Made by a program: the position numbers and the translations under genes
Source of the DNA: a bacterium
GTDB lineage: Bacteria > Myxococcota > UBA727 > JAUIJE01
DNA length: 64,000 bases
NCBI GenBank assembly: GCA_030431455.1
Contig: JAUIJE010000004.1
Coordinates: 310,001 to 374,000, forward strand
Direction of reading: 5' to 3'
The notes under the pieces: model-generated
What the model was told of the DNA's origin: nothing
Database searches by the model: none
What the model saw: only the letters and a program-made list of their open reading frames with translations
Part shown: positions 1-64,000 of the stretch, piece by piece
Position numbering within the stretch: position 1 is the stretch's first letter
How the letters are laid out: each line of letters opens with the position of its first letter

Positions 1-2
1 AG

Positions 3-725
3 CTGCGGGTGTTGCCCTACCAGTCGGTGGCCCACGGCAAGCCTTGGCTGCTCAAGCTGCACGGCACCACCGTGCGCCCCGGGCCCACGGCCGGGGAACA
101 GGCCGCGCCCCGGGGCGACGACATCGTGGTCACCCGCACCGACTATGCACAGTTTGATCTGCGCTGGCGGGCCCTGGCCAGCATCGTCGAGACCCTGTTG
201 GTGACCCGGCACATGTTGTTCGTGGGCTTTTCCCTCGCCGACCCCAACTTCCAGCGCATGGTCGACACCGTGAGCCGCGCGGTGCGCGCGGGCGAGACCG
301 GCCTGTCCAGTGACGAGCACACCGGCACCATCCTCGAGGTCAACCCCACCCCCTACCTGGCCCAGGTGTGGGGCGGGGAGTTTCATGTGGTGAGCATGGC
401 CACCGCCCGGGGAGACGACATCCTGCGCCAGGCCCGCCTCCTCGAGGTCTTTCTCGACCGGGTCGCGGCCGACGCCTACCCCCGGTCGGCCTACCTGCTG
501 GACCCCACCGCGGTGGGCCTGCTCGACGACGATGAGCACGCGCTGCAGCAACATTTGCTCACCTTCGTCGACGCCCTGGAGCGAGACCCCCGCTTCGCCG
601 GGGCCCTGGGCCGCCCCGACGTGGCCCGTCGGTCCCCTGCGCTGGCCCACATCCGTGAGTTGCTCGCCACCCTCGGCTGGCGCGGCGCCCGCAAACCCAC
701 CAAACCGGACCCCGAGGGAACCTGA
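3..725 (+). CDS. SIR2-like domain protein, 5' end outside the window
   Basis: The reading frame is already open at the window edge, so the N-terminus is missing. About 240 residues are visible. The motif KLHGT near the start and FVGFSLADPNF around residue 75 are typical of the SIR2-like (SIR2_2) fold, which binds NAD and in several bacterial proteins hydrolyses it. The C-terminal 90 residues look helical and match nothing I recognise. No membrane segment is visible. The stop codon lies three bases before the next gene, so the two are probably co-transcribed. Stand-alone SIR2-like proteins occur in anti-phage systems, but they also have other roles, and the missing N-terminus prevents a choice. 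Family call fairly sure; function unknown. Confidence 0.7.
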   Translation: MRVLPYQSVAHGKPWLLKLHGTTVRPGPTAGEQAAPRGDDIVVTRTDYAQFDLRWRALASIVETLLVTRHMLFVGFSLADPNFQRMVDTVSRAVRAGETGLSSDEHTGTILEVNPTPYLAQVWGGEFHVVSMATARGDDILRQARLLEVFLDRVAADAYPRSAYLLDPTAVGLLDDDEHALQQHLLTFVDALERDPRFAGALGRPDVARRSPALAHIRELLATLGWRGARKPTKPDPEGT

Positions 726-728
726 AGC

Positions 729-1562
729 ATGACCCTGCGCATCGGCGGCGTCCCCGAGCACTTCAATCTCCCGTTCCGCGTGGCCGCCCGCTGTGGCTAC
801 TGGACCGCCCGCGGGCTCGACGTCCACTGGGCCGAACAGTCCGGCGGCACCGGCCAGATGTTGGCCCGCCTGGAAAACGGCAGCCTCGACGCGGCCGCGA
901 TCCTCACCGAGGGCATCGTCACCGCCATCGCCCGGGGCCTGCCCGCCCGCATCGTGGCCCAGTACATCGACAGCCCGCTGCCCTGGGGGCTACACGTGGC
1001 CGCGTCGTCGCGGTTCGAGCGGCCCCGCCAGCTCGCCACCGCGCGGTTCGCGATGACCCGGCCGGGGTCGGGCTCGCACCTGATGGCCTACGTGCTCGCC
1101 GACCGGCTCGGGTTTTCGCTCCGGCCCGACCAGTTTGTCGAGGTCGGCACCCTCGATGGCGCCCGGCGCGCCTTGGCCCGCGGGCGCGCGGACGTGTTGA
1201 TGTGGGATCACTTCATGCTCGCGGGCTTGGTCCAAGCCGGCGAGCTGCGGCGCATCGGGGTGCAGCCCACCCCCTGGCCGAGCTTTGTCATCGCCGCGCG
1301 CCGGGGGGCGACGCTGTCCAGGGTCCGGCAGGCCGCGCGCGCCATCGCCGAACTGGCCGCCTCGCTCAAGGCCAGCGGCGAACTGGGCCGGCTCGCGGTG
1401 GACCTCTACGGGGTGTTGCCCGACCAGGTCGCGGCCTGGGAACGCGGGGTGCGCTGGACCGCGGGCCCGTTGCCGGCGGCCACCGTGGTCGACGTGCAAC
1501 GCCAGCTGCGCGACGTGGGCCTGCTGCCGCGGACCTACGCCCCGAGCCGGTTTTTGGCCTGA
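729..1562 (+). CDS. NMT1/SsuA-like solute-binding protein without signal peptide
   Basis: The 277-residue product resembles the periplasmic binding-protein fold of nitrate, sulfonate and thiamine-precursor transporters (NMT1/THI5-like). Typical pieces are an early segment describing a ligand approach loop (GYWTARGLDV), DAAAILTEG around residue 55 and a central TRPGSGSH loop. It starts directly with the first beta strand (MTLRIGGVPEHF), so there is no signal peptide and the protein should be cytosolic, unlike true ABC transporter receptors. No permease or ATPase gene is next to it. It follows the SIR2-like gene by three bases, suggesting translational coupling. It may be a cytosolic ligand sensor or an enzyme with this fold; the ligand cannot be deduced. 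Confidence 0.7.
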   Translation: MTLRIGGVPEHFNLPFRVAARCGYWTARGLDVHWAEQSGGTGQMLARLENGSLDAAAILTEGIVTAIARGLPARIVAQYIDSPLPWGLHVAASSRFERPRQLATARFAMTRPGSGSHLMAYVLADRLGFSLRPDQFVEVGTLDGARRALARGRADVLMWDHFMLAGLVQAGELRRIGVQPTPWPSFVIAARRGATLSRVRQAARAIAELAASLKASGELGRLAVDLYGVLPDQVAAWERGVRWTAGPLPAATVVDVQRQLRDVGLLPRTYAPSRFLA

Positions 1563-1698
1563 CGCGCGCGCCCCGGTCCGGGCCGGTGGCGGTCTGGGCC
1601 GCGGGCCCGGCGGGACCCCAATGGCACTGCTTTTCAGTCCGGTGACTCAGATGTGACCAGTGGCACCGGCGCCGCCCCCGCCCCGGGCGCGCTTGGGG

Positions 1699-1704
1699 TA
1701 AAAT
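1699..1704 (+). promoter_or_regulatory. Possible -10 box (TAAAAT)
   Basis: The hexamer TAAAAT lies 27 bases before the start codon of the Omp85-like gene in an otherwise very GC-rich stretch. No convincing -35 hexamer is seen at the right distance. Weak evidence, from sequence only. Confidence 0.3.
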
Positions 1705-1731
1705 CCCGAACCTCAACCCCGTTGATCGCCC

Positions 1732-3240
1732 ATGCACGCCGCTGTCGTCACCGCTCTGCTCAGCCCCTTCTTGGCCGCTGCCCCCGCCGAACCCGAGGCG
1801 GAGAGCGAGGGCAAAAAGTCGACCCACGCCGCGCCCCCGTCGGCGTCGCTGTCCGACCGCTTCACCTTCGACACCTGGGACGAGTGGGCCGCCTTGCGCA
1901 CCGAGGGCCCGCACCTCACCGTGGACCTGACCCCGGCGGTGGATCGGTTCTTTCCCGACGAGGACCACCCGCCCCCCCACCTGCCGGTGGAGGGCACCGA
2001 CGAAGGCGCGGCGGTGGCCGCGGGCACCGCCGAAGCCGACGACGGGCACCTCAGCTTCGTGGTGTTGCCCGACATTCGCTACAACCCCGACGAGGGGCTG
2101 GGCATCGGGGTGGCGATCCCCATCGTGTGGACCGAGCCCAACGTCAAGCCATACAAGTACAGCTTCGTGTTTCAGTTCGTGACCAGCACCAAGTTGGTGC
2201 AGGACCATGTGCTCATCTTCGACCTGGTGCGCATCCTCGGGTTGCCCATCCGCTGGTCGGGGCAGACCGGGTTTTACTCCTTCGCCGACGAGCCCTTCTG
2301 CGGCGTGGGGTCCACCGCGAGCTGCAGCGTCGACGACGCCGAGCAGTTCGCGGCCAACCAAGGCGCCACCGGGGACCAGGCCGACGAGATCGTCGAGCAG
2401 CGCTACATCATGCGGGTGGTGCGGCCGTATTTCTGGTCGATCCTGCGCCTCGAGCTTTTCGATTTTTTGGGCAAGTGGGAGGTGTTCGGCGGGCTGCGCA
2501 GCGAGGGGTACTTCCCGGGCTTTTTCGGCAATTTCCTCGAGGGGGAGCTGTGGGACGCGGGGCCCTACAAGGACTCGTTGTTCGCCGAATACGCCCCCGA
2601 TGGCCAGCCGGGGTTCGTCAACGTGCCCCAGGTCGGCCTGATGGTCGACTCGCGCGATTTCGAACCCTCCCCCCGCGCCGGCTATTGGATCGAGGCCTCC
2701 GCCCGGGGCGCGACCCCGCTGGCCTTGTCATCGTGGGCGTTTGCCGGTGGCAATGTCACGGGACGGCTGTACGTCCCCTTGCACCCCTCCAAGAACCTCA
2801 CCCTCGCCACCCGCGTGATCGCCGACGGCATCGTGGGCGACGCGCCGGTGCAAGAGCTCGCCCGCTTCGGGGGGTCGGTCGACTACCGCGGCTTCGGCGG
2901 GCGTTGGGTGGGGCGGGGCATGCGCCAGCAACGGTTCATCGGCAACATCAAGCTCGCCCACCAGACCGAGGTTCGCTGGGACGCGATCCGCTTCGACATC
3001 TCCGGCTTTTCCCTCGGGTTTGAGTTCGTGAGTTTTGTCGACGCGGGGCTCGTGCTCGCCGAGGGCGTCGACTACACCTTCCAGCACGGTCTCATCCGCC
3101 CGCTCAAACCACTGTTCACCGGCGGGGTCGGCCTGCGCTGGGTCATCAACCGCACCATCGTGGTGCGGGCGGACATGGGCTTTTCCCCCGAGGGGGGCCT
3201 GATGCCGCAGTTCTACTTCGACGGGCGCCACATCTATTAG
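1732..3240 (+). CDS. Omp85-like outer membrane surface antigen (D15 family)
   Basis: The 502-residue product begins with a short signal peptide (MHAAVVTALLSPFLAAAPA) followed by an acidic, poorly ordered stretch of about 100 residues. The rest is rich in alternating aromatic and polar residues, as expected for a beta barrel. Near residue 385 the segment VDYRGFGGRWVGRG resembles the conserved RGF/RG loop that plugs Omp85 barrels, and the protein ends in an aromatic residue (GRHIY), the usual signal for Bam-dependent insertion. No POTRA domains are visible, so it resembles the single-barrel patatin/D15-like or lipid-handling branch rather than BamA itself. Convergent with the channel gene downstream. 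Export and barrel are confident; transported substrate unknown. Confidence 0.75.
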   Translation: MHAAVVTALLSPFLAAAPAEPEAESEGKKSTHAAPPSASLSDRFTFDTWDEWAALRTEGPHLTVDLTPAVDRFFPDEDHPPPHLPVEGTDEGAAVAAGTAEADDGHLSFVVLPDIRYNPDEGLGIGVAIPIVWTEPNVKPYKYSFVFQFVTSTKLVQDHVLIFDLVRILGLPIRWSGQTGFYSFADEPFCGVGSTASCSVDDAEQFAANQGATGDQADEIVEQRYIMRVVRPYFWSILRLELFDFLGKWEVFGGLRSEGYFPGFFGNFLEGELWDAGPYKDSLFAEYAPDGQPGFVNVPQVGLMVDSRDFEPSPRAGYWIEASARGATPLALSSWAFAGGNVTGRLYVPLHPSKNLTLATRVIADGIVGDAPVQELARFGGSVDYRGFGGRWVGRGMRQQRFIGNIKLAHQTEVRWDAIRFDISGFSLGFEFVSFVDAGLVLAEGVDYTFQHGLIRPLKPLFTGGVGLRWVINRTIVVRADMGFSPEGGLMPQFYFDGRHIY

Positions 3241-3297
3241 CGCGGCCCGGACATCGACGAGAGGCGCTCGCCGGGCGTCCGCCGGTGCTGCCTTGGC

Positions 3298-4449
3298 CTA
3301 GGAATCGGTGCCTAGGTATTTGGCCACGAGGGCCTTCCAGTACCGTTCGTCGCCTTGGCGGCGGAGCAGGGCGGTGTTGAGCGGCTCGCGCAGAGGGCTC
3401 TTTTCTGGCAGGGCGATGCCGTAGCTTTGGGCGTCGAACACCGCTTCGAGCACCCGGACCTTGCCCTCTTGCTCCAGCCGCACATGGTACTGCAACAGCG
3501 GGCGGTCGTAGACAAAGGCGTCGATGCCGCCGTCGGCCACCGCGGCCAGCCCTTCGCTCACGCTCGCGAAGTGGGCCGGGAGCATGCCCTTTTCGGTGAG
3601 GTACCGCGCGCTGGAGCTGCCTTCGATGGTGCCGACCTTGGCCTTGGGCAGGTCGGCGGGGCCGGTGATGCCCGACTCGAGCTTGTTCACCGTGAGCGAC
3701 GAGGCGATGCCGGCGGTGAAGAACGAGATCAAGATGATGGCCGCGAACATCCACACCAGCCCCAGCAGCCGGCCGGGGAGGGTGCGGGGGGCGGCGTCGC
3801 CGTACCCGACGGTGGTCATGGTCACCGCCGACCACCAAAAGCCGTCCGCGATGCCCGACGCACCGGGGCGGAACTGCTCGGGGTTGTGTTTGCGTTCGAA
3901 CACCCAGGCCAACACGCCGACCACCAACAGCAACACCACAAGTCCGCCGAGGTATCCGCCGAGCTTGGGGGACAGGATGCTCGTCCACGATGAGCTCGCG
4001 GGGCGTGCGCTCACCGCGATGCCGAGGCCGGTGAAGTAGTAGGGATGCGAAAAGTCGAACTGGCTTTCCCGTTGGGGGGTCAGGGTGATGGCCGCGATGC
4101 CCACGTCGACGTCGCCCTTGGTGGTCGCGTCGAGCAGGCCCTTGAGATCGAACTCCCGAAACGTGAAGTCGCGGTCCAGGTCTTTGGCGAGGTCACGCCA
4201 GAGGTCGATGCTGATGCCCGACCAGCTGCCGTCGGCGCCCTTGATGGAGAAGGGCGGGGCCACCTTGGTCCCGACCACCAGCGGCCCGTCGGCCGGGGCG
4301 GGCGCGGACCCTTCGGTGTTGGCGGCGGTGGGCGCCGGGGCCGGCTTGGCCTTGGCTTTGCGCTTTTTGGCCGCGGCGGGGGCGGCGGCCACGAGCACGA
4401 CCAAGGCGGCCGCGGCGAGGTGTCGGGCGGTCAGCAAGGGCAATGTCAT
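3298..4449 (-). CDS. GluR0-like ligand-gated potassium channel
   Basis: The 383-residue protein has the layout of prokaryotic ionotropic glutamate receptors. A signal sequence (about 1-27) and a Lys/Pro/Ala linker are followed by a first ligand-binding lobe (56-148). Within it TLTPQRESQFDFS (123-134) carries the arginine (R127) that binds the alpha-carboxylate of amino acids in this family. A membrane helix (163-184), a pore loop with the potassium filter TVGYGD (213-218) and a second helix (228-250) come next, then the second ligand-binding lobe. The lobes should be periplasmic. It is the last gene of a minus-strand group, 12 bases after the S46 peptidase. The ligand is inferred to be an amino acid; potassium selectivity follows from the filter. 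Confidence 0.88.
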   Translation of the reverse strand: MTLPLLTARHLAAAALVVLVAAAPAAAKKRKAKAKPAPAPTAANTEGSAPAPADGPLVVGTKVAPPFSIKGADGSWSGISIDLWRDLAKDLDRDFTFREFDLKGLLDATTKGDVDVGIAAITLTPQRESQFDFSHPYYFTGLGIAVSARPASSSWTSILSPKLGGYLGGLVVLLLVVGVLAWVFERKHNPEQFRPGASGIADGFWWSAVTMTTVGYGDAAPRTLPGRLLGLVWMFAAIILISFFTAGIASSLTVNKLESGITGPADLPKAKVGTIEGSSSARYLTEKGMLPAHFASVSEGLAAVADGGIDAFVYDRPLLQYHVRLEQEGKVRVLEAVFDAQSYGIALPEKSPLREPLNTALLRRQGDERYWKALVAKYLGTDS

Positions 4450-4461
4450 GGGATCCTTTCG

Positions 4462-6591
4462 TCAGCCGGGGGTGTCGTCGGACAACAGCTCGGTCACGAG
4501 GTGGTCGGCGCGGTAGACGCGCTCCAGCATGTGCAGGATACCGGCCACGTGCACGCTCACCGCGCGCTCCTGGTCGCTGCGGTAGACGAACCGGTTACCG
4601 AGTTGGTGGATGTTGCCGTCGAAGATGAGACCCACCACGCGGCCCGCGGGGTTGATCACGGGGCTGCCGGAGTTGCCGCCGATGATGTCGTTGGTGGACA
4701 CGAAGTTGTAGGGCACGCTGAAGTCCACCCGGGGCATGGCCTCGACGAACGACGGGGGCAGCTCATAGGGAGGCTTGCCCTGGGCGCGTTTGTGGCGCCG
4801 GTAGATGTCGCCGACCTGGGTGCGCCAGTCGATGTGGGTGTTGCCCTCGTCGTAGCCTTTGACCACCCCCACCGCGAGGCGCAGGGTGAACGTCGCGTCG
4901 GGGTAGGTGCTCTGGCCGTGCACCGCCGACCAGGCCTCGGCCACCCGGCCGGCGTAGACCCGGAGCGCGGCTTCGTATTCGTCCTCGAACGCGGCGCGCA
5001 GTTTGCGCGCGGTCCCGTCGTAGCTCTTCACAAATGTGATCAGGGGGTCACGCGAGGCGTTCACCGCGGCCGCGCCCCCTTGGTAGAGCGCCCGCCGGGC
5101 CTCGACGTCGAACAGCTTGGTCCCCTTGACCAACGCTTGGGCCCGGGCCGCCGGGGTCTGGCCGGCCAACGCCGCGCGCACGGTGGGATCGGTGGGGCCC
5201 AGCTGCTGCACCATCGCCTCCAGTCCCATTTGGATCTTGAGCGCCTCGAGGTCGGGGTCGAGGGGGGCGGCGCTGAACAGCTCGAGCTCCAGGCTCTTGC
5301 GGTTGCTGTCGCGGTATTCGCGCAGGCGGTCACCGTCGGGCTTTTTGTCCTCGACGGGCAGGCGCACGAGGTGTCGCGCCACCAACGCGAGCTGACCCTG
5401 GGGCGAGAAGCGGCCTTCGGTGACCGCGTAGGCGGTGTACTGGGGGCGAATGGCGCGGGTGGCCTCGGCGATCTTGGGCCAGGCTTGGCCGAGCCGGGTC
5501 TGGTCCGGTTCGGGCATGGCCTTGACCTGCTGTTGCAGGGTCTCGTGTTTTTGGCGGGCTTGGCCCATCAGCGACGGGTCGCGCAACGCCTGCAGGTAGC
5601 CAGCGATGGCCTTTTTGGCGTTGGACGCGCGCAGCCAATCCGCCAATGCCACTTGGCGTTGGCGGGGGCCTCGGGCAATAAAGTCCGCGAACCGGCTCTG
5701 GCTGGTGGTGAACCCCTCGAGGTAGAACGGGTAGATCACGTCCCGCAGCAGCTCGAGCTCGGCCGGGGTGGTGAGCCGCCCGGTGGACCCGGGGTGACCG
5801 GACACGAACACCACGTCGCCCTCGCGGGCGCCCTTTTTGTCGAACGGCAAGTAAAACGCGCGGCTGTCGAGCGGCTTTTCCTTCTCGTAGACCCGAAAGA
5901 AGGTCACGTCGAGGCTCATGCGGGGGAAGCTGAAGTTGTCCCGTTCGCCCCCGAAGTGTTTGGCCGCGTTTTCGGGCGCCCACACCAAGCGCACGTCGGT
6001 GTACTTGCGGTAGGTGTACAGGTGGTACGCGCCGCCCGAGTACAACGTGACGACGTCACACCGGAAGCGGTCCCCGCCCGCTTGGTTCTTCTGTTGCGCG
6101 CAGGTCTTCTCGATCGCGGCCATCTCCGCCTTGATCGCGTCGTTCTTTTGCGCGTCGGTGGCCTGCGGTCCCACACCATCGCGCGCGGCCTTCACCCGGC
6201 TCGTGACGTCGGTGATCGCCACCGTCTGGTTCAGCTCCAGGTCGGGACAGCGCCGCTCCTGCCCGCGGGCGGCGGCCAAAAATCCATCGCGGAGGAGGTT
6301 CTCCTCGCCCATCGAGAGCTTCTGAATGCAGTCCCGGCCCACGTGCTGGTTGGTCATCACCAGCCCGTCCGGAGACACGAAGCTCGCCGACCCCCCATTG
6401 TTGAACCGCACCGAACCGAGCCGCATCTTGTCCAACAACGCCTGGTCGACGGCCACGCCGTACTTGGCCTTCACCGTGTCGGCGGGGAACATGTTGTAGG
6501 GCCACATGCCCTCATCCGCTCCGGCTCCCGGCGCCGCGGTGAGCGCAGAGACACACAACAACAGGGCATAGCCACGGGCACACAACATCAC
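4462..6591 (-). CDS. S46 family dipeptidyl peptidase (DPP7-like)
   Basis: This 709-residue secreted serine peptidase removes dipeptides from the N-terminus of oligopeptides in the periplasm. A signal peptide (about 1-25) precedes the S46 signature DEGMWPYNMF. The catalytic triad is visible: His in TNQHVG near residue 82, Asp in GERDNFSFPR near 220, and Ser in GGNSGSPV near 640. Eighteen residues after the catalytic Ser lies Gly (FDGN). In Porphyromonas DPP7 a glycine at that spacing goes with hydrophobic P1 preference, while DPP11 has arginine and prefers acidic P1. Full length for the family. The gene sits between the M14 carboxypeptidase (7 bases upstream) and the channel, so the three look like one operon. 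Confidence 0.92.
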   Translation of the reverse strand: MMLCARGYALLLCVSALTAAPGAGADEGMWPYNMFPADTVKAKYGVAVDQALLDKMRLGSVRFNNGGSASFVSPDGLVMTNQHVGRDCIQKLSMGEENLLRDGFLAAARGQERRCPDLELNQTVAITDVTSRVKAARDGVGPQATDAQKNDAIKAEMAAIEKTCAQQKNQAGGDRFRCDVVTLYSGGAYHLYTYRKYTDVRLVWAPENAAKHFGGERDNFSFPRMSLDVTFFRVYEKEKPLDSRAFYLPFDKKGAREGDVVFVSGHPGSTGRLTTPAELELLRDVIYPFYLEGFTTSQSRFADFIARGPRQRQVALADWLRASNAKKAIAGYLQALRDPSLMGQARQKHETLQQQVKAMPEPDQTRLGQAWPKIAEATRAIRPQYTAYAVTEGRFSPQGQLALVARHLVRLPVEDKKPDGDRLREYRDSNRKSLELELFSAAPLDPDLEALKIQMGLEAMVQQLGPTDPTVRAALAGQTPAARAQALVKGTKLFDVEARRALYQGGAAAVNASRDPLITFVKSYDGTARKLRAAFEDEYEAALRVYAGRVAEAWSAVHGQSTYPDATFTLRLAVGVVKGYDEGNTHIDWRTQVGDIYRRHKRAQGKPPYELPPSFVEAMPRVDFSVPYNFVSTNDIIGGNSGSPVINPAGRVVGLIFDGNIHQLGNRFVYRSDQERAVSVHVAGILHMLERVYRADHLVTELLSDDTPG

Positions 6592-6598
6592 ATCTCCA

Positions 6599-7720
6599 TC
6601 AGGCCAGGGTGGGAAGAATCGCCCACAACGCGTCGAGCTGGGCGCGGCCCAAGGCTTGGCACCGGCGCGGCGACCACCCCTCGTCGGGGAGCGGGAGGTC
6701 GGCGTTGTCTTTGAAGGGCTGCTCGAGGGTCATACACACCGCGTCGAAGCGGGCCGCGAGTTGGTTGGTGGCCATGGTGAGGTTGGCCTTGCCCGGCTCG
6801 GCCTTGTCGTAGCCGTGCACGGTCTGGAAGTCGGGCGAGGCTTGGACCAAGGCCGCCTCGTAGGCGTGACGACCGGCCTGCACCCCGGGGGAGAGGCCCT
6901 CGACCCCGTCGGGGCCGGCAATGAAATTGTAGGGCAGGCCTTCGTCGCCGTGCACGTCCAGGCAAAAGCGCAACCCGGTGCTGTCCATCTTGTCCCGCAC
7001 GAGCTTGACCTCGGGGGAGCGGTCCAGCGACGGGGTCTGCCATTCCCGGTTGAGGTTGGCCCCACAGGCGTTGGTGCGCAGGTGGCCGCGGGCGCTCCCG
7101 TCGGGGTTCATGTTGGGCACGACGTACACCCGGGTGTGGTCGAGCAGCCGGCGGGCCACCGGGTCGGCGGGGTCGCACAGACGCTCGAGCAGTCCCTCGA
7201 CGAGCCACTCGGCCATGCTCTCGCCCGGGTGTTGGCGGGCGATGATCCAGATCGGCAGGTCGCCGCGGCCGACGGTGAGCAGGTCGAGGTCGCGCCGGTC
7301 TAGGGTGTGGCCGAGCACCTCGAGGGCCACCCCGGGCTGCTGTTGCAGCCGGCCCACCAAGGCCCGGTGACGCTCGTGGGGGTAGGGGGCAAAATAGGCG
7401 TAAAAGCACGCGTCCGCCGTCGGGGTGTGCCGGATGATCAACTGGTCGTCCTGGTAGGCGGTCTCCACCCGAAACCACGTGTCCCCGTCGTACGACGCGC
7501 AGGCCCGGTACCCTTCCCACCCGTCGGGGTAGCTCGCGCCCCCGGCGTTTTCGATCACCATGCGCACCGCGGTGCCCTTGGCCCCCGCCACCCGAAAGTG
7601 AAACCACTGGTAGTGCTCGCTCCCCTCGTCGACCCGGATCGCGAGCCGGACGTGGCCGGGGTCCCGGGCATCGAGCACGTTGATGTTGCCAGAATGAAAA
7701 CGCGCGTTGACCTGCAGCAT
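6599..7720 (-). CDS. M14 zinc carboxypeptidase, cytosolic carboxypeptidase (CCP) type
   Basis: The 373-residue product has an N-terminal beta-sandwich of about 110 residues followed by an M14 catalytic domain, the arrangement of cytosolic carboxypeptidase-like enzymes. Zinc ligands are His and Glu in RQHPGES (near 170) and His in LDVHGDEG (near 255). Substrate-binding signatures NPDGS and NREW follow the expected order, and the catalytic Glu is probably that in MTLEQPF. There is no signal peptide, so it should act in the cytoplasm. It is the first gene of the minus-strand group and is separated from divergent modA by 118 bases. It may complete the hydrolysis of imported peptides; the residue it removes is unknown. 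Confidence 0.87.
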   Translation of the reverse strand: MLQVNARFHSGNINVLDARDPGHVRLAIRVDEGSEHYQWFHFRVAGAKGTAVRMVIENAGGASYPDGWEGYRACASYDGDTWFRVETAYQDDQLIIRHTPTADACFYAYFAPYPHERHRALVGRLQQQPGVALEVLGHTLDRRDLDLLTVGRGDLPIWIIARQHPGESMAEWLVEGLLERLCDPADPVARRLLDHTRVYVVPNMNPDGSARGHLRTNACGANLNREWQTPSLDRSPEVKLVRDKMDSTGLRFCLDVHGDEGLPYNFIAGPDGVEGLSPGVQAGRHAYEAALVQASPDFQTVHGYDKAEPGKANLTMATNQLAARFDAVCMTLEQPFKDNADLPLPDEGWSPRRCQALGRAQLDALWAILPTLA

Positions 7721-7838
7721 GGCGTCGACCTAGCACGACCACCGGGGGCCCGGTAGGCGGCCGCGGGTTGCGTTTACATCGTGGTGGCGCAGGGGTACGC
7801 CATGCCCACGCGCGCACGCGCAGGAGGCCCGACCCCGC

Positions 7839-8594
7839 ATGCACAGACTCCTTCCCCTGGTGTGGGCCCTCGCCCTGTTCGGCTGCAGCGAGCGGGAGCC
7901 GGTGACCATCGACGTGGCCGCCGCGTCGTCGCTGCAGGACGTGATGGGCGACCTCGTGGTGGCGTACAAAAAGCGGGTCGGTCCCGACGTCGACGTGCGC
8001 CTCACCTTCGCCGGGAGCCAGGTGTTGCGGCTGCAGCTCGAGCAGGGCGCCCCCCACGATGTGTTCGTCTCCGCTCATCCCGATCACGTGGGCGCCCTCG
8101 TCGACGGTGACCGGGCCCAGCCCGGGGTCACGGTGGCGGTCAACAACCTGGTGTTGGCCGTGCCGGCGCCCAATCCTGCCCAGATCTCGACGTGGAAAGA
8201 CCTGCCCCGGGCCGAGCGCATCGTGTGGGGCACCGACACCGTGCCCGCGGGGGTGTACGCCCGCGCCTTCTTGGCAAAAGCCGGCGCGCAACAGGGCGAG
8301 GCCTGGGTGCAGAGCGTGCGGTCCCACATCCTGTCCGAGGAGACCAACGTGCGCCTGGTGCGTTCGCGCCTCGAGCTTGGCGAAGCCGACGCCGCGTTCA
8401 TCTACCGCACCGACGTGACCGATGCGTTGGTGGCGATTCCCCTCGACGGGGGCGCGGTCACCCGGGCGCCGGTCACCGCCGCGGTGGTGACCGCGGGGCC
8501 GGGGGACGATGCCCGGGCCGCGGACTTCGTGCGCTTTTTGACGTCGGGCGAAGCGGCCGCGACCTGGACCGGGCACGGCTTCGAGGTGCCGTGA
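7839..8594 (+). CDS. modA: Molybdate ABC transporter, substrate-binding lipoprotein ModA
   Basis: This is the 251-residue receptor of a molybdate importer. A lipoprotein signal ends in LFGC, so it should be anchored to the outer face of the inner membrane. The ModA hallmarks are AAASSL near residue 27, a GSQVLRLQLEQGAP segment whose Ser and Gln-Ile/Leu region forms the oxyanion pocket, DVFVSA, and a C-terminal FVRFLTSGEA. The stop codon overlaps the GTG start of modB (GTGA), so translation is coupled. An AGGAGG ribosome site lies about 13 bases before the start. No ModE-type operator or molybdenum-cofactor riboswitch was recognised upstream. Confidence 0.93.
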   Translation: MHRLLPLVWALALFGCSEREPVTIDVAAASSLQDVMGDLVVAYKKRVGPDVDVRLTFAGSQVLRLQLEQGAPHDVFVSAHPDHVGALVDGDRAQPGVTVAVNNLVLAVPAPNPAQISTWKDLPRAERIVWGTDTVPAGVYARAFLAKAGAQQGEAWVQSVRSHILSEETNVRLVRSRLELGEADAAFIYRTDVTDALVAIPLDGGAVTRAPVTAAVVTAGPGDDARAADFVRFLTSGEAAATWTGHGFEVP

Positions 8595-9397
8595 CCGGCC
8601 CGGTGCGTTCTCGCTGGGGCCCGCGCGCGCCGGCCTTCATCGCCTGGCCCTTTTTGGCCCTGCTCGGGTTGCCGTTGTTGTCGTTGGCGGTGGGGTCCGG
8701 CTCGGCCCACCTCGCTGAGGGGTGGCGCGACCCGGCGTTCTGGCCCGCGCTCCGGCTCAGCTTGGTGAGCAGCACCGTGGCGGTGCTCGTCGTGGTGGTG
8801 CTCGGGACCCCGCTGGCGTGGTGGCTCGCGCAGAAGCGCGGCGGCGCGGCGCGGTGGGCCCAGCTCGTCGTCGACGTGCCCGTGGTGTTGCCCCCCGCGG
8901 TGGTGGGGCTGGCGTTGCTCACCGCGTTCGGGCGGCAGGGCGGATTCGGCCAGGCCCTCGCCGCGGTGGGTGTGACCTTGCCGTTTTCGTTCGCCGCGGT
9001 GGTGTTGGCCCAGGTGATCATCGGGGGGCCGTTCTACGTGCACGCGGTGGCGGCCGCCTTCGCCCGCGTCGACGACGACCTGTGGTTGGTGGCGCGCACC
9101 CTCGGCCACTCGGGGCGGGGCGCGTTTTTCCGGGTCGCCCTGCCGGTGGCTTGGCCCGGGGTGCTCGCGGGGGCGTCGTTGTGCTGGGCCCGGGCCCTCG
9201 GCGAGTTCGGGGCCACGTTGTTGTTCGCGGGCAACCGCCCGGGGGTGACCCAGACCATGCCCCTGGCGATCTACACCGCGCTGGAGTCGAGCGTCGCGTC
9301 TGCATTGGCATTGTCGTGGGCGTTGGCCGGGCTCGCGGGCTTGTTGCTGTTCGGTCTGCGGGCGGTGGCCCAGCGCGGGGCGGGGGGCGCGCCATGA
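8591..9397 (+). CDS. modB: Molybdate ABC transporter permease ModB
   Basis: The 268-residue inner membrane permease starts with GTG, overlapping the modA stop by four bases. At least five hydrophobic segments are visible. The permease signature that contacts the ATPase (EAA loop) is the stretch ARTLGHSGRGAFFRVALP near residue 170, followed by the family motif ARALGEFGATLLFAGN. These two motifs identify it as ModB/CysT type rather than a general permease. It overlaps modC by four bases (ATGA). The modABC order and tight coupling support a single transport complex. Confidence 0.93.
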   Translation: MTGPVRSRWGPRAPAFIAWPFLALLGLPLLSLAVGSGSAHLAEGWRDPAFWPALRLSLVSSTVAVLVVVVLGTPLAWWLAQKRGGAARWAQLVVDVPVVLPPAVVGLALLTAFGRQGGFGQALAAVGVTLPFSFAAVVLAQVIIGGPFYVHAVAAAFARVDDDLWLVARTLGHSGRGAFFRVALPVAWPGVLAGASLCWARALGEFGATLLFAGNRPGVTQTMPLAIYTALESSVASALALSWALAGLAGLLLFGLRAVAQRGAGGAP

Positions 9398-10122
9398 GCC
9401 TGGTGGTCGACGTGGCGGTGCAGGTCGGGACCCTGGCGTTGGAGGTCGCGTTCGACGTGGCCCGCACCGTGGCGGTGGTCGGACCCAACGGCGCGGGCAA
9501 GACCACGCTGCTGCGCACCCTCGCCGGCGGCCACACCCCGTCGCGCGGGCATGTGCGGGTGGCCGACCGCCTGCTGTTCGACGCGGGCATGGGCATCGAT
9601 CTGCCGCCCGAGCACCGGCACGTGGGGTACGTGCCCCAGGCCGACGGGTTGTTCGGTCACCTCGACGTGCTCGACAACGTCCGGTTCGGCCTGACCGGTC
9701 GGGGGCTCGATCGCGCCGCCGTCGACGACCGGGCCCGGGACAGCCTCGAGACCTTTGGCGCCGCCCACCTCGCGGCCCGGTCGGTGCCCACCTTGTCGGG
9801 GGGCGAGCGCAAACGGGTGGCGTTGGCCCGCGCCCTCGCCACCGACCCGGCCTTGCTGTTGCTCGACGAGCCGCTGTCCGCCCTGGACGTGTCCGCGCGG
9901 CGCGGGATGCGCGAGCTGCTCGGGGCGCAGTTCGCGGCCCGCGGCATCCCGGTGGTGCTCGTGACCCACGACCCGCGGGACGTGCACGCCCTCGTCGAGC
10001 AGGTGCTGGTGTTGGAGGCGGGGCGGGTGGTGCAGCGCGCGCGGCCGGCCGACATCGCGGCGGGGGCGGCCACGCCCTTTGTGTCTGAGGTGTTCGGCCC
10101 GGTGGGGCCGCCTACGACTTGA
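9394..10122 (+). CDS. modC: Molybdate ABC transporter ATPase ModC, lacking the C-terminal MOP domain
   Basis: The 242-residue ATPase drives molybdate import. Walker A is GPNGAGKTT (near residue 31), the signature is LSGGERKRVALARAL, Walker B is LLLLDEPLSALD and the switch His is in LVTHD. Classical ModC proteins are about 350 residues because of a C-terminal molybdate-binding (MOP/TOBE) domain that gives feedback control; here the protein ends soon after the ATPase domain. The start ATG overlaps the modB stop. The 3' end overlaps the convergent PilZ gene by 11 bases. Assignment rests on the operon context as much as the domain. Confidence 0.88.
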   Translation: MSLVVDVAVQVGTLALEVAFDVARTVAVVGPNGAGKTTLLRTLAGGHTPSRGHVRVADRLLFDAGMGIDLPPEHRHVGYVPQADGLFGHLDVLDNVRFGLTGRGLDRAAVDDRARDSLETFGAAHLAARSVPTLSGGERKRVALARALATDPALLLLDEPLSALDVSARRGMRELLGAQFAARGIPVVLVTHDPRDVHALVEQVLVLEAGRVVQRARPADIAAGAATPFVSEVFGPVGPPTT

Positions 10123-10531
10123 GCGAGCCGACCTCGACGGTGCCGGAGCCGTCGTCGAAGTCAGCCGCGTCCGCGGGGGTGCCGGTCTCGAGCCCCAGCG
10201 CGATGTTGACCTGTTGCTGCAGGGCCCGCTCGGCTTCGCTGGTCACGTTGACGAACGTGACCCCGATCCAGTCCCCGAAGCGCCACACCACCCGGCCTTG
10301 CAGGGACAGGGTGGGGCGCTCGCCCCCGAGGGCGAGGGCGACCTCGACCTTTTCGTTGCTCGGCCATTCGGTCACCGCGCGCATGCGCACGCCCCCAATG
10401 CTCAGGTCTTGGGTCACGGTGTGAATGCGCGCGCCGTCCGCGGCGACCCAGGCGGGGATCTCGACGGTGGCGCGCGGGTGGGCGCGGCGTTCTTCGGCGT
10501 CGTCGCCGGGCGGGGGGGCAAGCGGGTCCAT
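10112..10531 (-). CDS. PilZ domain protein (c-di-GMP receptor)
   Basis: The 139-residue product is essentially a single PilZ domain. The two ligand-binding elements of the family are present: an Arg-rich motif ERRAHPR near residue 15 and DLSIGG (D/NxSxxG) about 35 residues later. PilZ domains bind cyclic di-GMP and relay it to motility, secretion or polysaccharide functions. The start was chosen at 10531 because GGAGG lies seven bases before it; an in-frame extension further upstream has no such site. No output domain is attached, so it probably works through a partner. The tail is acidic and probably flexible. Confidence 0.85.
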   Translation of the reverse strand: MDPLAPPPGDDAEERRAHPRATVEIPAWVAADGARIHTVTQDLSIGGVRMRAVTEWPSNEKVEVALALGGERPTLSLQGRVVWRFGDWIGVTFVNVTSEAERALQQQVNIALGLETGTPADAADFDDGSGTVEVGSLKS

Positions 10532-10597
10532 CGCGTTCCTCCGAGCAACTTGAGACCCCCACGTGTTAGCACCTCCCACGTCCCCCGGGAGTGATCC

Positions 10598-11215
10598 ATG
10601 CCCAGACCACGCGACATCGATGCGTACCTCGCCCCCTTGCCCGATGACCAACGCGCCGCGCTGCAGCGGGTGCGGGAGCTTGTCCAGAAGGCCGCCCCCG
10701 CCGCCGAGGAGAGCATCAGCTACGGCTTGCCCGCGTTTCGCCAGGGAAAGGCATTGGTCGCTTTCGGCGCGACCAAGTCACATTGCGCGTTCTATCCCCT
10801 GAGCCCGGCGGTGCTGGCGTCGTTTGGCGCGGAGCTGGCCGGGTACTCGACGAGCAAGGGCACCATCCGGTTCAGGCCCGAAAAGCCGTTGCCCGCGGCG
10901 CTGATCCGCCGCCTGGTCAAAGCCCGCCTCGCCGAGATCGGGGCCGGTCCCGCCGCCCCCGCGCCCCCGGCCCAACGAACCGCGGCGAGAAAGCCCGCCG
11001 CGAAAAAGCCCCCCGCCGGCAAGACCGCGGACGCGCTGCCCCCGCTCAGCGCCCCCGCGCGCCGGGCCCTGGAGGCGGCCCGGATCAAAAGCCTGGCCGG
11101 GTTGGCCAAAAAACGCCGGGGGGACGTCGCCGCCCTGCACGGGATGGGGCCGAGCGCGCTGCGGGCGCTGGACGCGGCCCTGGCGCAGGCCGGGCGGACC
11201 TGGCGCGATCCCTGA
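10598..11215 (+). CDS. DUF1801 (YdhG-like) protein with C-terminal helix-hairpin-helix segment
   Basis: The first 110 residues form a DUF1801 domain, recognised by AAPAAEESISYGLPAF and the later YSTSKGTIRFRPEKPLP. An Ala/Pro/Lys linker follows. The last 55 residues (from PPLSAPARRALEAARI) resemble the small helical domain related to the RNA polymerase alpha C-terminal domain, ending in the hairpin LHGMGPSALRAL. DUF1801 proteins are often called iron chaperones by similarity to frataxin-like folds, but that role is not well established. The C-terminal part suggests nucleic acid or protein binding. It is divergent from the PilZ gene. Confidence 0.8.
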   Translation: MPRPRDIDAYLAPLPDDQRAALQRVRELVQKAAPAAEESISYGLPAFRQGKALVAFGATKSHCAFYPLSPAVLASFGAELAGYSTSKGTIRFRPEKPLPAALIRRLVKARLAEIGAGPAAPAPPAQRTAARKPAAKKPPAGKTADALPPLSAPARRALEAARIKSLAGLAKKRRGDVAALHGMGPSALRALDAALAQAGRTWRDP

Positions 11216-11222
11216 GCGGGCC

Positions 11223-11258
11223 TTGACCAAAGAAATGAACTGTGATTCATTTCTTTGG
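11223..11258 (+). promoter_or_regulatory. TetR promoter with 13-bp inverted-repeat operator
   Basis: A perfect inverted repeat has arms CCAAAGAAATGAA (11227-11239) and TTCATTTCTTTGG (11246-11258) around a six-base centre. It is strikingly AT-rich for this genome. A -35-like TTGACC starts at 11223, and 17 bases later TTCATT (11246-11251) can serve as a -10 box, so the operator covers the promoter. The predicted transcription start falls at or near the GTG start codon at 11258. It most likely binds the TetR protein encoded directly downstream (autoregulation). Confidence 0.75.
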
Positions 11259-11869
11259 TGCCCTACCAAGCCACCGCCCGGACCCGGCAAAAGCAGGCCG
11301 ATCGGCGCCGCGACATCCTCGCCGCGGCCACCGCGTTGGTGGCGGAGGGGGGCTACACCGCGGCCCAGGTCGCGGCCGTGGCCGAGCGCGCCGGCGTCGC
11401 CACCGGCACCGTGTACCGGTACTTCCCGTCGAAGGGCGAGCTGTTCGCGGAGGTGTTCCGCGGGGCCTCCCAACGCGAGGTCGATCGCATGGCCGCCGCC
11501 GCCGCGGGCAAAGGCCCGGTCCGGGAGCGGCTGGCCCAGGCCACGTCGGTGTTCGCCCGCCGGGCGCTGCGGGGGCGCCGTATTGCCTATGCATTGATCG
11601 CCGAGCCGGTGGATGAGGCGGTCGACGCCGAGCGGTTGGTGTACCGGCGGGCCTACGCCCGGGTGCTCGCGACCCTGATCGCCGAGGCGGCGCAGAGCGG
11701 CGAAGCGCCCCCGCACGATCCCGCCCTCACCGCCGCGTTTCTCGTCGGGGGACTGGCCGAGTCCCTGGTGGGCCCGCTCGCCCCCGACGCCGACACCATC
11801 GACCCCGACCAGCTGATCAACCGCATTGTGCAGACGGTGGACCGCACCGTCTTTGGAGGCCCCGCATGA
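11258..11869 (+). CDS. TetR family transcriptional repressor
   Basis: The 203-residue product has an N-terminal helix-turn-helix of TetR type: RRRDILAAATALVAEGGY, then VAERAGVATGTVYRYFPSKGEL. The rest is the usual all-helical ligand-binding domain. The GTG at 11258 is preferred; there is no ribosome binding site and the start overlaps the last base of the operator palindrome, so a leaderless transcript is likely. A TTG three bases earlier is the alternative. Its stop codon overlaps the start of the acyl-CoA dehydrogenase gene (ATGA), so it probably controls that gene, with an acyl-CoA or fatty acid as effector (inference). Confidence 0.88.
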   Translation: MPYQATARTRQKQADRRRDILAAATALVAEGGYTAAQVAAVAERAGVATGTVYRYFPSKGELFAEVFRGASQREVDRMAAAAAGKGPVRERLAQATSVFARRALRGRRIAYALIAEPVDEAVDAERLVYRRAYARVLATLIAEAAQSGEAPPHDPALTAAFLVGGLAESLVGPLAPDADTIDPDQLINRIVQTVDRTVFGGPA

Positions 11870-13533
11870 CCACCCGATTCCACACCCCGAGCCCCCTCGC
11901 CAGCCACCGGGTGGAAAATCAGACCCCGCCCCTCGAGGACTACAACCTCTTCGACACCAACCGCGCCCTGCAGGACGCGGTGGAGCGCGAGGGCGGGGCG
12001 TTCGCGGTCGAGACCTTGCGGGCCTACGGCGAGGAGATGGGCCGGGCCGAGACCATCGAGGCCGCCCGGGTGGCCAACACCGTGTTGCCGGTGTTGCACA
12101 CCCACGACCGGTTCGGGCATCGCATCGACGAGGTGGAGTTCCACCCCGCCTATCACCAGTTGATGAGCCTGGCGGTCAAGCACGGCAACCACGCCTTCGC
12201 CTGGATGCGCAAGGAGCCCGGCGCCCACGTGGCCCGGGCCGCGATGGCGATGATGCACTCGGTGGTGGAGCCCGCCACCCAATGTCCCTTGACCATGACC
12301 CACTCCGTGATCCCCTCCCTGCGCAACCAGCCCGAGGTGGCGGACGTGTGGGAGCCGCGGGTGCTCACCAATGTCTATGACCCGGACCATCGCCCCGCGG
12401 GGGAGAAGAAGGGTGTGACCTTCGGCATGGCCATGACCGAAAAGCAGGGGGGCTCCGATGTCCGGGCCAACACCACCCGTGCGGTCCCGCAGGGAAAGGG
12501 CGGCCCCGGGGGGGAATACCGGCTCACCGGCCACAAATGGTTCTGCTCGGCCCCGATGTGTGACGCGTTTTTGACCTTGGCCCAGACCGACAAGGGGCTG
12601 TCGTGCTTTTTGGTCCCGCGGTTTTTGCCCGACGGCACCAAGAACAACTTCTTTGTCCAGCGCCTCAAGAACAAGATCGGCAACAAAGCCAATGCCTCGA
12701 GCGAGATCGAGTACAAAGACACCTGGGCCCAGATGGTCGGACCCGAGGGCCGCGGGGTGCCCACCATCATCGAGATGGTCCACCACACCCGCCTCGACGT
12801 CGCCCTCGGGGCCAGCGGGGTGATGCGGTCCGCGGTGGAGCAGGCGATTCACCACGCCGATCACCGGCGCGCCTTCGGCAAGCGCCTGGTCGAGCAACCC
12901 CTGATGAAGAACGTGCTCGCGGATCTCGCCCTCGAGGTCGAGGCCGCCATCGCGTTGTCCATGCGGTTGGCCCGGGCCTTCGACAGCGGCCGCACCGACG
13001 AGGGCGAGCACCTGTTCGCCCGGCTCGGCACCGCCATCGCCAAGTATTGGTTGTCCAAGCGCGGCACCAACCTCGTGACCGAGGCCCTGGAGTGCCACGG
13101 GGGCAACGGCTACGTCGACGACGGGATCATGGCCCGGCTGTACAAGGAGGCCCCCCTGGGATCGATCTGGGAGGGCAGCGGCAACGTGCAGTGCCTCGAC
13201 GTGTTGCGCGCCATGCACAAGACCCCGGCGGTGGTCGAGGCCCTGGTGGGCGAGCTGGAGAAGGCCCGCGGGGGGGACGATCGCTACGACGCGTTTTTGG
13301 ACCGTACAAAAGCGTTGCTCAAGCCGAGCGCCGACCTCGAGGTCCGCGCCCGCCGCCTCGTCGAGCACCTCGCCCTGGCCCTGTCCGGGGCGATGCTGGT
13401 GCAGCACGCGCCCACCGCGGTGAAGGACGCGTTCTGCGCGTCGCGGCTCGGCGGCGATTGGGGCCACGAGTACGGTACGTTGCCCGCGGGCCTCGACCTC
13501 GACGCGGTCATCGACCGGGCCCGGGCCGCGTGA
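11866..13533 (+). CDS. Acyl-CoA dehydrogenase, AidB-like
   Basis: This 555-residue flavoprotein belongs to the AidB branch of acyl-CoA dehydrogenases. Diagnostic segments are MTEKQGGSDVRANTTRA (near residue 185), the flavin-binding LTGHKWFCSAP, RRAFGKRLVEQPLM and ECHGGNGYVDDG followed by WEGSGNVQCLDVLRA. Enzymes of this branch oxidise branched or aromatic acyl-CoA or, in the case of E. coli AidB, are induced during alkylation damage. The full family length including the extra C-terminal helical domain is present. It is translationally coupled to the TetR gene, which supports regulation by the substrate or product. Confidence 0.9.
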   Translation: MTTRFHTPSPLASHRVENQTPPLEDYNLFDTNRALQDAVEREGGAFAVETLRAYGEEMGRAETIEAARVANTVLPVLHTHDRFGHRIDEVEFHPAYHQLMSLAVKHGNHAFAWMRKEPGAHVARAAMAMMHSVVEPATQCPLTMTHSVIPSLRNQPEVADVWEPRVLTNVYDPDHRPAGEKKGVTFGMAMTEKQGGSDVRANTTRAVPQGKGGPGGEYRLTGHKWFCSAPMCDAFLTLAQTDKGLSCFLVPRFLPDGTKNNFFVQRLKNKIGNKANASSEIEYKDTWAQMVGPEGRGVPTIIEMVHHTRLDVALGASGVMRSAVEQAIHHADHRRAFGKRLVEQPLMKNVLADLALEVEAAIALSMRLARAFDSGRTDEGEHLFARLGTAIAKYWLSKRGTNLVTEALECHGGNGYVDDGIMARLYKEAPLGSIWEGSGNVQCLDVLRAMHKTPAVVEALVGELEKARGGDDRYDAFLDRTKALLKPSADLEVRARRLVEHLALALSGAMLVQHAPTAVKDAFCASRLGGDWGHEYGTLPAGLDLDAVIDRARAA

Positions 13534-13542
13534 CCGGCCCGC

Positions 13543-14232
13543 TCACCGGGGGCGGGTGCGCCCGAGCCAACCGGTGATGGCGTAGCGATCGCGCTGGGTC
13601 ACGGTGACCTCGTGCAACACCTCCGGGGTGTGAAACAGCACGAACCGGCCCAGGCGGGGTTCGATCTCTTGCGCCCCCGGTCGGCGAATGGTGAGCAGCC
13701 CCCCGTCGGGGGGGCGCCAGCCTGGGTTCAAAAAGTACACGAAGGTGAACACCCGCTCGGTGCCGCCCACGAACTGATCGATGTGCGCTTTGTAAAACGT
13801 GCCCGGGGGGTAGTGGGTGGCCATCATCTCCACTGTGGGCAGGCTGGTGCGGGCCCGTTCGCTCAGGCCGCGCCGCACGTCGTCGACAAAGGCCCGCAAG
13901 GCGCGCAAGCCAGGCCGAACCGCGAAGAGCTCGTGGTCGTCCTCGTCTTCGCTGGGCACAAGCCAACACAGCCGGTCCGCGCGGACCTCGGGGATGCGGC
14001 GCTTGCGGGGGCCGCGGCCGACCATCGCGGGGCGGAAATGATCGGTGGCCGCGAGCTGCGCGACCTCGCCGCGCACGACCTCTGCAATGGCACTGGATAG
14101 GGGGCTTTCCCAAATGGCCACGCCGTGCTCACTCAGGGCACCAAAGACACGATCGAACGCATCCAGACGCGGCGCGGCCACGACCCGATCCTTCCTCGCC
14201 GGATCGGGGGTGGCAAGAGGCGAACACCCCAC
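13543..14232 (-). CDS. 2OG-Fe(II) oxygenase, prolyl-hydroxylase type
   Basis: The 229-residue product contains a PHD/EGLN-like double-stranded beta-helix. Iron ligands are His and Asp in HYPPGTFYKAHIDQF (near residue 145) and His in FHTPEVLHEVT (near 205). The Arg in RYAITGWLGR binds 2-oxoglutarate. The fold signature FVYFLNPGWRPPDGG lies between them. Such enzymes hydroxylate proline in proteins or free amino acids; the substrate is unknown. The GTG start directly follows the stop of the DUF4386 gene, suggesting coupling. Convergent with the acyl-CoA dehydrogenase. No signal peptide. Confidence 0.85.
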   Translation of the reverse strand: MGCSPLATPDPARKDRVVAAPRLDAFDRVFGALSEHGVAIWESPLSSAIAEVVRGEVAQLAATDHFRPAMVGRGPRKRRIPEVRADRLCWLVPSEDEDDHELFAVRPGLRALRAFVDDVRRGLSERARTSLPTVEMMATHYPPGTFYKAHIDQFVGGTERVFTFVYFLNPGWRPPDGGLLTIRRPGAQEIEPRLGRFVLFHTPEVLHEVTVTQRDRYAITGWLGRTRPR

Positions 14233-14973
14233 TCACCGGGCGGCCGCGGCCTCCGCCCGCCGCCGGTCCCCGCGGGGCACGTCGATGCCCTTGGCGATCA
14301 GCCACACAAAAAACGGGGTCTCGCCCAAAAACGCGCACAGCCCCACGACGACGTCGGTGACCGCTTGGGCCCCGGGCACGAGCCAAGGCCCGAGCCCGGC
14401 CAGGAGGTAGCCGAGCCCGGCCACCGCCATCAACGCGCCGAGCACCCGGGGCACAAACCCCGCGCGGGCGATCAAAAACCCGAGCAGCAGACAGTGCAGC
14501 CCGAAAAACAGCTGCCACACCAGGCCCACTTGGGTCCGCAGCTCGAGCACCACCGCCACCGCGCGGGCGAGCTCGTCTTTGGGCAAGGCCCCGAGCAGGC
14601 CGCGCCCCTCGGCCCAGGACAGCGCCGCCAGGCCACAGGCCAAGGCCGCGCCCTGCAGCACGACCATCGCCCCCCGGGCCCCGGCCGCCACCAGCGCCAC
14701 CGGCCCGTGCACGGGACGAAACAGCACCCACAACGCCACAATCATGAAAAGCTCGGCCAAGGCGATCACCGCCTCGCCCAGCAGCCCGAGCCGCATCAGG
14801 CCCCCCTCGGCCGCCAACCGGGTCACGGTGGCGGCGGCATCGCCCGCGACCACGGTGTGGCTGGGCACCACCATGAGGCACACCGGGCCGAGCACCAAGA
14901 GCAGGACAAAGACCGCCCCGGCGGTGCGCACCGCGGGCGCGGGCAACGACGGGGACGCGGACAACGTGTTCAT
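14233..14973 (-). CDS. DUF4386 family integral membrane protein
   Basis: The 246-residue protein has about six hydrophobic segments (starting near residues 17, 58, 93, 145, 175 and 207). The arrangement and the LFRPVHGPVALVAAGARG stretch match DUF4386 proteins, which have no established function. A clear ribosome site (AGGAGG) precedes the ATG. It is divergent from the LysR gene, so that regulator may control it together with the following oxygenase gene. Confidence 0.72.
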   Translation of the reverse strand: MNTLSASPSLPAPAVRTAGAVFVLLLVLGPVCLMVVPSHTVVAGDAAATVTRLAAEGGLMRLGLLGEAVIALAELFMIVALWVLFRPVHGPVALVAAGARGAMVVLQGAALACGLAALSWAEGRGLLGALPKDELARAVAVVLELRTQVGLVWQLFFGLHCLLLGFLIARAGFVPRVLGALMAVAGLGYLLAGLGPWLVPGAQAVTDVVVGLCAFLGETPFFVWLIAKGIDVPRGDRRRAEAAAAR

Positions 14974-15042
14974 GACTGACCTCCTGCACCCAACCTAAAG
15001 GCCGCGGTCCGCGCCGCCGACCGCCAATGCCGCAGACGTGGT

Positions 15043-15960
15043 ATGCGCAATTGCATGGACTGGCGCGCCGCCACCTTCGACTGGAACCGGGCCCGGGCGT
15101 TTCTCGTCGCGGCCGAAGAGGGCTCCTTCTCGGCCGCGGCCAAGGTGCTCCAGGTCGCCCAGCCCACGTTGGGCCGGCAGGTGGCCGCCCTCGAGGACGA
15201 GCTCGGGGTCGCGCTGCTCGAGCGCGCGGGCAACAAGCTCGTGCTCACCCCCACCGGCGCGTCCTTGATCGAGTACGTGCGGGCGATGCGCGAGGCCGCG
15301 CACCACCTGTCGTTGACCGCCGCGGGGCAGGTCGACGCCCTGCACGGGGTGGTGCGGCTCGCGACCTCCGAGGGCGTGGCCGCCTACCTCTTGCCCCCGT
15401 TGCTCGACGAGCTGCGGCGCGCGCACCCCGGGATCGAGGTGGAGCTGGTGTTGTCCAACGCGGCCAGCGACCTGTTGCGCCGGGAGGCGGACATCGCGGT
15501 GCGCCACTTTCGACCCGCGGGGGCCGACCTGGTGGCGCGCCGGCTGCGGGACAGCGCCGCGTATTTGTACGGGGCCAAACGGTACCTGGACCGCTTTGGG
15601 CCCCCCCGCGGCCCCGACGACCTGCACGAGGTCCAGGTCATCGGGTACCTCGACCATGAGCGGTTCTTGCCCGCGCTGACCGGGCTCGGCTTGTCTGCGA
15701 CATTGGACAACCTGCGGGTGCGCACCGACAGCCAGGTCGTGCAGTGGCATTTGGCCCGGGCGGGCCAGGGGCTCTGCCTGATGATGTCCGAGGTGGGCGA
15801 GGCCGACGCCACCATGGCGCGCGCGTGGCCGGGCGTGCCCCCGGTGACGGTGCCGATGTGGTTGACCGCGCACCGGGAGCTGCGCACCAACCCGCGCATC
15901 CGGGTGGTGTTCGACGCGTTGGCCGAGGCGTTGTCCGGCGAGGGCGACGACGAGGTTTGA
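15043..15960 (+). CDS. LysR family transcriptional regulator
   Basis: The 305-residue product has a winged helix-turn-helix at its N-terminus (ARAFLVAAEEGSFSAAAKVLQVAQPTLGRQVAALEDEL, shown by the SFSAAAKVL and QPTLGRQV pieces) and a periplasmic-binding-like effector domain from about residue 100. It lies divergent to the DUF4386/oxygenase genes, the typical LysR arrangement. The eight-base palindrome GCAATTGC overlaps the start region, where an autoregulatory site might be. A second ATG four codons later is an equally possible start. The inducer is unknown. Confidence 0.9.
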   Translation: MRNCMDWRAATFDWNRARAFLVAAEEGSFSAAAKVLQVAQPTLGRQVAALEDELGVALLERAGNKLVLTPTGASLIEYVRAMREAAHHLSLTAAGQVDALHGVVRLATSEGVAAYLLPPLLDELRRAHPGIEVELVLSNAASDLLRREADIAVRHFRPAGADLVARRLRDSAAYLYGAKRYLDRFGPPRGPDDLHEVQVIGYLDHERFLPALTGLGLSATLDNLRVRTDSQVVQWHLARAGQGLCLMMSEVGEADATMARAWPGVPPVTVPMWLTAHRELRTNPRIRVVFDALAEALSGEGDDEV

Positions 15961-15963
15961 GCG

Positions 15964-16203
15964 CTATTTGCGCACCAAGCCCATCACCATCAGGACCAGG
16001 CCCGAGAGCAGGCCGCTGGCGACCAAGCCGATGAGCATGCCCACCAGCAACCGGTCCAGCGCCGCGCCGACCCCGGCCCCGAGGGCGGTGCCGACCCCGA
16101 CGATGGCGGCCTGCAGAAGGTTGTCCTGCTTGCGCACATTGGGGACCAGCCCCACTTTGTCCGCGAGCTTCTCGTAATCGCTGCTCGGTTGCTCGTCGCT
16201 CAT
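15964..16203 (-). CDS. Small membrane protein with two hydrophobic segments
   Basis: The 79-residue product has a polar N-terminus (MSDEQPSSDYEKLADKVG) and two hydrophobic helices, the first rich in Gly and Ala (AAIVGVGTALGAGVGAAL), the second LLVGMLIGLVASGLL continuing into LSGLVLMVMGL. The Gly-rich pattern resembles small membrane-packing or glycine-zipper proteins. The start was chosen because AGGGG lies eight bases upstream; an upstream in-frame ATG has no such site. Function unknown. It ends four bases from the convergent LysR gene. Confidence 0.65.
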   Translation of the reverse strand: MSDEQPSSDYEKLADKVGLVPNVRKQDNLLQAAIVGVGTALGAGVGAALDRLLVGMLIGLVASGLLSGLVLMVMGLVRK

Positions 16204-16257
16204 CGTGACCCCTGGGCACAGCGTAAGCATCCTGCCCGCCGGCGCAAGGGTCGCCGC

Positions 16258-16662
16258 TCAGCTCGCGCCGGTGCCTTTGATTTGCGCGAGTTGGATGAGG
16301 TTGCCGCAGGTGTCGTCCAGGACCGCGGTGATGACCGGGCCCGCGTCCACCGGCGGCTGGGTGAAGCGAACCCCGAGGCCGCACAGCCGATCGTACTCCG
16401 CTTGCAGGTCGTCCACGGCCAAGGACGTGAACGGGATCCCGTCCTCGACCAATGCTGCTTTGTAGGTGGTGGACGCGGGGTGGCCTTCGGGCTCGAGCAA
16501 CAGCTCGACGCCGTCGGGGGCGGCGGGGGACACCAGGGTCAGCCAGGCGTGTTCGCCGAGGGGAATCTCGTGTTTGACCTGGAAGCCGAGCTTGTCGGTG
16601 TAGAACGCCTTTGCTTTCGGTTGGTCATCGACGACCACGGAGGTCACGTAAATCGAGATCAT
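16258..16662 (-). CDS. VOC superfamily (glyoxalase-like) protein
   Basis: The 134-residue product is a single vicinal-oxygen-chelate domain made of two beta-alpha-beta-beta-beta modules. Recognisable pieces are YVTSVVVDDQPKAKAFYTDKLGF at the start (within it AKAFYTDKLGF) and VLDDTCGNLIQLAQ at the end, with a Glu in the expected metal-site position (GVELLLEPEGH). Such proteins include glyoxalases, dioxygenases and antibiotic-binding proteins; the activity is not clear here. The ATG at 16662 overlaps the ArsR stop codon, so the regulator and this gene form a two-gene operon. Confidence 0.83.
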   Translation of the reverse strand: MISIYVTSVVVDDQPKAKAFYTDKLGFQVKHEIPLGEHAWLTLVSPAAPDGVELLLEPEGHPASTTYKAALVEDGIPFTSLAVDDLQAEYDRLCGLGVRFTQPPVDAGPVITAVLDDTCGNLIQLAQIKGTGAS

Positions 16663-16943
16663 GGATCGGTCTCCTTGGGTGGGGGCCAACGGCGCTGGAT
16701 CTCGTCCAGCGGCTGGCGATCAAACGTCAAGAACTTGCAGCGCCCTTCGCGCCGGGTGACGACCAAGCCGGCCTCCTCCAGCACCGCGAGGTGTTGGGAG
16801 ATGGCCTGTCGCGTCGAGGTGATGCCGCGGTGCATGGCAAGGCGGCTGCACAGCTCGAACAGCGTCTGGTCGTCGCGGGCGGCCAGCTCGTCCAGGATGG
16901 CCCTCCTGGTCTCGTCGGCGAGCGCGCGGAACACGTCGGACAC
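16659..16943 (-). CDS. ArsR family transcriptional repressor
   Basis: The 94-residue product is a winged helix-turn-helix of ArsR type: VFRALADETRRAILDELAA, then ARDDQTLFELCSRL, TSTRQAISQHLAVLEEAGLV and a short wing VTRREGRCKF. No metal-binding Cys pair is seen, so it belongs to the metal-independent branch often paired with VOC or SRPBCC genes. The start was set at GTG 16943, where the family homology begins. There is no ribosome binding site, and the predicted transcription start coincides with this codon. The stop overlaps the VOC start. Confidence 0.85.
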   Translation of the reverse strand: MSDVFRALADETRRAILDELAARDDQTLFELCSRLAMHRGITSTRQAISQHLAVLEEAGLVVTRREGRCKFLTFDRQPLDEIQRRWPPPKETDP

Positions 16944-16949
16944 CTGGAC

Positions 16950-16979
16950 ACAATAGGCAAGCGTCTGCTTGCATGTCAA
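16950..16979 (-). promoter_or_regulatory. ArsR promoter with operator inside the spacer
   Basis: On the minus strand TTGACA (16979-16974) and TATTGT (16955-16950) are 18 bases apart. The spacer holds a perfect inverted repeat with six-base arms GCAAGC and GCTTGC (16957-16972) and a four-base centre. Transcription should start at the G of the GTG codon at 16943, six bases after the -10 box. The layout matches the other ArsR promoter at 31013-31042. Confidence 0.7.
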
Positions 16980-17068
16980 CCGGGAACGTCTGGGGTTCGC
17001 GGCTGGGCGGGGTAGGATCAAACCGGGAGACGGGGTGGCGCGGTCGCTTCGAGGCCCGGGGAGGACAC

Positions 17069-19414
17069 ATGACCTGGTGGACAAATGGTGACCAAGCGGC
17101 GCGCTTTCGTCTGGTGTTGTGGGCGTTGCTCGCGCACCTGACCTTCGGTTCGGGCTGCACGGTGGTGCTCAACTGGTTCGGCAACGGCGGCGACGGGGAT
17201 GGGGACGGTGACGGCGACGGGGACGGGGACGGCGACGGGGACGGCGACGGTGACGGTGACGGTGACGGGGACGGCGACGGCGACGGCGACGGCGACGGGG
17301 ACGGCGACGGGGACGGGGACGGGCCGATGCCCCCCTGGGTGTACGCGGACGCCTGCTCGTTCCCGGCCGACCCCCTCGGCAACGGGGCGTACGAGTTGGT
17401 GGACGCGTTCCCCAATCTCGGCGGCGGGGAGATCGACACCCCGATCTACCTGACCCACGCGGGGGACGGCTCGGGCCGGATCTTCATCGCGGAGCGCGGG
17501 GGCACGCTGAAGTTCCTCGACTCCCCCGACGACGACACCGCCACCACCTTTTTCGATCTCCAGGTCAACACCGCGGGGGAGGGCGGCTTGCTCGGGGTGG
17601 CCTTTCACCCCGATTTCGCCACCAACGGCCAGGTGTTCCTCAGTTACATTCCGGCCCAGGGCAACTTCCGCAGCGTGGTCGACCGCTACACCTTGTCCGA
17701 CGGCGACCCCGACAGCCTCGACGCCGCCTCGCGCAAGCAGATCTTGGTCGTCGACCAGCCGTACCAGAACCACAACGGCGGGATGATCGCGTTCGGCCCC
17801 GATGGCTATCTATACGTGGGGCTCGGCGACGGGGGATCGGCCAACGACCCGCTGAACTCCGGCCAGAGCCCGAACACGTTGCTGGGCAACATCTTGCGCC
17901 TCGACGTCGACGTGCCCGCGCAGTTCGACGACACGGTCCCGTACCTGATCCCCCCCGGCAATGTCTTTGAAGACGGGGTGGCGGGCCTGCCTGAAATCTA
18001 CGCCTGGGGGTTTCGCAACCCGTGGCGGTTCTCGTTCGATCGTTTGACCGGCTCGCTGTGGGTCGGCGATGTCGGCCAGAACGAGATCGAGGAGGTCGAC
18101 GTCGTGGTCAGCGGGGGCAACTACGGCTGGAAGACCATGGAGGGCACCACGTGTTTTTCGCCCTCGGTGGGGTGCGACACCACCGGGCTGCTCTTGCCGG
18201 TGGGCGAGTACGACCACGACGTGGGGCAGTCGATCACCGGCGGTTACGTGTACCGGGGCAGCGCGGTGCCGTCGTTGTACGGCGCCTACCTGTTCGCCGA
18301 CTACGACTTCGACGGGGTGTTCATCTGGCGTTACGAGTCCGAGCCCTTCCCTGAAGGCCCGAGCTGGACGTTGCCCAACGTGGGCAGCCTCGGGGAGGAC
18401 GAGTCCGGCGAGGTCTACGTGCTGCCGCTGTTCGGGGCCAACATCAAACGGTTCGTCGAGGTCGATGCGCCGCCCCCGCCGGTGGACTTCCCCGCCACCC
18501 TCACCGACACGGGGTGTTTCTCCGACGTGGCCAACCTGACCCCCGCCCCGGGCTTGTTCCCCTACGAGGTCAACGCGCCCTTGTGGTCCGACGACGCCGA
18601 CAAGTCGCGCTGGTTGGTGCTGCCCCCCGGGGGCAAGATCACCTACGCCGCGGACGGCAAGTGGGACTTCCCCGACCAGACGGTGTTCATCAAACATTTC
18701 GAGCTCGGCGGCGAGCGGCTCGAGACCCGCTTCATCATCAAGGAGACCGATGGCGTGCGCGGCTACACCTACCGGTGGAACGACGCTGGCACCGAGGCCT
18801 TCCTGCTCGACGGGGCCGAGACCGAGCCGGTCACCGTCGACGTGGGCCAAGGGCCCCAGACCATCAACTGGGCGTACCCGAGCCGGGCCCAATGCAACAG
18901 CTGCCACAACGCCGGCCTCGGGGGCGTGCTCGGGTGGCAGACCGGCCAACTCAACCGCGACAAGGTCTACGAGGGGCTGAGCGTCAATCAGATCGACGCT
19001 TTGATACGTTACGAACTGTTCGAATCACCGCCCAATCTCGAACCCGAGACCTGGCCCCGGCTGGTGCCCGCCGACGACGCCGACGCCACGGTGGAGAACC
19101 GCGCGCGCTCCTGGCTGCACACCAACTGCGCCCATTGCCACCTCGCGGGCGGGGCCAGCGGGCTCGGTCTGGTGCTCGACTACGACATCCCCCTGGCTGA
19201 CACCGCGGCCTGTGACCAGACCCCGCAAAAGGGCGACCTCGGCGTGGCCGGGGCCCGGCTGATCGACCCGGGTTCGCCCTCGACGAGCATGGTCTACATC
19301 CGCACCGACGAGCCACCGCCCTACCGCATGCCCCCCCTGGCCACGTCGGTGGCCGACCCGGTGGGCCGCCAAGCGGTGGCGGACTGGATCACCAGCTTGC
19401 CCAACTGTGAATAG
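17069..19414 (+). CDS. Secreted PQQ-type sugar dehydrogenase fused to a di-heme domain (lipoprotein)
   Basis: The 781-residue product begins with a lipoprotein signal whose lipobox is FGSGC near residue 30. A 45-residue Gly-Asp repeat acts as a linker. Residues about 110-470 are a six-bladed propeller of the glucose/sorbosone dehydrogenase family (GSGRIFIAERGG, GLLGVAFHPDF, NHNGGMIAFGPDGYLYVGLGDGG, PEIYAWGFRNPWRFSF), which uses PQQ to oxidise sugars. The last 300 residues contain two c-type heme motifs, CNSCH and CAHCH, in a domain seen in di-heme proteins of environmental bacteria. The heme part could accept electrons from PQQ. The start at 17069 follows GGGGAGGACAC. An upstream in-frame extension was rejected because it would lose the signal peptide. 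Confidence 0.88.
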   Translation: MTWWTNGDQAARFRLVLWALLAHLTFGSGCTVVLNWFGNGGDGDGDGDGDGDGDGDGDGDGDGDGDGDGDGDGDGDGDGDGDGDGPMPPWVYADACSFPADPLGNGAYELVDAFPNLGGGEIDTPIYLTHAGDGSGRIFIAERGGTLKFLDSPDDDTATTFFDLQVNTAGEGGLLGVAFHPDFATNGQVFLSYIPAQGNFRSVVDRYTLSDGDPDSLDAASRKQILVVDQPYQNHNGGMIAFGPDGYLYVGLGDGGSANDPLNSGQSPNTLLGNILRLDVDVPAQFDDTVPYLIPPGNVFEDGVAGLPEIYAWGFRNPWRFSFDRLTGSLWVGDVGQNEIEEVDVVVSGGNYGWKTMEGTTCFSPSVGCDTTGLLLPVGEYDHDVGQSITGGYVYRGSAVPSLYGAYLFADYDFDGVFIWRYESEPFPEGPSWTLPNVGSLGEDESGEVYVLPLFGANIKRFVEVDAPPPPVDFPATLTDTGCFSDVANLTPAPGLFPYEVNAPLWSDDADKSRWLVLPPGGKITYAADGKWDFPDQTVFIKHFELGGERLETRFIIKETDGVRGYTYRWNDAGTEAFLLDGAETEPVTVDVGQGPQTINWAYPSRAQCNSCHNAGLGGVLGWQTGQLNRDKVYEGLSVNQIDALIRYELFESPPNLEPETWPRLVPADDADATVENRARSWLHTNCAHCHLAGGASGLGLVLDYDIPLADTAACDQTPQKGDLGVAGARLIDPGSPSTSMVYIRTDEPPPYRMPPLATSVADPVGRQAVADWITSLPNCE
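17189..17323 (+). repeat. Gly-Asp codon repeat encoding a flexible acidic linker
   Basis: About 135 bases of alternating glycine and aspartate codons (mostly GGCGAC and GGGGAC) encode 45 residues of Gly-Asp in the dehydrogenase gene. The synonymous codons vary, so it is not a perfect DNA repeat. It should form a flexible, negatively charged tether between the lipid anchor and the propeller, and may bind calcium. Confidence 0.9.
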
Positions 19415-19420
19415 CCGGGC

Positions 19421-20908
19421 TCAGGTGCCGCAAAAGGTCGCCCGCACCACCTGGTCCGGGGTGGGCGGGGCTTGGAGCAACACTTGGTCGGGCTGGTCGT
19501 CGTAGGGCCGCCGCAGCGTGTCGAACAACCGGTCGAACCGGCCGAGGTCGCCCGCCACCGCGTCGTCGAGCGCGGCCTCGACCTGGTGGTTGCGGGGGAT
19601 GAACGCGGGGTTGACCTGGTCCATCAACCCCCGGCGCTCGTCGTCGGGGCGCGGGTCTTGGGCGAGTCTTTGGCGCCACCGGGCGAGCCAGGCGTCGGCC
19701 CCGGCCCCGAGCGCGGCCCGCACCTCGGTCTCGTCGCCGGTGACCGCCCGGCCCAGGGCGCGGAAGGTGTTGGTGAAGTCCGCGCGGTGGTCGGCCATGC
19801 CGTCGAGCAGGCCGGTGAGCAGGTCTTTGTCCTCGTCGAGGCGGGCCGCGTGGTCGTCCGCGGGCACCCACAGCCCGACCTTTTCGCGGAACCGCGTGAG
19901 GTAGGCCCGGTTGAACAGGTCGGCGAAGCGGTCCACCCCGGCCTTGGCCTTGTCGAGGGCGATGTCGTCCTTGTCGTCGAGCACCGGGATCAACGCCTCG
20001 GCCAGCCGGGCCACGTTCCACTGGGCGATGGCCGGCTGGTTGCCGTAGGCGTACCGGCCCTGGCGGTCGATGGACGAGAACACCGTGGCCGGGTCGTAGT
20101 GGTCCATGAACGCGCAGGGCCCGTAGTCGATGGTCTCCCCCGCGACCTGGGTGTTGTCGGTGTTCATCACCCCGTGAATGAACCCGACCCCCATCCAGGC
20201 CGCGACCAGCGCCGCCTGCCCCGCGGCCACGTGGTCCAACAATGCCTCTGCAGGGCTCTTGCCGTCTCGGGCCTCGGCGGGCACGTGGCGCTCGACCACG
20301 TAGGCGGTGAGCGCCGCCAATGCTTCTTCATCCTCGCGCGCGGCGAAGTATTGGAACGTGCCCACCCGCACGTGGCTCTGGCCCACCCGGGTCAACACCG
20401 CCCCGGGGAGCGCCGACTCCCGCAACACCGGCTCGCCGGTGGCGACCGCGGCCAGGGCCCGGGTGGTGGGCACGCCGAGGGCGTGCATGGCCTCGGCCAC
20501 GAGGTACTCGCGCAGCACCGGCCCGAGCCAGGCCCGGCCGTCGCCCCCCCGCGAGAACTTCGTGCGCCCCGCGCCCTTGAGGTGCAGGTCGTAGCGCACC
20601 CCGTCGGCGCCGATGAGCTCCCCGAGCAAAATCGCGCGCCCGTCGCCGAGCTGGGGCACAAAGTGCCCGAACTGGTGCCCGGCGTAGGCCATGGCCAGCG
20701 GCGCCGCCCCGTCGGGGACGGCGTTGCCCGCGAGCATGGCCACGCCCTCGTCGCCGCGCAGGGCCGCGGGGTCGAGCCCGAGCTGTTCGCACAGCCCCTC
20801 GTTGAGCTTCAGCAGCGTGGGCGCGCGCACCGGGGTCGGGTCTTGCCGGGCGGAAAAGCGTGCGGGCAGGGCGGCGTACGAGTTGTCGAACGGGACCAGG
20901 GCAGACAT
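19421..20908 (-). CDS. selO: Protein adenylyltransferase SelO (YdiU family)
   Basis: This 495-residue pseudokinase transfers AMP to hydroxyl groups of other proteins, with roles in redox stress in characterised members. Family landmarks are AYAGHQFGHFVPQLGDGRA near residue 75, the Arg/Lys-rich KGAGRTKFSRGGDGRAW (nucleotide site), GVPTTRALA, IHGVMNTDNTQ and DYGPCAFMD (metal-binding catalytic loop). The C-terminus keeps FCGT, near which family members carry the Cys used for redox control. Full length. It is convergent with the dehydrogenase gene. A GAGAGG ribosome site precedes the ATG. Confidence 0.95.
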   Translation of the reverse strand: MSALVPFDNSYAALPARFSARQDPTPVRAPTLLKLNEGLCEQLGLDPAALRGDEGVAMLAGNAVPDGAAPLAMAYAGHQFGHFVPQLGDGRAILLGELIGADGVRYDLHLKGAGRTKFSRGGDGRAWLGPVLREYLVAEAMHALGVPTTRALAAVATGEPVLRESALPGAVLTRVGQSHVRVGTFQYFAAREDEEALAALTAYVVERHVPAEARDGKSPAEALLDHVAAGQAALVAAWMGVGFIHGVMNTDNTQVAGETIDYGPCAFMDHYDPATVFSSIDRQGRYAYGNQPAIAQWNVARLAEALIPVLDDKDDIALDKAKAGVDRFADLFNRAYLTRFREKVGLWVPADDHAARLDEDKDLLTGLLDGMADHRADFTNTFRALGRAVTGDETEVRAALGAGADAWLARWRQRLAQDPRPDDERRGLMDQVNPAFIPRNHQVEAALDDAVAGDLGRFDRLFDTLRRPYDDQPDQVLLQAPPTPDQVVRATFCGT

Positions 20909-20948
20909 CGGGCCTCTCGGGCTGCACTTTCGTACAGGTCAAAAAGGC

Positions 20949-20954
20949 ATTGTA
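20949..20954 (-). promoter_or_regulatory. Possible selO -10 box (TACAAT)
   Basis: On the minus strand TACAAT lies 40 bases before the selO start codon. No good -35 hexamer is found at 17-18 bases. Suggestive only. Confidence 0.3.
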
Positions 20955-21018
20955 GCGATGTCGCCCCCGGCGTGCCCGCCCCAATGAAACTGGACCGTCC
21001 CGCCGGTCGCGGCCGGGC

Positions 21019-22524
21019 TCAGCCTTTGTCCGCGGCCGGCTCCACGTTGGGCTGGGGCGCCTGCCAGCCGCCGCCGAGGGCCTGGTAGACCTTGACCAGG
21101 GCTTGTTTCTGGTTGCGCTTGGTCTCGATGAGCTCCATCTCCGCCTCGAGCAAGTCGCGCCGGGTCATGAGCACCTCCATGTAGTCGGCCCGGGCCGAGC
21201 GGTAGAGGAGGTTGGACACCTCGACCGCCCCTTGCAAGGTGTCGACCTGCTGGCTTTGGCGTTGGTAGCGCTCCCCGACGTTCTTGATGTTGGACATCTG
21301 GGTCATGACCTCGGTGAACGCCTTCAGCAAGGTCTGCTCGAACATGTACACCGCCTGGATCTGGTGGGCGTTGGCGGACCGGTACTCGGCGGTGATGGCC
21401 GAGCGGTTGAGCAGCGGGACCATCGCCCCCGCGCCGACGTTGTAAAAGAGCGAGGCCGGGGTCGCGAGCAGGTGCAGGGGATTGAACGCCTGATAGCCGA
21501 GGCCGAGATCGATGGAGAAGCTCGGGTAGAACTTCGCCTTGGCCACGGACACGTCGAGCTTGGCCGCTTCCAGCTCCCGGGCGGCTTGTCGCACGTCGGG
21601 CCGGTTGTCGAGCAGGTGCGCGGGCAGACCGGTGTCGACCACGTCCGGGGTGGGGAGGTCGAGGTCGGCCCGGCTGCGGACGACTTTTTGGGGATAGCGG
21701 CCGAGCAAGAAGTTGATGCGGTTCTCGACGTTGACGCGTTCTTGGGCAAGCTCGAAGCGCCGGGCTTTGTTTTTCAGGATCTCGGCCTGGAAGTACTGCA
21801 CCGCCAATTCGGTGGCCCGGGCGGCGGCCTTTTTCAGCTTCACGATCTCGAGGGCGTCCTCCTGGATCTTGATGTTGCCGTCGACCACGTCGAGCTGGCG
21901 GTCGAGGGCGACAAGCTCGTAGTAGGAGTTGGCGAGCTCGGCCACGATCTCGGTGATGAAGAAGTTCCGGGCTTCGATGCTGCCCTGGTACCGCTGGTCG
22001 GCGGCCTGGGCCGCGGCCCGCAGCTTGCCCCACACGTCGATCTCCCAGGAGGCGTTGAGGCCGAAATTGAAGTCAGGCAAGTTCACCGGGACGCCGGTGG
22101 CCTCGTCGGCCATGCCTTGGCTGGTGTGGGTCCCGACCTTCTCGAGCCCCACCCCCGCCCCGGCCCCGAGCTTCGGCATGTATTCGCCGCGGCGGGCCGA
22201 CCGCTCGTTGAGCGCGATGATGATCTCCTGGGTGCGCACGTTGAGCTCTTGGTTGTTGGACAGGGCCTCGGCGATGAGCGCGCGCAGGTCCTTCTCCACA
22301 AAGAACTCATCCCATTGTTTCTGCACCGCCACGCTGAGCGGGCCCGGCCCCTCGACTTTGTCGTCGTCGGACGGGGCCTCTGGGGTGCCGGGCCCAAAGC
22401 TCTTCGGCATGTCGCGGTTGGCGGCCCGGGCCTTGGCTTGGTCGAGCGAAGACACACAGCTGGCGGCCATGGCGGTGAGCCATCCGGCGCTCACCACCGC
22501 GAGAAGGGTCTTGGTCGCGCTCAT
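21019..22524 (-). CDS. RND efflux outer membrane factor (TolC/OprM family lipoprotein)
   Basis: The 501-residue product is the outer membrane channel of a tripartite efflux pump. The signal ends in the lipobox MAASC (residues about 19-23), so it is lipid-anchored like OprM. Two internally related halves, each with long coiled helices, are typical: ALSNNQELNVRTQEI and DFNFGLNASWEIDVWGK mark the first half, DNRPDVRQAARELEAAKLDV and AKFYPSFSIDLGLGYQ the second. It overlaps the pump gene by four bases (ATGA) and is the last gene of an adaptor-pump-channel operon. Confidence 0.92.
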   Translation of the reverse strand: MSATKTLLAVVSAGWLTAMAASCVSSLDQAKARAANRDMPKSFGPGTPEAPSDDDKVEGPGPLSVAVQKQWDEFFVEKDLRALIAEALSNNQELNVRTQEIIIALNERSARRGEYMPKLGAGAGVGLEKVGTHTSQGMADEATGVPVNLPDFNFGLNASWEIDVWGKLRAAAQAADQRYQGSIEARNFFITEIVAELANSYYELVALDRQLDVVDGNIKIQEDALEIVKLKKAAARATELAVQYFQAEILKNKARRFELAQERVNVENRINFLLGRYPQKVVRSRADLDLPTPDVVDTGLPAHLLDNRPDVRQAARELEAAKLDVSVAKAKFYPSFSIDLGLGYQAFNPLHLLATPASLFYNVGAGAMVPLLNRSAITAEYRSANAHQIQAVYMFEQTLLKAFTEVMTQMSNIKNVGERYQRQSQQVDTLQGAVEVSNLLYRSARADYMEVLMTRRDLLEAEMELIETKRNQKQALVKVYQALGGGWQAPQPNVEPAADKG

Positions 22525-25500
22525 GGCTGCACCTCCTTGTCGTCGCTGGGCTCGGGCGGAACCGGCCCGTGGTGTTCGGTGAGGGGTTCGTGGTCCTCGC
22601 CCTTGATGAGGTTTTCCCGTTCGGCGATGTGACCAAAGATGAAGTAGAGACCGGGCACGATGACCACCCCGAAGGCGGTGCCGAAGAACATCCCGCCCAA
22701 GGCCGACGCGCCGATGGTGCGGTTGCCGATGGCGCCGGGGCCGGTGGCGAACACCAGGGGCACGAGACCGGCGATGAACGCGAACGAGGTCATCAGGATC
22801 GGCCGGAACCGGGCCTTGGCCCCCTCGATCGCGGCCTGGCCGATGGCCACGCCCTGTCGTCGTCGCTGGACCGCGAACTCCACGATCAGCACCGCGTTTT
22901 TGCCGAGCAGACCGACGAGCATGACCAGGCCGACCTGGGCGTAAATGTCATTGGCCAGGCCCATGACCTTGAGCAGCAAGAACGAGCCGAACACCCCCGC
23001 GGGCAGCGACAGCACCACCGCGAAGGGCAGCACAAAGCTCTCGTACTGGGCCGCGAGCACCAGGTACACGAAGGCGAGCACGATGAGGAAGATGTAGAGC
23101 GCTTCGTTGCCCCGCTGGGCCTCGTCAAAGGACAGGCCCTCCCAGGCGATGTCGTAGCCCCGCGGCAATGTAGCTGCAGCCACCTCCTTGACCGCGTCGA
23201 TGGCGTCCCCGGAGGTATAGCCTTTGGCCGGCCCCCCGCGGATGGCGGCGGAGTTGTACAGGTTGTAGCGGGTGATCTCGTTTGGCCCTTGGGTCTTCTT
23301 GATGGTCATGAACGCGGAGTAGGGCACCATCTCGCCGGCTTCGTTCTTCACGTAGAGCTTGAGGATGTCCGAGGGCATCCGGCGGTGTTCGGGACCGGCT
23401 TGGGTGTAGACCTTAAAAAAGCGCCCAAAGCGGATGAAGCCTTGCTCGTAGGTGCTGCCGATGAGGATGTCGAGGTTCTCCATCGCCTTGCCGATGGATA
23501 CGCCCTTTTGCATCGCCACGTCGTTGTCGATCACCAGCTCATATTGTGGATAGTTGGCGGCGTAAAACGTGAACAGGCCGGTGATCTCCGGTCGTTTGCG
23601 CAGCTCGTCCATGAACGCTTGGTTGATGCGGTCGAACTCGTGGTAGTCGGTGCCGTTGGTCTTGTCCAACAGGCGCAACGCAAAGCCGCCGGCCGCACCG
23701 TAGCCGGGGACCGCGGGGGGCTCGAAGAACTCCACGATGGCCCCGAGGTCCTTGGCTTCCTCCTCCAGCTCCTCGATGATCTCATGCACCGACTGGGTGC
23801 GCTCCGACCACGGCTTGAGGTTGATGAGGCAGGTCCCGGCGTTCGACCCCCGCCCCTCGGTGAGGATCTCGTAGCCGGCGAGGGCGGACACCGACTCGAT
23901 GCCGTCCACCTCCTCGGCGATGGCCTGCAGCTCTTTGGACACCGCGTTGGTGCGCTCCAGGGTCGCCCCCGGCGGGGTCTGGACGATGGCGTAGATCATG
24001 CCCTGGTCCTCGTTGGGCACAAAGCCGGCGGGGAGCACAGTGTTGACCCCGACCATGCCGAGCCCGAAGCCCGCGAGCAGCACCGCGGTCACCACCCGGC
24101 GGTGGGCGATCTTGCGCAGCACCGCCACATACACATTGGTGCCGGCCCCGAAGGCGGCGTTGAACTTGTCGAGGGCCCAGTTGATCGGGGTGCGCCGCTT
24201 TTTCTGGCCGTGGGTGTTCTTGAGGATCATCGCGCACAACACCGGGGTGAGGGTGAGGGCGACGACGCCGGAGAGCACAATCGACGTGGCCATGGTGATC
24301 GAGAACTGCCGGTAGAAGATGCCCACCGGCCCGGTCATGAACCCGACGGGAATGAACACCGCCGACATCATCACCGTGATGGCGATGATCGCCCCGCTGA
24401 TTTCGCCCAGCACCTCCTGGGTGGCGCGGTAGGGGGACTTGTTCTCCTCCTCCATCTTCGCGTGTACCGCCTCCACCACGACGATGGCGTTGTCGACGAC
24501 GATGCCGATGGCGAGCACCAACGCGAACAGGGTGATGAGGTTGATGGTGATGCCGAACAGCGACATGAACATAAACGCGCCCACGAGGGAGACCGGCACC
24601 GCCAGGGTGGGAATCAGGGTCGAGCGCCAATCTCCCAAGAACACGAACACCACCAACGCCACGAGCACGAAGGCCTCGCCGAGGGTGTGGAGAACCTTCT
24701 CGATGGAGGCGTCGAGGAAGTTCGAGACGTCGTAGGAGATCTTGTAGTCCATCCCGGTGGGGAAGGACGTCTCCTTGACCTCCTCGAGCTCCTTCTTCAC
24801 CCGTTCGATCACCGCGCTGGCGTTGGACCCGTAGGTCTGCTTGAGCACGATGGCCGCCGAGGGGTGCCCGTCGAGGTTGGAGTAGATGTCAAAGAACTCG
24901 CTGCCGAGCTCAACCTCCGCGATCTCCTTGAGCCGCAGGATCTCGCCTTCGGGGTTGGCCCGAATGATGATGTTCTCGTACTCCTCGGGTTGGTTGAAGC
25001 GGCCCTTGTAGGTGAGCACGTACTCGAGCGACTGCGAGGTCTTGCCCGAGCTGCGGCCGAGGCGGCCGGGGCGCCCGATCACGCTCTGCTCGTCGATGGC
25101 CTTCATCACCTCTTCGGCGGACACGTTGTAGGCGCGCATCCGGTCGGGGTTGAGCCAGATGCGCATCGCGAACTGTCGGCTGCCGAGGATCGTCGCCCGG
25201 CCAATGCCTTTGATCCGCTTGAGCACGGGGAGAATGTTGATGTTGGCGTAGTTGTACAGGAACTCTTCGTCGGCGTTCTTGTCCGTGCTGAAGAGGTTGA
25301 CGTACATCAACATACTGGGCTGTACGCGGGACACGACCACGCCCTCAAGCTGGACCAGCGGGGGCAGACGGTTGAGCACCTGGTCGACGCGGTTTTTGAC
25401 GTTGACCACCGCGCGGTTGGGGTCGGTGCCGAGCTCGAACACCACTTGGATGGTGGCCTCGCCCGCGGAGGTGGCGTCGGAGATGACGTACTGGGCGCCC

Positions 25501-25718
25501 TGCACGCCGTTGATGGAGCGCTCGAGGGGGATGAGGGTGGACTTGACCAGCACGTCCGCGCTCGCCCCGGGGTAGGCGATGGTGACGATGACCCGGGGGG
25601 GCGCGATCTCGGGGAACTGGGCCACCGGGAGAGTCCCGATGGCGAGCAGTCCCAAGAACACAATGAGACTGGAAAGAACGATGGCGAGGACGGGCCTATG
25701 AAGAAACTTCTGTAGCAT
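22521..25718 (-). CDS. RND multidrug efflux transporter (AcrB/HAE1 family)
   Basis: The 1065-residue inner membrane pump has the standard duplicated layout of 12 helices and two large periplasmic loops. The N-terminus (FLHRPVLAIVLSSLIVFLG), YPGASADVL and the MLVGLLGKNAVLIVEFA segment (the conserved proton-relay Lys of helix 10) are typical of HAE1 pumps. In helix 4 the motif is VVDNAIVVVE: the first proton-relay Asp is kept and the second is Asn, whereas E. coli AcrB has two Asp. Such pumps export hydrophobic drugs and bile-like compounds. It sits between the adaptor and outer membrane genes. Substrate unknown. Confidence 0.94.
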   Translation of the reverse strand: MLQKFLHRPVLAIVLSSLIVFLGLLAIGTLPVAQFPEIAPPRVIVTIAYPGASADVLVKSTLIPLERSINGVQGAQYVISDATSAGEATIQVVFELGTDPNRAVVNVKNRVDQVLNRLPPLVQLEGVVVSRVQPSMLMYVNLFSTDKNADEEFLYNYANINILPVLKRIKGIGRATILGSRQFAMRIWLNPDRMRAYNVSAEEVMKAIDEQSVIGRPGRLGRSSGKTSQSLEYVLTYKGRFNQPEEYENIIIRANPEGEILRLKEIAEVELGSEFFDIYSNLDGHPSAAIVLKQTYGSNASAVIERVKKELEEVKETSFPTGMDYKISYDVSNFLDASIEKVLHTLGEAFVLVALVVFVFLGDWRSTLIPTLAVPVSLVGAFMFMSLFGITINLITLFALVLAIGIVVDNAIVVVEAVHAKMEEENKSPYRATQEVLGEISGAIIAITVMMSAVFIPVGFMTGPVGIFYRQFSITMATSIVLSGVVALTLTPVLCAMILKNTHGQKKRRTPINWALDKFNAAFGAGTNVYVAVLRKIAHRRVVTAVLLAGFGLGMVGVNTVLPAGFVPNEDQGMIYAIVQTPPGATLERTNAVSKELQAIAEEVDGIESVSALAGYEILTEGRGSNAGTCLINLKPWSERTQSVHEIIEELEEEAKDLGAIVEFFEPPAVPGYGAAGGFALRLLDKTNGTDYHEFDRINQAFMDELRKRPEITGLFTFYAANYPQYELVIDNDVAMQKGVSIGKAMENLDILIGSTYEQGFIRFGRFFKVYTQAGPEHRRMPSDILKLYVKNEAGEMVPYSAFMTIKKTQGPNEITRYNLYNSAAIRGGPAKGYTSGDAIDAVKEVAAATLPRGYDIAWEGLSFDEAQRGNEALYIFLIVLAFVYLVLAAQYESFVLPFAVVLSLPAGVFGSFLLLKVMGLANDIYAQVGLVMLVGLLGKNAVLIVEFAVQRRRQGVAIGQAAIEGAKARFRPILMTSFAFIAGLVPLVFATGPGAIGNRTIGASALGGMFFGTAFGVVIVPGLYFIFGHIAERENLIKGEDHEPLTEHHGPVPPEPSDDKEVQP

Positions 25719-25808
25719 GGGAACTTTTCCTGCGCGTCAACATGCGGGGCGCGCCCGCGGTCGCGAGGCGGCCGCGTGGGATGAAAACCAAAGGCGGAGG
25801 CGTGGGCG

Positions 25809-26891
25809 TCATTCGGCGGGCAACTCCAGGTGGGCGACGACGTCGCCGGGGGCTTGCAGCTTCACGTCGATGGTCTGGCCCTCGCGCACTTTGCGCAGGC
25901 CTTCGAGGAGGATGCGGTCCTTCTCCTCCAGGCCCCCGGAGAGCACGTAGAGATGGGGGAGTTCGGCCTGGACCGAGATGGCCCGGGACGCGACCTTGCC
26001 CTTGTCGTCCACCACGTACACGTATTGTCGGTCGAGAATCTCGAAGGTGGCCTTCTGCGGAATCACCAACGCGCCGGGCACGGTCCGGGACATCAGGATC
26101 TTCCCCGTCTCGCCGTGGCGAAGAATGCCGTTGGGATTTTTGAACGTGGCCCGGAAGGCGATGTTGCCGGTCTCGTTGTTGAAGTCGGCCTCGATGGTCT
26201 CGATTTTCCCCACCTGGGCAAACTCGCGCCCGTTGGCCATCACGAACTTCACGTCGACGACGCGCTGGTCCTTGGGCTGGGTGATGTAGTCGAGGTACTC
26301 CTTCTCGGTGACGTTGAAATAGACCCAAAGGGTGCTGTTGTCCGAGAGGGTGGCGAGCAGTTCGCCCTCTTCGAGCAGACTGCCTTTGCGCACATGAAAA
26401 CGCCCCATGAGGCCGTCGAAGGGCGCGCGCACGGTGGCGAGACGACGGTGGGTCTCGGCCAGGGACAACTGGGCGTTGGCCTGCTTGACCTTGGCCTGGG
26501 TGAGGGCGAGCTCGCTGGGGGAGACAATGCCTTTGTCGGCCAACGTCTTGGTGTTGTCGAGCTCAATGGTGGCAAGCTCGGTCTCGGCCGCGGCCTTGCT
26601 CACCTCGGCTTGGTAGATGAGGGGCATGACCTGGAACATGCGCGCGCCGCTCTTCACCTCTTGCCCCTCGTCGACAAAGATGTCCTGGAGGTAGCCGGCT
26701 TCGAGCGCGCGCAGCTCGATGTGGTTGATGGCGTGGACCTGAGCGACGTATTCCTGGGTCAGCTCGGTGTCCTGGCGGAGGGGTTGGGTGACGAGGAACG
26801 TGGCGTGTTCTTCGTGGTGGGCTTCTTCATGGTGGCAACCGGCCAGGGCCATGGCGAACAGCGACAAGGCGGGCAGCAGACGTCGAAACAT
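25809..26891 (-). CDS. RND efflux periplasmic adaptor (AcrA/MexA family lipoprotein)
   Basis: The 360-residue adaptor links the pump to the outer membrane channel. The signal ends in the lipobox ALAGC. Directly after the lipidated Cys comes a His/Glu-rich stretch (HHEEAHHEEHA), which is unusual for a drug pump. The lipoyl, alpha-hairpin and beta-barrel parts follow in the usual order, with VRAPFDGLMGRFHVRKGSLL as the second half-lipoyl motif. The start at 26891 gives a normal signal peptide; longer in-frame forms would not. The gene is 90 bases upstream of the pump gene. Confidence 0.91.
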   Translation of the reverse strand: MFRRLLPALSLFAMALAGCHHEEAHHEEHATFLVTQPLRQDTELTQEYVAQVHAINHIELRALEAGYLQDIFVDEGQEVKSGARMFQVMPLIYQAEVSKAAAETELATIELDNTKTLADKGIVSPSELALTQAKVKQANAQLSLAETHRRLATVRAPFDGLMGRFHVRKGSLLEEGELLATLSDNSTLWVYFNVTEKEYLDYITQPKDQRVVDVKFVMANGREFAQVGKIETIEADFNNETGNIAFRATFKNPNGILRHGETGKILMSRTVPGALVIPQKATFEILDRQYVYVVDDKGKVASRAISVQAELPHLYVLSGGLEEKDRILLEGLRKVREGQTIDVKLQAPGDVVAHLELPAE

Positions 26892-27081
26892 GGTTGGTTC
26901 TCCAACAAGGGGGGCGGACCGAATCTGGTCCAGGGCGTCCTGGGCGACACCGGTCGCGACAGGCAGACCACGGCGGGACGAGGCCCGCGGGGGAGGGGCT
27001 GCGGCCAGAGACAACCCGGCGCCAGCGGGATCTCGAACACCTCAGGTGTTCGCCGCGGGGGCCGGCCTCAGGGGCGCAGGA

Positions 27082-27432
27082 TCAGCGGATGGTGGGGGGG
27101 CCCCGCGAGGAGCGGGGGGGACGACCACTGGCCCACAGGCGGGCATCGGGACAGTCCGCGCCGTGCGACCAGGTGGAGGTCGCGGCCGGGCTGAGGTCGA
27201 GGTCCTGGGCCACCGGGGGGGACGCGACGAAGAAGTCGGATTCGGAGACTTCCTCTTCGGACTCCAACGCGCCCGGGGGGGCGGTCAAGCCGATGACCAG
27301 CCCCGCCACCGTCGCGCCGTCCTCGACGTAGACGTCGGGCGAGCTGGCCGAGGCGGGGAACGCGGGCCAGACCGTGGCCAGTCCGACCAGGGACATTGCC
27401 AACAGCCAGGGGGCCCGCTTGAGTAAGTTCAT
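27082..27432 (-). CDS. Hypothetical secreted protein
   Basis: The 116-residue reading frame begins with a convincing signal peptide (MNLLKRAPWLLAMSLVGLA, cleavage after PASA near residue 29). The mature part is acidic in its middle (ESEEEVSESD) and basic and Pro/Arg-rich at its end. No homology is recognised. It is separated from the adaptor gene by 190 bases in which I see nothing specific. The signal peptide supports a real gene, but the C-terminal part is weakly constrained. Confidence 0.45.
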   Translation of the reverse strand: MNLLKRAPWLLAMSLVGLATVWPAFPASASSPDVYVEDGATVAGLVIGLTAPPGALESEEEVSESDFFVASPPVAQDLDLSPAATSTWSHGADCPDARLWASGRPPRSSRGPPTIR

Positions 27433-27525
27433 CTCTGCTGCACGCTACCGTTGAGATATCGACCAAACAAGTCCGGCCCGAAAGGATCCGGACATGATTT
27501 TTTGCCCCTGGGGCAAAAAGTCTCG

Positions 27526-29892
<2,367 letters not shown>

Positions 29893-29986
29893 GGGGGCAG
29901 CCTGTCATCGGGCGCGACGCAGCCAAGCAAAAACGACCGCCCGCGGCCGGGCACCGGCGGCGGGCGGAGCTCGAGTCAAGGCGGGG

Positions 29987-30202
29987 TCAGGGGGTGGCGG
30001 TCTTTTTGCCTTTGGCGAGGTACGGCAAGACAAAAAGATAGATGCCGGTGGGCAACAACAGCAGCAAGGGGATGACCGCGATGTAGCCGAGCCACGGGGC
30101 GTCGGCCCCGACGCCCAAGGCGACGAAGTTGGCGATGGCGATCAAGGTAAAGGCCAGGGAGACCCACCGGTGGGTTTGCCGGACGATCTTGTTCATGCTC
30201 AT
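29987..30202 (-). CDS. Small inner membrane protein, two helices
   Basis: The 71-residue product begins MSMNKIVRQTHRWVSLAF and has two hydrophobic helices (about 14-33 and 38-60). The early Arg-His-Arg/Trp pattern resembles the N-terminus of PepSY/iron-regulated membrane proteins, but the rest is too short to conclude. It lies between the ArsR/SRPBCC operon and uvrA2 on the same strand, 40 bases after the SRPBCC gene, and could be its third member. Function unknown. Confidence 0.65.
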   Translation of the reverse strand: MSMNKIVRQTHRWVSLAFTLIAIANFVALGVGADAPWLGYIAVIPLLLLLPTGIYLFVLPYLAKGKKTATP

Positions 30203-30242
30203 ACAGACTCCAAGAAAAGCGCTGGTCCCAACTGGGAATAGC

Positions 30243-30683
30243 TCAGTCGATGGTGGGGAGAAGCTCGACGAGGTTGTTGCTGAACATCCGCCAGCCGTAG
30301 CGGGCCCCCGCGAAGTTCTCCTTTTTGGCGGTGTGGAAGCCCGACTGGAGCACGGTGAGTTGCGTCCCGTCGTCGGTGGGGGTGAGGTGGAAGGTCACCA
30401 CCGTGTTCAGGTGGCCGACGACCCAGCTGTATTGCAGCTTGGTCATGGGCTCGATCTCTTGGTAGACGCCCTCGACCTTTCCGTCCCAGCCGGGTTGTGG
30501 CTGGGTCTGGAGGGTGAACGCCGCGCCCACCTCCAACCTATCGCCGGTCATCGGCAGCAGCCACTTCTCGAGGAGGGCGGGCTCGGTGAGGGCGCGCCAC
30601 ACCTTCTCCGGCGCGTGCTTCAAGTCGAGCTCGAAGGTGAGGGTGTCGTGTTGGTCCGGGGTGGTCTTGTCGACGACGGTCAT
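30243..30683 (-). CDS. SRPBCC (AHSA1-like) domain protein
   Basis: The 146-residue product is one START/Bet v1-like hydrophobic-pocket domain. The AHSA1 signature is FELDLKHAPEKVWRALTEPALLEKWL near the start (here shortened: HAPEKVWRAL and EKWLLP), with the closing YGWRMFSNNLVELL helix. Such proteins bind small hydrophobic ligands and are very often encoded with an ArsR repressor. The ATG overlaps the ArsR stop codon, giving a two-gene operon. Ligand unknown. Confidence 0.88.
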   Translation of the reverse strand: MTVVDKTTPDQHDTLTFELDLKHAPEKVWRALTEPALLEKWLLPMTGDRLEVGAAFTLQTQPQPGWDGKVEGVYQEIEPMTKLQYSWVVGHLNTVVTFHLTPTDDGTQLTVLQSGFHTAKKENFAGARYGWRMFSNNLVELLPTID

Positions 30684-31006
30684 GGGTCCATGTCCTCCAA
30701 GAGTTGTTCAAGCTGGCCGAGGTGTTGGGTCCAGAAGGCGCGGTACTGGGCGATCCAGTCGACCAGCGGGCGCATGCCGTCGGGCTGCACGCGGTAGTAC
30801 GTGCAGCGTCCTTGACGACGGCCGGTGACCAGCCCCGCCTCCTTGAGCGCGGCGAGGTGTTGCGACACCGCGGGCTGCGAAATGTCGAACCGCGCGGTGA
30901 TGTCTTTGACCGCCGCTTCCCCCCGGGTGAGCGATTCAAAAATCGCCCGCCGGCTGGGGTCGGCCAGCGCCTGAAAGATCGCGTTTTCATCGATTGCCGC
31001 GCTCAC
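30680..31006 (-). CDS. ArsR family transcriptional repressor
   Basis: The 108-residue product is a winged helix-turn-helix: IFQALADPSRRAIFESL, ITARFDISQPAVSQHLAALKEAGLV (seen as DISQPAVSQHL) and the wing GRRQGRCTYYRV. It lacks metal-binding Cys pairs. The GTG at 31006 is preferred: the predicted transcription start of its promoter falls on this codon, and no ribosome site is present. A TTG two codons earlier is possible. It controls itself and the SRPBCC gene it overlaps, probably through the palindrome in its promoter. Confidence 0.88.
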   Translation of the reverse strand: MSAAIDENAIFQALADPSRRAIFESLTRGEAAVKDITARFDISQPAVSQHLAALKEAGLVTGRRQGRCTYYRVQPDGMRPLVDWIAQYRAFWTQHLGQLEQLLEDMDP

Positions 31007-31012
31007 GGACAA

Positions 31013-31042
31013 ATGATAAGTGATGACTTATGGGAATGTCAA
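31013..31042 (-). promoter_or_regulatory. ArsR promoter with operator inside the spacer
   Basis: On the minus strand TTGACA (31042-31037) and TATCAT (31018-31013) are 18 bases apart. An inverted repeat with arms ATAAGT and ACTTAT around four bases (31016-31031) fills the spacer and overlaps the -10 box. Transcription should start at the GTG codon at 31006. Same geometry as the ArsR promoter at 16950-16979. Confidence 0.75.
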
Positions 31043-31110
31043 GCGGGGGAAATGTGGCCACCCGGCGCCATTGGGCTCGACGAGGCCTGCTCCGCCCGGT
31101 ACCGGGAGGC

Positions 31111-32436
31111 ATGAAGTTCAAGGATTTGGCCCTGGGGCCCGAGCTCCTGAAGGCCATCGCCGAGCAGGGATACGAGACCCCGACCCCCATTCAGCAAAAA
31201 GCCATTCCCCCGGCGCTCGAAGGGGAAGATGTGGTGGCGGTGGCCCAGACCGGCACCGGCAAGACGGCTGCATTTGCATTGCCGACGTTGCAGTGGCTGT
31301 ACGACAACCCCCTCGAGCCCAAGCCCAAGCGCGCGCCGATCCGGTGCTTGGTGTTGTCGCCCACGCGCGAGTTGGCGTCCCAGATCGCCGATGGGTTCCG
31401 CGCCTACGGCAAGGGCACGAAGCTCAAGACCGCGGTCATCTTTGGCGGGGTCGGGCAGAACAAGCAGGTGCAAGCCCTCCGCGCCGGGGTCGACATCCTG
31501 GTGGCCACGCCGGGTCGTTTGCTCGACCTCATGGGCCAGGGCCACGTTCGGTTCGACGATGTCGAGGTGGCGATCCTCGACGAGGCCGACCGCATGCTGG
31601 ACATGGGGTTCATTCACGACGTGCGCCGCGTGCTCGAAAAGCTCCCCGAGGAGCGCCAGACGCTGCTGTTCTCGGCCACCATGCCCGCGGACATCGACAA
31701 GCTCGCCCAGCGCTTCCTGGTCGAGCCGGTGCGGGTCGAGGTCACCCCGCCCGCGACCACGGTGGAGAAGATCGCCCAGTCGTTGTTTCACGTCGACAAG
31801 ACCAACAAGCGCAAGCTGTTGCAGCACCTGCTCGAGGACCCGGACGCCACCCGGGTGTTGGTGTTCAGCCGGACCAAACACGGGGCCAACAAGATCGCCA
31901 CCGCCCTCGACAAGTCGGGCGTCACCGCGGCAGCGATTCACGGCAACAAGTCGCAGGGCGCCCGCGAGCGTGCGTTGCAGGGTTTCAAAGATGGCAAGCT
32001 GCGGGTGCTCGTGGCCACCGACATCGCCGCGCGCGGCATCGACGTCGACGAGGTGACGCACGTTATCCAGCTCGACCTGCCGGAGGTGCCCGAGCAATAC
32101 GTGCACCGCATCGGGCGCACCGCGCGCGCGGGGGCCGAGGGGGTCGCCTGGGCGTTCTGCGACCCCGCGGAGCGCGGCCTGCTTCGCGACATCCAACGGA
32201 CGATCAAGATGACCATCGACGTCGTCGAGGACCATCCCTTCCCGGCCACGGGTGAGGTGCCGGCCGAGCCCGAAAAGCGCAGCCCGCGCCCGCGGTCGCG
32301 CAACCGGCGCGGCGGGGGTGGGGGCCGGCGCGGCGGCGGAGGCGGTGGCCGCTCGGGCGGTGGCGGCGGCCGCGGCGGGGGCGGTCGCGGCGGCGGAGGT
32401 CGCACCGGCGGGGGCGGGTCGGGCCGGGGCCGGTGA
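31111..32436 (+). CDS. DEAD-box RNA helicase (RhlE-like) with Gly/Arg-rich tail
   Basis: The 441-residue helicase unwinds or remodels RNA, for example in ribosome assembly or cold adaptation. All motifs are present: Q motif PTPIQQKAIP, motif I AQTGTGKTAAF, Ia PTRELASQ, II DEAD, III SAT, IV VLVFSRTKHGANK, V ATDIAARGIDV and VI HRIGRTARAG. From residue about 385 the tail consists of Gly runs and Arg, an RNA-binding low-complexity region. The start at 31111 (MKFKDLAL) matches the family start, although GGGAGG lies only one base upstream; an in-frame ATG at 31030 is the alternative. Confidence 0.92.
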   Translation: MKFKDLALGPELLKAIAEQGYETPTPIQQKAIPPALEGEDVVAVAQTGTGKTAAFALPTLQWLYDNPLEPKPKRAPIRCLVLSPTRELASQIADGFRAYGKGTKLKTAVIFGGVGQNKQVQALRAGVDILVATPGRLLDLMGQGHVRFDDVEVAILDEADRMLDMGFIHDVRRVLEKLPEERQTLLFSATMPADIDKLAQRFLVEPVRVEVTPPATTVEKIAQSLFHVDKTNKRKLLQHLLEDPDATRVLVFSRTKHGANKIATALDKSGVTAAAIHGNKSQGARERALQGFKDGKLRVLVATDIAARGIDVDEVTHVIQLDLPEVPEQYVHRIGRTARAGAEGVAWAFCDPAERGLLRDIQRTIKMTIDVVEDHPFPATGEVPAEPEKRSPRPRSRNRRGGGGGRRGGGGGGRSGGGGGRGGGGRGGGGRTGGGGSGRGR

Positions 32437-32514
32437 GACACACCCGCCGTGTACCGCGGCGCGAAGACGCTATTCACCAATGGGCGCCCGGGGGGCGCGG
32501 AGCGAGAGACCGAG

Positions 32515-33036
32515 ATGGCGACGAAGAAAAAGGTGACGGCCAAGAAGGCCACGAAGAAGAAGGCCACGGCCAAGAAGGCCACGGCCAAGAAGGTGACCAA
32601 GAAGGCGACGAAGAAAAAGGTGACGGCCCAGAAGACCGCCGCGGGGGCCGGTTCGGACCCGGCGGTGGTGAAGGAGATCGATGCCAAGCTGGCGGGGTTG
32701 GAAGATTGGCGTGGCCCGACGTTGGGGCGGTTGCGGACCCTGATCAAGAAGGCGGTGCCCAGCGTCGTGGAAGAGATCAAGTGGCGCAAACCGTCGAACC
32801 CCTCTGGGGTCCCGACCTGGTCCAGCGACGGCCTGATCTGCACCGGCGAGATCTACAAAGACAAGGTCAAGCTGACGTTCGCCCAGGGGGCGGCGCTGCC
32901 GGACCCCGCGGGGCTGTTCAATTCCGGGTTTGGGGGGAACACCCGGCGGGCCATCGACGTGTTCGAAGGCGACAAAATCGACGAAAAGGCGTTCGTGACG
33001 CTGGTGGGGGCGGCGGCCGCGTTTAACGCGGCATAG
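32515..33036 (+). CDS. DUF1801 protein with histone H1-like Lys/Ala tail
   Basis: The 173-residue product starts with about 45 residues of Lys, Ala and Thr repeats (ATKKKVTAKKATKKK-like), resembling the tail of histone H1 or bacterial Hc1 and AlgP. The rest is a DUF1801 domain (RTLIKKAVPSVVEEIKWRKP, FAQGAALPDP). The basic tail suggests DNA or RNA binding. This is a second DUF1801 gene in the window, here with the nucleic-acid-binding part on the other end. Start chosen at the ATG before the Lys repeats; an upstream ATG would add a stretch without recognisable features. Overlaps the convergent gene by 14 bases. Confidence 0.8.
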   Translation: MATKKKVTAKKATKKKATAKKATAKKVTKKATKKKVTAQKTAAGAGSDPAVVKEIDAKLAGLEDWRGPTLGRLRTLIKKAVPSVVEEIKWRKPSNPSGVPTWSSDGLICTGEIYKDKVKLTFAQGAALPDPAGLFNSGFGGNTRRAIDVFEGDKIDEKAFVTLVGAAAAFNAA

Positions 33037-35008
33037 CCGGGCGGGTCGCGGCGAGCTGCTCGGCCTTGGCGAACGCGCCCCACGCCGCGTATGCGGCCCG
33101 CGCCGCCCGGCGCGCCCGGCGGGCGGACGCTTCGTCGTCGGAAAAATCCATGGATAGCTGGTGGGCGAGGGCGACGTCGTTCATCCACCCGCCCTGGCGC
33201 GCTTGCTCCACCGCCCGCGACAGGGTGCTCAGCGCCCGCGCCTTGTCTCCATCGAGGTGGTGCACCGCGCCCTCGACCAGCTTGACCCGGTGGGCGAAGT
33301 TGCCCTTGTGGTGGGCCGCCAGCCGGCGCAACCCCGCGAGGTCGTGCTCGATGCGCGCCCGACACGCGGCCGTGTCTTCGGGGGAAGCCCGGCCCTGCGC
33401 CAGGCGGGCACACGCCGACAGCGCCGCGTGCTGGTACAGCATGGGCAAGTGCCAGGTGGCGGGGACCGCGTCGGCACAGGCGTGGGCCGACTCGAAGCAA
33501 GCCAGCGCATCGGCCCGGTCACCAAAGTAAAACCGTGCCAAGCCCATCATCATGTGAATCAAGAACGCCCCGCTGCGCGAACCGGACGCCAGCATCGTGG
33601 CCAACACCTCTTGCTCGTCGAAGCCATCGCCATTGAGCGTGCCCGGCTCGTCGGCCCCGGCGGTCAACACCCGCAGCCAGCGCTCGACCTGCAGATGCAG
33701 GTGCAGGCCATTGACCGACCCGAGCTCGCGCATCTTCTCGGTGAGCTGCGCGGCCTCGTCGACCAGCGGCCCCAACGGCGCGCCGCTGTAGGATGCGTTG
33801 AGCACGTAGTTGTGGGCACCGTACGCGGCGTATTCGAAGTCACCGGTTCGGCAGCCGATGTCAAAAATCTCCCGTGCCTGGGGCAGGGCCGAGGCCAGCG
33901 GCACCGTCCACAAGCAGCAGAAGTTGAACACCAGGTGCCGTGTGGCCGCTTCCAGGCTTCGGTCCGGAAACCGGTCGAGGAGACGCAGCGCAAGCTGGGC
34001 CCACTGTTGGGAGGCGGCGAACTTCTCGAGCGACGCCAACACCAGCCCAAACAACCCGAGGGCATAGGGCGTCGCGTTCGACAGCCCGCGGTCGATCGAG
34101 GTGGTGATGAGGTTGCAGGCGATGAGCGGCAGCAACAGCGGGCGACCGACGTAGGCGACGGGGCTGAGCCGCACCTGAATCCGCATCGCCGCTTCCACCT
34201 CCGGGTCGTCCAAGTCGTGGAGCGCCTCGATCTGTTCGGGGGTGGTCTGTTCGAGGCGGGACAGGAGGGTGTGGATGGCGGCGCCCACGTCCGCTTCGGT
34301 GGGGTCCCGTTGGAGCTCAACCCCGAGCAGGGCCAGCGCCTCGGCGCCGGCATCGATGGCCTCCGCGAACGCCTGGGTGCCGACCAAGGAGTCGATCTCC
34401 ACTTCCCACGTCGACATCTGGTCGAGCGGGGACCGCGCGTGGGACTTGACCTCCGCAATGTGCTTGTGAAGCTGGGCCACGCGGTGGCTGAGATAGGCGC
34501 ACTCGGTGGCGCCGACGTGCAGCGCCAATGTGAGCGCATAGTCGGAGTCCCAGGCCCCGGGGGGCAAAAACGCCAACCCGCGCTCAAAACACGTGAACGC
34601 CAGCGGGAAAGCGGCACTGGCGCGGGCCTGTTTGCCGGCTTCACACTGCAGCCGGGCCACCGCCACCCGCTCGTCGTCGTCGTCGATCAAGGCGCCGGCC
34701 TCGCCGAGGTGACGCGCGGCCTCGAGCACCCACGTCGCCGCCGGGTCGCGCGCATGACGGCGGGCGAGGGCGCGACCGAGCGCAAGGTGCAGACCGGCGA
34801 GGGCTTCGGGCCCGAGCGCCTCGACCACCGCTTCTCGGATTCGGTCGTGGTAGGTGGAGAGCACATCGTCCGCGCCCGCGCCCCCCCACACCACCAAGGA
34901 CGCGCTGCGCAGGGCGAGCAGCGGCATCAAGTCGCCGCCGTCGATGGAGGCGGCGTCAAACACCACGGACTGGGCGATGGGGGTGCCCGCCGCGGCCACC
35001 ATCTCCAC
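33023..35008 (-). CDS. C-terminal part of split kinase-AAA protein: helical repeat region
   Basis: This 661-residue frame is the continuation of the upstream kinase gene after a frame change. It begins in the end of the AAA/STAND module (MEMVAAAGTPIAQSVVFDAA, where regular homologues continue from a winged-helix region) and is followed by about 550 residues of TPR-like helices, for example LRSASLVVWGG, CFERGLAFLPPGAWD and ARFYFGDRADALACFESAHA. Before its first ATG the frame remains open and reads ERREDVSLEQAILSRIGALP, exactly what is expected between the two parts. So it is not an independent gene. Either the gene is disrupted or one base is missing from the sequence. Confidence 0.82.
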   Translation of the reverse strand: MEMVAAAGTPIAQSVVFDAASIDGGDLMPLLALRSASLVVWGGAGADDVLSTYHDRIREAVVEALGPEALAGLHLALGRALARRHARDPAATWVLEAARHLGEAGALIDDDDERVAVARLQCEAGKQARASAAFPLAFTCFERGLAFLPPGAWDSDYALTLALHVGATECAYLSHRVAQLHKHIAEVKSHARSPLDQMSTWEVEIDSLVGTQAFAEAIDAGAEALALLGVELQRDPTEADVGAAIHTLLSRLEQTTPEQIEALHDLDDPEVEAAMRIQVRLSPVAYVGRPLLLPLIACNLITTSIDRGLSNATPYALGLFGLVLASLEKFAASQQWAQLALRLLDRFPDRSLEAATRHLVFNFCCLWTVPLASALPQAREIFDIGCRTGDFEYAAYGAHNYVLNASYSGAPLGPLVDEAAQLTEKMRELGSVNGLHLHLQVERWLRVLTAGADEPGTLNGDGFDEQEVLATMLASGSRSGAFLIHMMMGLARFYFGDRADALACFESAHACADAVPATWHLPMLYQHAALSACARLAQGRASPEDTAACRARIEHDLAGLRRLAAHHKGNFAHRVKLVEGAVHHLDGDKARALSTLSRAVEQARQGGWMNDVALAHQLSMDFSDDEASARRARRAARAAYAAWGAFAKAEQLAATRPAMPR

Positions 35009-36906
35009 CAGCCGGCGCTGGTCGTCGGGGAGCGCGCCGATGCGGGAGAGAATCGCCTGCTCGAGCGAGACGTCTTCCCGCCGCTCGTGGCCCCGCGGAG
35101 GGACACGAAATGCGCCAGCTCCTCGACGAAGAACGGCACCCCTCCGGCCTCCTGCGCGATGTACCGCACGCGCTCGTCACCGGCGTCGGCGCCGATGTCG
35201 CGCAAGGAGAGGCGGGCCAGTTCGGCGGCCTCGGCGGGGGGCAGCGCCTGCACGTCGATCGGCACCGCGGTGGGCTCACGCTGGGCCTTGGCGAAGTAGT
35301 CGGCGAGCAGCGGGTTGTTGTCCGCTTCGGGACGGAAACTCAGCACCAACAGAACCGCCGCGGCGCGCTCGCGGCCGAACAGCTCCTCGAGGAGGTCGGC
35401 GCTGTCGGCGTCGATCCACTGGAGATCATCGATGTGGATCACCACCGTCCGTCGCAGTTGGAGCGCGTCGAGGAGGTCGGCGAGGCCCGCCCAGGCGCGG
35501 CGCCGCAGCTCGAGCGCGTCGTTCGGCAGGGGGGCGTCGTCGAGCCGAGATCGCACGCCTTCGACGCTGCGCAGGGCGGGGAACATCGTCGCCAGCTCGG
35601 GCGTCCACATGGGCAGCAGCGCCGTCGCCTCCGGGGCGGGCAGCGCGCGCAGGTGAATCGCGATTTCGTCGACGACCCGATCGAACGCCTTGTAGGGCAT
35701 GCTCTCTCGCTCGTAGCAGCGCCCGCGGAAAATGAGCGCGTCGTCGAGGTCGTGGACCCCGTCGAGAAAGCTGCGGAGCAGCGCGGTCTTGCCGATGCCC
35801 GACGTGCCGCGGACGTGGACCCGGGTGAGGTCGCGGGCGCGGGCGCGGCCGTAGGCGTGTTCGAGGAGGCAGAGCTCGTCTTCGCGGCCCACAAACTCGT
35901 GGGCCCGGCCGCGCGGGCGGCGCTCGAGGGCGTCGACACCGGCCCCGTCGAGCACCTGGAGGATGGCCTCCTGCGACGGCCGCTCTTCACTGTTTGCGCG
36001 GAGCAATTGCATGCACAGCGCGCTGAGCTCGGTGGGCACCTCGGGGAGCAGGTCGTGGGGGGCGGGCGGGGGCCGGTGGCGTTTGCGGAAGAGCAGGTCG
36101 AGCATGCTGTCGGCGCGGAACGGGTAGCGGCCGGTGAGGATGCGGTAGAGCATCACCCCGAGCGCATACCAGTCCGACGCGGCGTTGGGCGCGGCCCCGC
36201 GGAGCTGCTCGGGCGCCATGTAGGGCGGGGTCCCGCCGCTGGTGCCCACCGGGGCACGGTCCTCGAGCAGGCCAGACAGGCCGAAGTCGACGAGCACCAC
36301 GCGGTCGTCGTCATCGACGAGGATGTTCGAAGGTTTGATGTCGCCGTGGAACAGCCCGACGTCGTGCAGCGCGATCAGGCCGCGGGCGAGCTGCAAAAAG
36401 CCCCGCCGGATTTCCTCGAACGATCGCTCCGGGGGGCACACCTCCTCGGAGTCGGTGAGCGGGGTGAGCTGTGCGGGCCGGGCCTGCAGGGTGGGCACGG
36501 TGGGCGGCGAGTCAAACGAGCGCGACAACGGGATCGTCTCGGCCACCGCCCGCGCGTAGCGCTCTTGGCGCGCCCAGGCCGAGAACCGTTGGCCCTGGAC
36601 CAGCGCCATGGTGAAGAAGTGAAGGCCGTCGACCTCGACGAACTCGTGGAGGGGGGCGAGGTTGGGGTGGGCGAGATCGGCCGCGATGCGAAACTCACGC
36701 TTCAGGTCGATGGAGGCGGCGGGGTCTGCGTCGAGCAGCGTCTTGAGCGCGACGCGCACGCCCCGTTGTCGATCGATGGCCTCGTAGACCGTGCCCATGC
36801 CGCCGGCCCCAAGCGGGCGCACCACGTCGTACGGGCCGAGCGGCACCGGCTGCGCTTCGCTGCAGCCATTCAGCTCTTCGAGGACCTCATGAACCGATCG
36901 CGCCAC
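34927..36906 (-). CDS. Ser/Thr protein kinase with AAA (STAND-like) ATPase; frame broken near its end
   Basis: Residues about 25-330 form a Hanks-type kinase: GAGGMGTVYEA (P-loop), VALKTL (Lys), FHGDIKPSN (catalytic loop with HGD in place of HRD), VDFGLSG and MAPEQL. An insert of about 60 residues lies before the catalytic loop. From about 340 an AAA/STAND ATPase follows, with Walker A RGTSGIGKTALL and Walker B VVIHIDDLQWID. The sensible sequence ends at FVEELAHFVSLRG; the next 57 residues are out of frame. Adding one base in or near the C-run at 35091-35094 joins it to the helical-repeat frame, giving about 1290 residues. Such kinase-ATPase-TPR proteins are typical of myxobacteria. Confidence 0.88.
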   Translation of the reverse strand: MARSVHEVLEELNGCSEAQPVPLGPYDVVRPLGAGGMGTVYEAIDRQRGVRVALKTLLDADPAASIDLKREFRIAADLAHPNLAPLHEFVEVDGLHFFTMALVQGQRFSAWARQERYARAVAETIPLSRSFDSPPTVPTLQARPAQLTPLTDSEEVCPPERSFEEIRRGFLQLARGLIALHDVGLFHGDIKPSNILVDDDDRVVLVDFGLSGLLEDRAPVGTSGGTPPYMAPEQLRGAAPNAASDWYALGVMLYRILTGRYPFRADSMLDLLFRKRHRPPPAPHDLLPEVPTELSALCMQLLRANSEERPSQEAILQVLDGAGVDALERRPRGRAHEFVGREDELCLLEHAYGRARARDLTRVHVRGTSGIGKTALLRSFLDGVHDLDDALIFRGRCYERESMPYKAFDRVVDEIAIHLRALPAPEATALLPMWTPELATMFPALRSVEGVRSRLDDAPLPNDALELRRRAWAGLADLLDALQLRRTVVIHIDDLQWIDADSADLLEELFGRERAAAVLLVLSFRPEADNNPLLADYFAKAQREPTAVPIDVQALPPAEAAELARLSLRDIGADAGDERVRYIAQEAGGVPFFVEELAHFVSLRGATSGGKTSRSSRRFSPASARSPTTSAGWWRWWPRRAPPSPSPWCLTPPPSTAAT

Positions 36907-36965
36907 CCGGTGAACCTACCCCGTCCACCGGGCGGACCGAAAGGGCGCCCCCGCCCGGCGCGCGG

Positions 36966-37934
36966 TCACACCTCGAAGGCGCCCACGGCCGCTTCGCAGC
37001 CTTCCCAGTTGATGCGCAGGTTCGTCTCGTCTTTCAACAAGTCCTCGGGGGGCAGCTTCACCGGAAATCCCGTCCAGCCTTCGGGCCCAAAGAAGTCGCC
37101 CGCTTCGGCCGCCGGGTCGGCGCACGCCCGAATGATGCCAAGCGCACCGTCCTCGGGGGACTGCGCTTGCTTCATGAAATCGCCTTCCAGTGACATGCCA
37201 CCGGTCTGCGCGGTCGTGGTCTGCAGGCCCGTCGCCGCGAGGCCGGGGTGGGCGAGCAGCGCCTTCACGTTGGTGATGCCCTTGTCGTCGAGCCGCGCCT
37301 GCAACCCATACGTGAACGTGCAGTTGGCCAGCTTTGATTGGTGGTAGCGCGCCCAGCGCGGCCCGCTGAACGACGCGTTCTCGGCGTCGGTGCCGTCGCC
37401 GCCGAGGTCGCCCCCGGTCTTGCCGAAGTACTTCGCCTCGTGGGGCGGACCCATGCGCGCCGCCGACGTGTGGTTGACCACGCGGCCGTCGTCGCTCTTT
37501 CGCAACAGCGGGAACAGTTCTTTGGTGAGCAAAAACGGAGAGATGCTGTTGGTCTGCATCTGCACGTCGTAGCCGTCCCGGGTGGCCTGGTCGGGCAACG
37601 CCATCACGCCCGCGTTGTTGCAGAGCACGTCGAGCCGGTCGTGTTTTCGTTTGATCGCGTCGGCCGCGGCCCGCACGCTGGCGAAGTCCTGGAGGTCACA
37701 CGCCACGGCTTCGAAGCGGCCCTCGGGCACCTCCTCTGTCAGGCGCGCGAGCGCGGCGGTGGCGCGTTCGCTCTCTCGGTTGAGCAAGAGCACGGTCGCG
37801 CCGCGCTTGGCGAGCTCACGCGCGCAGACGTAGCCGGTGCCGCTGGTGGTCCCGGTGATGGCGACCACGCGGCCGGTCATGTCCCGGGTGTGTTGTTGGA
37901 TCACGGTGTTGAGGTGTTTGGTTTCGATGCTCAT
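36966..37934 (-). CDS. Short-chain dehydrogenase/reductase
   Basis: The 322-residue product is an NAD(P)-dependent oxidoreductase of the SDR family, closest in pattern to retinol dehydrogenase/WW-domain oxidoreductase-like members. The cofactor motif is GTTSGTG (near residue 27), followed by NNAG, a catalytic Ser in NHTSAARMG and YHQSK as the YxxxK pair. The long C-terminal part fits the bigger members of this group. Start set at 37934 because CAGGAGGACACC lies directly before it. It is divergent from an AraC regulator that probably controls it. Substrate unknown. Confidence 0.9.
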   Translation of the reverse strand: MSIETKHLNTVIQQHTRDMTGRVVAITGTTSGTGYVCARELAKRGATVLLLNRESERATAALARLTEEVPEGRFEAVACDLQDFASVRAAADAIKRKHDRLDVLCNNAGVMALPDQATRDGYDVQMQTNSISPFLLTKELFPLLRKSDDGRVVNHTSAARMGPPHEAKYFGKTGGDLGGDGTDAENASFSGPRWARYHQSKLANCTFTYGLQARLDDKGITNVKALLAHPGLAATGLQTTTAQTGGMSLEGDFMKQAQSPEDGALGIIRACADPAAEAGDFFGPEGWTGFPVKLPPEDLLKDETNLRINWEGCEAAVGAFEV

Positions 37935-38031
37935 GGTGTCCTCCTGATGAGACACACCCTAGGCAAAGCCGCGCACGCCCGCTTGCCTCATTCTCCGGGA
38001 TGTATGCCCAATCCTCTCGATTCGGACAGGA

Positions 38032-38952
38032 ATGCGCGAGGGCCGCATTCGCTTGCTAGGCTGGGGCGAGGAGACGAACGCATTGGACCTGCGCCCCCTC
38101 GCCCGGAAGATCGACCGCCACCTGGCCGGGTCAGCGTCGGCGACCGCCGCGCCCTGGCCAGGCCTGTACCTGATCCGCGAGACCGCGCCGACCGCGTTGG
38201 AGGCCAGCATCTACAATCCCTTGGTGTGCCTAATCCTCCAAGGGGAAAAGCAGACCACCGCGGCGGACCGGACCATCACCCTGGCCCAGGGCCAATGTGT
38301 CTTGGTCAGCCACGACCTGCCCGTGGTCGCGCGCATCACAAAGGCCAGCCGCGAAGTTCCGTACCTGGCCCTCGTCATCGAGCTCGACCTCGGCGTGCTG
38401 CGCAGCCTGTACGACGAGGTGGGCGACGCCGGCTTTGCCGTCGAGGGTGCACGGGCCCTGGAGAGCGGGACCGTCGACGACCAAGTGGTGCGCGTCATCG
38501 AGCGCACCGTGGACTGCCTGGACGAGCCCGTCGACGCCCGCGTGCTCGGGCCGCTGCTCCAAAAAGAACTGCACTACCGTCTGCTGATGTCCGACGCCGG
38601 GGCGATGCTGCGCTGTTTGCTTCAGCGGCACAGCCACGCCAGCCAGATCGCGACCGCCCTGCACACCTTGCGCGCCGGCTTCAAAGACAGCCTGGAGGTC
38701 ACCCAGCTCGCGCGCTCGGTGGGCATGAGCACGTCGTCATTCCATAAACATTTCAAGTCGGTGACGCGCACGACCCCGCTGCAGTTCCAAAAGGACCTGC
38801 GCCTCACCGAAGCGCGACGGTTGCTGCGCGGTGGAGAGCATTCCGTCTCCGTGACCGCGTTCGAGGTGGGCTACGGGAGCGCGTCGCAGTTCAGCCGGGA
38901 CTACTCGCGGAAGTTCGGCACGCCCCCGCAAGCCGATCTCGGGGGGCGGTAG
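38032..38952 (+). CDS. AraC family transcriptional regulator (AraC_N type)
   Basis: The 306-residue product has an N-terminal cupin-like AraC_N domain (ASIYNPLVCLILQGEK, near residue 58) and a C-terminal double helix-turn-helix (LEVTQLARSVGMSTSSFHKHFKSVT and VTAFEVGYGSASQFSRDYSRKFG, quoted in part). Regulators of this type usually sit divergent to oxidoreductase genes and activate them. The gap to the SDR start is 97 bases and must hold both promoters. The effector is unknown. Start at ATG 38032; in-frame GTG or TTG codons further in are possible. Confidence 0.88.
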   Translation: MREGRIRLLGWGEETNALDLRPLARKIDRHLAGSASATAAPWPGLYLIRETAPTALEASIYNPLVCLILQGEKQTTAADRTITLAQGQCVLVSHDLPVVARITKASREVPYLALVIELDLGVLRSLYDEVGDAGFAVEGARALESGTVDDQVVRVIERTVDCLDEPVDARVLGPLLQKELHYRLLMSDAGAMLRCLLQRHSHASQIATALHTLRAGFKDSLEVTQLARSVGMSTSSFHKHFKSVTRTTPLQFQKDLRLTEARRLLRGGEHSVSVTAFEVGYGSASQFSRDYSRKFGTPPQADLGGR

Positions 38953-39151
38953 CGGTCAGCGCGCTCAAGCCGCGGTCGAAAACGATAAACGCCTGGAGCT
39001 GCTCCCATTGTGCAGGGATTCTCGTCGTGCCCCCGGCGCGATGGCCGCGTGCAAGCCCTCCTCTGACGGAGGCGCGTCGTGCCTCGTGACGCGGGTCTTG
39101 CCCGCGCCCCCGGCTTCGCGGCCCCGTCGTCCCCTCGTGGTTGGTCCACAC

Positions 39152-39272
39152 CGCGGGCGACGGTGAAGACCGCGGTGGTTGCGCGCGACTTCGGCGGTTC
39201 ACGCGCCGTCCTGCGGAGCCAAAAAAAACGGAGCCCGATGGCTCCGTTTTTTTGGCTCCGCAGGACGGGCTT
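39152..39272 (-). repeat. tRNA-tail module, outer copy
   Basis: A 67-base block (39152-39218) identical to 39403-39469 is followed by a terminator hairpin and by a 20-base copy (39253-39272) of the tRNA-Asn 3' end including CCA. The remaining tRNA body is absent. The right end of the 67-base block (about 39190-39218) resembles the tRNA T-arm and acceptor in the opposite orientation. Confidence 0.8.
39221..39253 (-). terminator. Bidirectional hairpin terminator in outer module
   Basis: Stem CGGAGCC pairs with GGCTCCG around a four-base loop, flanked by eight A on the left and seven T on the right, so it can terminate in both directions. Confidence 0.75.
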
Positions 39273-39402
39273 TCTCCGGGTGTTGTCGCGCGCGTCGTCG
39301 ATGTTCGGCGTTGTGTGGTCGTCGCCGCTGACTGTGGCGGCTCGTCGGGGTGAGGTGTCGCTGAGGTGGCGGAGGCGTTTGGTGCGTTTGCGTCGTGGGG
39401 CT

Positions 39403-39523
39403 CGCGGGCGACGGTGAAGACCGCGGTGGTTGCGCGCGACTTCGGCGGTTCACGCGCCGTCCTGCGGAGGCAAAGAAAAAGCACCCCTTGAGGGTGCTTT
39501 TTCTGGCTCCGCAGGACGGGCTT
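39403..39523 (-). repeat. tRNA-tail module, inner copy next to tRNA-Asn
   Basis: The 67-base block (39403-39469) is identical to that at 39152, the hairpin has a different stem sequence but the same position and overall length, and the final 20 bases (39504-39523) are the 3' end of the intact tRNA-Asn. Confidence 0.8.
39476..39502 (-). terminator. tRNA-Asn terminator
   Basis: Stem GCACCC pairs with GGGTGC, extended by five A-T pairs on each side that form the U-tract. It begins directly after the CCA end of the tRNA gene on the minus strand. Confidence 0.85.
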
Positions 39524-39579
39524 GAACCGCCGACCTAGTGATTAACAGTCACCCGCTCTACCAACTGAGCTACTGCGGA
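39504..39579 (-). tRNA. tRNA-Asn (GTT)
   Basis: A 76-base cloverleaf with encoded CCA. The acceptor arm pairs TCCGCAG with CTGCGGA, the D-arm is AGCTCAGTTGGTAGAGC, and the anticodon loop CTGTTAA carries GTT. The T-arm contains GGTTCAAGCC. A good sigma-70 promoter lies 17 bases upstream and a terminator follows at once, so it is a single-gene unit. Its last 20 bases are repeated at 39253-39272. Confidence 0.96.
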
Positions 39580-39595
39580 CCACCTTCAGCGCCGA

Positions 39596-39624
39596 ATCAA
39601 ACTCTGATCGCACACACATGTCAA
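39596..39624 (-). promoter_or_regulatory. tRNA-Asn promoter
   Basis: On the minus strand TTGACA and TTTGAT are 17 bases apart, placing the transcription start about ten bases before the tRNA. Confidence 0.7.
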
Positions 39625-39703
39625 GCAAGGGGTTTTCGGATTTTGCCCCCGGTTCGCGATCGCGCCGCGATTGATCGGAACTGAGATAGACGACCACGTG
39701 ACG

Positions 39704-39731
39704 TTGACAACGACGAGAAGGTCATTAGGCT
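39704..39731 (+). promoter_or_regulatory. Possible sigma-70 promoter of the HEAT-like gene
   Basis: TTGACA and TAGGCT are separated by 16 bases, 34 bases before the TTG start codon, which is itself preceded by AAGGGG. Confidence 0.45.
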
Positions 39732-39764
39732 AGGCGCCCGGGGGCGAGGCGAAGGGGTGAAGCG

Positions 39765-40541
39765 TTGGGAACGGTCGTCGAAATTTCTTCATTCATCGAC
39801 CCTCCATTGTCCCCGCCCGGGGACGATTCGATCCGGGATGCCCCCCTCGAAGACCTGAGTGGCGACGCGCTGGACCGGGCGCTGGCCGCGTGGCTGGTGT
39901 TTGGCGGCGGCCCCGCACAGGGCGAATGGTTGGCCGCGTGTTTCGATGCCCGCCAACCCGAGGCCCGTCGTGCCCGGTTGGCGGATGGGTTCCGGGCGCG
40001 TTGGCCGGACTGTGACCATGTGCTGATCCGCACCGCGTTGACGTCGAGCGATCCCAGCGTTCGCGCCGCGGGGCTTCGTTGCACGGGGTCGAGCCGGTAC
40101 GTCGCGTTGCTCGGCGAGGCCTTGCTCGGCCGAGACCCCGGTTTGTGCGACTTGGCCGCCGACGCCTTGGCGCGGGCCGGCTGCGCGCGGGCGGGGCGCT
40201 TCATCAGCGCGCGGATCCTCGACGAGGCGGACCCGATGCGGCTGGCGGCGCTGTTGACCAAGCTGCGGTCGATCCCCGGCGCGGAAGTGGACGGCGTGTT
40301 GCGGCACCACCTCAGCCACCGGCACGGCGACGTGCGGTTGGCCGCGCTCCACGGCTGCCGGGATCGAACGTTCGCGGGCGATGCGGCGCGGACGGCGCGC
40401 TTCGACGACGACGCCCGGGTTCGTGTGCTCGCGGTGTCGATGCTCGAGCACGCCGAGGATTTGTTGCCGTTGCAGGCGGACACCGACCCCACGGTGCGGC
40501 GCTTGGTGGCACACGCGCTGGGGCACGCCCGCCGCGCCTGA
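39765..40541 (+). CDS. HEAT-repeat-like protein
   Basis: The 258-residue product from about residue 85 shows repeated two-helix units of HEAT/PBS-lyase type: TSSDPSVRAAGLRCTG, GRDPGLCDLAADALARAG, HRHGDVRLAALHGCRD, FDDDARVRVLAVSMLEHA and DTDPTVRRLVAHALGHA. The spacing of the D-x-x-V-R pattern is near 30 residues. Such repeats serve as protein-binding scaffolds. The first 80 residues are unassigned. The start is a TTG with AAGGGG eight bases upstream. No signal peptide. Possibly co-transcribed with the large acidic protein gene 60 bases downstream, but partner and role are unknown. Confidence 0.72.
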   Translation: MGTVVEISSFIDPPLSPPGDDSIRDAPLEDLSGDALDRALAAWLVFGGGPAQGEWLAACFDARQPEARRARLADGFRARWPDCDHVLIRTALTSSDPSVRAAGLRCTGSSRYVALLGEALLGRDPGLCDLAADALARAGCARAGRFISARILDEADPMRLAALLTKLRSIPGAEVDGVLRHHLSHRHGDVRLAALHGCRDRTFAGDAARTARFDDDARVRVLAVSMLEHAEDLLPLQADTDPTVRRLVAHALGHARRA

Positions 40542-40600
40542 CCCGCGGCGGAAGTCGGGCCCGGTCTCGCAATCGGCGGGTTTTTCAGTATGTTGCCGCC

Positions 40601-43600
40601 GTGGCGTCGAAGATCGCTGACCTGCTGAAAAAGCTCGGGGCCGAGCCCGACAACGACGGGCAGACCTGGACGTTGACCGGGGGCGCGCTGGGCATCGAAG
40701 GTTTGGTCGACAATGCCGTGATCCAAGTCTTCGCCGAGGAGTCCATCGGGTTCAGCGCACCGCGGGCCCTCACCGCGGTGGGGCCGATTTGGATCAAAGA
40801 GGTCGGCGACGAGAGCGCGCTGCTCTCCACCGTGCGGGACGCGCACCGGCGCCTGCACGAGCAACTCGACAAAGTCGCGTCGGGGCTCAGCGCCTTGAGC
40901 GCCAAGCCGACCATCCGCGATGGCCTGGTCGCGGCGGAAAAAACGATCGCGGGCTACGTCGTGGCGGTCGAAGCGGACAAGACCGGCGCGTTGCGGGTGA
41001 TGGAGATCGGCGGGCGCGAGGTGTTGGCGGCCAAACAGCGCCTGGGCAAAGACGTCGCCGAGTTCGACGAGGAAGGATTCGACGCCGCGGTCCGGGAGAC
41101 GGTCAACGAGATGCGCGAGTCCGGGCTGCTCGTGGGGCGCGGTGTGTTCGAAGCCAGCACCGCGCGGGCGGACATGTCCATGCCCGCGGCCGACGACGCG
41201 GCGGGCGCGGCCGAGTCGGCGGAAGCGGACCCCTCGTCCGATGACGACCCGGCGCCGTCCGGCCCGGCGCGGCGCCCTGCGCCTCGCCCTCGTCGTCGAC
41301 CGCAACGGGGCAGAGCCCGGGCGGACTGGGATTCGTTGTCGGGCAGCGCCGAGCCCGTGGTCGACGAGGAGGATGACGACGACGGCGTGGCCGCGCAGCT
41401 CGACGTCGCGGCCGAGGACGAGGCGGGCTTGGCCGAGCCGCCGCCCACCGGCGCGGACGGCGGCGGCGACACGCCCCCGTCGGCGGACCCGGCCGGGGTG
41501 GTGTCCGAGATGCCGCCCCCCACCGCGGTGCTCGAGGCGGACGCGGGCTTGGAGGACGAGGCGTCCGACGACGACACGCGCGCGGTCGACGTCGAACCGA
41601 GCGCGGAGGCGGAGGCGCCCGACGACGTGGCCGCGTCGGGAGAGGTGTCCGATGCCGACGAGGACTTGGCCGCCAGCGGCGAGCCGCTTCCCGAGGGGGC
41701 GGAGGGCGCCGACGTCGCGGCCAACGAGGACGATGCGCCCGGGGACAAACCCCAAGGCGCGGACGACGTGGCCGGTGCGGCGTCGTCGGATGCAGACCCC
41801 GATGCGCCGGGGGGCGGGGCGACCGCGGTGGAGTCCGCGGCGGCGGTTTTGTCGTCGTCGAGCGCGTCCTCCTCGTCGTCGGAGGAAGCGGCCGCGTCAT
41901 CGTCCGCGTCATCGTCCGAGCCGGTCGACGACGACCAGGACGAAGTGGAGACCCCACCTGAGCCCGCGGTGGCCGGCGACGAGCCCGGCGCAGACCCGGC
42001 GGCGCCCGCGGCCGAGAACGAGCCGGCCGCCGCGCCGGCGAGCGCGGGCGAGGCCGACCCACCGCCCGGCGCCGACGTGGATGCCGCGGACGATGACGCG
42101 GCCCCCGAGGTCGAGACACCAGGGCCGTTCGTCGAGGACGAAGCGGACGCCACCCGCACGGTGGCCGCCTTCACGCCCCCCAAGGAGGCGCTGCCGTCCG
42201 ATCAGCAATCGTCGTCGGACGAGCCGGCCGAACCTCTGACCAAAGATGTCGAGACGCCCGCGCCGGAGGGTCTCACCGCCGACGCGCCCGACGCGTCGTC
42301 GTCGAGCGAGCTGCCCGCGCCGAGCCCGGCCGCGCCCCGGGTGCCCACCGTCACCGGCAACCGGCCCTTGCCGCACGCGATCAGCGCCGAGCCCGATGAC
42401 GAGGACGCGCCGATGCCGGAACACACCGTGCTGACGCCGTTGCCTCAGCTGTCGTCGTTGCGCGCGAGCATGACCGGCACCCAACAGGGCGAGGCGTGGT
42501 CGATGTCGCTGTCGGCTGAAGACAGCGAAGAAGAACTCGCCCGGGCGATGGAGGAGATGTCCTCCGACGAAGACTCCCTCGACGTGTCCGGCGCGGACGA
42601 CAGCGGCGCGTTCGACAGCGACGAGCGACCCACCGACGTCGCCCCGGCCCCGACGCCCACCGTCCCGGCGCCCCGGACCGCCGGTCCCGCCGCCCCGGCC
42701 GACACCGCGGTTGCCCCCCAGTCCCTCGCCTCGCCCCCGCCGCCGTCGTCGTCGAGCACCGGGGGCCCACCCCACGACGCCGCGATGTCGATGGCCGAGG
42801 CGTGGGAGGCCAGCACCGAGCACCGCCCCCTGGGCAAGCAAGAGCCGATCCCCACCGCGTCCCTCGGCGACGGGCCCATGTCCGTCGACAGCGCCCTGGT
42901 CGAGCCCATCGTCAGCAGCGACGATGCCCACCCCGTCATCGGGGCCGAACCCGAGGACAAAAAGCCCGACAGCATCACCGACCAGACCGCGATGGGCGGC
43001 GACGCCCAAGCGTCGGACGACGCGGGGTTTGCCGCCGAGGTGTCACAGACCGCGGTGCCCGAGCCCGAGGCCGACCCGGCGGCCCCGGCGGCGCCGTCCC
43101 TCCCCGAGGAGTTCGACGACCACAGCACCGGGGGCACGGGCGAAGTCCACCGCACCTCGTCGGCGGAGAGCACCTTTCAAAAACTCTCCGACGTGGTGGG
43201 CTCCGGCCTGTCCACCGGCAAGACCGGCGCCATCGAGCTCGACGCAGAAGCGTTCGCCACCCTGCGCGCAGCGGGGCAGGCCAACGACGAGCTCGAGGGT
43301 TTGCTCGACGAAGAAACGCAGCTCACCGCCCGCCTGGCGCAGGTGCGCGAACGCATCGCCGAGCTGCGCGCCGAACGCGAACTCAAAGCGCGGGCCGACG
43401 CAGAAGAGCGCCCCACCCGCCGGCTCGCGGCGAGCATGAAGAAAATCCGCGAGGAGCGGGGCGAGCCCGACACGCCCGACGACGGCGACGAGAACGCATC
43501 GGCGGCCGACGCGTTCTCCGACGGGGTGGCGCTCGAGGACGTGCGCCGGGCGTTGGCCGCGGACAAGACCCAGATGCTGGAAGGCGGGTTTGACTTCGCG

Positions 43601-44002
43601 CCCTCCGACGACGAGGGCGGGGTGTTCGACAGCCCGTCGCAACTGCAGGCCGCGGACAAGGTCGCGTTGGTGGTGCAAAGCCAAAAGGCGCTCGAGCGTC
43701 TGACCCGCGAACTCGAAGGGCGCGTCAACGGCGTCGTGCCCCTCAGCGCCATCGACGACCTCCCCGCGGCCCACGCCCGCGAGATGTTTGGCGTGGTGGT
43801 GTTCGTGCGCCCGCGGTTGGACGCCCGGCTCACCGATTGCCTGGACGCGGTGCGCGCGCTCGGGCAAGCCCCGAAGGTGTTGCTGCTCAGCCCGCACCCC
43901 AGTCTCGACGACAGCAAGCTGATCGACCTGCGTCTGGACCTCCCCAAAAAGACCGGGGATGTGGCCGACACCGTGGTCGAGGGCATCGCCTCGTTGCGCT
44001 GA
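40601..44002 (+). CDS. Large acidic, mostly disordered protein of unknown function
   Basis: The 1133-residue product has three parts. Residues 1-190 look folded (VASKIADLLKKLGAEPDNDG, then helical segments such as DAHRRLHEQLDKVASGL). Residues about 195-860 are an extremely Ala/Asp/Glu/Pro/Ser-rich, acidic, low-complexity region without structure. Residues about 885-940 form a coiled coil (LTARLAQVRERIAELRAERE), and residues about 1010-1133 look like an alpha/beta domain (MFGVVVFVRPRLDAR, PKVLLLSPHPSLDD) faintly like a receiver fold. No signal peptide or membrane segment. GTG is the only sensible start. It ends before the tRNA-Ala unit. A scaffold role is possible but not shown. Confidence 0.78.
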   Translation: MASKIADLLKKLGAEPDNDGQTWTLTGGALGIEGLVDNAVIQVFAEESIGFSAPRALTAVGPIWIKEVGDESALLSTVRDAHRRLHEQLDKVASGLSALSAKPTIRDGLVAAEKTIAGYVVAVEADKTGALRVMEIGGREVLAAKQRLGKDVAEFDEEGFDAAVRETVNEMRESGLLVGRGVFEASTARADMSMPAADDAAGAAESAEADPSSDDDPAPSGPARRPAPRPRRRPQRGRARADWDSLSGSAEPVVDEEDDDDGVAAQLDVAAEDEAGLAEPPPTGADGGGDTPPSADPAGVVSEMPPPTAVLEADAGLEDEASDDDTRAVDVEPSAEAEAPDDVAASGEVSDADEDLAASGEPLPEGAEGADVAANEDDAPGDKPQGADDVAGAASSDADPDAPGGGATAVESAAAVLSSSSASSSSSEEAAASSSASSSEPVDDDQDEVETPPEPAVAGDEPGADPAAPAAENEPAAAPASAGEADPPPGADVDAADDDAAPEVETPGPFVEDEADATRTVAAFTPPKEALPSDQQSSSDEPAEPLTKDVETPAPEGLTADAPDASSSSELPAPSPAAPRVPTVTGNRPLPHAISAEPDDEDAPMPEHTVLTPLPQLSSLRASMTGTQQGEAWSMSLSAEDSEEELARAMEEMSSDEDSLDVSGADDSGAFDSDERPTDVAPAPTPTVPAPRTAGPAAPADTAVAPQSLASPPPPSSSSTGGPPHDAAMSMAEAWEASTEHRPLGKQEPIPTASLGDGPMSVDSALVEPIVSSDDAHPVIGAEPEDKKPDSITDQTAMGGDAQASDDAGFAAEVSQTAVPEPEADPAAPAAPSLPEEFDDHSTGGTGEVHRTSSAESTFQKLSDVVGSGLSTGKTGAIELDAEAFATLRAAGQANDELEGLLDEETQLTARLAQVRERIAELRAERELKARADAEERPTRRLAASMKKIREERGEPDTPDDGDENASAADAFSDGVALEDVRRALAADKTQMLEGGFDFAPSDDEGGVFDSPSQLQAADKVALVVQSQKALERLTRELEGRVNGVVPLSAIDDLPAAHAREMFGVVVFVRPRLDARLTDCLDAVRALGQAPKVLLLSPHPSLDDSKLIDLRLDLPKKTGDVADTVVEGIASLR

Positions 44003-44031
44003 GGCGCCCACCGGATTTGGCCCAAAACGAC

Positions 44032-44059
44032 GACGGGCCTTCCCGAAGGAAGGCCCGTC
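44032..44059 (-). terminator. tRNA-Ala terminator hairpin
   Basis: A 12-base perfect stem (GACGGGCCTTCC with its complement) closes a TTCG loop on the minus strand, followed by a weak T-run. It lies five bases after the tRNA and may also end the large plus-strand gene. Confidence 0.65.
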
Positions 44060-44064
44060 AATCT

Positions 44065-44140
44065 TGGTGGAGCTAAGCGGGATCGAACCGCTGACCTCCT
44101 GAATGCCATTCAGGCGCTCTCCCAGCTGAGCTATAGCCCC
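44065..44140 (-). tRNA. tRNA-Ala (GGC)
   Basis: A 76-base cloverleaf with encoded CCA. Acceptor GGGGCTA pairs with TAGCTCC (one G-T pair), the D-arm is AGCTCAGCTGGGAGAGC, the anticodon stem-loop holds TGGCATT with GGC as the anticodon, and the T-arm contains GGTTCGATCC. A promoter lies just upstream. Confidence 0.95.
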
Positions 44141-44153
44141 AGAAGAGACCCCA

Positions 44154-44182
44154 TCGCTAAACAAACGCAGAAGACTTGTAAA
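44154..44182 (-). promoter_or_regulatory. tRNA-Ala promoter
   Basis: On the minus strand TTTACA and TAGCGA are 17 bases apart, with the -10 box 13 bases before the tRNA. Confidence 0.5.
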
Positions 44183-44207
44183 GCGCTTCCGCCGCTTTTG
44201 CCGAAAA

Positions 44208-44573
44208 TCACGTGGGGTCTTCGGGCGCAGCGTCCGCAGGCTCCGCCGCGGTGCCCGGCGTGCCCCCGGCGTCGTCGTGGCCGCTCGTGGGCCCGCCCTC
44301 TTTCGCCGCGATGTCGCGCTCGATTTCGTCGAGCCGCTCGCACACCGCCCGCCACGACTCGGGCATGTCGTCCCGGGGGCCGTGTTCGTGCACCAACCGC
44401 CCCAGCTCGGCCCGCACCTTTTCGCGGTTCTGGCGGAGCATCACCGCGTCCAGCTTTTGCCGGCCCACTTCGGTGCCTTGCACGATCACATCTTTGATCT
44501 CGTCCAGTTGGTCCACCGCGGCTTTCCACAGGTGGTTCAACTCGCGCTTCAGGTCCGATTTTTCCTCGGGCAT
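44208..44573 (-). CDS. Hypothetical helical, coiled-coil protein
   Basis: The 121-residue product is almost wholly helical and charged (KSDLKRELNHLWKAAVDQLD, then VIVQGTEVGRQKLDAVML and RAVCERLDEIERDIAA). The tail is Ala/Pro/Asp-rich and flexible. The pattern is loosely like phasins or other amphipathic-helix proteins, but no family is recognised. The start at 44573 follows GGGGAGG. It is divergent from the lipoprotein gene and followed by the tRNA-Ala promoter. Confidence 0.65.
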   Translation of the reverse strand: MPEEKSDLKRELNHLWKAAVDQLDEIKDVIVQGTEVGRQKLDAVMLRQNREKVRAELGRLVHEHGPRDDMPESWRAVCERLDEIERDIAAKEGGPTSGHDDAGGTPGTAAEPADAAPEDPT

Positions 44574-44657
44574 ACCGCCTCCCCACCCCCTGATGTCACC
44601 CTCACCCCGCGGCGCCAACCCTTTCCGCGGGCCCCCCGATGGTGGCACACTCGGGGC

Positions 44658-45944
44658 ATGCGTCATTGGCCCTGGCTGCTGGCCGTCGTCCTCGTGGCGG
44701 CGGCGTGCACCGACAAGCGGACGATCCCGACGACCCACGCGGACAAAATCCACGTGGTCGTCGCGCTGTCCGACGAGGCCGCCAAAGCGTCGTCGGCGAC
44801 CGAGGTGCTGGGCACAGGCTGGTACGCCAACGTCGAGGTCGACGCCCAGGACCGCATTCACGTCGCGTACACCGACGCGGACATGGGCGACGTCTTTTAC
44901 GCGGTGTCCCCCGCCACCGCCCTCAACTTCGAAGCCCGCCAGCCGGTCGAGGTGGGGGGCGCGGTGGGCGGCTACGTGCAGCTGGCCCTCGCGCCCGGGG
45001 ACGTGCCCGTGCTGTCGTACTACCACCAAGACCAACGCACCTTGCGGCTCGCGCACCGGGCCAAAGACCTGGAGGCGATGAAAGCCGCCGGGGCGGTCGT
45101 CGATCTGACCGCACCGCCCCCGGCCGATCCCGCGGACATGTTCGCGAGCCCCAACCGCTACACCATGGGCGACGGGTGGGACGCGGAGGACGTCACGTTC
45201 GGCGACCACGTCGGGCTCGGCGGCCGGCTCTTCGTCGACGACGCGGGCTTTCCCCACATCACCTACTACGCCCGGGGGCGGCGCTTCCGCTACGCCCGCC
45301 GCGTGGTGGGGGCGCCGGCGTTTGGCACCGCCGCCCGCGAGCGGTTCGAGTTGCTCGACGTCGACGAGAAAGCCAGCTCCTCGTACACCATGACCACCGG
45401 CTTGGTGGTCACCACCGACCAGTCGGTGGCGGTCTCTTACTGCAACTGGAACTTCGTCGAGTCACAACTCAAGTTCGCGGTGCTGAAGAAGGGCGATCAC
45501 AAGTTCTCCATCGTCGAGCGCCCGTTGGAGCGGGGGGTCGACGGGTGGCACAGCGCGGTGTTCGAGAACGGCCCCCGGTGGCGCGTGTTTTTCATCGACG
45601 GGGCCGAAAAGGCGCTGTCCGAAATCGCCATCGGCAAGACGTCGGGGCAGTGGACGCCCCCGCAAAAGTTGCTGCAGGGCCCGGGCGCGTTTGTCATCCG
45701 TCTCGCCGACGACGGCACAATTTGGGCCCTGACCCGTGGCCAGGCCGCCCCGCGTCTCGGCAACAGCCCGGGCGTGTGGCTGCTCGAATACCCCAAAGGC
45801 GATCTCAAAGCCGTGCGCCGCATCGTCCTCGACGAGGGCCGCGCCGACGACCCCTGGCTCGACCTCGCGTTGCGGCCCAACGGCCGGCCGGTGGCGGTGT
45901 GGACCGCGAGCGATCACCGCTCGATGAAGCTGTACGTTCACTGA
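44658..45944 (+). CDS. Lipoprotein, probable beta-propeller
   Basis: The 428-residue product starts with a lipoprotein signal (MRHWPWLLAVVLVAAAC). The mature part consists of repeated segments of about 45 residues with a pattern like VDAQDRIHVAYTDADMG, VDDAGFPHITYYARG, TDQSVAVSYCNWNF and ALRPNGRPVAVWTAS, suggesting a beta-propeller similar to BNR/Kelch-like sugar or protein binders. No catalytic motif is seen. The ATG has no ribosome site; a CACACT box lies seven bases upstream, so it may be leaderless. Function unknown; surface or periplasmic location inferred from the lipobox. Confidence 0.72.
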   Translation: MRHWPWLLAVVLVAAACTDKRTIPTTHADKIHVVVALSDEAAKASSATEVLGTGWYANVEVDAQDRIHVAYTDADMGDVFYAVSPATALNFEARQPVEVGGAVGGYVQLALAPGDVPVLSYYHQDQRTLRLAHRAKDLEAMKAAGAVVDLTAPPPADPADMFASPNRYTMGDGWDAEDVTFGDHVGLGGRLFVDDAGFPHITYYARGRRFRYARRVVGAPAFGTAARERFELLDVDEKASSSYTMTTGLVVTTDQSVAVSYCNWNFVESQLKFAVLKKGDHKFSIVERPLERGVDGWHSAVFENGPRWRVFFIDGAEKALSEIAIGKTSGQWTPPQKLLQGPGAFVIRLADDGTIWALTRGQAAPRLGNSPGVWLLEYPKGDLKAVRRIVLDEGRADDPWLDLALRPNGRPVAVWTASDHRSMKLYVH

Positions 45945-46051
45945 AAGGCGCTGGGTTGGCTCGCTTTCGCCCGCCAACCGTGTGATCACTCCCGGCGCGG
46001 GGTAACCTCGCGGTCTGGGCGACACCTCGCCCGAAGGAGCACGACCCGGTC

Positions 46052-47239
46052 TTGCGCGCGTACATCCTCGGCGGAAAGCCGGTTCATTTCCCGTTTCTGT
46101 CCGGCATGTTGACCTACAACTGCCAGGACTGCGATGCGCCCTGTTGCCGCGGCAATGGCATTGGCATCGGGCGCTCCCGGGAACTGGTCACCCTCGCCTC
46201 GGTGCAAAAAAAGCTCCCCCTGTTCGCCACCCCGGGCTTCTCCGGCAGCGCGATGCTCAGCCTGAGCGCCCCCAAGGAGGGCTGCTGGTTCCTCGACAAG
46301 AAGGCCCGCTGTCGTCTCGAGACCGTGATCGGTCGCCAGGCCAAACCTGCGGGGTGCCGGCTGTTCCCATTTCAACGGCTGCGTCAGATGGGCAACGCGG
46401 TCACGGTGATGCCCGACTTCGTGTGTCCGCTGTCGGTGGCCGATTCACCCGACGAGACGGGGCCGTTTTCCCACGACGAGCTCGTCATCGAGATGCACCG
46501 CACCCACATCCCCGCCCGGGGCCACCAGCCGCTGCCTGCCCCCGCAGACATGACCTGGGACGTGGCCCAAAAACTCGAGCGCCGGGTGGTGCGCAAAAGT
46601 GAAAAGCACCTCAACGACAAGAGCTACGTGCCCTTCGCCCAGCGCCAACTGAGACTGATCGAAGGGCGCAAAGACGACGACCGCGACCTCGCCCAGCTCG
46701 AGACCCTGGAACGCGACCTGCGCTCGTTTCTCGACGTGGCCGGCCCCTCTCGCCGCGAGAACGTGCACGACATGGTCGCCCTCACCGGGGTGCTCCGGCT
46801 CATGACCTCCGGGCTGCCCCGGCGGTCGATGCCCTCTTTGCTGCTCGCGACCACCATCCTGCTCGACGCCTACGACACCATGAAGGGCACCCGCCACAGC
46901 TCGCGCACCCCGGTGTCGCTGTTTGAGCAGCGCCTGCCGTTCCTGTTCGTGCTCAGCCACCTCCTCGACAAGCCCATGCTCGTCGAGAACGTGGACCCCA
47001 AGCGCCTCATCTCCACTTTCCCCGCGGTCCGGGCCCCGCTGCTCAGCGTGCTCGAAGCCGTGGTCGAAAACCGTGCGGTGGCCCGCCCCAAGACCACGCT
47101 GCAAATCCTCGAGGACCAAAAGCGCACCTTCCGGCCGCCGCTCACCTTTGAAGCGGTCGCGATGCTGTACGGCCTCGGTCGCATCCTGCTCTCGCACGGG
47201 CAGTTCGTGGCCGGCCGGGCCCGCGCGCCGCAATCGTGA
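46052..47239 (+). CDS. YkgJ-like cysteine cluster protein
   Basis: The 395-residue product has a Cys cluster in its first 120 residues: NCQDCDAPCCRG, EGCWF, KARCRLE and AGCRLFPF, then FVCPL. This is the pattern of YkgJ/UPF0153-type zinc or iron-binding proteins, one of which modifies flagellin lysines. The remaining 270 residues are helical and unassigned, with a cluster of charged residues around EKHLNDKSYVPFAQRQL. No signal peptide is seen. The start is TTG with GAAGGAG upstream. Enzyme activity is not established. Confidence 0.75.
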   Translation: MRAYILGGKPVHFPFLSGMLTYNCQDCDAPCCRGNGIGIGRSRELVTLASVQKKLPLFATPGFSGSAMLSLSAPKEGCWFLDKKARCRLETVIGRQAKPAGCRLFPFQRLRQMGNAVTVMPDFVCPLSVADSPDETGPFSHDELVIEMHRTHIPARGHQPLPAPADMTWDVAQKLERRVVRKSEKHLNDKSYVPFAQRQLRLIEGRKDDDRDLAQLETLERDLRSFLDVAGPSRRENVHDMVALTGVLRLMTSGLPRRSMPSLLLATTILLDAYDTMKGTRHSSRTPVSLFEQRLPFLFVLSHLLDKPMLVENVDPKRLISTFPAVRAPLLSVLEAVVENRAVARPKTTLQILEDQKRTFRPPLTFEAVAMLYGLGRILLSHGQFVAGRARAPQS

Positions 47240-47259
47240 CGGCGCGGCCGCGTCACCCG

Positions 47260-47265
47260 TTGACA
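47260..47265 (+). promoter_or_regulatory. Possible tRNA-Gly -35 box
   Basis: TTGACA lies 33 bases before the tRNA, but no good -10 box follows at 17 bases. Confidence 0.35.
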
Positions 47266-47296
47266 GCGGTGCGCAACCGTGGCCCCATCCTTCCCG

Positions 47297-47374
<78 letters not shown>

Positions 47375-47404
47375 GGTGCCCCCTCTGGGGGCTCTTTTTT
47401 TTTT
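47375..47404 (+). terminator. tRNA-Gly terminator
   Basis: GCCCCC pairs with GGGGGC around TCT and is followed by a T-run of more than ten bases. Confidence 0.85.
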
Positions 47405-47419
47405 GAAGTGCCCCACAAA

Positions 47420-47456
47420 ACAAAAACGCCGGCCTCGCGGGCCGGCGTTCTTGTTT
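47420..47456 (-). terminator. LysM gene terminator
   Basis: CGCCGGCC pairs with GGCCGGCG around a four-base loop. On the minus strand it is followed by TTTTTGTTTT, so it ends the LysM gene 15 bases after its stop codon. Confidence 0.8.
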
Positions 47457-47470
47457 GACCGGGGACTGGC

Positions 47471-48898
47471 CTAGTCCCAGATGCTGTTCCAAGTATCGGC
47501 GATGCCGCTGCCGACGTCGGACACGATGTTGCCCACGTTGACGTTGAGGTCGACGGTGACCCGGCCCCCGAGCCCCACCGCCGCGCCCAGGTCGGCCCGC
47601 GCGCGGAGCTTGCCGCCGGAGTAGCTGAGCTCGGCCGACGCCGCGCCGCCGAGGCCGGCCTGGCCGCGGCCGGTGACGCTGGCGCCGCCGTAACGGTTTT
47701 CGTAGCCGACGCTGCCGCGCACCTCGGCGCCGACGAAGCCCTCGGCCCCGACCCGCGCGCCCACCTCGCCCTGGGCGGGATTGAACCGCACCCCGGCCCC
47801 GACGTCGGCCCGGGCCCCGATGTGGGCCTCCCCCTCGACGAAGCCGCCGCCGGCCACCGAGCTGGTGGACCCGAGCTGGGCCCGCCCGCTGGCCCCGACG
47901 AGGTCGGCTTGTCCAGTGGCATTGATGCCGACGTTGACGTTGCCGGCCTTGAAGTCGACGGTGGCCGCGCCGTCGACGCTGCCCTGGGCGGCGAGGGCGT
48001 GGTACTCGCCCCCCGCGCCGGTCTCATCGGCGGTGTGCCGGGTGTCGTTGCTGGTCACGAGCCCGTGATAGTCGTTGTCCCCCGCGATGTGCACGCCGCC
48101 GAGGGAGCCGCCCACGCCGACGTTGTCGGACAGCGAGCGGCCTTCGTTGGCGGTGGTCTCACTGCTGGTGCGGTTCAGTTCGCGGCCGGTGGTGTTGTTG
48201 CGCGCGGTGCCGTTGCGGGTGGTGGTGGTCGACTGACCGTCGTTGACGCTGTCGGTCCGGCTGTTGACGGTGTGGTTGGGATAGCGCGTCTGCTGGAAGG
48301 TGGTGTTGCGCGACCGGGAGTTGGAGCCTCCAATGACATTGCGGCTGCCGGTTTGGCCATCGGACGCCTTGGTGTGCAGCGAGCCCTGGGGCGGCCCTTG
48401 CTCCGGGGTCGTCGAGGTCCCGTTCGACGGCTGGTCCGTCGACGACGGGGTGCGGTAGCCGCCGCCGGCGCGGAGGTTGTTGACCTCATTGGCGAGGCCC
48501 GGGTCGCCCTGCGGCCCGGCGGTGCCGTTGCTGCCTTGCGGCGAGACGCTGACCTGCGGCTGGGAGGTGTTGTTGCGGTCGAACGAGTCGGACTGGCCTT
48601 GCACCCCGGAGGTGTTCTGGGTGCCGTTGGTGGCTTGGTTGCCCTGGCTCTGTTGCGTGCCCTGGGTCCCGGCGGTCGACGACGGGATGTTGATCTCTTG
48701 CCCCGGGAAAATCAGGTCGGGGTTTTTGATCTGGGGGTTCGCCTTGATGACGTCCTGCAGGCTGACATTGTTGTCCTTGGCGATGCCGGACAGGGTGTCA
48801 CCCTTCTTCACCGTGTGGGTTTGTCCCGCGTTGTTCGCACTCGGGCCAACGCCGGTGCTGCGGGTTGGGGTCGTGTTGGTGGCGCCGCCGACACTCAT
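47471..48898 (-). CDS. LysM protein without signal peptide, with Asn/Ser/Thr-rich and beta-rich regions
   Basis: The 475-residue product has one LysM domain (residues about 27-72: KKGDTLSGIAK, then PQIKNPDLIFPGQEINIP), which binds peptidoglycan-like glycans. Residues 75-270 are a disordered region rich in Asn, Ser, Thr and Gly. Residues about 270-460 form Gly/Ala-rich alternating strands (VDFKAGNVNVGINATGQA, GAEGFVGAEVRGSVGY) and the protein ends in an aspartate-capped helix DTWNSIWD. There is no signal peptide or membrane segment; GGGAGG supports the ATG at 48898. LysM without signal peptide occurs in phage-tail-like and secretion-injected proteins. The role is unknown. Confidence 0.75.
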   Translation of the reverse strand: MSVGGATNTTPTRSTGVGPSANNAGQTHTVKKGDTLSGIAKDNNVSLQDVIKANPQIKNPDLIFPGQEINIPSSTAGTQGTQQSQGNQATNGTQNTSGVQGQSDSFDRNNTSQPQVSVSPQGSNGTAGPQGDPGLANEVNNLRAGGGYRTPSSTDQPSNGTSTTPEQGPPQGSLHTKASDGQTGSRNVIGGSNSRSRNTTFQQTRYPNHTVNSRTDSVNDGQSTTTTRNGTARNNTTGRELNRTSSETTANEGRSLSDNVGVGGSLGGVHIAGDNDYHGLVTSNDTRHTADETGAGGEYHALAAQGSVDGAATVDFKAGNVNVGINATGQADLVGASGRAQLGSTSSVAGGGFVEGEAHIGARADVGAGVRFNPAQGEVGARVGAEGFVGAEVRGSVGYENRYGGASVTGRGQAGLGGAASAELSYSGGKLRARADLGAAVGLGGRVTVDLNVNVGNIVSDVGSGIADTWNSIWD

Positions 48899-48946
48899 GA
48901 AAAGCCTCCCAGGGATGTGATGCAAGACGCGCTTGCCGCGAAGGAA

Positions 48947-48952
48947 TTATCT
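48947..48952 (-). promoter_or_regulatory. Possible -10 box of the LysM gene
   Basis: GATAAT on the minus strand lies about 49 bases before the LysM start, in an AT-rich patch; no clear -35 hexamer is seen. Confidence 0.4.
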
Positions 48953-49042
48953 CTGAAAAAACACACTCGTTGCGAGTCATCGTCGACGACAAATGGCGAC
49001 ATGTGGGCACCGGTCCGACGTGTGACGACCTCGCCGTACGCG

Positions 49043-50224
49043 CTACCCGTTCAGCAGACGCTGCGCTTCTTGGCGCTCGGCGTCGGCCGCGTGGGGGTTG
49101 TTGAGCACCATTTTGGCGTACTGCTGCGCTCCTGCGGCGTCGCCCTGTTCTTTCTTGGCCAAGGCGAGGTGCCACTGCAGCGCGGGGTGGTCCGGCACGC
49201 GGGCCAACGCGGCGGCGAGAATTTTTTCTGCGCCGGGCGGATCCGGCGGATCTGCGGTGAGGGCCAACCACCCAAGGCGGGCGCTCGCTTCCCCGCCGGG
49301 ATCACCCGCTTGGATCGCAGCATCGTACGCCGCCCGCGCGTCTCCAGGTTTGCCCAGGCCCTCGAGCGCGGCGCCGAGCAGGTGGTGGCCACGCCAGTAG
49401 GCGGTGTCGCTGTTGACCGCGGCCCGCGCGTGGCCCTCGGCGTCGGCGGGCGCGCCGCGTTGCAGGGCGAGCAGCGCGAGGTTGCACAGGTCCTCGGCGT
49501 TGCGTTGGTCGGGGGGGATGTCGAGCAACGCCGTCTCCGCCCCGGCGAGGTCGCCGAGGTCGCCGCGCACGGTCACGCGCAAGCGGAGCAACGCGAGGTC
49601 ACCGGGCCGGTGCTTGAGGCCCTCGTCGACGGCGCGGGCCGCGGCCTCGAGATCGCCGGCCAGGGCGTTGCTGCGGACCAGAGACTCGAACGCGTCGGGA
49701 AAGGTCGGCTCGTTCTTGATGCAGTTGGCGTAGGCGAGCCCCGCGCGCGCAAAGTCGCGCGCCAGCTCAAACCCTTGGCCCAAGTAATAAAACGTGATCG
49801 CCGAGCCGGGCATCGCTTCGGCGGCCTTTTGCAGATGTGGCAAGGCGGCCTTGTAGTCGCCCTGGGTGAGCAGCGAGACGCCGATGCCGTGGCGGGCCGC
49901 GGGCACGTCGCCACCGTCTTGCAGGGCGGTCTGGATTTGGGACACGGCCTTTTTGTGCTCGCCGGCCGCGGAGAGCAGCGCGCCGTAATACGCGCGCGCC
50001 ACCGGCGCCCCGCGGCCTTTTTGGTTGGCGAGTTTGGCCAGCGTCTCCTGCGCCCCTTCGGGGTCGCCCTGCGCCGCGGTGAGCCGGGCCCGGCCCACTT
50101 GCACCAAGATGTCGTCGGGATGACTGGCCTCCAGGCTCTTCAGGGAGGCCTGGATGGCGTCGAGGTCGGCGTCGTCAAACGCGCGCTCGAGCTCGTCGAG
50201 CGCGTCCTGGGGTGCGTTGCTCAT
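49043..50224 (-). CDS. Tetratricopeptide repeat protein
   Basis: The 393-residue product consists of about nine TPR units spread over its length, for example YYGALLSAAGEHKKAVSQIQ, GVSLLTQGDYKAALPHLQKA, LGQGFELARDFARAGLAYAN and LALAKKEQGDAAGAQQYA. TPR folds provide superhelical platforms for partner binding. No signal peptide or enzymatic domain is visible, so it is probably a cytosolic adaptor. It lies between the LysM and amidase genes on the same strand but with large gaps, so an operon is unlikely. Confidence 0.85.
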   Translation of the reverse strand: MSNAPQDALDELERAFDDADLDAIQASLKSLEASHPDDILVQVGRARLTAAQGDPEGAQETLAKLANQKGRGAPVARAYYGALLSAAGEHKKAVSQIQTALQDGGDVPAARHGIGVSLLTQGDYKAALPHLQKAAEAMPGSAITFYYLGQGFELARDFARAGLAYANCIKNEPTFPDAFESLVRSNALAGDLEAAARAVDEGLKHRPGDLALLRLRVTVRGDLGDLAGAETALLDIPPDQRNAEDLCNLALLALQRGAPADAEGHARAAVNSDTAYWRGHHLLGAALEGLGKPGDARAAYDAAIQAGDPGGEASARLGWLALTADPPDPPGAEKILAAALARVPDHPALQWHLALAKKEQGDAAGAQQYAKMVLNNPHAADAERQEAQRLLNG

Positions 50225-50284
50225 GCGCCCAACCTAGCGCAGGCGGCCGCGCGAGGCACCCCAAAGGTGGGGTGGCGTGTTCGG

Positions 50285-52717
50285 TCAGCGGCGGGTCAGC
50301 GGCGCCTTCTTGAGGGTGGCCCCGTCGAGGTACAGCAACGCCGGCGACGCGCCGCCCACAGACGGGAAGCGCTCGATGCTGTCGAAGGTCACCATCAACG
50401 GGCCCGTGCGGTAGCCCGGGTCGTTGAGGTCGGTGAGGTAGAGGTCGCTGTCGACCAGGACCGCGCCTTCGTCGTACGTGCGCTCGAACACGAGGAGCGT
50501 GCCGTCGGGCGAGAACTGCGGCTCGGTGCCTTGGCCGAGGAAGATGCGCGCGCCGTCGGCGACCCGGTAGAGGTACAGGCCGGTCTTGAGCCCTTGGTAC
50601 ACCACGTGGGAGCCGTCGGGGCTGAGCACGGGGGCGAAGAAACGATCGTCTTCTGCGTCGGACGACACCTGCACAATGTCATTGTCGATGCGCAGGTACA
50701 CGTCGTGATGCTGTTGGAACACCCGGAGGGCAGGATGGGCGTCGTAGGGGCCGACCATCTGGCCCTTGTCGTCGACGAGAACGGTGGGGGCGTCCGCGTA
50801 CGGGGTCCGGCGCAGCCGGTGAAAGATGTGCGCGCCGTCCGGGTGCCAGCCCGCGCCGACGCCGACCGCGTCGCGGGCGACCAGCGGGGTGACGTCGCCA
50901 CGGTCGATGTCCAGCACCGACAGGGCGCCGTACCCCGGCTCCGCGAACAGCACCTGGTCGCCCAGGGGCGACAGCACCGGCGCGATCATGTCGCGCAGGA
51001 TCACGTCCTCGGCTTGTCCCAGTTCGAAGGTGGGTTCGCCCTCCTCGGCGTACAGCAGCGCGGGGTCGTGCGGCTCGACCACCACCCGGTCGTGGGGGTG
51101 GCAGGTGTCGGGGCTGACCCCGGGCACGTGGGCCTGGGCGGCTGGGGCCCCCAGCGCGCAGAGAAGCAGCAGGCCGGTGAGCCCGGTGACGTTGTCGCGT
51201 CGTCGACGACGGGGCAAGAACAGGAGCCCGGCGAGCGCGAACAGGGCGAGTCCGGTGCCGCTTCCCGTGCTGCTGCACCCGCCGCTGAGCGGGGCCGACT
51301 GGGGGTCGTCGTCGTCGGCGCTGGCGATGCGGACCCGGGGTTGTTCGCCGGATTCGGGTTCGGGCTCGAGGGAGACGGTGGGCTCGGGCTCGGGCTGGGC
51401 TTCGGGCTCGACGGTCACGGAGGGCTCCGGTTCGGGTTGGGGCTCGGGGCTGGGCTCGGGCTGGGGCTCGGGGCTGGGTTCGGGTTGGGGCTCGGGGCTG
51501 GGTTCCGGCTCGGGCTGGGGCTCGGGGCTCGGTTCGGGCTCGGGGCCGCTCTCGACGGGGGCGAGGCCCACCGAGCACCACACGGTGGCGTCGGTCTCGA
51601 CGGTGCAGGTGCGGGTCGCGGTGGTGTACCCGGCGAGGGCGACCTCGAGGGTGTGATCGCCGGCGTCGAGTTCAAATGTAAATGCACCGGTGCCCGCATC
51701 GGAGCTGGCGGTGTCGCCGGTGTCGGTCACGGTCACCGTCGCGCCGGCGAGGCGGACATCGGTGCTGCCGTCGGCTTGGATTTCGTACACCACCCCGGTG
51801 GCGGTGCCGGTGGTGGAGACGGTCGCGGGGAGCAGGCCGATCGAACACCAGCTGTCACCGCCGCTGGTGATGGTGCAGCCGCGGGTGGCGGTGTCGTAGC
51901 CCGGCGCGCTGGCGGACAATGTGTAGTCACCGGGGGCGAGGTCGATGCTGAACACCGCGTTGTCCGCGGACACCCCATAGGTGTCGCCGGTGTCGACGAC
52001 GGTGACGGTGGCCTGGTCGAGGCGGATGTCGGTGTTGGCGGTGCCTTGTCCTTGGTCTTCGAACACCACCCCCAGGGCGGTGCCGTCGGTGTTGCCGCCC
52101 CCGCCGTTGCCGGGATCGACGCTGACGCCGAGGTGCTGGCCCAGCGCGATGAGGTGCGCCTCGGCCGCGCGTTGCCGTTCGTCGGGGTCGGAAAGATACT
52201 GGATGTCCACGTTGCAGTTGTTCATGAAGCCGAGCTCGGTGAGCGTGGCCGGCATCGCGGTGGCGGTGAGCACGGTGAAGTTGGCGGTCTTGCCGCCCCG
52301 GTTGGTCAGGGGCCAGGTCGCGATCATCTGCGCCTGGATTTTGTTGCGCAGGTCGAAGCTGTTGTTGCTGCCGTTGGTGGCGCAAAACGTCTCGATGCCG
52401 GTGGCCACCACCCCGGCGGAGTTGGCGTGGATGCTCATGAACCGCGCCGCGCCGTTGCTGTTGGCGAACGAGGCCCGCCCGGAAAGCGACACGAACGAGT
52501 CGTCGGTGCGGGTCATGACCACGGAGAACCCGTTGTTCTGCAGGAGTGTGCGCAGGCGCAGCCCGGTGTCGAGGTTGACGTCCTCTTCTTCATACCCGCA
52601 GCCCACCGCGCCAGGGTCTGACCCGCCGTGTCCGGGGTCGACGGCGATGACGGTCTGGGCCGACGCGCCGGTCGCGAACAGAAAAGCGAGGGCAGCAAGT
52701 AGGTGCTTGTACGACAT
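50285..52717 (-). CDS. N-acetylmuramoyl-L-alanine amidase with internal MYXO-CTERM signal, fused in frame to a beta-propeller
   Basis: Residues 1-20 are a signal peptide. Residues 22-200 are a zinc amidase (Amidase_3) that cuts the peptide stem from peptidoglycan: DPGHGGSDPGA (His30), acidic YEEEDVN, SIHAN and LTELGF. Two Ig/carboxypeptidase-regulatory-like modules follow, each with a Cys pair, and a Pro-Glu repeat linker. Near residue 478 a MYXO-CTERM-like signal appears: GGCSSTGSGTGLALF, hydrophobic LAGLLFLP, then five Arg. Such signals normally end the protein. Here the frame continues with a signal-peptide-like segment (GLTGLLLLCALGAPAAQA) and a 280-residue WD40/PD40-like propeller (VLSPDGSHVVYQG, QFSPDGTLLVFER). 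The start follows GGAGGAGTCC. Confidence 0.86.
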   Translation of the reverse strand: MSYKHLLAALAFLFATGASAQTVIAVDPGHGGSDPGAVGCGYEEEDVNLDTGLRLRTLLQNNGFSVVMTRTDDSFVSLSGRASFANSNGAARFMSIHANSAGVVATGIETFCATNGSNNSFDLRNKIQAQMIATWPLTNRGGKTANFTVLTATAMPATLTELGFMNNCNVDIQYLSDPDERQRAAEAHLIALGQHLGVSVDPGNGGGGNTDGTALGVVFEDQGQGTANTDIRLDQATVTVVDTGDTYGVSADNAVFSIDLAPGDYTLSASAPGYDTATRGCTITSGGDSWCSIGLLPATVSTTGTATGVVYEIQADGSTDVRLAGATVTVTDTGDTASSDAGTGAFTFELDAGDHTLEVALAGYTTATRTCTVETDATVWCSVGLAPVESGPEPEPSPEPQPEPEPSPEPQPEPSPEPQPEPSPEPQPEPEPSVTVEPEAQPEPEPTVSLEPEPESGEQPRVRIASADDDDPQSAPLSGGCSSTGSGTGLALFALAGLLFLPRRRRRDNVTGLTGLLLLCALGAPAAQAHVPGVSPDTCHPHDRVVVEPHDPALLYAEEGEPTFELGQAEDVILRDMIAPVLSPLGDQVLFAEPGYGALSVLDIDRGDVTPLVARDAVGVGAGWHPDGAHIFHRLRRTPYADAPTVLVDDKGQMVGPYDAHPALRVFQQHHDVYLRIDNDIVQVSSDAEDDRFFAPVLSPDGSHVVYQGLKTGLYLYRVADGARIFLGQGTEPQFSPDGTLLVFERTYDEGAVLVDSDLYLTDLNDPGYRTGPLMVTFDSIERFPSVGGASPALLYLDGATLKKAPLTRR

Positions 52718-52848
52718 GTAAGGACTCCTCCACAACGACGACAACGTAGGGCGCAGACGGCGCCTCAGCATCGGCTGAACGTCGGACTCGGATTTTGTGT
52801 GCGCTGGGCCCCGTTTGGCGACGAAACCCTTCTGATACGAACCTGAAA

Positions 52849-55143
52849 GTGACCGACGTAAGCCAGCTCTTGCAGCAGCGGCGGGTGATCGATGATCGCC
52901 TGTTCGCAGAACACTCCGAGTTTTGCGCCGTGATGTTCACCGACATTGTCGGGTCCACGGCGTTTTTTGAGGCCAAAGGCGACATCGAGGGGTTGGCGCT
53001 GGTGCACCGGCACAACGAGATGTTGTTTCCCCTCGTCGAGCAGCACCGCGGCGAGATCATCAAAACCATCGGCGACGCGATCATGGCCACGTTCGCGTTG
53101 CCCGAGCACGCGGTGGCGTGTGCGGTGGCGATGCAGCGACGTTTGGCCGCGGCCAGCGATGAGCCCGATCCGATCAGAATTCGCATCGGGGTCCATGCCG
53201 GTCGGGTTTTGCGCGACGACGGAGACGTGTTTGGCGACACCGTGAACACCGCGGCCCGGGTCGAGTCGGCGGCGGGGGCGGGGGAAGTGCTGATTTCACA
53301 GGCGGTGTTTGATCGGCTGCCGAGCCCCAAGCCGCGGGTGGTCCGGCGGGACACCGTGCCGTTCAAGGGCAAAGCCGAACCCATGGACGTGATGGCCATC
53401 GACACCGGCGCGGTGCGGCCGCTGACCGAGGGGCGTTTGCTCACCCTCGAGCTCCGGCAGGGGCCCGACGGCCTGCGCGTGGGGTGGCGCGATGTCGACG
53501 AGGCCACGGTGAGCGCGCGCCTGTCCAGCGGGCTGACCCCGGACAAGGCGCAATCGATCATCGGCGGGCTCGAGGCGTTGTTCGCCACCAGCAACGGGCC
53601 GAGCGCCTACCGCACGGAGTTGCTGCACCGGGGCAAACGCTTGGCCGAGGCCGCGCTCACCGTCGACGGGGTGGCCCGGCTCAAAGCCGAGCCGCCCCAG
53701 TTTGTGTTGCTCGACCTCGACGAGGAATGGATCGCGGAGCCTTGGGAACTGATGGTGCCGGACAAAGCCCCCCTCGGGCTGTCATGTGGGGTGGGGCGGG
53801 TGGTGAGCGTCGAAGGCGCGGTGCGCCAAGACCCGGTGGCCCCCAGCGGCCGGGCGGTGGTCATCGCCGACCCCGACGGCACGCTCGAACACGCCGCGGC
53901 CGAAGGCCGGGTCATCGCCGGGCTGCTCCAAGAGCGCGGGGTGGACGAGGTCGAGCTCCTCACCGGCGCGGTCGATGCAGATACATTGGTGTCGCGCACC
54001 CGGGGCGCGGCCTTTGTCCACTACGCCGGGCACGCGCAGGTCACCGAGCAGGGCACTGAGCTGGTGTTGGCGGGGGGGAGCCTCACCGTGCGGGACTGGG
54101 CCGACCGGTTGGCGGGGGCGGTGCCCGCGTTTGTGTTTGTGAACGCGTGCCGCTCCTCGGGGGGGCAGGGCTACCGCGACCAGTCGCGCGGTACCGCACA
54201 CGGCGCCGGGGCGTTGCTCGCGGCGGGGGTGCGCCATCACCTCGCCCCCGCCTTCGCGGTCCCCGACGACGACGCGACCTTCTTCGCCGCCCGGGTGTAC
54301 GAGGATTTGCTCGACGGCCAGCCGGTGGGCGAAGCGGTGCGCGCGGCCCGCCAAGCCGCCGCCGATCAGCAGCACGCGTCGTTGGCGTTCGCGGCCTACG
54401 TGCTGTACGGCGACCCCCGCACCGCGCTGTTCGCGGCGCGGCCCGCGCAGAAGCGGGCGTCGTTGCGGGCGGTGAGCGGCGAGCAGGTGCGGTTGCCGCG
54501 CACCGGGACCGCCCATGTGTTGCCCGCGCCAAAGCCGTTCCCGGTGTTTGCCGTGGCCGCGGGGGCGTTGGTCCTCGTCGCGCTCACCCTCGTGGCCGTG
54601 CTGGTGTCGGGCGAGGGCCCGGCGCCGTCCCCCGCAGACCCACCCCCGGTCGTCGGGGGGGCGCCGGTCACGCCGCCGTCTCCGCCGGTGACCGCGAAGG
54701 TGGCGCACACCGGGGATGTGCGGGTGTCGGTGTTGCCGTTCAAGACCGTGGGCGAGGCGGACCAGGCGGCCGCGCTCGGCGAGGGGCTCGCGGAGGCGTT
54801 GACCACCGGGCTCGCGGGCGCGCCGGGCATGGCGCTCATCGAGCGCGGCCAGATCGACGTGGACCTCGGAGAGATCGAGTTTTCCCAGAGCAAGTACGTC
54901 GACCCCGCGACGAGGGCCCAGCTCGGCAAAATCAAGGGCGCCGAGATCGCAGTACTCGGTGCGGTGCAGCGCGCGGGCGCGCAGCTGCGCGTCACCGCGC
55001 GTTTTGTCGACGTGGAGACCGGGAAAATCATCGAGCAGGTGGTGACCACGGGCGAGGCCGCGGATGTGTTCGGGCTGCAGGACGCGGTCACCGCGCGGGT
55101 CAAAGAGAAGCTCGGCCCGGTGGTGCAGGGAGCCCGGCCATGA
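52849..55143 (+). CDS. Adenylate cyclase - CHAT protease - membrane helix - CsgG/FlgO-like sensor
   Basis: The 764-residue protein has four parts (GTG numbering). Residues 22-190 are a class III cyclase: metal Asp in FTDIVGST (D32) and IKTIGDA (D76), base-selecting Lys (K72) and Asp (D126) as in adenylate cyclases, and NTAAR (N133, R137) for the transition state. Residues 280-530 are a CHAT caspase-like protease with His in VHYAGHA (H395) and Cys in VNACRSS (C434). Residues 566-587 are a membrane helix, then a Pro-rich linker. Residues 622-758 resemble the CsgG/FlgO-like domain of envelope proteins (VSVLPFKTVG, RVTARFVDVETG). Cyclase and protease face the cytoplasm. It overlaps the next gene (ATGA). 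A TTG at 52795 is the alternative start. Confidence 0.88.
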   Translation: MTDVSQLLQQRRVIDDRLFAEHSEFCAVMFTDIVGSTAFFEAKGDIEGLALVHRHNEMLFPLVEQHRGEIIKTIGDAIMATFALPEHAVACAVAMQRRLAAASDEPDPIRIRIGVHAGRVLRDDGDVFGDTVNTAARVESAAGAGEVLISQAVFDRLPSPKPRVVRRDTVPFKGKAEPMDVMAIDTGAVRPLTEGRLLTLELRQGPDGLRVGWRDVDEATVSARLSSGLTPDKAQSIIGGLEALFATSNGPSAYRTELLHRGKRLAEAALTVDGVARLKAEPPQFVLLDLDEEWIAEPWELMVPDKAPLGLSCGVGRVVSVEGAVRQDPVAPSGRAVVIADPDGTLEHAAAEGRVIAGLLQERGVDEVELLTGAVDADTLVSRTRGAAFVHYAGHAQVTEQGTELVLAGGSLTVRDWADRLAGAVPAFVFVNACRSSGGQGYRDQSRGTAHGAGALLAAGVRHHLAPAFAVPDDDATFFAARVYEDLLDGQPVGEAVRAARQAAADQQHASLAFAAYVLYGDPRTALFAARPAQKRASLRAVSGEQVRLPRTGTAHVLPAPKPFPVFAVAAGALVLVALTLVAVLVSGEGPAPSPADPPPVVGGAPVTPPSPPVTAKVAHTGDVRVSVLPFKTVGEADQAAALGEGLAEALTTGLAGAPGMALIERGQIDVDLGEIEFSQSKYVDPATRAQLGKIKGAEIAVLGAVQRAGAQLRVTARFVDVETGKIIEQVVTTGEAADVFGLQDAVTARVKEKLGPVVQGARP

Positions 55144-56609
55144 CCCGGGCGGCGGTGGTGTTGGCGCTGGCGATGGGGGCGGCGGGCCCGGTACACGCCG
55201 CGTCGCAGGCCGCGCCGTATGCTGTCATGCCATTCAAAAACATTGGCGGCGGGGAAGAGCTGGCTTGGCTCTCGTTGGGCATGGCCGAGACCATGGTCTC
55301 GGACTTGAAGAAAGAGAAGTTCGCGGTGGTCGAGCGCGACCAAGTGGGGGCGGCGCTGGCCGAGCTGAAGCTGCAACAAAGCGTGAACGTCGATGCATCG
55401 ACCGCGGCGAAGGTGGGCAAGATCGTCGGGGCCCGCACGGTGGTGATCGGCGGCTACCAGACCGCGGGCCAGCAGCTGCGCATCACCGCGCGCTTCGTCG
55501 ACGTCCAGACCGGCGTGGTCCGGCAGACGGCGAAGGCGACCGGAAAGGTGGGCGCGGTGTTCGCGCTGCAAGACCGCATCGTGTCCCAGCTCACCGGCAG
55601 AAAGGTCCAGGTCCGGCGGCACCGGGCCACGCCGAAACGCGCCAAGAAGGGCGCGTCGGCCGCGCCGAAAAAGGTCGCGGTCAGCGCTGAGACCATGAAG
55701 CCGATGCTCGATGCCTACCGCTTGTACAGCGAGAGCTTGGGCCAGTCCGACCCCATGGCCCGGCGGGTGGCGCTGTTGCAGTCGCTGCAAGCGGACCCGG
55801 GATTTGCTTACGCGCTCGACGAGCTGGACGCGCTTGAGCTGCGTTTGGCCGCGTACAAAAAGCAGGCCCTGCGCGAGGTGTTGGCCCGCATCGACGCCGC
55901 CATCGCCATCTACCGGGACGCGACGAGGCCCGACGAGGACCGGGCCAAGGCGGCGATGGACGCGATGCGTGACCTTCAGGTCAACCGCCAGTACACCGCG
56001 CTGCTCGAGGTGTGCCAGGAGATCGTCGAGCTCCAGCTGCCCCCGTACTACACCATGAACATCAGTGAATATGCATTGCACGCGTGCTTCACCGCCCACC
56101 AGCAGCTGGTGCACACCGATGAGGCGATGCGGGTCGGCGAGCAGTTCCTCAAGACCTACCCCGGCAGCCAGCTCCACCAGAGCGTCACCCTGGGGGTTGA
56201 GCAGTTGATCAAGCAGCAGCGCGAACGCAAGAAGCTCTACGCGGCCTACGACGAGGAGTTGGCGGAGCTCGAAGAACGCGCCGCGGGGTTTCGCGCCCGC
56301 GACGAACGCCGGCCGAACCCCGAGCGCCTCGCGGGCCAGCTGGTCCAGGTCGAGAGCCAACGCTGCAGCCTGCTCGCGCGGCACTACCACGTCGAAGAGG
56401 CCGAACGTCACTGCAAAGAGTTCATCGACGCCCACGCGGGCGAAGAGCGCGCGGACCCTTGGGTGTACCAGGCCCGGGTCCAGCTGTTCTTTCTCTACCG
56501 GAACCTCGGCCGCTTCGATGACGCCCGGCGCATCGGAGCCGACCTCATCGTGCACCACGGGGACAAAGGCGCGGACGTCGCCGACACCGCCCGCTGGTTC
56601 CCCCGGTAG
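55140..56609 (+). CDS. Secreted CsgG/FlgO-like protein with helical repeats
   Basis: The 489-residue product starts with a signal peptide (MTRAAVVLALAMGAAG, cleavage after HAA). Residues about 25-150 are the same CsgG/FlgO-like domain as the C-terminus of the preceding gene product: YAVMPFKNIGGGEEL, VVERDQVGAALAELKLQQ and LRITARFVDVQTGVV. A basic linker (HRATPKRAKKGAS) and about 300 residues of TPR-like helices follow. It is translationally coupled to the cyclase-CHAT gene. The shared domain suggests that the two proteins interact or sense the same ligand in the periplasm. No catalytic motif is seen. Confidence 0.82.
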   Translation: MTRAAVVLALAMGAAGPVHAASQAAPYAVMPFKNIGGGEELAWLSLGMAETMVSDLKKEKFAVVERDQVGAALAELKLQQSVNVDASTAAKVGKIVGARTVVIGGYQTAGQQLRITARFVDVQTGVVRQTAKATGKVGAVFALQDRIVSQLTGRKVQVRRHRATPKRAKKGASAAPKKVAVSAETMKPMLDAYRLYSESLGQSDPMARRVALLQSLQADPGFAYALDELDALELRLAAYKKQALREVLARIDAAIAIYRDATRPDEDRAKAAMDAMRDLQVNRQYTALLEVCQEIVELQLPPYYTMNISEYALHACFTAHQQLVHTDEAMRVGEQFLKTYPGSQLHQSVTLGVEQLIKQQRERKKLYAAYDEELAELEERAAGFRARDERRPNPERLAGQLVQVESQRCSLLARHYHVEEAERHCKEFIDAHAGEERADPWVYQARVQLFFLYRNLGRFDDARRIGADLIVHHGDKGADVADTARWFPR

Positions 56610-56611
56610 GG

Positions 56612-57181
56612 CTACAGCAAGAACAAGGGCAACACGAGCGCGGCCCCCACCGCGGCTTGCGGGCGCACCGACGAGTGGCTGAACCAGGAGCCGCCGCCCT
56701 CCGCGGTCAGGTACGCCCCAAAACCGTGCCACCGCACGCCCGCGCCCACCTGCAACGCCGCCCGCAACAGCCCTTGCTGGGGCAACGCCCGCACGTCGAC
56801 ACCGGCGTAGGGCCGCAAAAAGCCCTCTACCGGACCTGCGTGCAGCAGCACGGTGGTGTCCGCTTGGCTGGACAGACCCGGGAAGGCCCGCACATCCACG
56901 AGGCCAATCGTGCCGAGGTCGGCCCCCACCGTCCACAGCAGCCAGTCGTTGCGAAACAGGGCCAAGCTGGCGCCGATCTCGGTGCGCAGTGTCTTCTGCA
57001 ACAGCCCGGCCTCGACCTTGGCCCGGGGGAGGAACGTGCCCTTGCCGAACGCGGCTTGGGCGGAAAAGCGCAGCGGCCACTGGGCCTCGAACGCGAGCTG
57101 GCCGTCGTGGGTGGGCAGGGCGGGGGCGGCCTGCACCGCGCCCGCCCCGAGCAGGAGGCTGAGCAGTAGGATTGTTCTCAT
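56612..57181 (-). CDS. Small outer membrane beta-barrel protein
   Basis: The 189-residue product has a signal peptide (MRTILLLSLLLGAGAVQA) and alternating hydrophobic/polar strands (LAFEAQWPLRFSAQAAFG, VEAGLLQKTLRTEIGASLAL, RPYAGVDVRALPQQ, LQVGAGVRWHGFGAYLTAEG) typical of a narrow barrel of about eight strands. It ends in hydrophobic residues. Its start overlaps the stop of the hydrolase gene (ATGA), so both are expressed together. Function unknown. Confidence 0.72.
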   Translation of the reverse strand: MRTILLLSLLLGAGAVQAAPALPTHDGQLAFEAQWPLRFSAQAAFGKGTFLPRAKVEAGLLQKTLRTEIGASLALFRNDWLLWTVGADLGTIGLVDVRAFPGLSSQADTTVLLHAGPVEGFLRPYAGVDVRALPQQGLLRAALQVGAGVRWHGFGAYLTAEGGGSWFSHSSVRPQAAVGAALVLPLFLL

Positions 57182-58053
57182 CGGTGCACCCCCGCCGGCC
57201 ACGCCGCGGCATCGAACAGGGCGGCGCTGTCGGCGCCGACGAGATCGGCCAACGCCCCGTCGAGCATGAACGTCGCCCGGGCCCGGGCCACGTCTTGATC
57301 GACCTCGAGGGGGCCGTCGGACTCGAGGTCGGCATCGCTGTTGTTGTCGGTGTACGCAAAGTGGTTCATGCCGTCGACGACGGCGAACACCGTGGGGGCG
57401 CTGAACGCTTCGGCCCCGTCCGCGATCTCGGCGGGGTCGATTCTTCCGTCGGTGGCCCCGGCCACCGACACCACCAGCCCGGTGCCGGTCTCCACCGCGT
57501 CGGCGGGGTCGGGAATGGACGCGAGCAACACCAGGTGGGTCACGGTCTCGTCGTAGAGCCAGGCCTTGGCCGCGACCACCCCGCCCAGGCTGTGGCCCGT
57601 CACCAATGCTGGTGCATCGGGGTCGAGGCCGCGCAGCGGCCCTTGGCCGGTGGCGGCTTGGTCGCGACCGGCTTCGAGCACGTCGGCCGCGAGGTTGGAC
57701 TCAAAGAACGCGAGGTTGCCGATGTGGTGGGGCATGAACACCACGTGACCCCGGGACGCGATGTGGGCCGCGAGCCAATGGTACCGCGCGGTCTCGACCA
57801 GCCCGCCCTGGAGCAACAGCACCGGGGCGAAGGGGCCCGCGGCGGGCTCGTCTTCCTCGTCCAAGGGCACGAACACGTCGACGTCCGCCGACTCGCTGAC
57901 CCGCACCCGGAACGAGTCGCGCATCAACCCCGCGCCGAACCGCCCGTCCGTGCCCCACGCGCCGTCGCGCCCGTCATCAAAGGACAACACCGGCTCGAGC
58001 CCGGGGGCGCAGCCGGCGAGCACCACCAACACCACACACAAGATCCGCTTCAT
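57178..58053 (-). CDS. Alpha/beta hydrolase lipoprotein
   Basis: The 291-residue product is a lipoprotein (lipobox VLAGC at residues 10-14) with an alpha/beta hydrolase fold. The nucleophile is Ser in GHSLGG (near residue 150); the oxyanion region is LLLQGGLVETARYHWLA and the catalytic His is probably in DGMNHFAY. The pattern is close to chlorophyllase/PET-hydrolase-like esterases (dienelactone hydrolase group). Start at 58053 because the longer form would bury the signal. It precedes and overlaps the barrel gene. Substrate unknown; an outer-envelope esterase is inferred. Confidence 0.8.
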   Translation of the reverse strand: MKRILCVVLVVLAGCAPGLEPVLSFDDGRDGAWGTDGRFGAGLMRDSFRVRVSESADVDVFVPLDEEDEPAAGPFAPVLLLQGGLVETARYHWLAAHIASRGHVVFMPHHIGNLAFFESNLAADVLEAGRDQAATGQGPLRGLDPDAPALVTGHSLGGVVAAKAWLYDETVTHLVLLASIPDPADAVETGTGLVVSVAGATDGRIDPAEIADGAEAFSAPTVFAVVDGMNHFAYTDNNSDADLESDGPLEVDQDVARARATFMLDGALADLVGADSAALFDAAAWPAGVHR

Positions 58054-58166
58054 GGCCGGACGGTAAGCGCTTTGTGCCCCTCCCGTCGAGAACCGCGGGC
58101 GCAAATGCGCAAACACCCTTGCGTGTCATCTCGGTCGTGGCAGGGTCGGCGCCGAAGGAGGAGACC

Positions 58167-59912
58167 ATGCGCAAGCTGTTCGTGCTGTCTTTTGGCCTGT
58201 TGATCGCATCCTGTTCGTCCGATGAGGCGGCAGAGAAGCCCGATGAAGACCCCACCGAGGCCGCCCAGGCCCAGGAGGAGGCCCCGGCGGAGGCGGCCCC
58301 CGACCCCGCGGTGGAGGCCTGGAAAGAGCGGCTGTCCCGCTACGCGCGCCCCGAGCTCACCGCCGACATCTCGTCGTTGCCGGACTCGGAAAAACAAGCG
58401 CTCTACGAAATCATCGAGGCGTCCAAGCTCCTCGACCCGATCTTCAACCGCCAGGCGTGGGCCGGCAATCCGGAGCTCATCGCCGAGCTGGAGAAGGACA
58501 CGTCAGACGTCGGCCAAATGAAACTGCAGTACCTCAAGCTGCACCGGGGACCGTGGGACCGGCAAGAGCACTTCGCCGCGTTCGCCACCGACAAGACCCG
58601 GCCGGAAGGGGCCGGGTTTTATCCCGAGGACCTGACCAAAGAAGAGTTCAAGGCGTGGATCGAGGCCCACCCCGAGGACAAAGAAGCGTTCGAAGGCCTG
58701 TTCACCGTGGTGCGCCGCGACGGGGACAAGCTGGTGGCGGTGCCCTACAGCGAGGCGTACAAAGAGTGGCTCGAGCCCGCCGCCGCTCACCTCAAAAAAG
58801 CCGCGAGCTTGACCACCAACAAGTCGTTGGCGACGTTCCTCAACAGCCGGGCCGACGCGTTCTTGTCCGATGACTACTACCAGTCGGACAAAGACTGGAT
58901 GGACCTCGACAGCCAGGTCGAGGTCACCATCGGGCCCTACGAGGTCTACGAGGACAACCTCTTCGCGTACAAGGCGAGCTTTGAGTCGTTCGTGACCGTG
59001 AGCGATCCCGCCGCGTCGGAGCAGCTCGCGAAATTCAAGAACATGCTCCCGGAGATGGAACAGAACCTCCCGCTGCCAAAGGAGCTCAAGACCAAACGCG
59101 GCGCGGAAAGCCCCATCCGGGTGGTGGACTTGGTGTTCACCGCCGGCGACGCCAAAAAGAGCGTGCAGACCATCGCGTTCAACCTCCCCAACGACGAGCG
59201 TGTTCGCAAAGAAAAGGGCGCCAAGAAAGTGTTGCTGCGCAATGCCATTGAGACGAAGTTCGACCAGATTCTGCGGCCCATCGCGGCCCAGGTGCTGGCC
59301 GAAGACCAGCAGCAATACCTGAGCGCGAGCGCGTTCTTTCACGAGGTGCTCTTTCACGAGCTGTCCCACTCGCTCGGCCCCGCGTTCGTGAAGCAGACCG
59401 CGCAGCAGTCGCGCAAGAACAAAGGCAAAAAGGTCGAAGTTCGGCTCGCCCTCGAGGAGACCTACAGCGCCATCGAGGAGGCCAAGGCCGACGTGATGGG
59501 CGCGTACAACATCCTGTTCATGATCGAGAAGGGTGAGTTCCCCGCTGAGTTCAAAGAGCAGCTGTTGGTCTCGTATTTCGCGGGGTTGTTCCGGAGCGTG
59601 CGCTTCGGGGTGGCCGAGGCCCACGGACAAGGTGCGGCGATGCAAATCAACCGCCTGCTCGAGGCGGGGGGCGCGACCTTCGACGAGGAAAAGCAGGTGT
59701 TCACCGTCGACATGCAGAAGCTGGAGCAGGGCATCACCGACCTGGTGCGCGACCTCTGCATGCTGCAATCCGCGGGGGACAAGGCCGGGGCCGAGGCCCT
59801 GCTCAGCAAGTACGGGGTGATGAGCCCGCCGATGGAGAAGGCCCTGGCCAAACTCGGCGGCATCCCCGTCGACATCCGGCCGGTGTTCGTGCTCGAGGGC
59901 AAGGCCCTCTGA
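58167..59912 (+). CDS. M49-like (dipeptidyl peptidase III-related) metallopeptidase lipoprotein
   Basis: The 581-residue product has a lipobox (LLIASC) and an acidic linker before the folded part. The zinc motif is HELSH (in FHEVLFHELSHSLGP, near residue 395), a HExxH form rather than the HExxxH of classical DPP III. The third ligand Glu is in EEAKADVMGAYN, some 45 residues later, as in the EEx(R/K)AE/D signature of M49. This matches the bacterial Zn-hydrolase branch of M49. The start follows GAAGGAGGAG. It would act outside the cytoplasm, anchored to a membrane. Confidence 0.83.
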   Translation: MRKLFVLSFGLLIASCSSDEAAEKPDEDPTEAAQAQEEAPAEAAPDPAVEAWKERLSRYARPELTADISSLPDSEKQALYEIIEASKLLDPIFNRQAWAGNPELIAELEKDTSDVGQMKLQYLKLHRGPWDRQEHFAAFATDKTRPEGAGFYPEDLTKEEFKAWIEAHPEDKEAFEGLFTVVRRDGDKLVAVPYSEAYKEWLEPAAAHLKKAASLTTNKSLATFLNSRADAFLSDDYYQSDKDWMDLDSQVEVTIGPYEVYEDNLFAYKASFESFVTVSDPAASEQLAKFKNMLPEMEQNLPLPKELKTKRGAESPIRVVDLVFTAGDAKKSVQTIAFNLPNDERVRKEKGAKKVLLRNAIETKFDQILRPIAAQVLAEDQQQYLSASAFFHEVLFHELSHSLGPAFVKQTAQQSRKNKGKKVEVRLALEETYSAIEEAKADVMGAYNILFMIEKGEFPAEFKEQLLVSYFAGLFRSVRFGVAEAHGQGAAMQINRLLEAGGATFDEEKQVFTVDMQKLEQGITDLVRDLCMLQSAGDKAGAEALLSKYGVMSPPMEKALAKLGGIPVDIRPVFVLEGKAL

Positions 59913-60004
59913 GTCCAAGCGGCTTGTAACCAACCGTCTCGGCTTCACAATTCGCCGGACGACGCCGGGCCCACAACCGGGCCCGGCGTGCTAGACCACA
60001 CGCG

Positions 60005-61141
60005 ATGGCCCGCCTACCCAAATCCGTCGGCATCTATGAGGTCACCGACCGCATCGGTGAGGGGGGGATGGGCGAAATCCTCCTCGGGTTTCATCCTTTG
60101 TTGCAGCGGGAAGTGGCGATCAAGCGGCTGCTGCCGGACATGGCCAAGGACGACGCCATGGTCGAGCGCTTCTTCCGCGAGGGCAAAGCCCTGGCCAAGC
60201 TCCAACACCAAGCGATCTGCGCCGTGTTCGACATGGCCCAGAAGGCCGGCACCGCCTACATCGTGCTCGAGTACGTCGACGGTTACGACCTCGCCCACAT
60301 CCTCAAGAGCGGGCCCATGCCCGTCGACGTCGCCGCCATCGTCGGGCTCGAGGTGGCCGACGCCCTCGACCACGCCCATTTCCATGGCGTGCTGCACCGC
60401 GACATCAAGCCCCCCAACGTGATGATTTCGAAGACCGGCGACATCAAGCTCATGGACTTTGGCATCGCCCTCGTCGACGATCTCGAGCGCATGACCGCCA
60501 CCGGGCTGATGGTGGGCACGCCGATGTACATGGCCCCCGAGGTCATCTGCGGGGAGGAGCCCGACGAGCGCTCCGACATCTATTCGCTGGGCGCGATGCT
60601 GTACCAATGTCTGAGCGGGCAAAAAATGTTCGCCCACGCCAACGCGCAAAACATCTACCCGCTCATCGAGCAGGGGCGTTTTCCCCCGCTCAAAAAAATC
60701 GCCCCCCGCGTGCCCCGCGCGCTGCGCCGCATCGTCGACCGGTGCATCCAGCGCAAGCCGGAGAAACGCTACGAGACCGCGGCCGAGCTGCGCCAGGACC
60801 TCGAGACGTTCCTCGCCACCCACCACGGTTGGGCCCAACACCAAGAGCGCCTGGTGGCGTTCCTGCACGTCGACGGCCACATCTCCGAGGACGAGGCGCT
60901 CACCTGCATCGACGCCGACCAGTTGGTCATCTCCCGCGAGGTCGAGCTCAAACCGCCCCGTCAGGTCTGGGCCGGCATCGCGACCCTGTTGTTCATCAGC
61001 TTGCTCGCCCTCGCCGGGGGCTTGGCGGTGGCGGCCCAGACCGGCTACCTGTCGAAGTTCGAGCAGAGCCTGGGCGGGCGGGGGGCGGAGGCCAACCCCG
61101 CGGCCCCCACCGACGAGGCCGCTCCCGCTGACGCGCCCTGA
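60005..61141 (+). CDS. Ser/Thr protein kinase with C-terminal membrane helix
   Basis: The 378-residue product has a complete Hanks-type kinase at residues 10-270: GEGGMGEILLG (P-loop), VAIKRL (Lys), HRDIKPPNVM (catalytic loop), LMDFGIA and MAPEVICGEEPDERSDIYSLG. A helical region of about 50 residues (TIDADQLVI and neighbours) precedes a single membrane helix (about 322-345) and a short Ala/Pro/Asp-rich outer tail. The kinase faces the cytoplasm. TAGACC lies seven bases before the ATG, so the transcript may be leaderless. Targets unknown. Confidence 0.9.
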   Translation: MARLPKSVGIYEVTDRIGEGGMGEILLGFHPLLQREVAIKRLLPDMAKDDAMVERFFREGKALAKLQHQAICAVFDMAQKAGTAYIVLEYVDGYDLAHILKSGPMPVDVAAIVGLEVADALDHAHFHGVLHRDIKPPNVMISKTGDIKLMDFGIALVDDLERMTATGLMVGTPMYMAPEVICGEEPDERSDIYSLGAMLYQCLSGQKMFAHANAQNIYPLIEQGRFPPLKKIAPRVPRALRRIVDRCIQRKPEKRYETAAELRQDLETFLATHHGWAQHQERLVAFLHVDGHISEDEALTCIDADQLVISREVELKPPRQVWAGIATLLFISLLALAGGLAVAAQTGYLSKFEQSLGGRGAEANPAAPTDEAAPADAP

Positions 61142-61515
61142 CGCTGACAAACATGTCGGGGGGGTGACAGCGATGTCGCGCAGCCCACGCCCACCGGCGC
61201 CTTTGCACCGCCTGGGCGCGGGGATCTTGACGCTGCTCACAGTTGGCCCGCGGATTGCTTTACAGCGCGTGGGGTTCGCGGGGGTGAACGCGACACCGTT
61301 TATTTGAACAACCCGCCGTGGACAGGCTGGCGTTGTGTTCGTGCGCCGTCTCGTGACGGCGCGCCCCCGCGGGCCCCATCTATCTAACGGGGGGCGGTTC
61401 CATCCCACGGTTCCACCATGGATAGTCGTCCAGGTACATTGTGGGCCAGGACAAAAAAAAAGGCCCGACATGCGTCGGGCCTCTTTTGCGGTCTAGGCCG
61501 CGGGTCTCGACGAGC
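61142..61515 (+). other. Intergenic region of 374 bases without a gene
   Basis: No coding frame is supported. The stretch holds a small hairpin (GCGCCGTC with GACGGCGC, about 61345-61365) and ends in the terminator of the prolyl oligopeptidase gene. A small RNA is possible but unsupported. Confidence 0.5.
61452..61490 (-). terminator. Prolyl oligopeptidase terminator (bidirectional)
   Basis: Stem AGGCCCGAC pairs with GTCGGGCCT around ATGC. On the minus strand it is followed by nine T. It begins about 30 bases after the peptidase stop. Confidence 0.85.
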
Positions 61516-63774
61516 TCACGGGGTCTTCGCGCCGGGGGAGGGGGCGGCGGAGACTTGCTCTCCGGTGGCCGGGGCCTCGTCCAGGGCGCCCAGCTCGTGC
61601 AGCAAGAACGCCCACTTGTCCGCGGTCTCCTCGATGATCTTGGTGGTGGGCTTGCCCGCGCCGTGACCGGCCCGCGTCTCGATGCGGATGATCACGGGGT
61701 TGTCCCCCGCGTGGGCTTTTTGCAGGGCAGCGGCAAACTTGAACGAGTGCGCGGGGACCACGCGGTCGTCGTGATCGGCGGTGGTGATCATGGTCGAGGG
61801 GTACTTGGTCCCGGCCTTGAGGTTGTGCAGCGGCGAGTACGCGTGCAGGAACGGGAACTGCTCGGCCACGTCGGCGGAGCCGTACTCGCTCACCCAGGCG
61901 TGGCCGATGGTGAAGCGGTGGTAGCGGAGCATGTCGAGCACGCCGACCTGGGCGATGGCCGCGCCCACCAAGTCGGGGTTTTGGGTGATGGTGGCCCCGA
62001 CGAGCAGGCCGCCGTTGCTGCCTCCGCCGATGGCCAGCTTGTCACTTTTGGTCACGCCCATGGCGAACAGGTGCTTGGCCGCCCAGGCAAAATCGTCGAA
62101 CACGTTCTGCTTTTTCTCGAGCATGCCCGCCTCGTGCCAGGCCTCGCCGAACTCGCCGCCCCCCCGCAGGTTGGGCAGCGCGAACACCCCGCCACGCTCG
62201 AGCCAGCCGAGCAGGCCGACGGAGAAGCTGGGGGTGAGGCTGATGTTGAAGCCACCGTAGCCGTAGAGGTACGTGGGGTTTTCGCCGTTCATCTCGAGGC
62301 CCTTTTTGTGGACCACGAACATCGGGATCTTGGTGCCGTCCTTGGACGCGTACCAGACCTGCTGGGTCTCGTAGTCGTCGGGGTTGAACTTCACCTCCGG
62401 TTTGCGGAACAGGGTGCTCTTGCCGGTGGTGAGGTCAAGGTGGAACACGGTGTTGGGGTAGGTGAACGACGTGAAGGTGTACCAGGTCTCTTTGTCCTGG
62501 GACTTCCCGGAAAAGCCACCCACCGAGCCGATGGCGGGGAGTTCGATCTCGCGGAGCGCCTTGCCCGCGTAGTCGTGGAAGGTGAGCTTGTCATAGGCAT
62601 TGTGAAGCTTTCCGACCAGGAAGCCGCCGCCGATCATCTTCACCGATTCAATCTTGTCTTCGCCCTCGGAGACGATCTCCTTCCAGAACTTCTTTTGGGG
62701 CTTGCGGATGTCGATCGCCACCAGCCGGCCTTTGGGGGCGGCGAGGTCGGTGCGGATGTAAAAGGTGTTGCCTTTGTTGCCCACGAACTCGTACGCAGCG
62801 TCGAAGTCGTCGAGGATGCGCTTGACCTTCTTGTCCCGGCCGGAGAGCGCCTTGTAGTAGAGACGGTTGCGGCGGTCGGTGCCCTTCCACACGTGGATGA
62901 CCAGGAACTTGCCGTCTTCGGTCACGCGGGCGTCGAAGCCACGCTCTTTGTGTTCGGGTTCCTCGAACACCAGCTGGTCTTTTTCCTGCGGGGTGCCGAG
63001 CTTGTGGAAATAGACCTTGTGAAAGTAGTTGGCCTCCTCGAGGTCGTCGCCCTCTTTGGGCGCGGGGTAGCGGGAGTAGTAAAAGCCGCTGCCGTCTTTG
63101 GCCCAGGACGCATCGGAGAACTTGCTCCATTTGATCTCGTCGGGGAGGTCCTTTTTGGTCTCGATGTCGCGGACCTTCCAGGTCTTCCAGTCCGAGCCAC
63201 CGTCGGACAGGGAATAGGCAAGCCGCTTGCCATCGTCGCTGATCGCGATCTCAGACAGCGCGATGGTGCCGTCTTTCGACAGGGTGTTGGGGTCGAGCAA
63301 CACCTCGGGCTCTTGGTCGAGGGCCTTTTGGGTGTAGAGCACGCTTTGGTTCTGTAGGCCGTCGTTCTTGTAGAAGAAGTAGCGGCCGCCTTCTTTGAAC
63401 GTCGAGCTGTACCGGGCGTAGTTCCACAGCTCGGTGAGGCGGGTTTTGATTTCTTCGCGGGCTTTGATCTGCTCGAGATAGCCAAAGGTCACTTTGTTCT
63501 CGGCGGTGACCCAGGCTTTGGTGTCTTCCGCGTCCGGGTCTTCGAGCCAGCGGTAGGGGTCTTTGACCACGGTGCCGTGGTAGTCGTCTTCCTGCGCCAC
63601 TTCCTTGGTGTCGGGGTACACGATGACGTTCTCCTTCTCCGCGGGGGCGGCCACCGGCTCGGCGGTGGCGGGGGCGGTCGGCTCGGGGTCCGCCTTGATG
63701 TCCTCTTCGGTGGTGCCGCAGGACACCGTGGCGAGGGCGAGGGCCAAGGGGACGGTTCTGGTCATGAGGCGCAT
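61516..63774 (-). CDS. Prolyl oligopeptidase family serine peptidase (S9A) lipoprotein
   Basis: The 752-residue product cleaves after proline in short peptides. A lipoprotein signal (ALATVSC) and an acidic Pro/Ala linker precede the propeller region (residues about 60-460; YSLSDGGSDWKTWKVRD and AYEFVGNKGNTFYIRTDL lie here). The catalytic domain has Ser in GGGSNGGLLVGA (near 580), Asp in TTADHDDRVVP and His in RAGHGAG. The start at 63774 is preferred because AGGAGA lies five bases before it; ATG three codons later is possible. It would act in the periplasm or outer envelope. Confidence 0.92.
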   Translation of the reverse strand: MRLMTRTVPLALALATVSCGTTEEDIKADPEPTAPATAEPVAAPAEKENVIVYPDTKEVAQEDDYHGTVVKDPYRWLEDPDAEDTKAWVTAENKVTFGYLEQIKAREEIKTRLTELWNYARYSSTFKEGGRYFFYKNDGLQNQSVLYTQKALDQEPEVLLDPNTLSKDGTIALSEIAISDDGKRLAYSLSDGGSDWKTWKVRDIETKKDLPDEIKWSKFSDASWAKDGSGFYYSRYPAPKEGDDLEEANYFHKVYFHKLGTPQEKDQLVFEEPEHKERGFDARVTEDGKFLVIHVWKGTDRRNRLYYKALSGRDKKVKRILDDFDAAYEFVGNKGNTFYIRTDLAAPKGRLVAIDIRKPQKKFWKEIVSEGEDKIESVKMIGGGFLVGKLHNAYDKLTFHDYAGKALREIELPAIGSVGGFSGKSQDKETWYTFTSFTYPNTVFHLDLTTGKSTLFRKPEVKFNPDDYETQQVWYASKDGTKIPMFVVHKKGLEMNGENPTYLYGYGGFNISLTPSFSVGLLGWLERGGVFALPNLRGGGEFGEAWHEAGMLEKKQNVFDDFAWAAKHLFAMGVTKSDKLAIGGGSNGGLLVGATITQNPDLVGAAIAQVGVLDMLRYHRFTIGHAWVSEYGSADVAEQFPFLHAYSPLHNLKAGTKYPSTMITTADHDDRVVPAHSFKFAAALQKAHAGDNPVIIRIETRAGHGAGKPTTKIIEETADKWAFLLHELGALDEAPATGEQVSAAPSPGAKTP

Positions 63775-63854
63775 GGGTTCTCCTGACGGTAAAAGACTTG
63801 GCCCGGCTACCGCAGGTTTGCCTCACTGGCGAGGGGGCCCTGTATGCTCGTCCC

Positions 63855-64000
63855 ATGGACGGCACCGCGCCCCGGTTGGACCTCAATGCGGCCGCGCTCG
63901 CGGCCCTGTGCGACGAGGTCCGGGACCTCATCCTGCGGCACCACGCGGGACTGCCCGACGCGTTCGTGGGCCAGAGCGAGGGGGGCGCGGCCTTGGCCGA
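63855..64000 (+). CDS. Unidentified protein, 3' end outside the window
   Basis: An ATG at 63855 opens a frame running to the window edge (48 complete codons: MDGTAPRLDLNAAALAALCD and onward to GQSEGGAALA). TATGCT lies six bases before it, consistent with a -10 box and a leaderless transcript. The visible piece is helical and has no signature, so no function can be given. Confidence 0.5.
   Translation, partial: MDGTAPRLDLNAAALAALCDEVRDLILRHHAGLPDAFVGQSEGGAALA

Follow-up and report, generated by a model that had tools for sequence, protein, structure and literature searches.

Eukaryotic viruses commonly rely on polyproteins, which bacteria seldom use. The fused cytochrome b/c1 precursor of Bradyrhizobium (FbcH) is a single open reading frame (ORF) from which cutting at an internal signal peptide yields two proteins; unlike the gene described here, it has no sorting tag, a single cut and a membrane cytochrome half. 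In our literature searches, nothing relevant emerged on bacterial polyproteins that contain internal signals.

In the MYXO-CTERM/myxosortase system, exported proteins combine an N-terminal signal peptide with a Cys motif, hydrophobic helix and Arg cluster (PMC11980579). These features are shared by a protein encoded in the window (the whole 64,000-nucleotide stretch of myxococcotal DNA that was analysed), and the genome of origin also has a myxosortase-family protease and a type II secretin. In contrast to that system, the signal in the window lies in mid-protein, with a second signal peptide and a further exported domain downstream of it. Internal MYXO-CTERM motifs were described as rare by Guo, Haft and Wall (2025), who, in the portions of their paper available to us, name one protein, MXAN_5598, an adhesin with an internal MYXO-CTERM, an outer-membrane barrel and OmpA, term it atypical and perhaps a gene fusion, and say nothing about a further signal peptide after an internal motif (PMC11980579). 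The same protein is among those listed in the available part of a vesicle proteomics study (PMC4158809). As far as described in these portions, MXAN_5598 resembles our gene in that an internal MYXO-CTERM links two exported parts, but its domains are unrelated to those in the window. For TraA/TraB of Myxococcus xanthus, the accessible text places the partner gene directly after that of the MYXO-CTERM protein, as here, but as two overlapping ORFs rather than one frame (PMC11980579). What is new in the present analysis is the second signal, its interchangeable type, the existence of split relatives and the breadth of occurrence.

Organization of the reading frame

An uninterrupted minus-strand frame runs from an ATG at 52717 to a stop at 50285-50287 and encodes a precursor of 810 amino acids (aa), with the following parts.

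50285..52717, minus strand: single ORF, predicted precursor of 810 aa plus stop (translation)
52658..52717, minus strand: N-terminal signal peptide, aa 1-20, ending ASA before Q (translation; inferred from sequence)
52145..52648, minus strand: Amidase_3 zinc amidase domain, aa 24-191 (domain match and alignment of homologues)
51821..52084, minus strand: CarboxypepD_reg/PEGA-like repeat 1, aa 212-299 (domain match; limits by eye)
51557..51811, minus strand: CarboxypepD_reg/PEGA-like repeat 2, aa 303-387 (domain match; limits by eye)
51308..51550, minus strand: Pro/Glu-rich linker, aa 390-470 (translation; model mostly pLDDT <50)
51197..51283, minus strand: internal MYXO-CTERM signal, aa 479-507, with Cys481, hydrophobic helix and RRRRR (profile scans)
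51197..51211, minus strand: five-Arg cluster, aa 503-507, last part of the sorting signal and putative n-region of signal peptide 2 (translation; dual role inferred)
51131..51196, minus strand: second signal peptide, aa 508-529, predicted cleavage between AQA and HVPG (translation, signal test, homologues)
50288..51130, minus strand: TolB-like beta-propeller, aa 530-810 (structure model and fold matches)

The sequence-only reading had the frame open from the amidase through a MYXO-CTERM into a second signal ending AQA and a propeller, and translation and profile scans bear this out. Third-position GC is 0.86-0.92 in all five ORF parts, junction included, so one coding frame continues through the junction.

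The Amidase_3 match (E 2.3e-45) is accompanied by invariance, among 10 aligned homologues, of H30, E44, H97 and E161, which we take to be the conserved metal/catalytic residues of the family; the domain match and these residues together identify this half as a predicted N-acetylmuramoyl-L-alanine amidase. The linker is acidic and of PEP-type composition. Near the C terminus a domain scan gave a weak PD40 match, the propeller was modelled at pLDDT 84.9, and its top fold matches include TolB structures. Identity with TolB of the Tol-Pal system was rejected (TIGR02800, 20.5 bits against a cut-off of 343), the propeller being TolB-like in fold but not TolB. The full-length model has pLDDT <50 at aa 413-552 and is uninformative at the junction.

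At the junction, TIGR03901 (MYXO-CTERM) scored 19.7 bits in the whole-protein scan against a cut-off of 20, and 26.0 bits, above that cut-off, in the genome scan; TIGR03382 on the whole protein gave 15.6 bits against 15.85. Directly after the motif comes DNVTGLTGLLLLCALGAPAAQA followed by HVPG, a textbook-type signal peptide with the five Arg as n-region. The protein begins with a signal peptide, read from the translation, as MYXO-CTERM substrates do, but 303 aa lie downstream of the motif, which is not C-terminal; we regard it as a probable internal variant of the sorting-substrate signal. The uninterrupted ORF with its internal signal peptide also has the layout expected of a polyprotein cut by signal peptidase. 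A Tat signal was considered and rejected by eye, the context RRRRRDNVTG being unlike a Tat motif.

Two flanking regions were annotated by eye. On the plus strand, divergently at 52795-56609, a cyclase-like ORF with a CsgG/TolB-like end is followed by a similar second ORF; on the minus strand, 47471-48925 encodes a LysM-like N terminus and then a long Asn/Thr/Gly-rich repetitive region.

Fused and split homologues

Initial searches (the propeller against 58 relatives and a propeller profile against 195 phylum genomes, 12 of which matched at E <= 1e-12) recovered 10 fused proteins from nine genomes, window included. Of the 80 loci retained from a further scan, L225-L239 were translated, L224 was the G052 locus and 64 were left out; the scan added L225 and L227. 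The resulting 12 fused homologues in 11 genomes (the window, G010, G052, G035, G040, G186, G187, two in G188, G189, L225 and L227) all have the same order of parts. L224 and L226 apparently repeat the G052 and G188 loci, and L229 and L230 are interrupted by contig ends.

In all 12, the Cys-helix-Arg signal leads into a second hydrophobic segment that bears a cleavage motif. This motif is AxA-like, of the signal peptidase I type, in seven, and a lipobox, of the signal peptidase II type, in five (G186, G187, one G188 copy, G189 and L227; the lipoboxes are LTAC, LAGC, LSAC, TSAC and VAGC). On the amidase tree, which has several moderately supported forks, each main group contains the two types, and about three switches can be counted by eye. 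Such alternation is best explained if the second segment is a working, cleaved signal peptide, since an uncut anchor gives no reason to switch back and forth between cleavage sites of different kinds. The sequence between the domains is poorly conserved, but Cys481 and Arg504 do not vary among the 10 members aligned. One locus, L226 (UBA1203), holds tandem fused copies at 594-3488 and 3995-6481, one with a lipobox as its second signal and the other with a signal-peptidase-I type.

Separate amidase and propeller genes, which the sequence-only reading had proposed looking for, were found in two rumen metagenome-assembled genomes (MAGs; L228 and L233), the split falling precisely where the Arg cluster gives way to the second signal. 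The amidase there ends with LRRRREV or IRRRQRR before the stop, and the propeller ATG lies <=15 nt downstream; the propeller gene has a GGAG-type ribosome site and encodes a signal peptide of its own. Two proteins that are exported independently are thus divided at this very boundary. The homologue comparison thereby supports the proposal of two exported proteins in one frame whose signals share an Arg cluster.

The suggested origin by loss of a stop codon calls for one correction: a recent loss in the window strain was rejected since the fusion is common to several families of the phylum, so that the stop loss is old rather than recent. The split pair is nested inside the fused group on the amidase tree with moderate support, and either re-splitting or several separate fusions are possible.

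Outside Myxococcota, a TolB-like propeller gene immediately precedes that of the amidase, as a conserved pair, in Sumerlaeota (L231, L232, L236 and L237) and in one other MAG (L239), and in a Planctomycetota MAG (L234) the amidase is joined directly to the propeller without either signal. These arrangements in other phyla indicate an old partnership between amidase and propeller. Within the amidase-propeller set, we saw the sorting junction in Myxococcota-type members only: fusion without the sorting signal, which had been named as evidence against the reading, occurs once, in L234, whereas all 12 Myxococcota-type fused members have both signals.

Internal sorting signals in Myxococcota

A sample of 13 genomes searched with TIGR03901 gave 186 MYXO-CTERM matches, 177 terminal and nine internal, and all nine internal motifs run directly into a signal-like segment. 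The genome of the window accounts for 26 matches, with 24 terminal (<=31 aa following) and two internal: the amidase-propeller gene and a 1946-aa RHS-repeat ORF (L075:3906-9746, G000:C16), in which a short N-terminal part, MYXO-CTERM and a signal ending AQA precede the repeats. Terminal matches numbered 88 of 89 in the first six further genomes and 65 of 71 in the second six, with <=59 aa following in the latter; internal motifs have >=220 aa downstream. The signal-segment test was home-made, lax and set after some sequences had been seen, and 285 of 2380 and 237 of 6590 background segments (3.6-12%) pass it, so nine of nine exceeds chance; three terminal matches with longer tails (28, 47 and 59 aa) fail. 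G185, G096, G089, G017 and G008 were picked for the second six with junction matches already known there, so that the rate of 9/186 is biased and the 9/9 is conditional on being internal; of the two, it is the 9/9 that can be relied on. This sample missed weaker internal motifs in G057 and G128.

A junction profile built from ten junctions and run on the 195 phylum genomes matched 86 at E <= 1e-4, many of the rows listed being ordinary terminal motifs. Nine of 13 inspected loci were junctions and four were terminal, all 21 selected full-length matches were junctions, and OmpA-type barrel loci contributed 10 junctions in six genomes. Together with the motif sample, these make at least 56 distinct junctions, spread over no fewer than 38 of the 195 genomes, to which L225 and L227 are added. 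The pairs joined are unrelated: Ig-type adhesin and OmpA barrel (L086, L103), matrixin and matrixin (L094), PKD and CXXCH (L162), Ig and CARDB (L327, L342), and a Cys-rich part (by eye) before a TIG lipoprotein (L203). A 2534-aa ORF in G185:C105 has two in-frame junctions without a stop (L342:1593-1670 and L204:1559-1693), the second with a lipobox, and three predicted products.

In G057, a 2698-aa ORF flanked by FtsZ- and FtsA-like genes (identified by motif and inspection), the position described for MXAN_5598, is an apparent orthologue of that protein, and its second signal would be cut between ARPAVA and Q. Genomes G057, G128, G150, G151, G153 and G161 each have 8-11 OmpA-type barrel matches, some behind an adhesin and an internal MYXO-CTERM and others in shorter ORFs.

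Terminal motifs were also examined for a following gene. Among the 150 terminal matches with enough flank (of 153 outside the genome of the window), 29 have a signal-peptide-like ORF starting -20 to +80 nt from the stop, some with overlaps of 4 nt, and 14 of these have a crude ribosome-site match; the test is itself crude and false positives are likely. Fusion of such tight gene pairs through a single stop loss would cost little, because both signals would continue to work.

Proposed processing and alternative explanations

We consider it likely that the gene product is a polyprotein on which a myxosortase and signal peptidase I (II in the lipobox homologues) each make one cut; both cuts, the topology, the lipidation and the final locations are what we infer from the arrangement of signals. 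The first signal peptide would export the amidase half, and the MYXO-CTERM helix would stop transfer, leaving the Arg cluster in the cytoplasm, where it would be reused as the n-region of the second signal peptide and restart export, now of the propeller half. A myxosortase (a CPBP-family intramembrane protease, probably the L137 protein) would cut behind the MYXO-CTERM cysteine; the amidase would thereby acquire a lipid anchor and be destined for the surface via type II secretion. Signal peptidase I would cut after AQA and free a periplasmic propeller; in the lipobox homologues, signal peptidase II would instead leave the propeller as a lipoprotein.

Candidate machinery is present. Among four PF02517 proteases in the genome, that at L137 scores 110 bits with Mrt_core NF040914 (cut-off, 100), falls short of the cut-offs for the named subtypes MrtX, MrtC, MrtP and MrtZ, and contains EExxxR and HxxxN, which the available portions of the myxosortase study give as catalytic motifs (PMC11980579). 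The type II secretin GspD scores 480 bits against a cut-off of 351.

Some observations count against a polyprotein. The whole-protein TIGR03901 score falls just under its cut-off; the single chain of L234, without signals, indicates that amidase and propeller can work joined; and different final compartments for the halves would fit oddly with the amidase-propeller partnership in other phyla. The last two lend themselves to an uncut protein, in which the two hydrophobic segments would form a membrane hairpin with a cytoplasmic Arg loop, holding both domains in the periplasm. The tight loop, three residues (RRR) in L069, is compatible with such a two-pass anchor, as are the direct fusion in L234 and the neighbouring genes of other phyla. 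However, the AxA or lipobox that ends the second segment in 12 of 12 fused members is needless for a mere anchor, the halves are exported separately in the split relatives, and the Cys is invariant; we consider the hairpin unlikely.

It is very unlikely that only the second signal is cut, with the amidase held in the inner membrane by an uncut MYXO-CTERM helix and the long-tailed MYXO-CTERM no substrate for myxosortase. The low score of the window motif (19.7-26 bits) and the internal motifs of G057 and G128 that escaped TIGR03901 would suit this explanation. Against it, only ∼22 aa of tail would be left after the signal peptidase cut, compared with up to 59 aa in ordinary terminal tails, and a tail is tolerated: in the accessible portions of that work, MrtX removed a FLAG tag positioned after the TraA motif (PMC11980579).

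Separate translation from an internal start near the Arg cluster, giving a propeller with its own signal and only a minor read-through form, is highly improbable. A TTG does lie two codons upstream of the Arg cluster in the window, and an in-frame ATG, GTG or TTG occurs at 21 of 42 junctions, within the stretch reaching from three codons ahead of the Arg cluster up to 14 aa short of the cut; the other 21 have no such codon, so separate translation cannot account for the whole set. By eye, there is no GGAG-type site before the window's TTG, whereas one is present in the split genes of L228 and L233. That a sequencing or assembly error joined two genes, a concern of the sequence-only reading given some colour by the split forms in L228 and L233, is scarcely credible, as 12 homologues in 11 genomes, fused in frame without a stop, exclude such an error at the junction and coding bias is continuous through it.

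Implications for the myxococcotal envelope

Beyond the amidase-propeller gene, we lean towards the view that Myxococcota possess a “cut, anchor and restart” module of general use, which would amount to a polyprotein strategy widespread in bacteria. An Arg cluster shared by a MYXO-CTERM signal and the signal peptide after it, an arrangement present in many unrelated protein pairs, would allow one translation product to become two, and sometimes three, separately addressed envelope proteins, with two different proteases acting on either side of one short cytoplasmic loop. If this is true, it would account for odd giant envelope ORFs in Myxococcota, whose annotation would be corrected to two or three proteins per ORF. 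It would also provide a natural myxosortase substrate with a reporter built in on the far side, and the junction would be a natural linker for producing equal amounts of two surface proteins.

Follow-up and report, generated by a model that had tools for sequence, protein, structure and literature searches.

HetF is a cyanobacterial membrane protein with the order CHAT, transmembrane (TM) helix, and TPR, which interacts with FtsI and on which the synthesis of septal peptidoglycan depends (PMC8406250). The TPR-CHAT protease of type III-E CRISPR (Craspase) has a His-Cys dyad (H585/C627; PMC9729208) and cuts Csx30 in trans (PMC11106740). A metacaspase-TM-CHASE2 receptor of Trichodesmium has a predicted cytoplasmic caspase-like domain below an extracytoplasmic receptor domain (PMC3501461). 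We analysed a window, i.e., a stretch of 64,000 nucleotides from a genome of the phylum Myxococcota, in which one gene (A) joins a class III adenylate cyclase, a CHAT domain, a TM helix, and a FlgO-like domain, and the next gene (B) encodes a second FlgO-like domain followed by a helical region. To our knowledge, the triggers of bacterial caspase-like proteases are mostly not known; with a CHAT domain covalently joined to a cyclase and a partnered periplasmic domain, a trigger could be sought through a cAMP read-out.

Domain architecture of the two genes

Gene A (52849..55143; this gene, gene B, and all their features lie on the plus strand) starts with GTG at 52849, has its stop ending at 55143, and encodes 764 aa, for which full-length relatives exist. 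Third-position GC is 0.89 in both A and B, as expected of real genes. All three Pfam matches of A (Guanylate_cyc, CHAT, and CsgG) exceed the curated cut-offs, and the full-length AlphaFold2 model is of moderate quality (pLDDT 69).

The cyclase domain (residues 21–184, 52909..53400) matches Guanylate_cyc (PF00211) over residues 21–178 (1.7e-25) and resembles Ma1120 in sequence and fold. The initial annotation described a complete class III cyclase, and all six catalytic residues are indeed present: D32 and D76 (metal), K72/D126 (adenine), and N133/R137. D126 was assigned from the alignment to Ma1120 and is invariant in the three-way alignment; D32, K72, D76, D130, N133, and R137 are invariant across the fusion family wherever that part is assembled. 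Profile match and catalytic residues place the window protein and its relatives among the class III nucleotide cyclases, and the K72/D126 pair predicts ATP as the substrate, with cAMP as the product. In the source genome, the cNMP-binding domain is matched 26 times, and the proteins bearing it could be readers of this cAMP.

The CHAT caspase-like protease domain, together with its N-terminal part, spans residues 197–525 (53437..54423; alignments A3 and A7), with the CHAT match (PF12770) at residues 279–522 (6.1e-25), and is the sole CHAT in the source genome. Its putative catalytic residues His395 (H-x-A-G-H; codon 54031..54033) and Cys434 (N-x-C; codon 54148..54150) are 39 residues apart and invariant in 8/8 homologues. 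The profile match and the conserved dyad both identify it as a CHAT protease with the His-Cys pair originally reported.

A single TM helix was annotated at residues 566–587 (54544..54609), which agrees with the hydropathy maximum (568–586) and with a helix in the model (572–585). Basic residues lie upstream of the helix and none just downstream, which predicts that the enzymes are inside and the FlgO domain outside. The helix is preceded by a disordered linker (about residues 533–567) of low model confidence, which varies in length and sequence among relatives and has no conserved cleavage site. The position of the CHAT domain, between the cyclase and the membrane anchor and adjoining this linker, suggests that it could act mainly in cis: a periplasmic signal would lead it to cut the linker or a partner and free the cyclase from the membrane, so that the protease would be the switch and cAMP the sole output. 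That no candidate substrate gene is conserved near the fusion loci is consistent with this, but the variable linker without a shared cleavage site and the activity of the Craspase CHAT in trans on Csx30 argue against it, and we regard cis cleavage as quite unlikely.

The predicted periplasmic FlgO/CsgG/LpoB-like domain of A (residues 622–753, 54712..55107) matches CsgG at residues 620–706 (1.4e-7). The CsgG/FlgO-like domain noted earlier is present, but the match covers only positions 6–98 of the 210-position profile and does not include the CsgG barrel, for which reason we rejected curli secretion through a CsgG channel. A is best read as a receptor that crosses the inner membrane once, with both predicted enzymes in the cytoplasm and the LpoB/FlgO-like domain in the periplasm.

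The stop of A and the start of B share an ATGA overlap (55140..55143), and the two genes are likely translationally coupled. Gene B (55140..56609, 489 aa) has a signal-peptide-like N-terminus and a FlgO/LpoB-like domain (residues 26–152, 55215..55595) that matches CsgG (1.9e-7) and FlgO (5.3e-6). In fold, this domain is closest to LpoB (Foldseek E 1.5e-4), the GNA1162 lipoprotein, and TolB-N; LpoB is an activator of PBP1B. It is homologous to the corresponding domain of A (41% identical), in line with the relatedness claimed in the initial annotation. In the FlgO tree, A-type and B-type domains form two separate clades (support 98/96), as expected of paralogues that have been kept together. 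The remainder of B, initially described as helical repeats, is helical and can be refined to a TPR-like superhelix (residues 183–486, 55686..56597) from the model of B (pLDDT 86.8) and Foldseek matches to TPR proteins. Cys409 (conserved in 11/11 sequences) and Cys425 (10/11) of B possibly form a disulfide.

Spread of the fusion and of an enzyme-free pair

The cyclase-CHAT-TM-FlgO fusion occurs in 8/195 genomes of the phylum, patchily distributed over seven families, and in six of these the gene immediately after A is B. The initial interpretation is favoured in that the fusion and its partner recur in related genomes, with the catalytic residues retained as described above and the membrane helix present in the homologues, albeit weak in genome G193. 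The ATGA overlap is also found in G006, G185, G092, and the Myxococcaceae junctions inspected, and is GTGA in G032. The pairing of A and B is not absolute: in G193 the cyclase-CHAT gene and a duplicated B lie on opposite strands, about 4 kb apart, and in G135 A lacks an adjoining B and carries an in-frame TAG towards the end of the CHAT domain. G135 also encodes a caspase-like C14 protease fused to an A-type FlgO domain.

Thirteen further genomes (Myxococcaceae-like) encode a TM-FlgO gene and B without cyclase or CHAT, and a 4-base overlap joins the two genes in all five junctions read. In Myxococcaceae, this enzyme-free pair adjoins a divergent LytS/LytTR pair instead. Its existence suggests that the periplasmic pair is the core of the locus and the enzymes a detachable output. 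A two-output receptor with paired periplasmic domains, as initially proposed, remains the best reading of the anatomy of A and B, but the two outputs are optional and not the essence, given that the pair is kept without either enzyme. The locus family would thus be a periplasmic pair that can gain or lose its output in the cytoplasm. The FlgO tree, with few supported forks and one mis-framed row (Ashort_G023), does not tell which of the two forms, with or without enzymes, is the ancestral one.

A contig scan with the single A protein returned no loci, its patterns probably being too strict, and a scan with alignment A3 (one pattern) returned five loci, all already known, and is a weak test of absence elsewhere. 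A long open frame (L103) proved mostly spurious; what is real in it encodes a secreted CsgG-TPR protein of the ordinary kind.

Genomic neighbourhood and proposed mechanism

Beyond A and B, the fusion loci share no conserved neighbour. In the window, a gene for a secreted N-acetylmuramoyl-L-alanine amidase with PEGA/CarboxypepD_reg domains and PD40 repeats (50285..52771, minus strand; Amidase_3, 2.4e-45), one of only two Amidase_3 genes in the source genome, is divergent from A at a distance of 77 bp. An Amidase_3 gene also adjoins B in G193, and in G006 a GH25 gene adjoins a B paralogue. Amidases at two of seven fused loci have a chance probability of about 0.0003–0.008 under assumed rates, for a pattern noticed post hoc, and the amidases at these two loci are not closely related. 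The neighbouring amidases, GH25, and NlpC/P60 are only a lead towards peptidoglycan; fold similarity and the two amidase neighbours perhaps link the locus to it.

These neighbours bear on the possibility that the locus encodes a HetF-like cell-wall or division factor, in which the main function would be to control, through CHAT, how peptidoglycan is synthesised or remodelled, the LpoB-like domains and TPRs would touch synthases or hydrolases, and the cyclase would be an added regulator. The domain order, membrane location, FtsI binding, and septal role of HetF point in this direction, as do the LpoB fold in B, the adjoining Amidase_3 and GH25 genes, and a match of the G006 CHAT to the HetF model (NF045509; 7e-6). 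That match reaches only 24.6 bits, far below the cut-off of 1200 bits, the window protein has no match, and the amidases are confined to two loci, so that we consider a HetF-like factor unlikely.

Caspase-like proteases and nucleotide cyclases are both used in anti-phage systems (Craspase and Pycsar), which, with the patchy spread of the fusion, could suggest a receptor that senses phage damage to the envelope and induces dormancy or death through CHAT and cAMP. The conflict role that the initial annotation had raised is nevertheless very improbable and was rejected as the main reading: PADLOC matches reflect only the resemblance to PycC that is generic to class III cyclases, phage and plasmid records match the cyclase piece only and hold no whole-protein relative, no effector, nuclease, or mobile-element gene was seen beside the locus in the window, and the pair is retained without its enzymes in 13 genomes.

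We instead propose, with about even confidence in the mechanism as a whole, that A and B are an envelope-sensing receptor pair that sets both cAMP synthesis and CHAT proteolysis; the persistence of the pair without enzymes agrees with a sensory role of the pair and an output that can be detached from it. B would be secreted to the periplasm, where its FlgO-like domain would pair with that of A and its TPR-like superhelix would bind a component of the envelope, perhaps one belonging to the peptidoglycan machinery. Class III cyclases act as dimers; when the A-B complex changes, the geometry of an A dimer would change with it, and this geometry would set cAMP synthesis and open the CHAT active site. 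One periplasmic event could in this way produce two outputs, a second messenger that is reversible and proteolysis that is not. In developmentally complex bacteria, such a system would connect second-messenger signalling to regulated proteolysis and possibly to the state of the peptidoglycan. It is possible, and we suggest only tentatively, that the locus represents an undescribed class of transmembrane receptor, in which one periplasmic signal is passed to a cyclic nucleotide and a caspase-like protease in one polypeptide, with FlgO-TM and secreted FlgO-TPR proteins as an exchangeable front end.

Comparison with known systems

Literature searches that combined CHAT with a cyclase, CsgG, or FlgO returned nothing relevant. 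The earlier statement that no described system has this exact layout stands insofar as we found no described CHAT-cyclase fusion in the literature and databases searched, but the locus is less isolated than it implied, given HetF and cyclase-[FlgO-like]-TPR proteins.

HetF resembles the locus in its membrane location, its TPR, and a CHAT domain N-terminal to the membrane helix, and differs from A in that its published domain scheme has neither a cyclase nor a FlgO-like domain (PMC8406250). The dyad of the Craspase TPR-CHAT is comparable to H395/C434, but that protein is soluble and activated by gRAMP-RNA, and its similarity to the CHAT domain of A is very weak (E about 0.07–0.1); no gRAMP or Csx30 occurs among the nine neighbourhood genes scanned, which sets the locus apart from type III-E CRISPR. 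The similarity of A to PycC is weak (2.9e-13) and its partner is a predicted secreted FlgO-TPR protein, which separates it from Pycsar, where a PycC-type cyclase is paired with a TIR or TM effector that senses cyclic pyrimidines. The Trichodesmium receptor shares the predicted arrangement of a caspase-like domain inside and a receptor domain outside, but has a C14 metacaspase and a CHASE2 domain with four helices, and no cyclase is mentioned (PMC3501461). The periplasmic domains of A and B belong to the fold and sequence family of LpoB, GNA1162, TolB-N, and CsgG/FlgO; compared with this family, the domain of A is anchored through a helix to two predicted cytoplasmic enzymes, that of B is fused to a TPR-like region, and the CsgG barrel is absent.

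The closest known layouts are HetF and the rhizobial cyclase-[FlgO/TolB_N-like]-TPR proteins (e.g., WSH67681.1). The latter share with the locus a class III cyclase at the N-terminus, the TPR, and between them a FlgO-like stretch to which B is similar. Both genes score below the 400-bit cut-off of NCBIfam TIGR04510 ("putative peptide modification system cyclase"), a model for proteins of this kind, with 46 bits for A and 20.9 for B. The parts of a cyclase-TM-FlgO-TPR layout are all present at the locus, but they are divided between two chains and interrupted by CHAT, whereas the rhizobial proteins lack CHAT and have one FlgO-like domain on one chain instead of one on each of two. A followed by B resembles such a rhizobial protein split in two. 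The parts of the locus are known, but their conserved combination appears to be undescribed.

The cyclase-CHAT-FlgO fusion and its partner gene

Gene A (52849-55143, forward strand) encodes a protein of 764 aa with Pfam matches to a class III cyclase domain (residues 21-178, 1.7e-25), a CHAT domain (residues 279-522, 6.1e-25) and a partial CsgG domain (residues 620-706, 1.4e-7). The cyclase, which is nearest to Ma1120 in both sequence and predicted fold, has both metal aspartates, the Asn/Arg pair, and a Lys/Asp pair of the type predicted from sequence to favour ATP. The CHAT dyad residues are H395 and C434, and no other CHAT domain is found in the window genome. Because the sole hydrophobic stretch (568-586) comes after a basic, disordered linker, the enzymes are predicted to lie inside and the FlgO-like domain outside. 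A self-cleaving switch that releases the cyclase is a rival explanation for a protein built in this way.

Gene B (55140-56609, forward strand; 489 aa) overlaps gene A through ATGA and has Pfam CsgG/FlgO domain matches. In its structure model (pLDDT 86.8) an LpoB/GNA1162/TolB-N-like domain precedes a TPR-like superhelix, of which two cysteines recur among the aligned members (C409 in 11/11, C425 in 10/11).

The fusion is present in 8/195 genomes of the phylum, spread over seven families: the window genome (G000), G006 and G032 (45% and 43% full-length identity to window A, respectively), G185, G193, G194 (split over two contigs), G092 (cut by the contig end), and G135. All eight keep the His and Cys of CHAT without exception, and the cyclase residues are likewise invariant in every copy assembled across that part. 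The G135 copy (L091:8707-11136) has an in-frame TAG near the CHAT end, between the cyclase-CHAT and TM-FlgO halves, which may mark a broken copy or be a draft error. B immediately follows A with a 4-base overlap in the window, G006, G032, G185 and G092, and also immediately follows it in G194 (16 bases). No B adjoins A at the G135 locus, and in G193 a duplicated B lies ~4 kb from A on the opposite strand, as one 919-aa gene (L093:6750-9509) made of two fused B proteins (FlgO-TPR-FlgO-TPR). In G092, short repeats (CGCTCATCCTGAGGGGAGCGAGCGTTC and similar; L095, ~2960-3560) separate the overlapping start codon of B from its signal-peptide-like stretch, and the reading frame stays open through them.

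A scan across about 85,000 species, each represented by one genome, yielded just five loci, in Deltaproteobacteria, Myxococcales or Myxococcaceae MAGs, a result that reflects one search pattern and is no proof of absence elsewhere. A defence role is another rival explanation; in phage and plasmid records only the cyclase piece of A was matched, with nothing for the remainder.

Enzyme-free pairs and related FlgO genes

In thirteen Myxococcaceae-like genomes of family f13 (2 of genus g21, 11 of g51), both B and the TM-FlgO half of A are strongly matched, unaccompanied by a cyclase or CHAT domain. The copies inspected for their junction (G023, G042, G148, G152 and G163) all share the 4-base overlap seen in the window. 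A divergent LytS-type histidine kinase and LytTR response regulator lie upstream of the enzyme-free pair in most inspected loci (upstream of the short A gene at L099, L100, L023, L097, L098 and L105). A second gene in G135 (L102:9939-11444) joins a signal-like N-terminus, a C14 caspase-like protease and an A-type FlgO domain, and its product is apparently extracytoplasmic. The A-type and B-type FlgO domains form separate, well-supported clades in a tree and are therefore old paralogues kept together. The periplasmic pair is thus the core of the system: the enzyme-free pairs, the C14-FlgO gene and the jointly retained paralogues support a sensory pair with exchangeable output over a fixed two-output machine.

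Proposed mechanism and the peptidoglycan lead

On the best reading, A is most likely an inner-membrane receptor. Its FlgO-like domain would pair with the one in B, whose TPR-like part would bind some component of the envelope. The state of the complex would set both cyclase dimer geometry and accessibility of the CHAT dyad; we infer the steps leading from binding to output. Proteins with cNMP-binding matches, of which the window genome has 26, could act as readers of cAMP.

A secreted N-acetylmuramoyl-L-alanine amidase gene (Amidase_3; 50285-52771) lies divergently 77 bp from A; the genome has just one other Amidase_3 gene. Another divergent Amidase_3 gene adjoins the duplicated B of G193, the two amidases having no close kinship, and a GH25 lysozyme gene adjoins a B paralogue in G006. 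These neighbours and the LpoB fold suggest peptidoglycan status as the signal, in a small sample spotted after the fact. The window amidase frame also encodes PEGA-like domains, Pro/Glu repeats, a mid-frame Cys/helix/Arg sorting-type tail and then PD40 repeats, and is possibly two genes read as one. At 58161-59912 the window encodes a lipoprotein-like member of the Peptidase_M49 (dipeptidyl peptidase III) family.

Comparison with known systems

HetF, which binds FtsI, is a membrane protein with the layout CHAT-TM-TPR (PMC8406250), and a HetF-like function in peptidoglycan synthesis is a rival to the receptor reading; the HetF model matches the G006 CHAT weakly. Outside the fusion family, the nearest CHAT domains belong to f13 proteins that also carry Peptidase_M17_N. 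The plasmid search with B matched rhizobial adenylate/guanylate cyclase proteins, and the one inspected has an N-terminal cyclase, a B-like FlgO stretch in the middle and a C-terminal TPR. Far below its cut-off, TIGR04510 also aligns in this order, first to the cyclase of A and then to the FlgO/TPR part of B. No description of a CHAT-cyclase fusion was found in the literature searched, which is no proof that none exists. Given these relatives, A and B are best placed with the transmembrane receptor cyclases; what is new in them is the inserted CHAT domain and a partner split off as a gene of its own.
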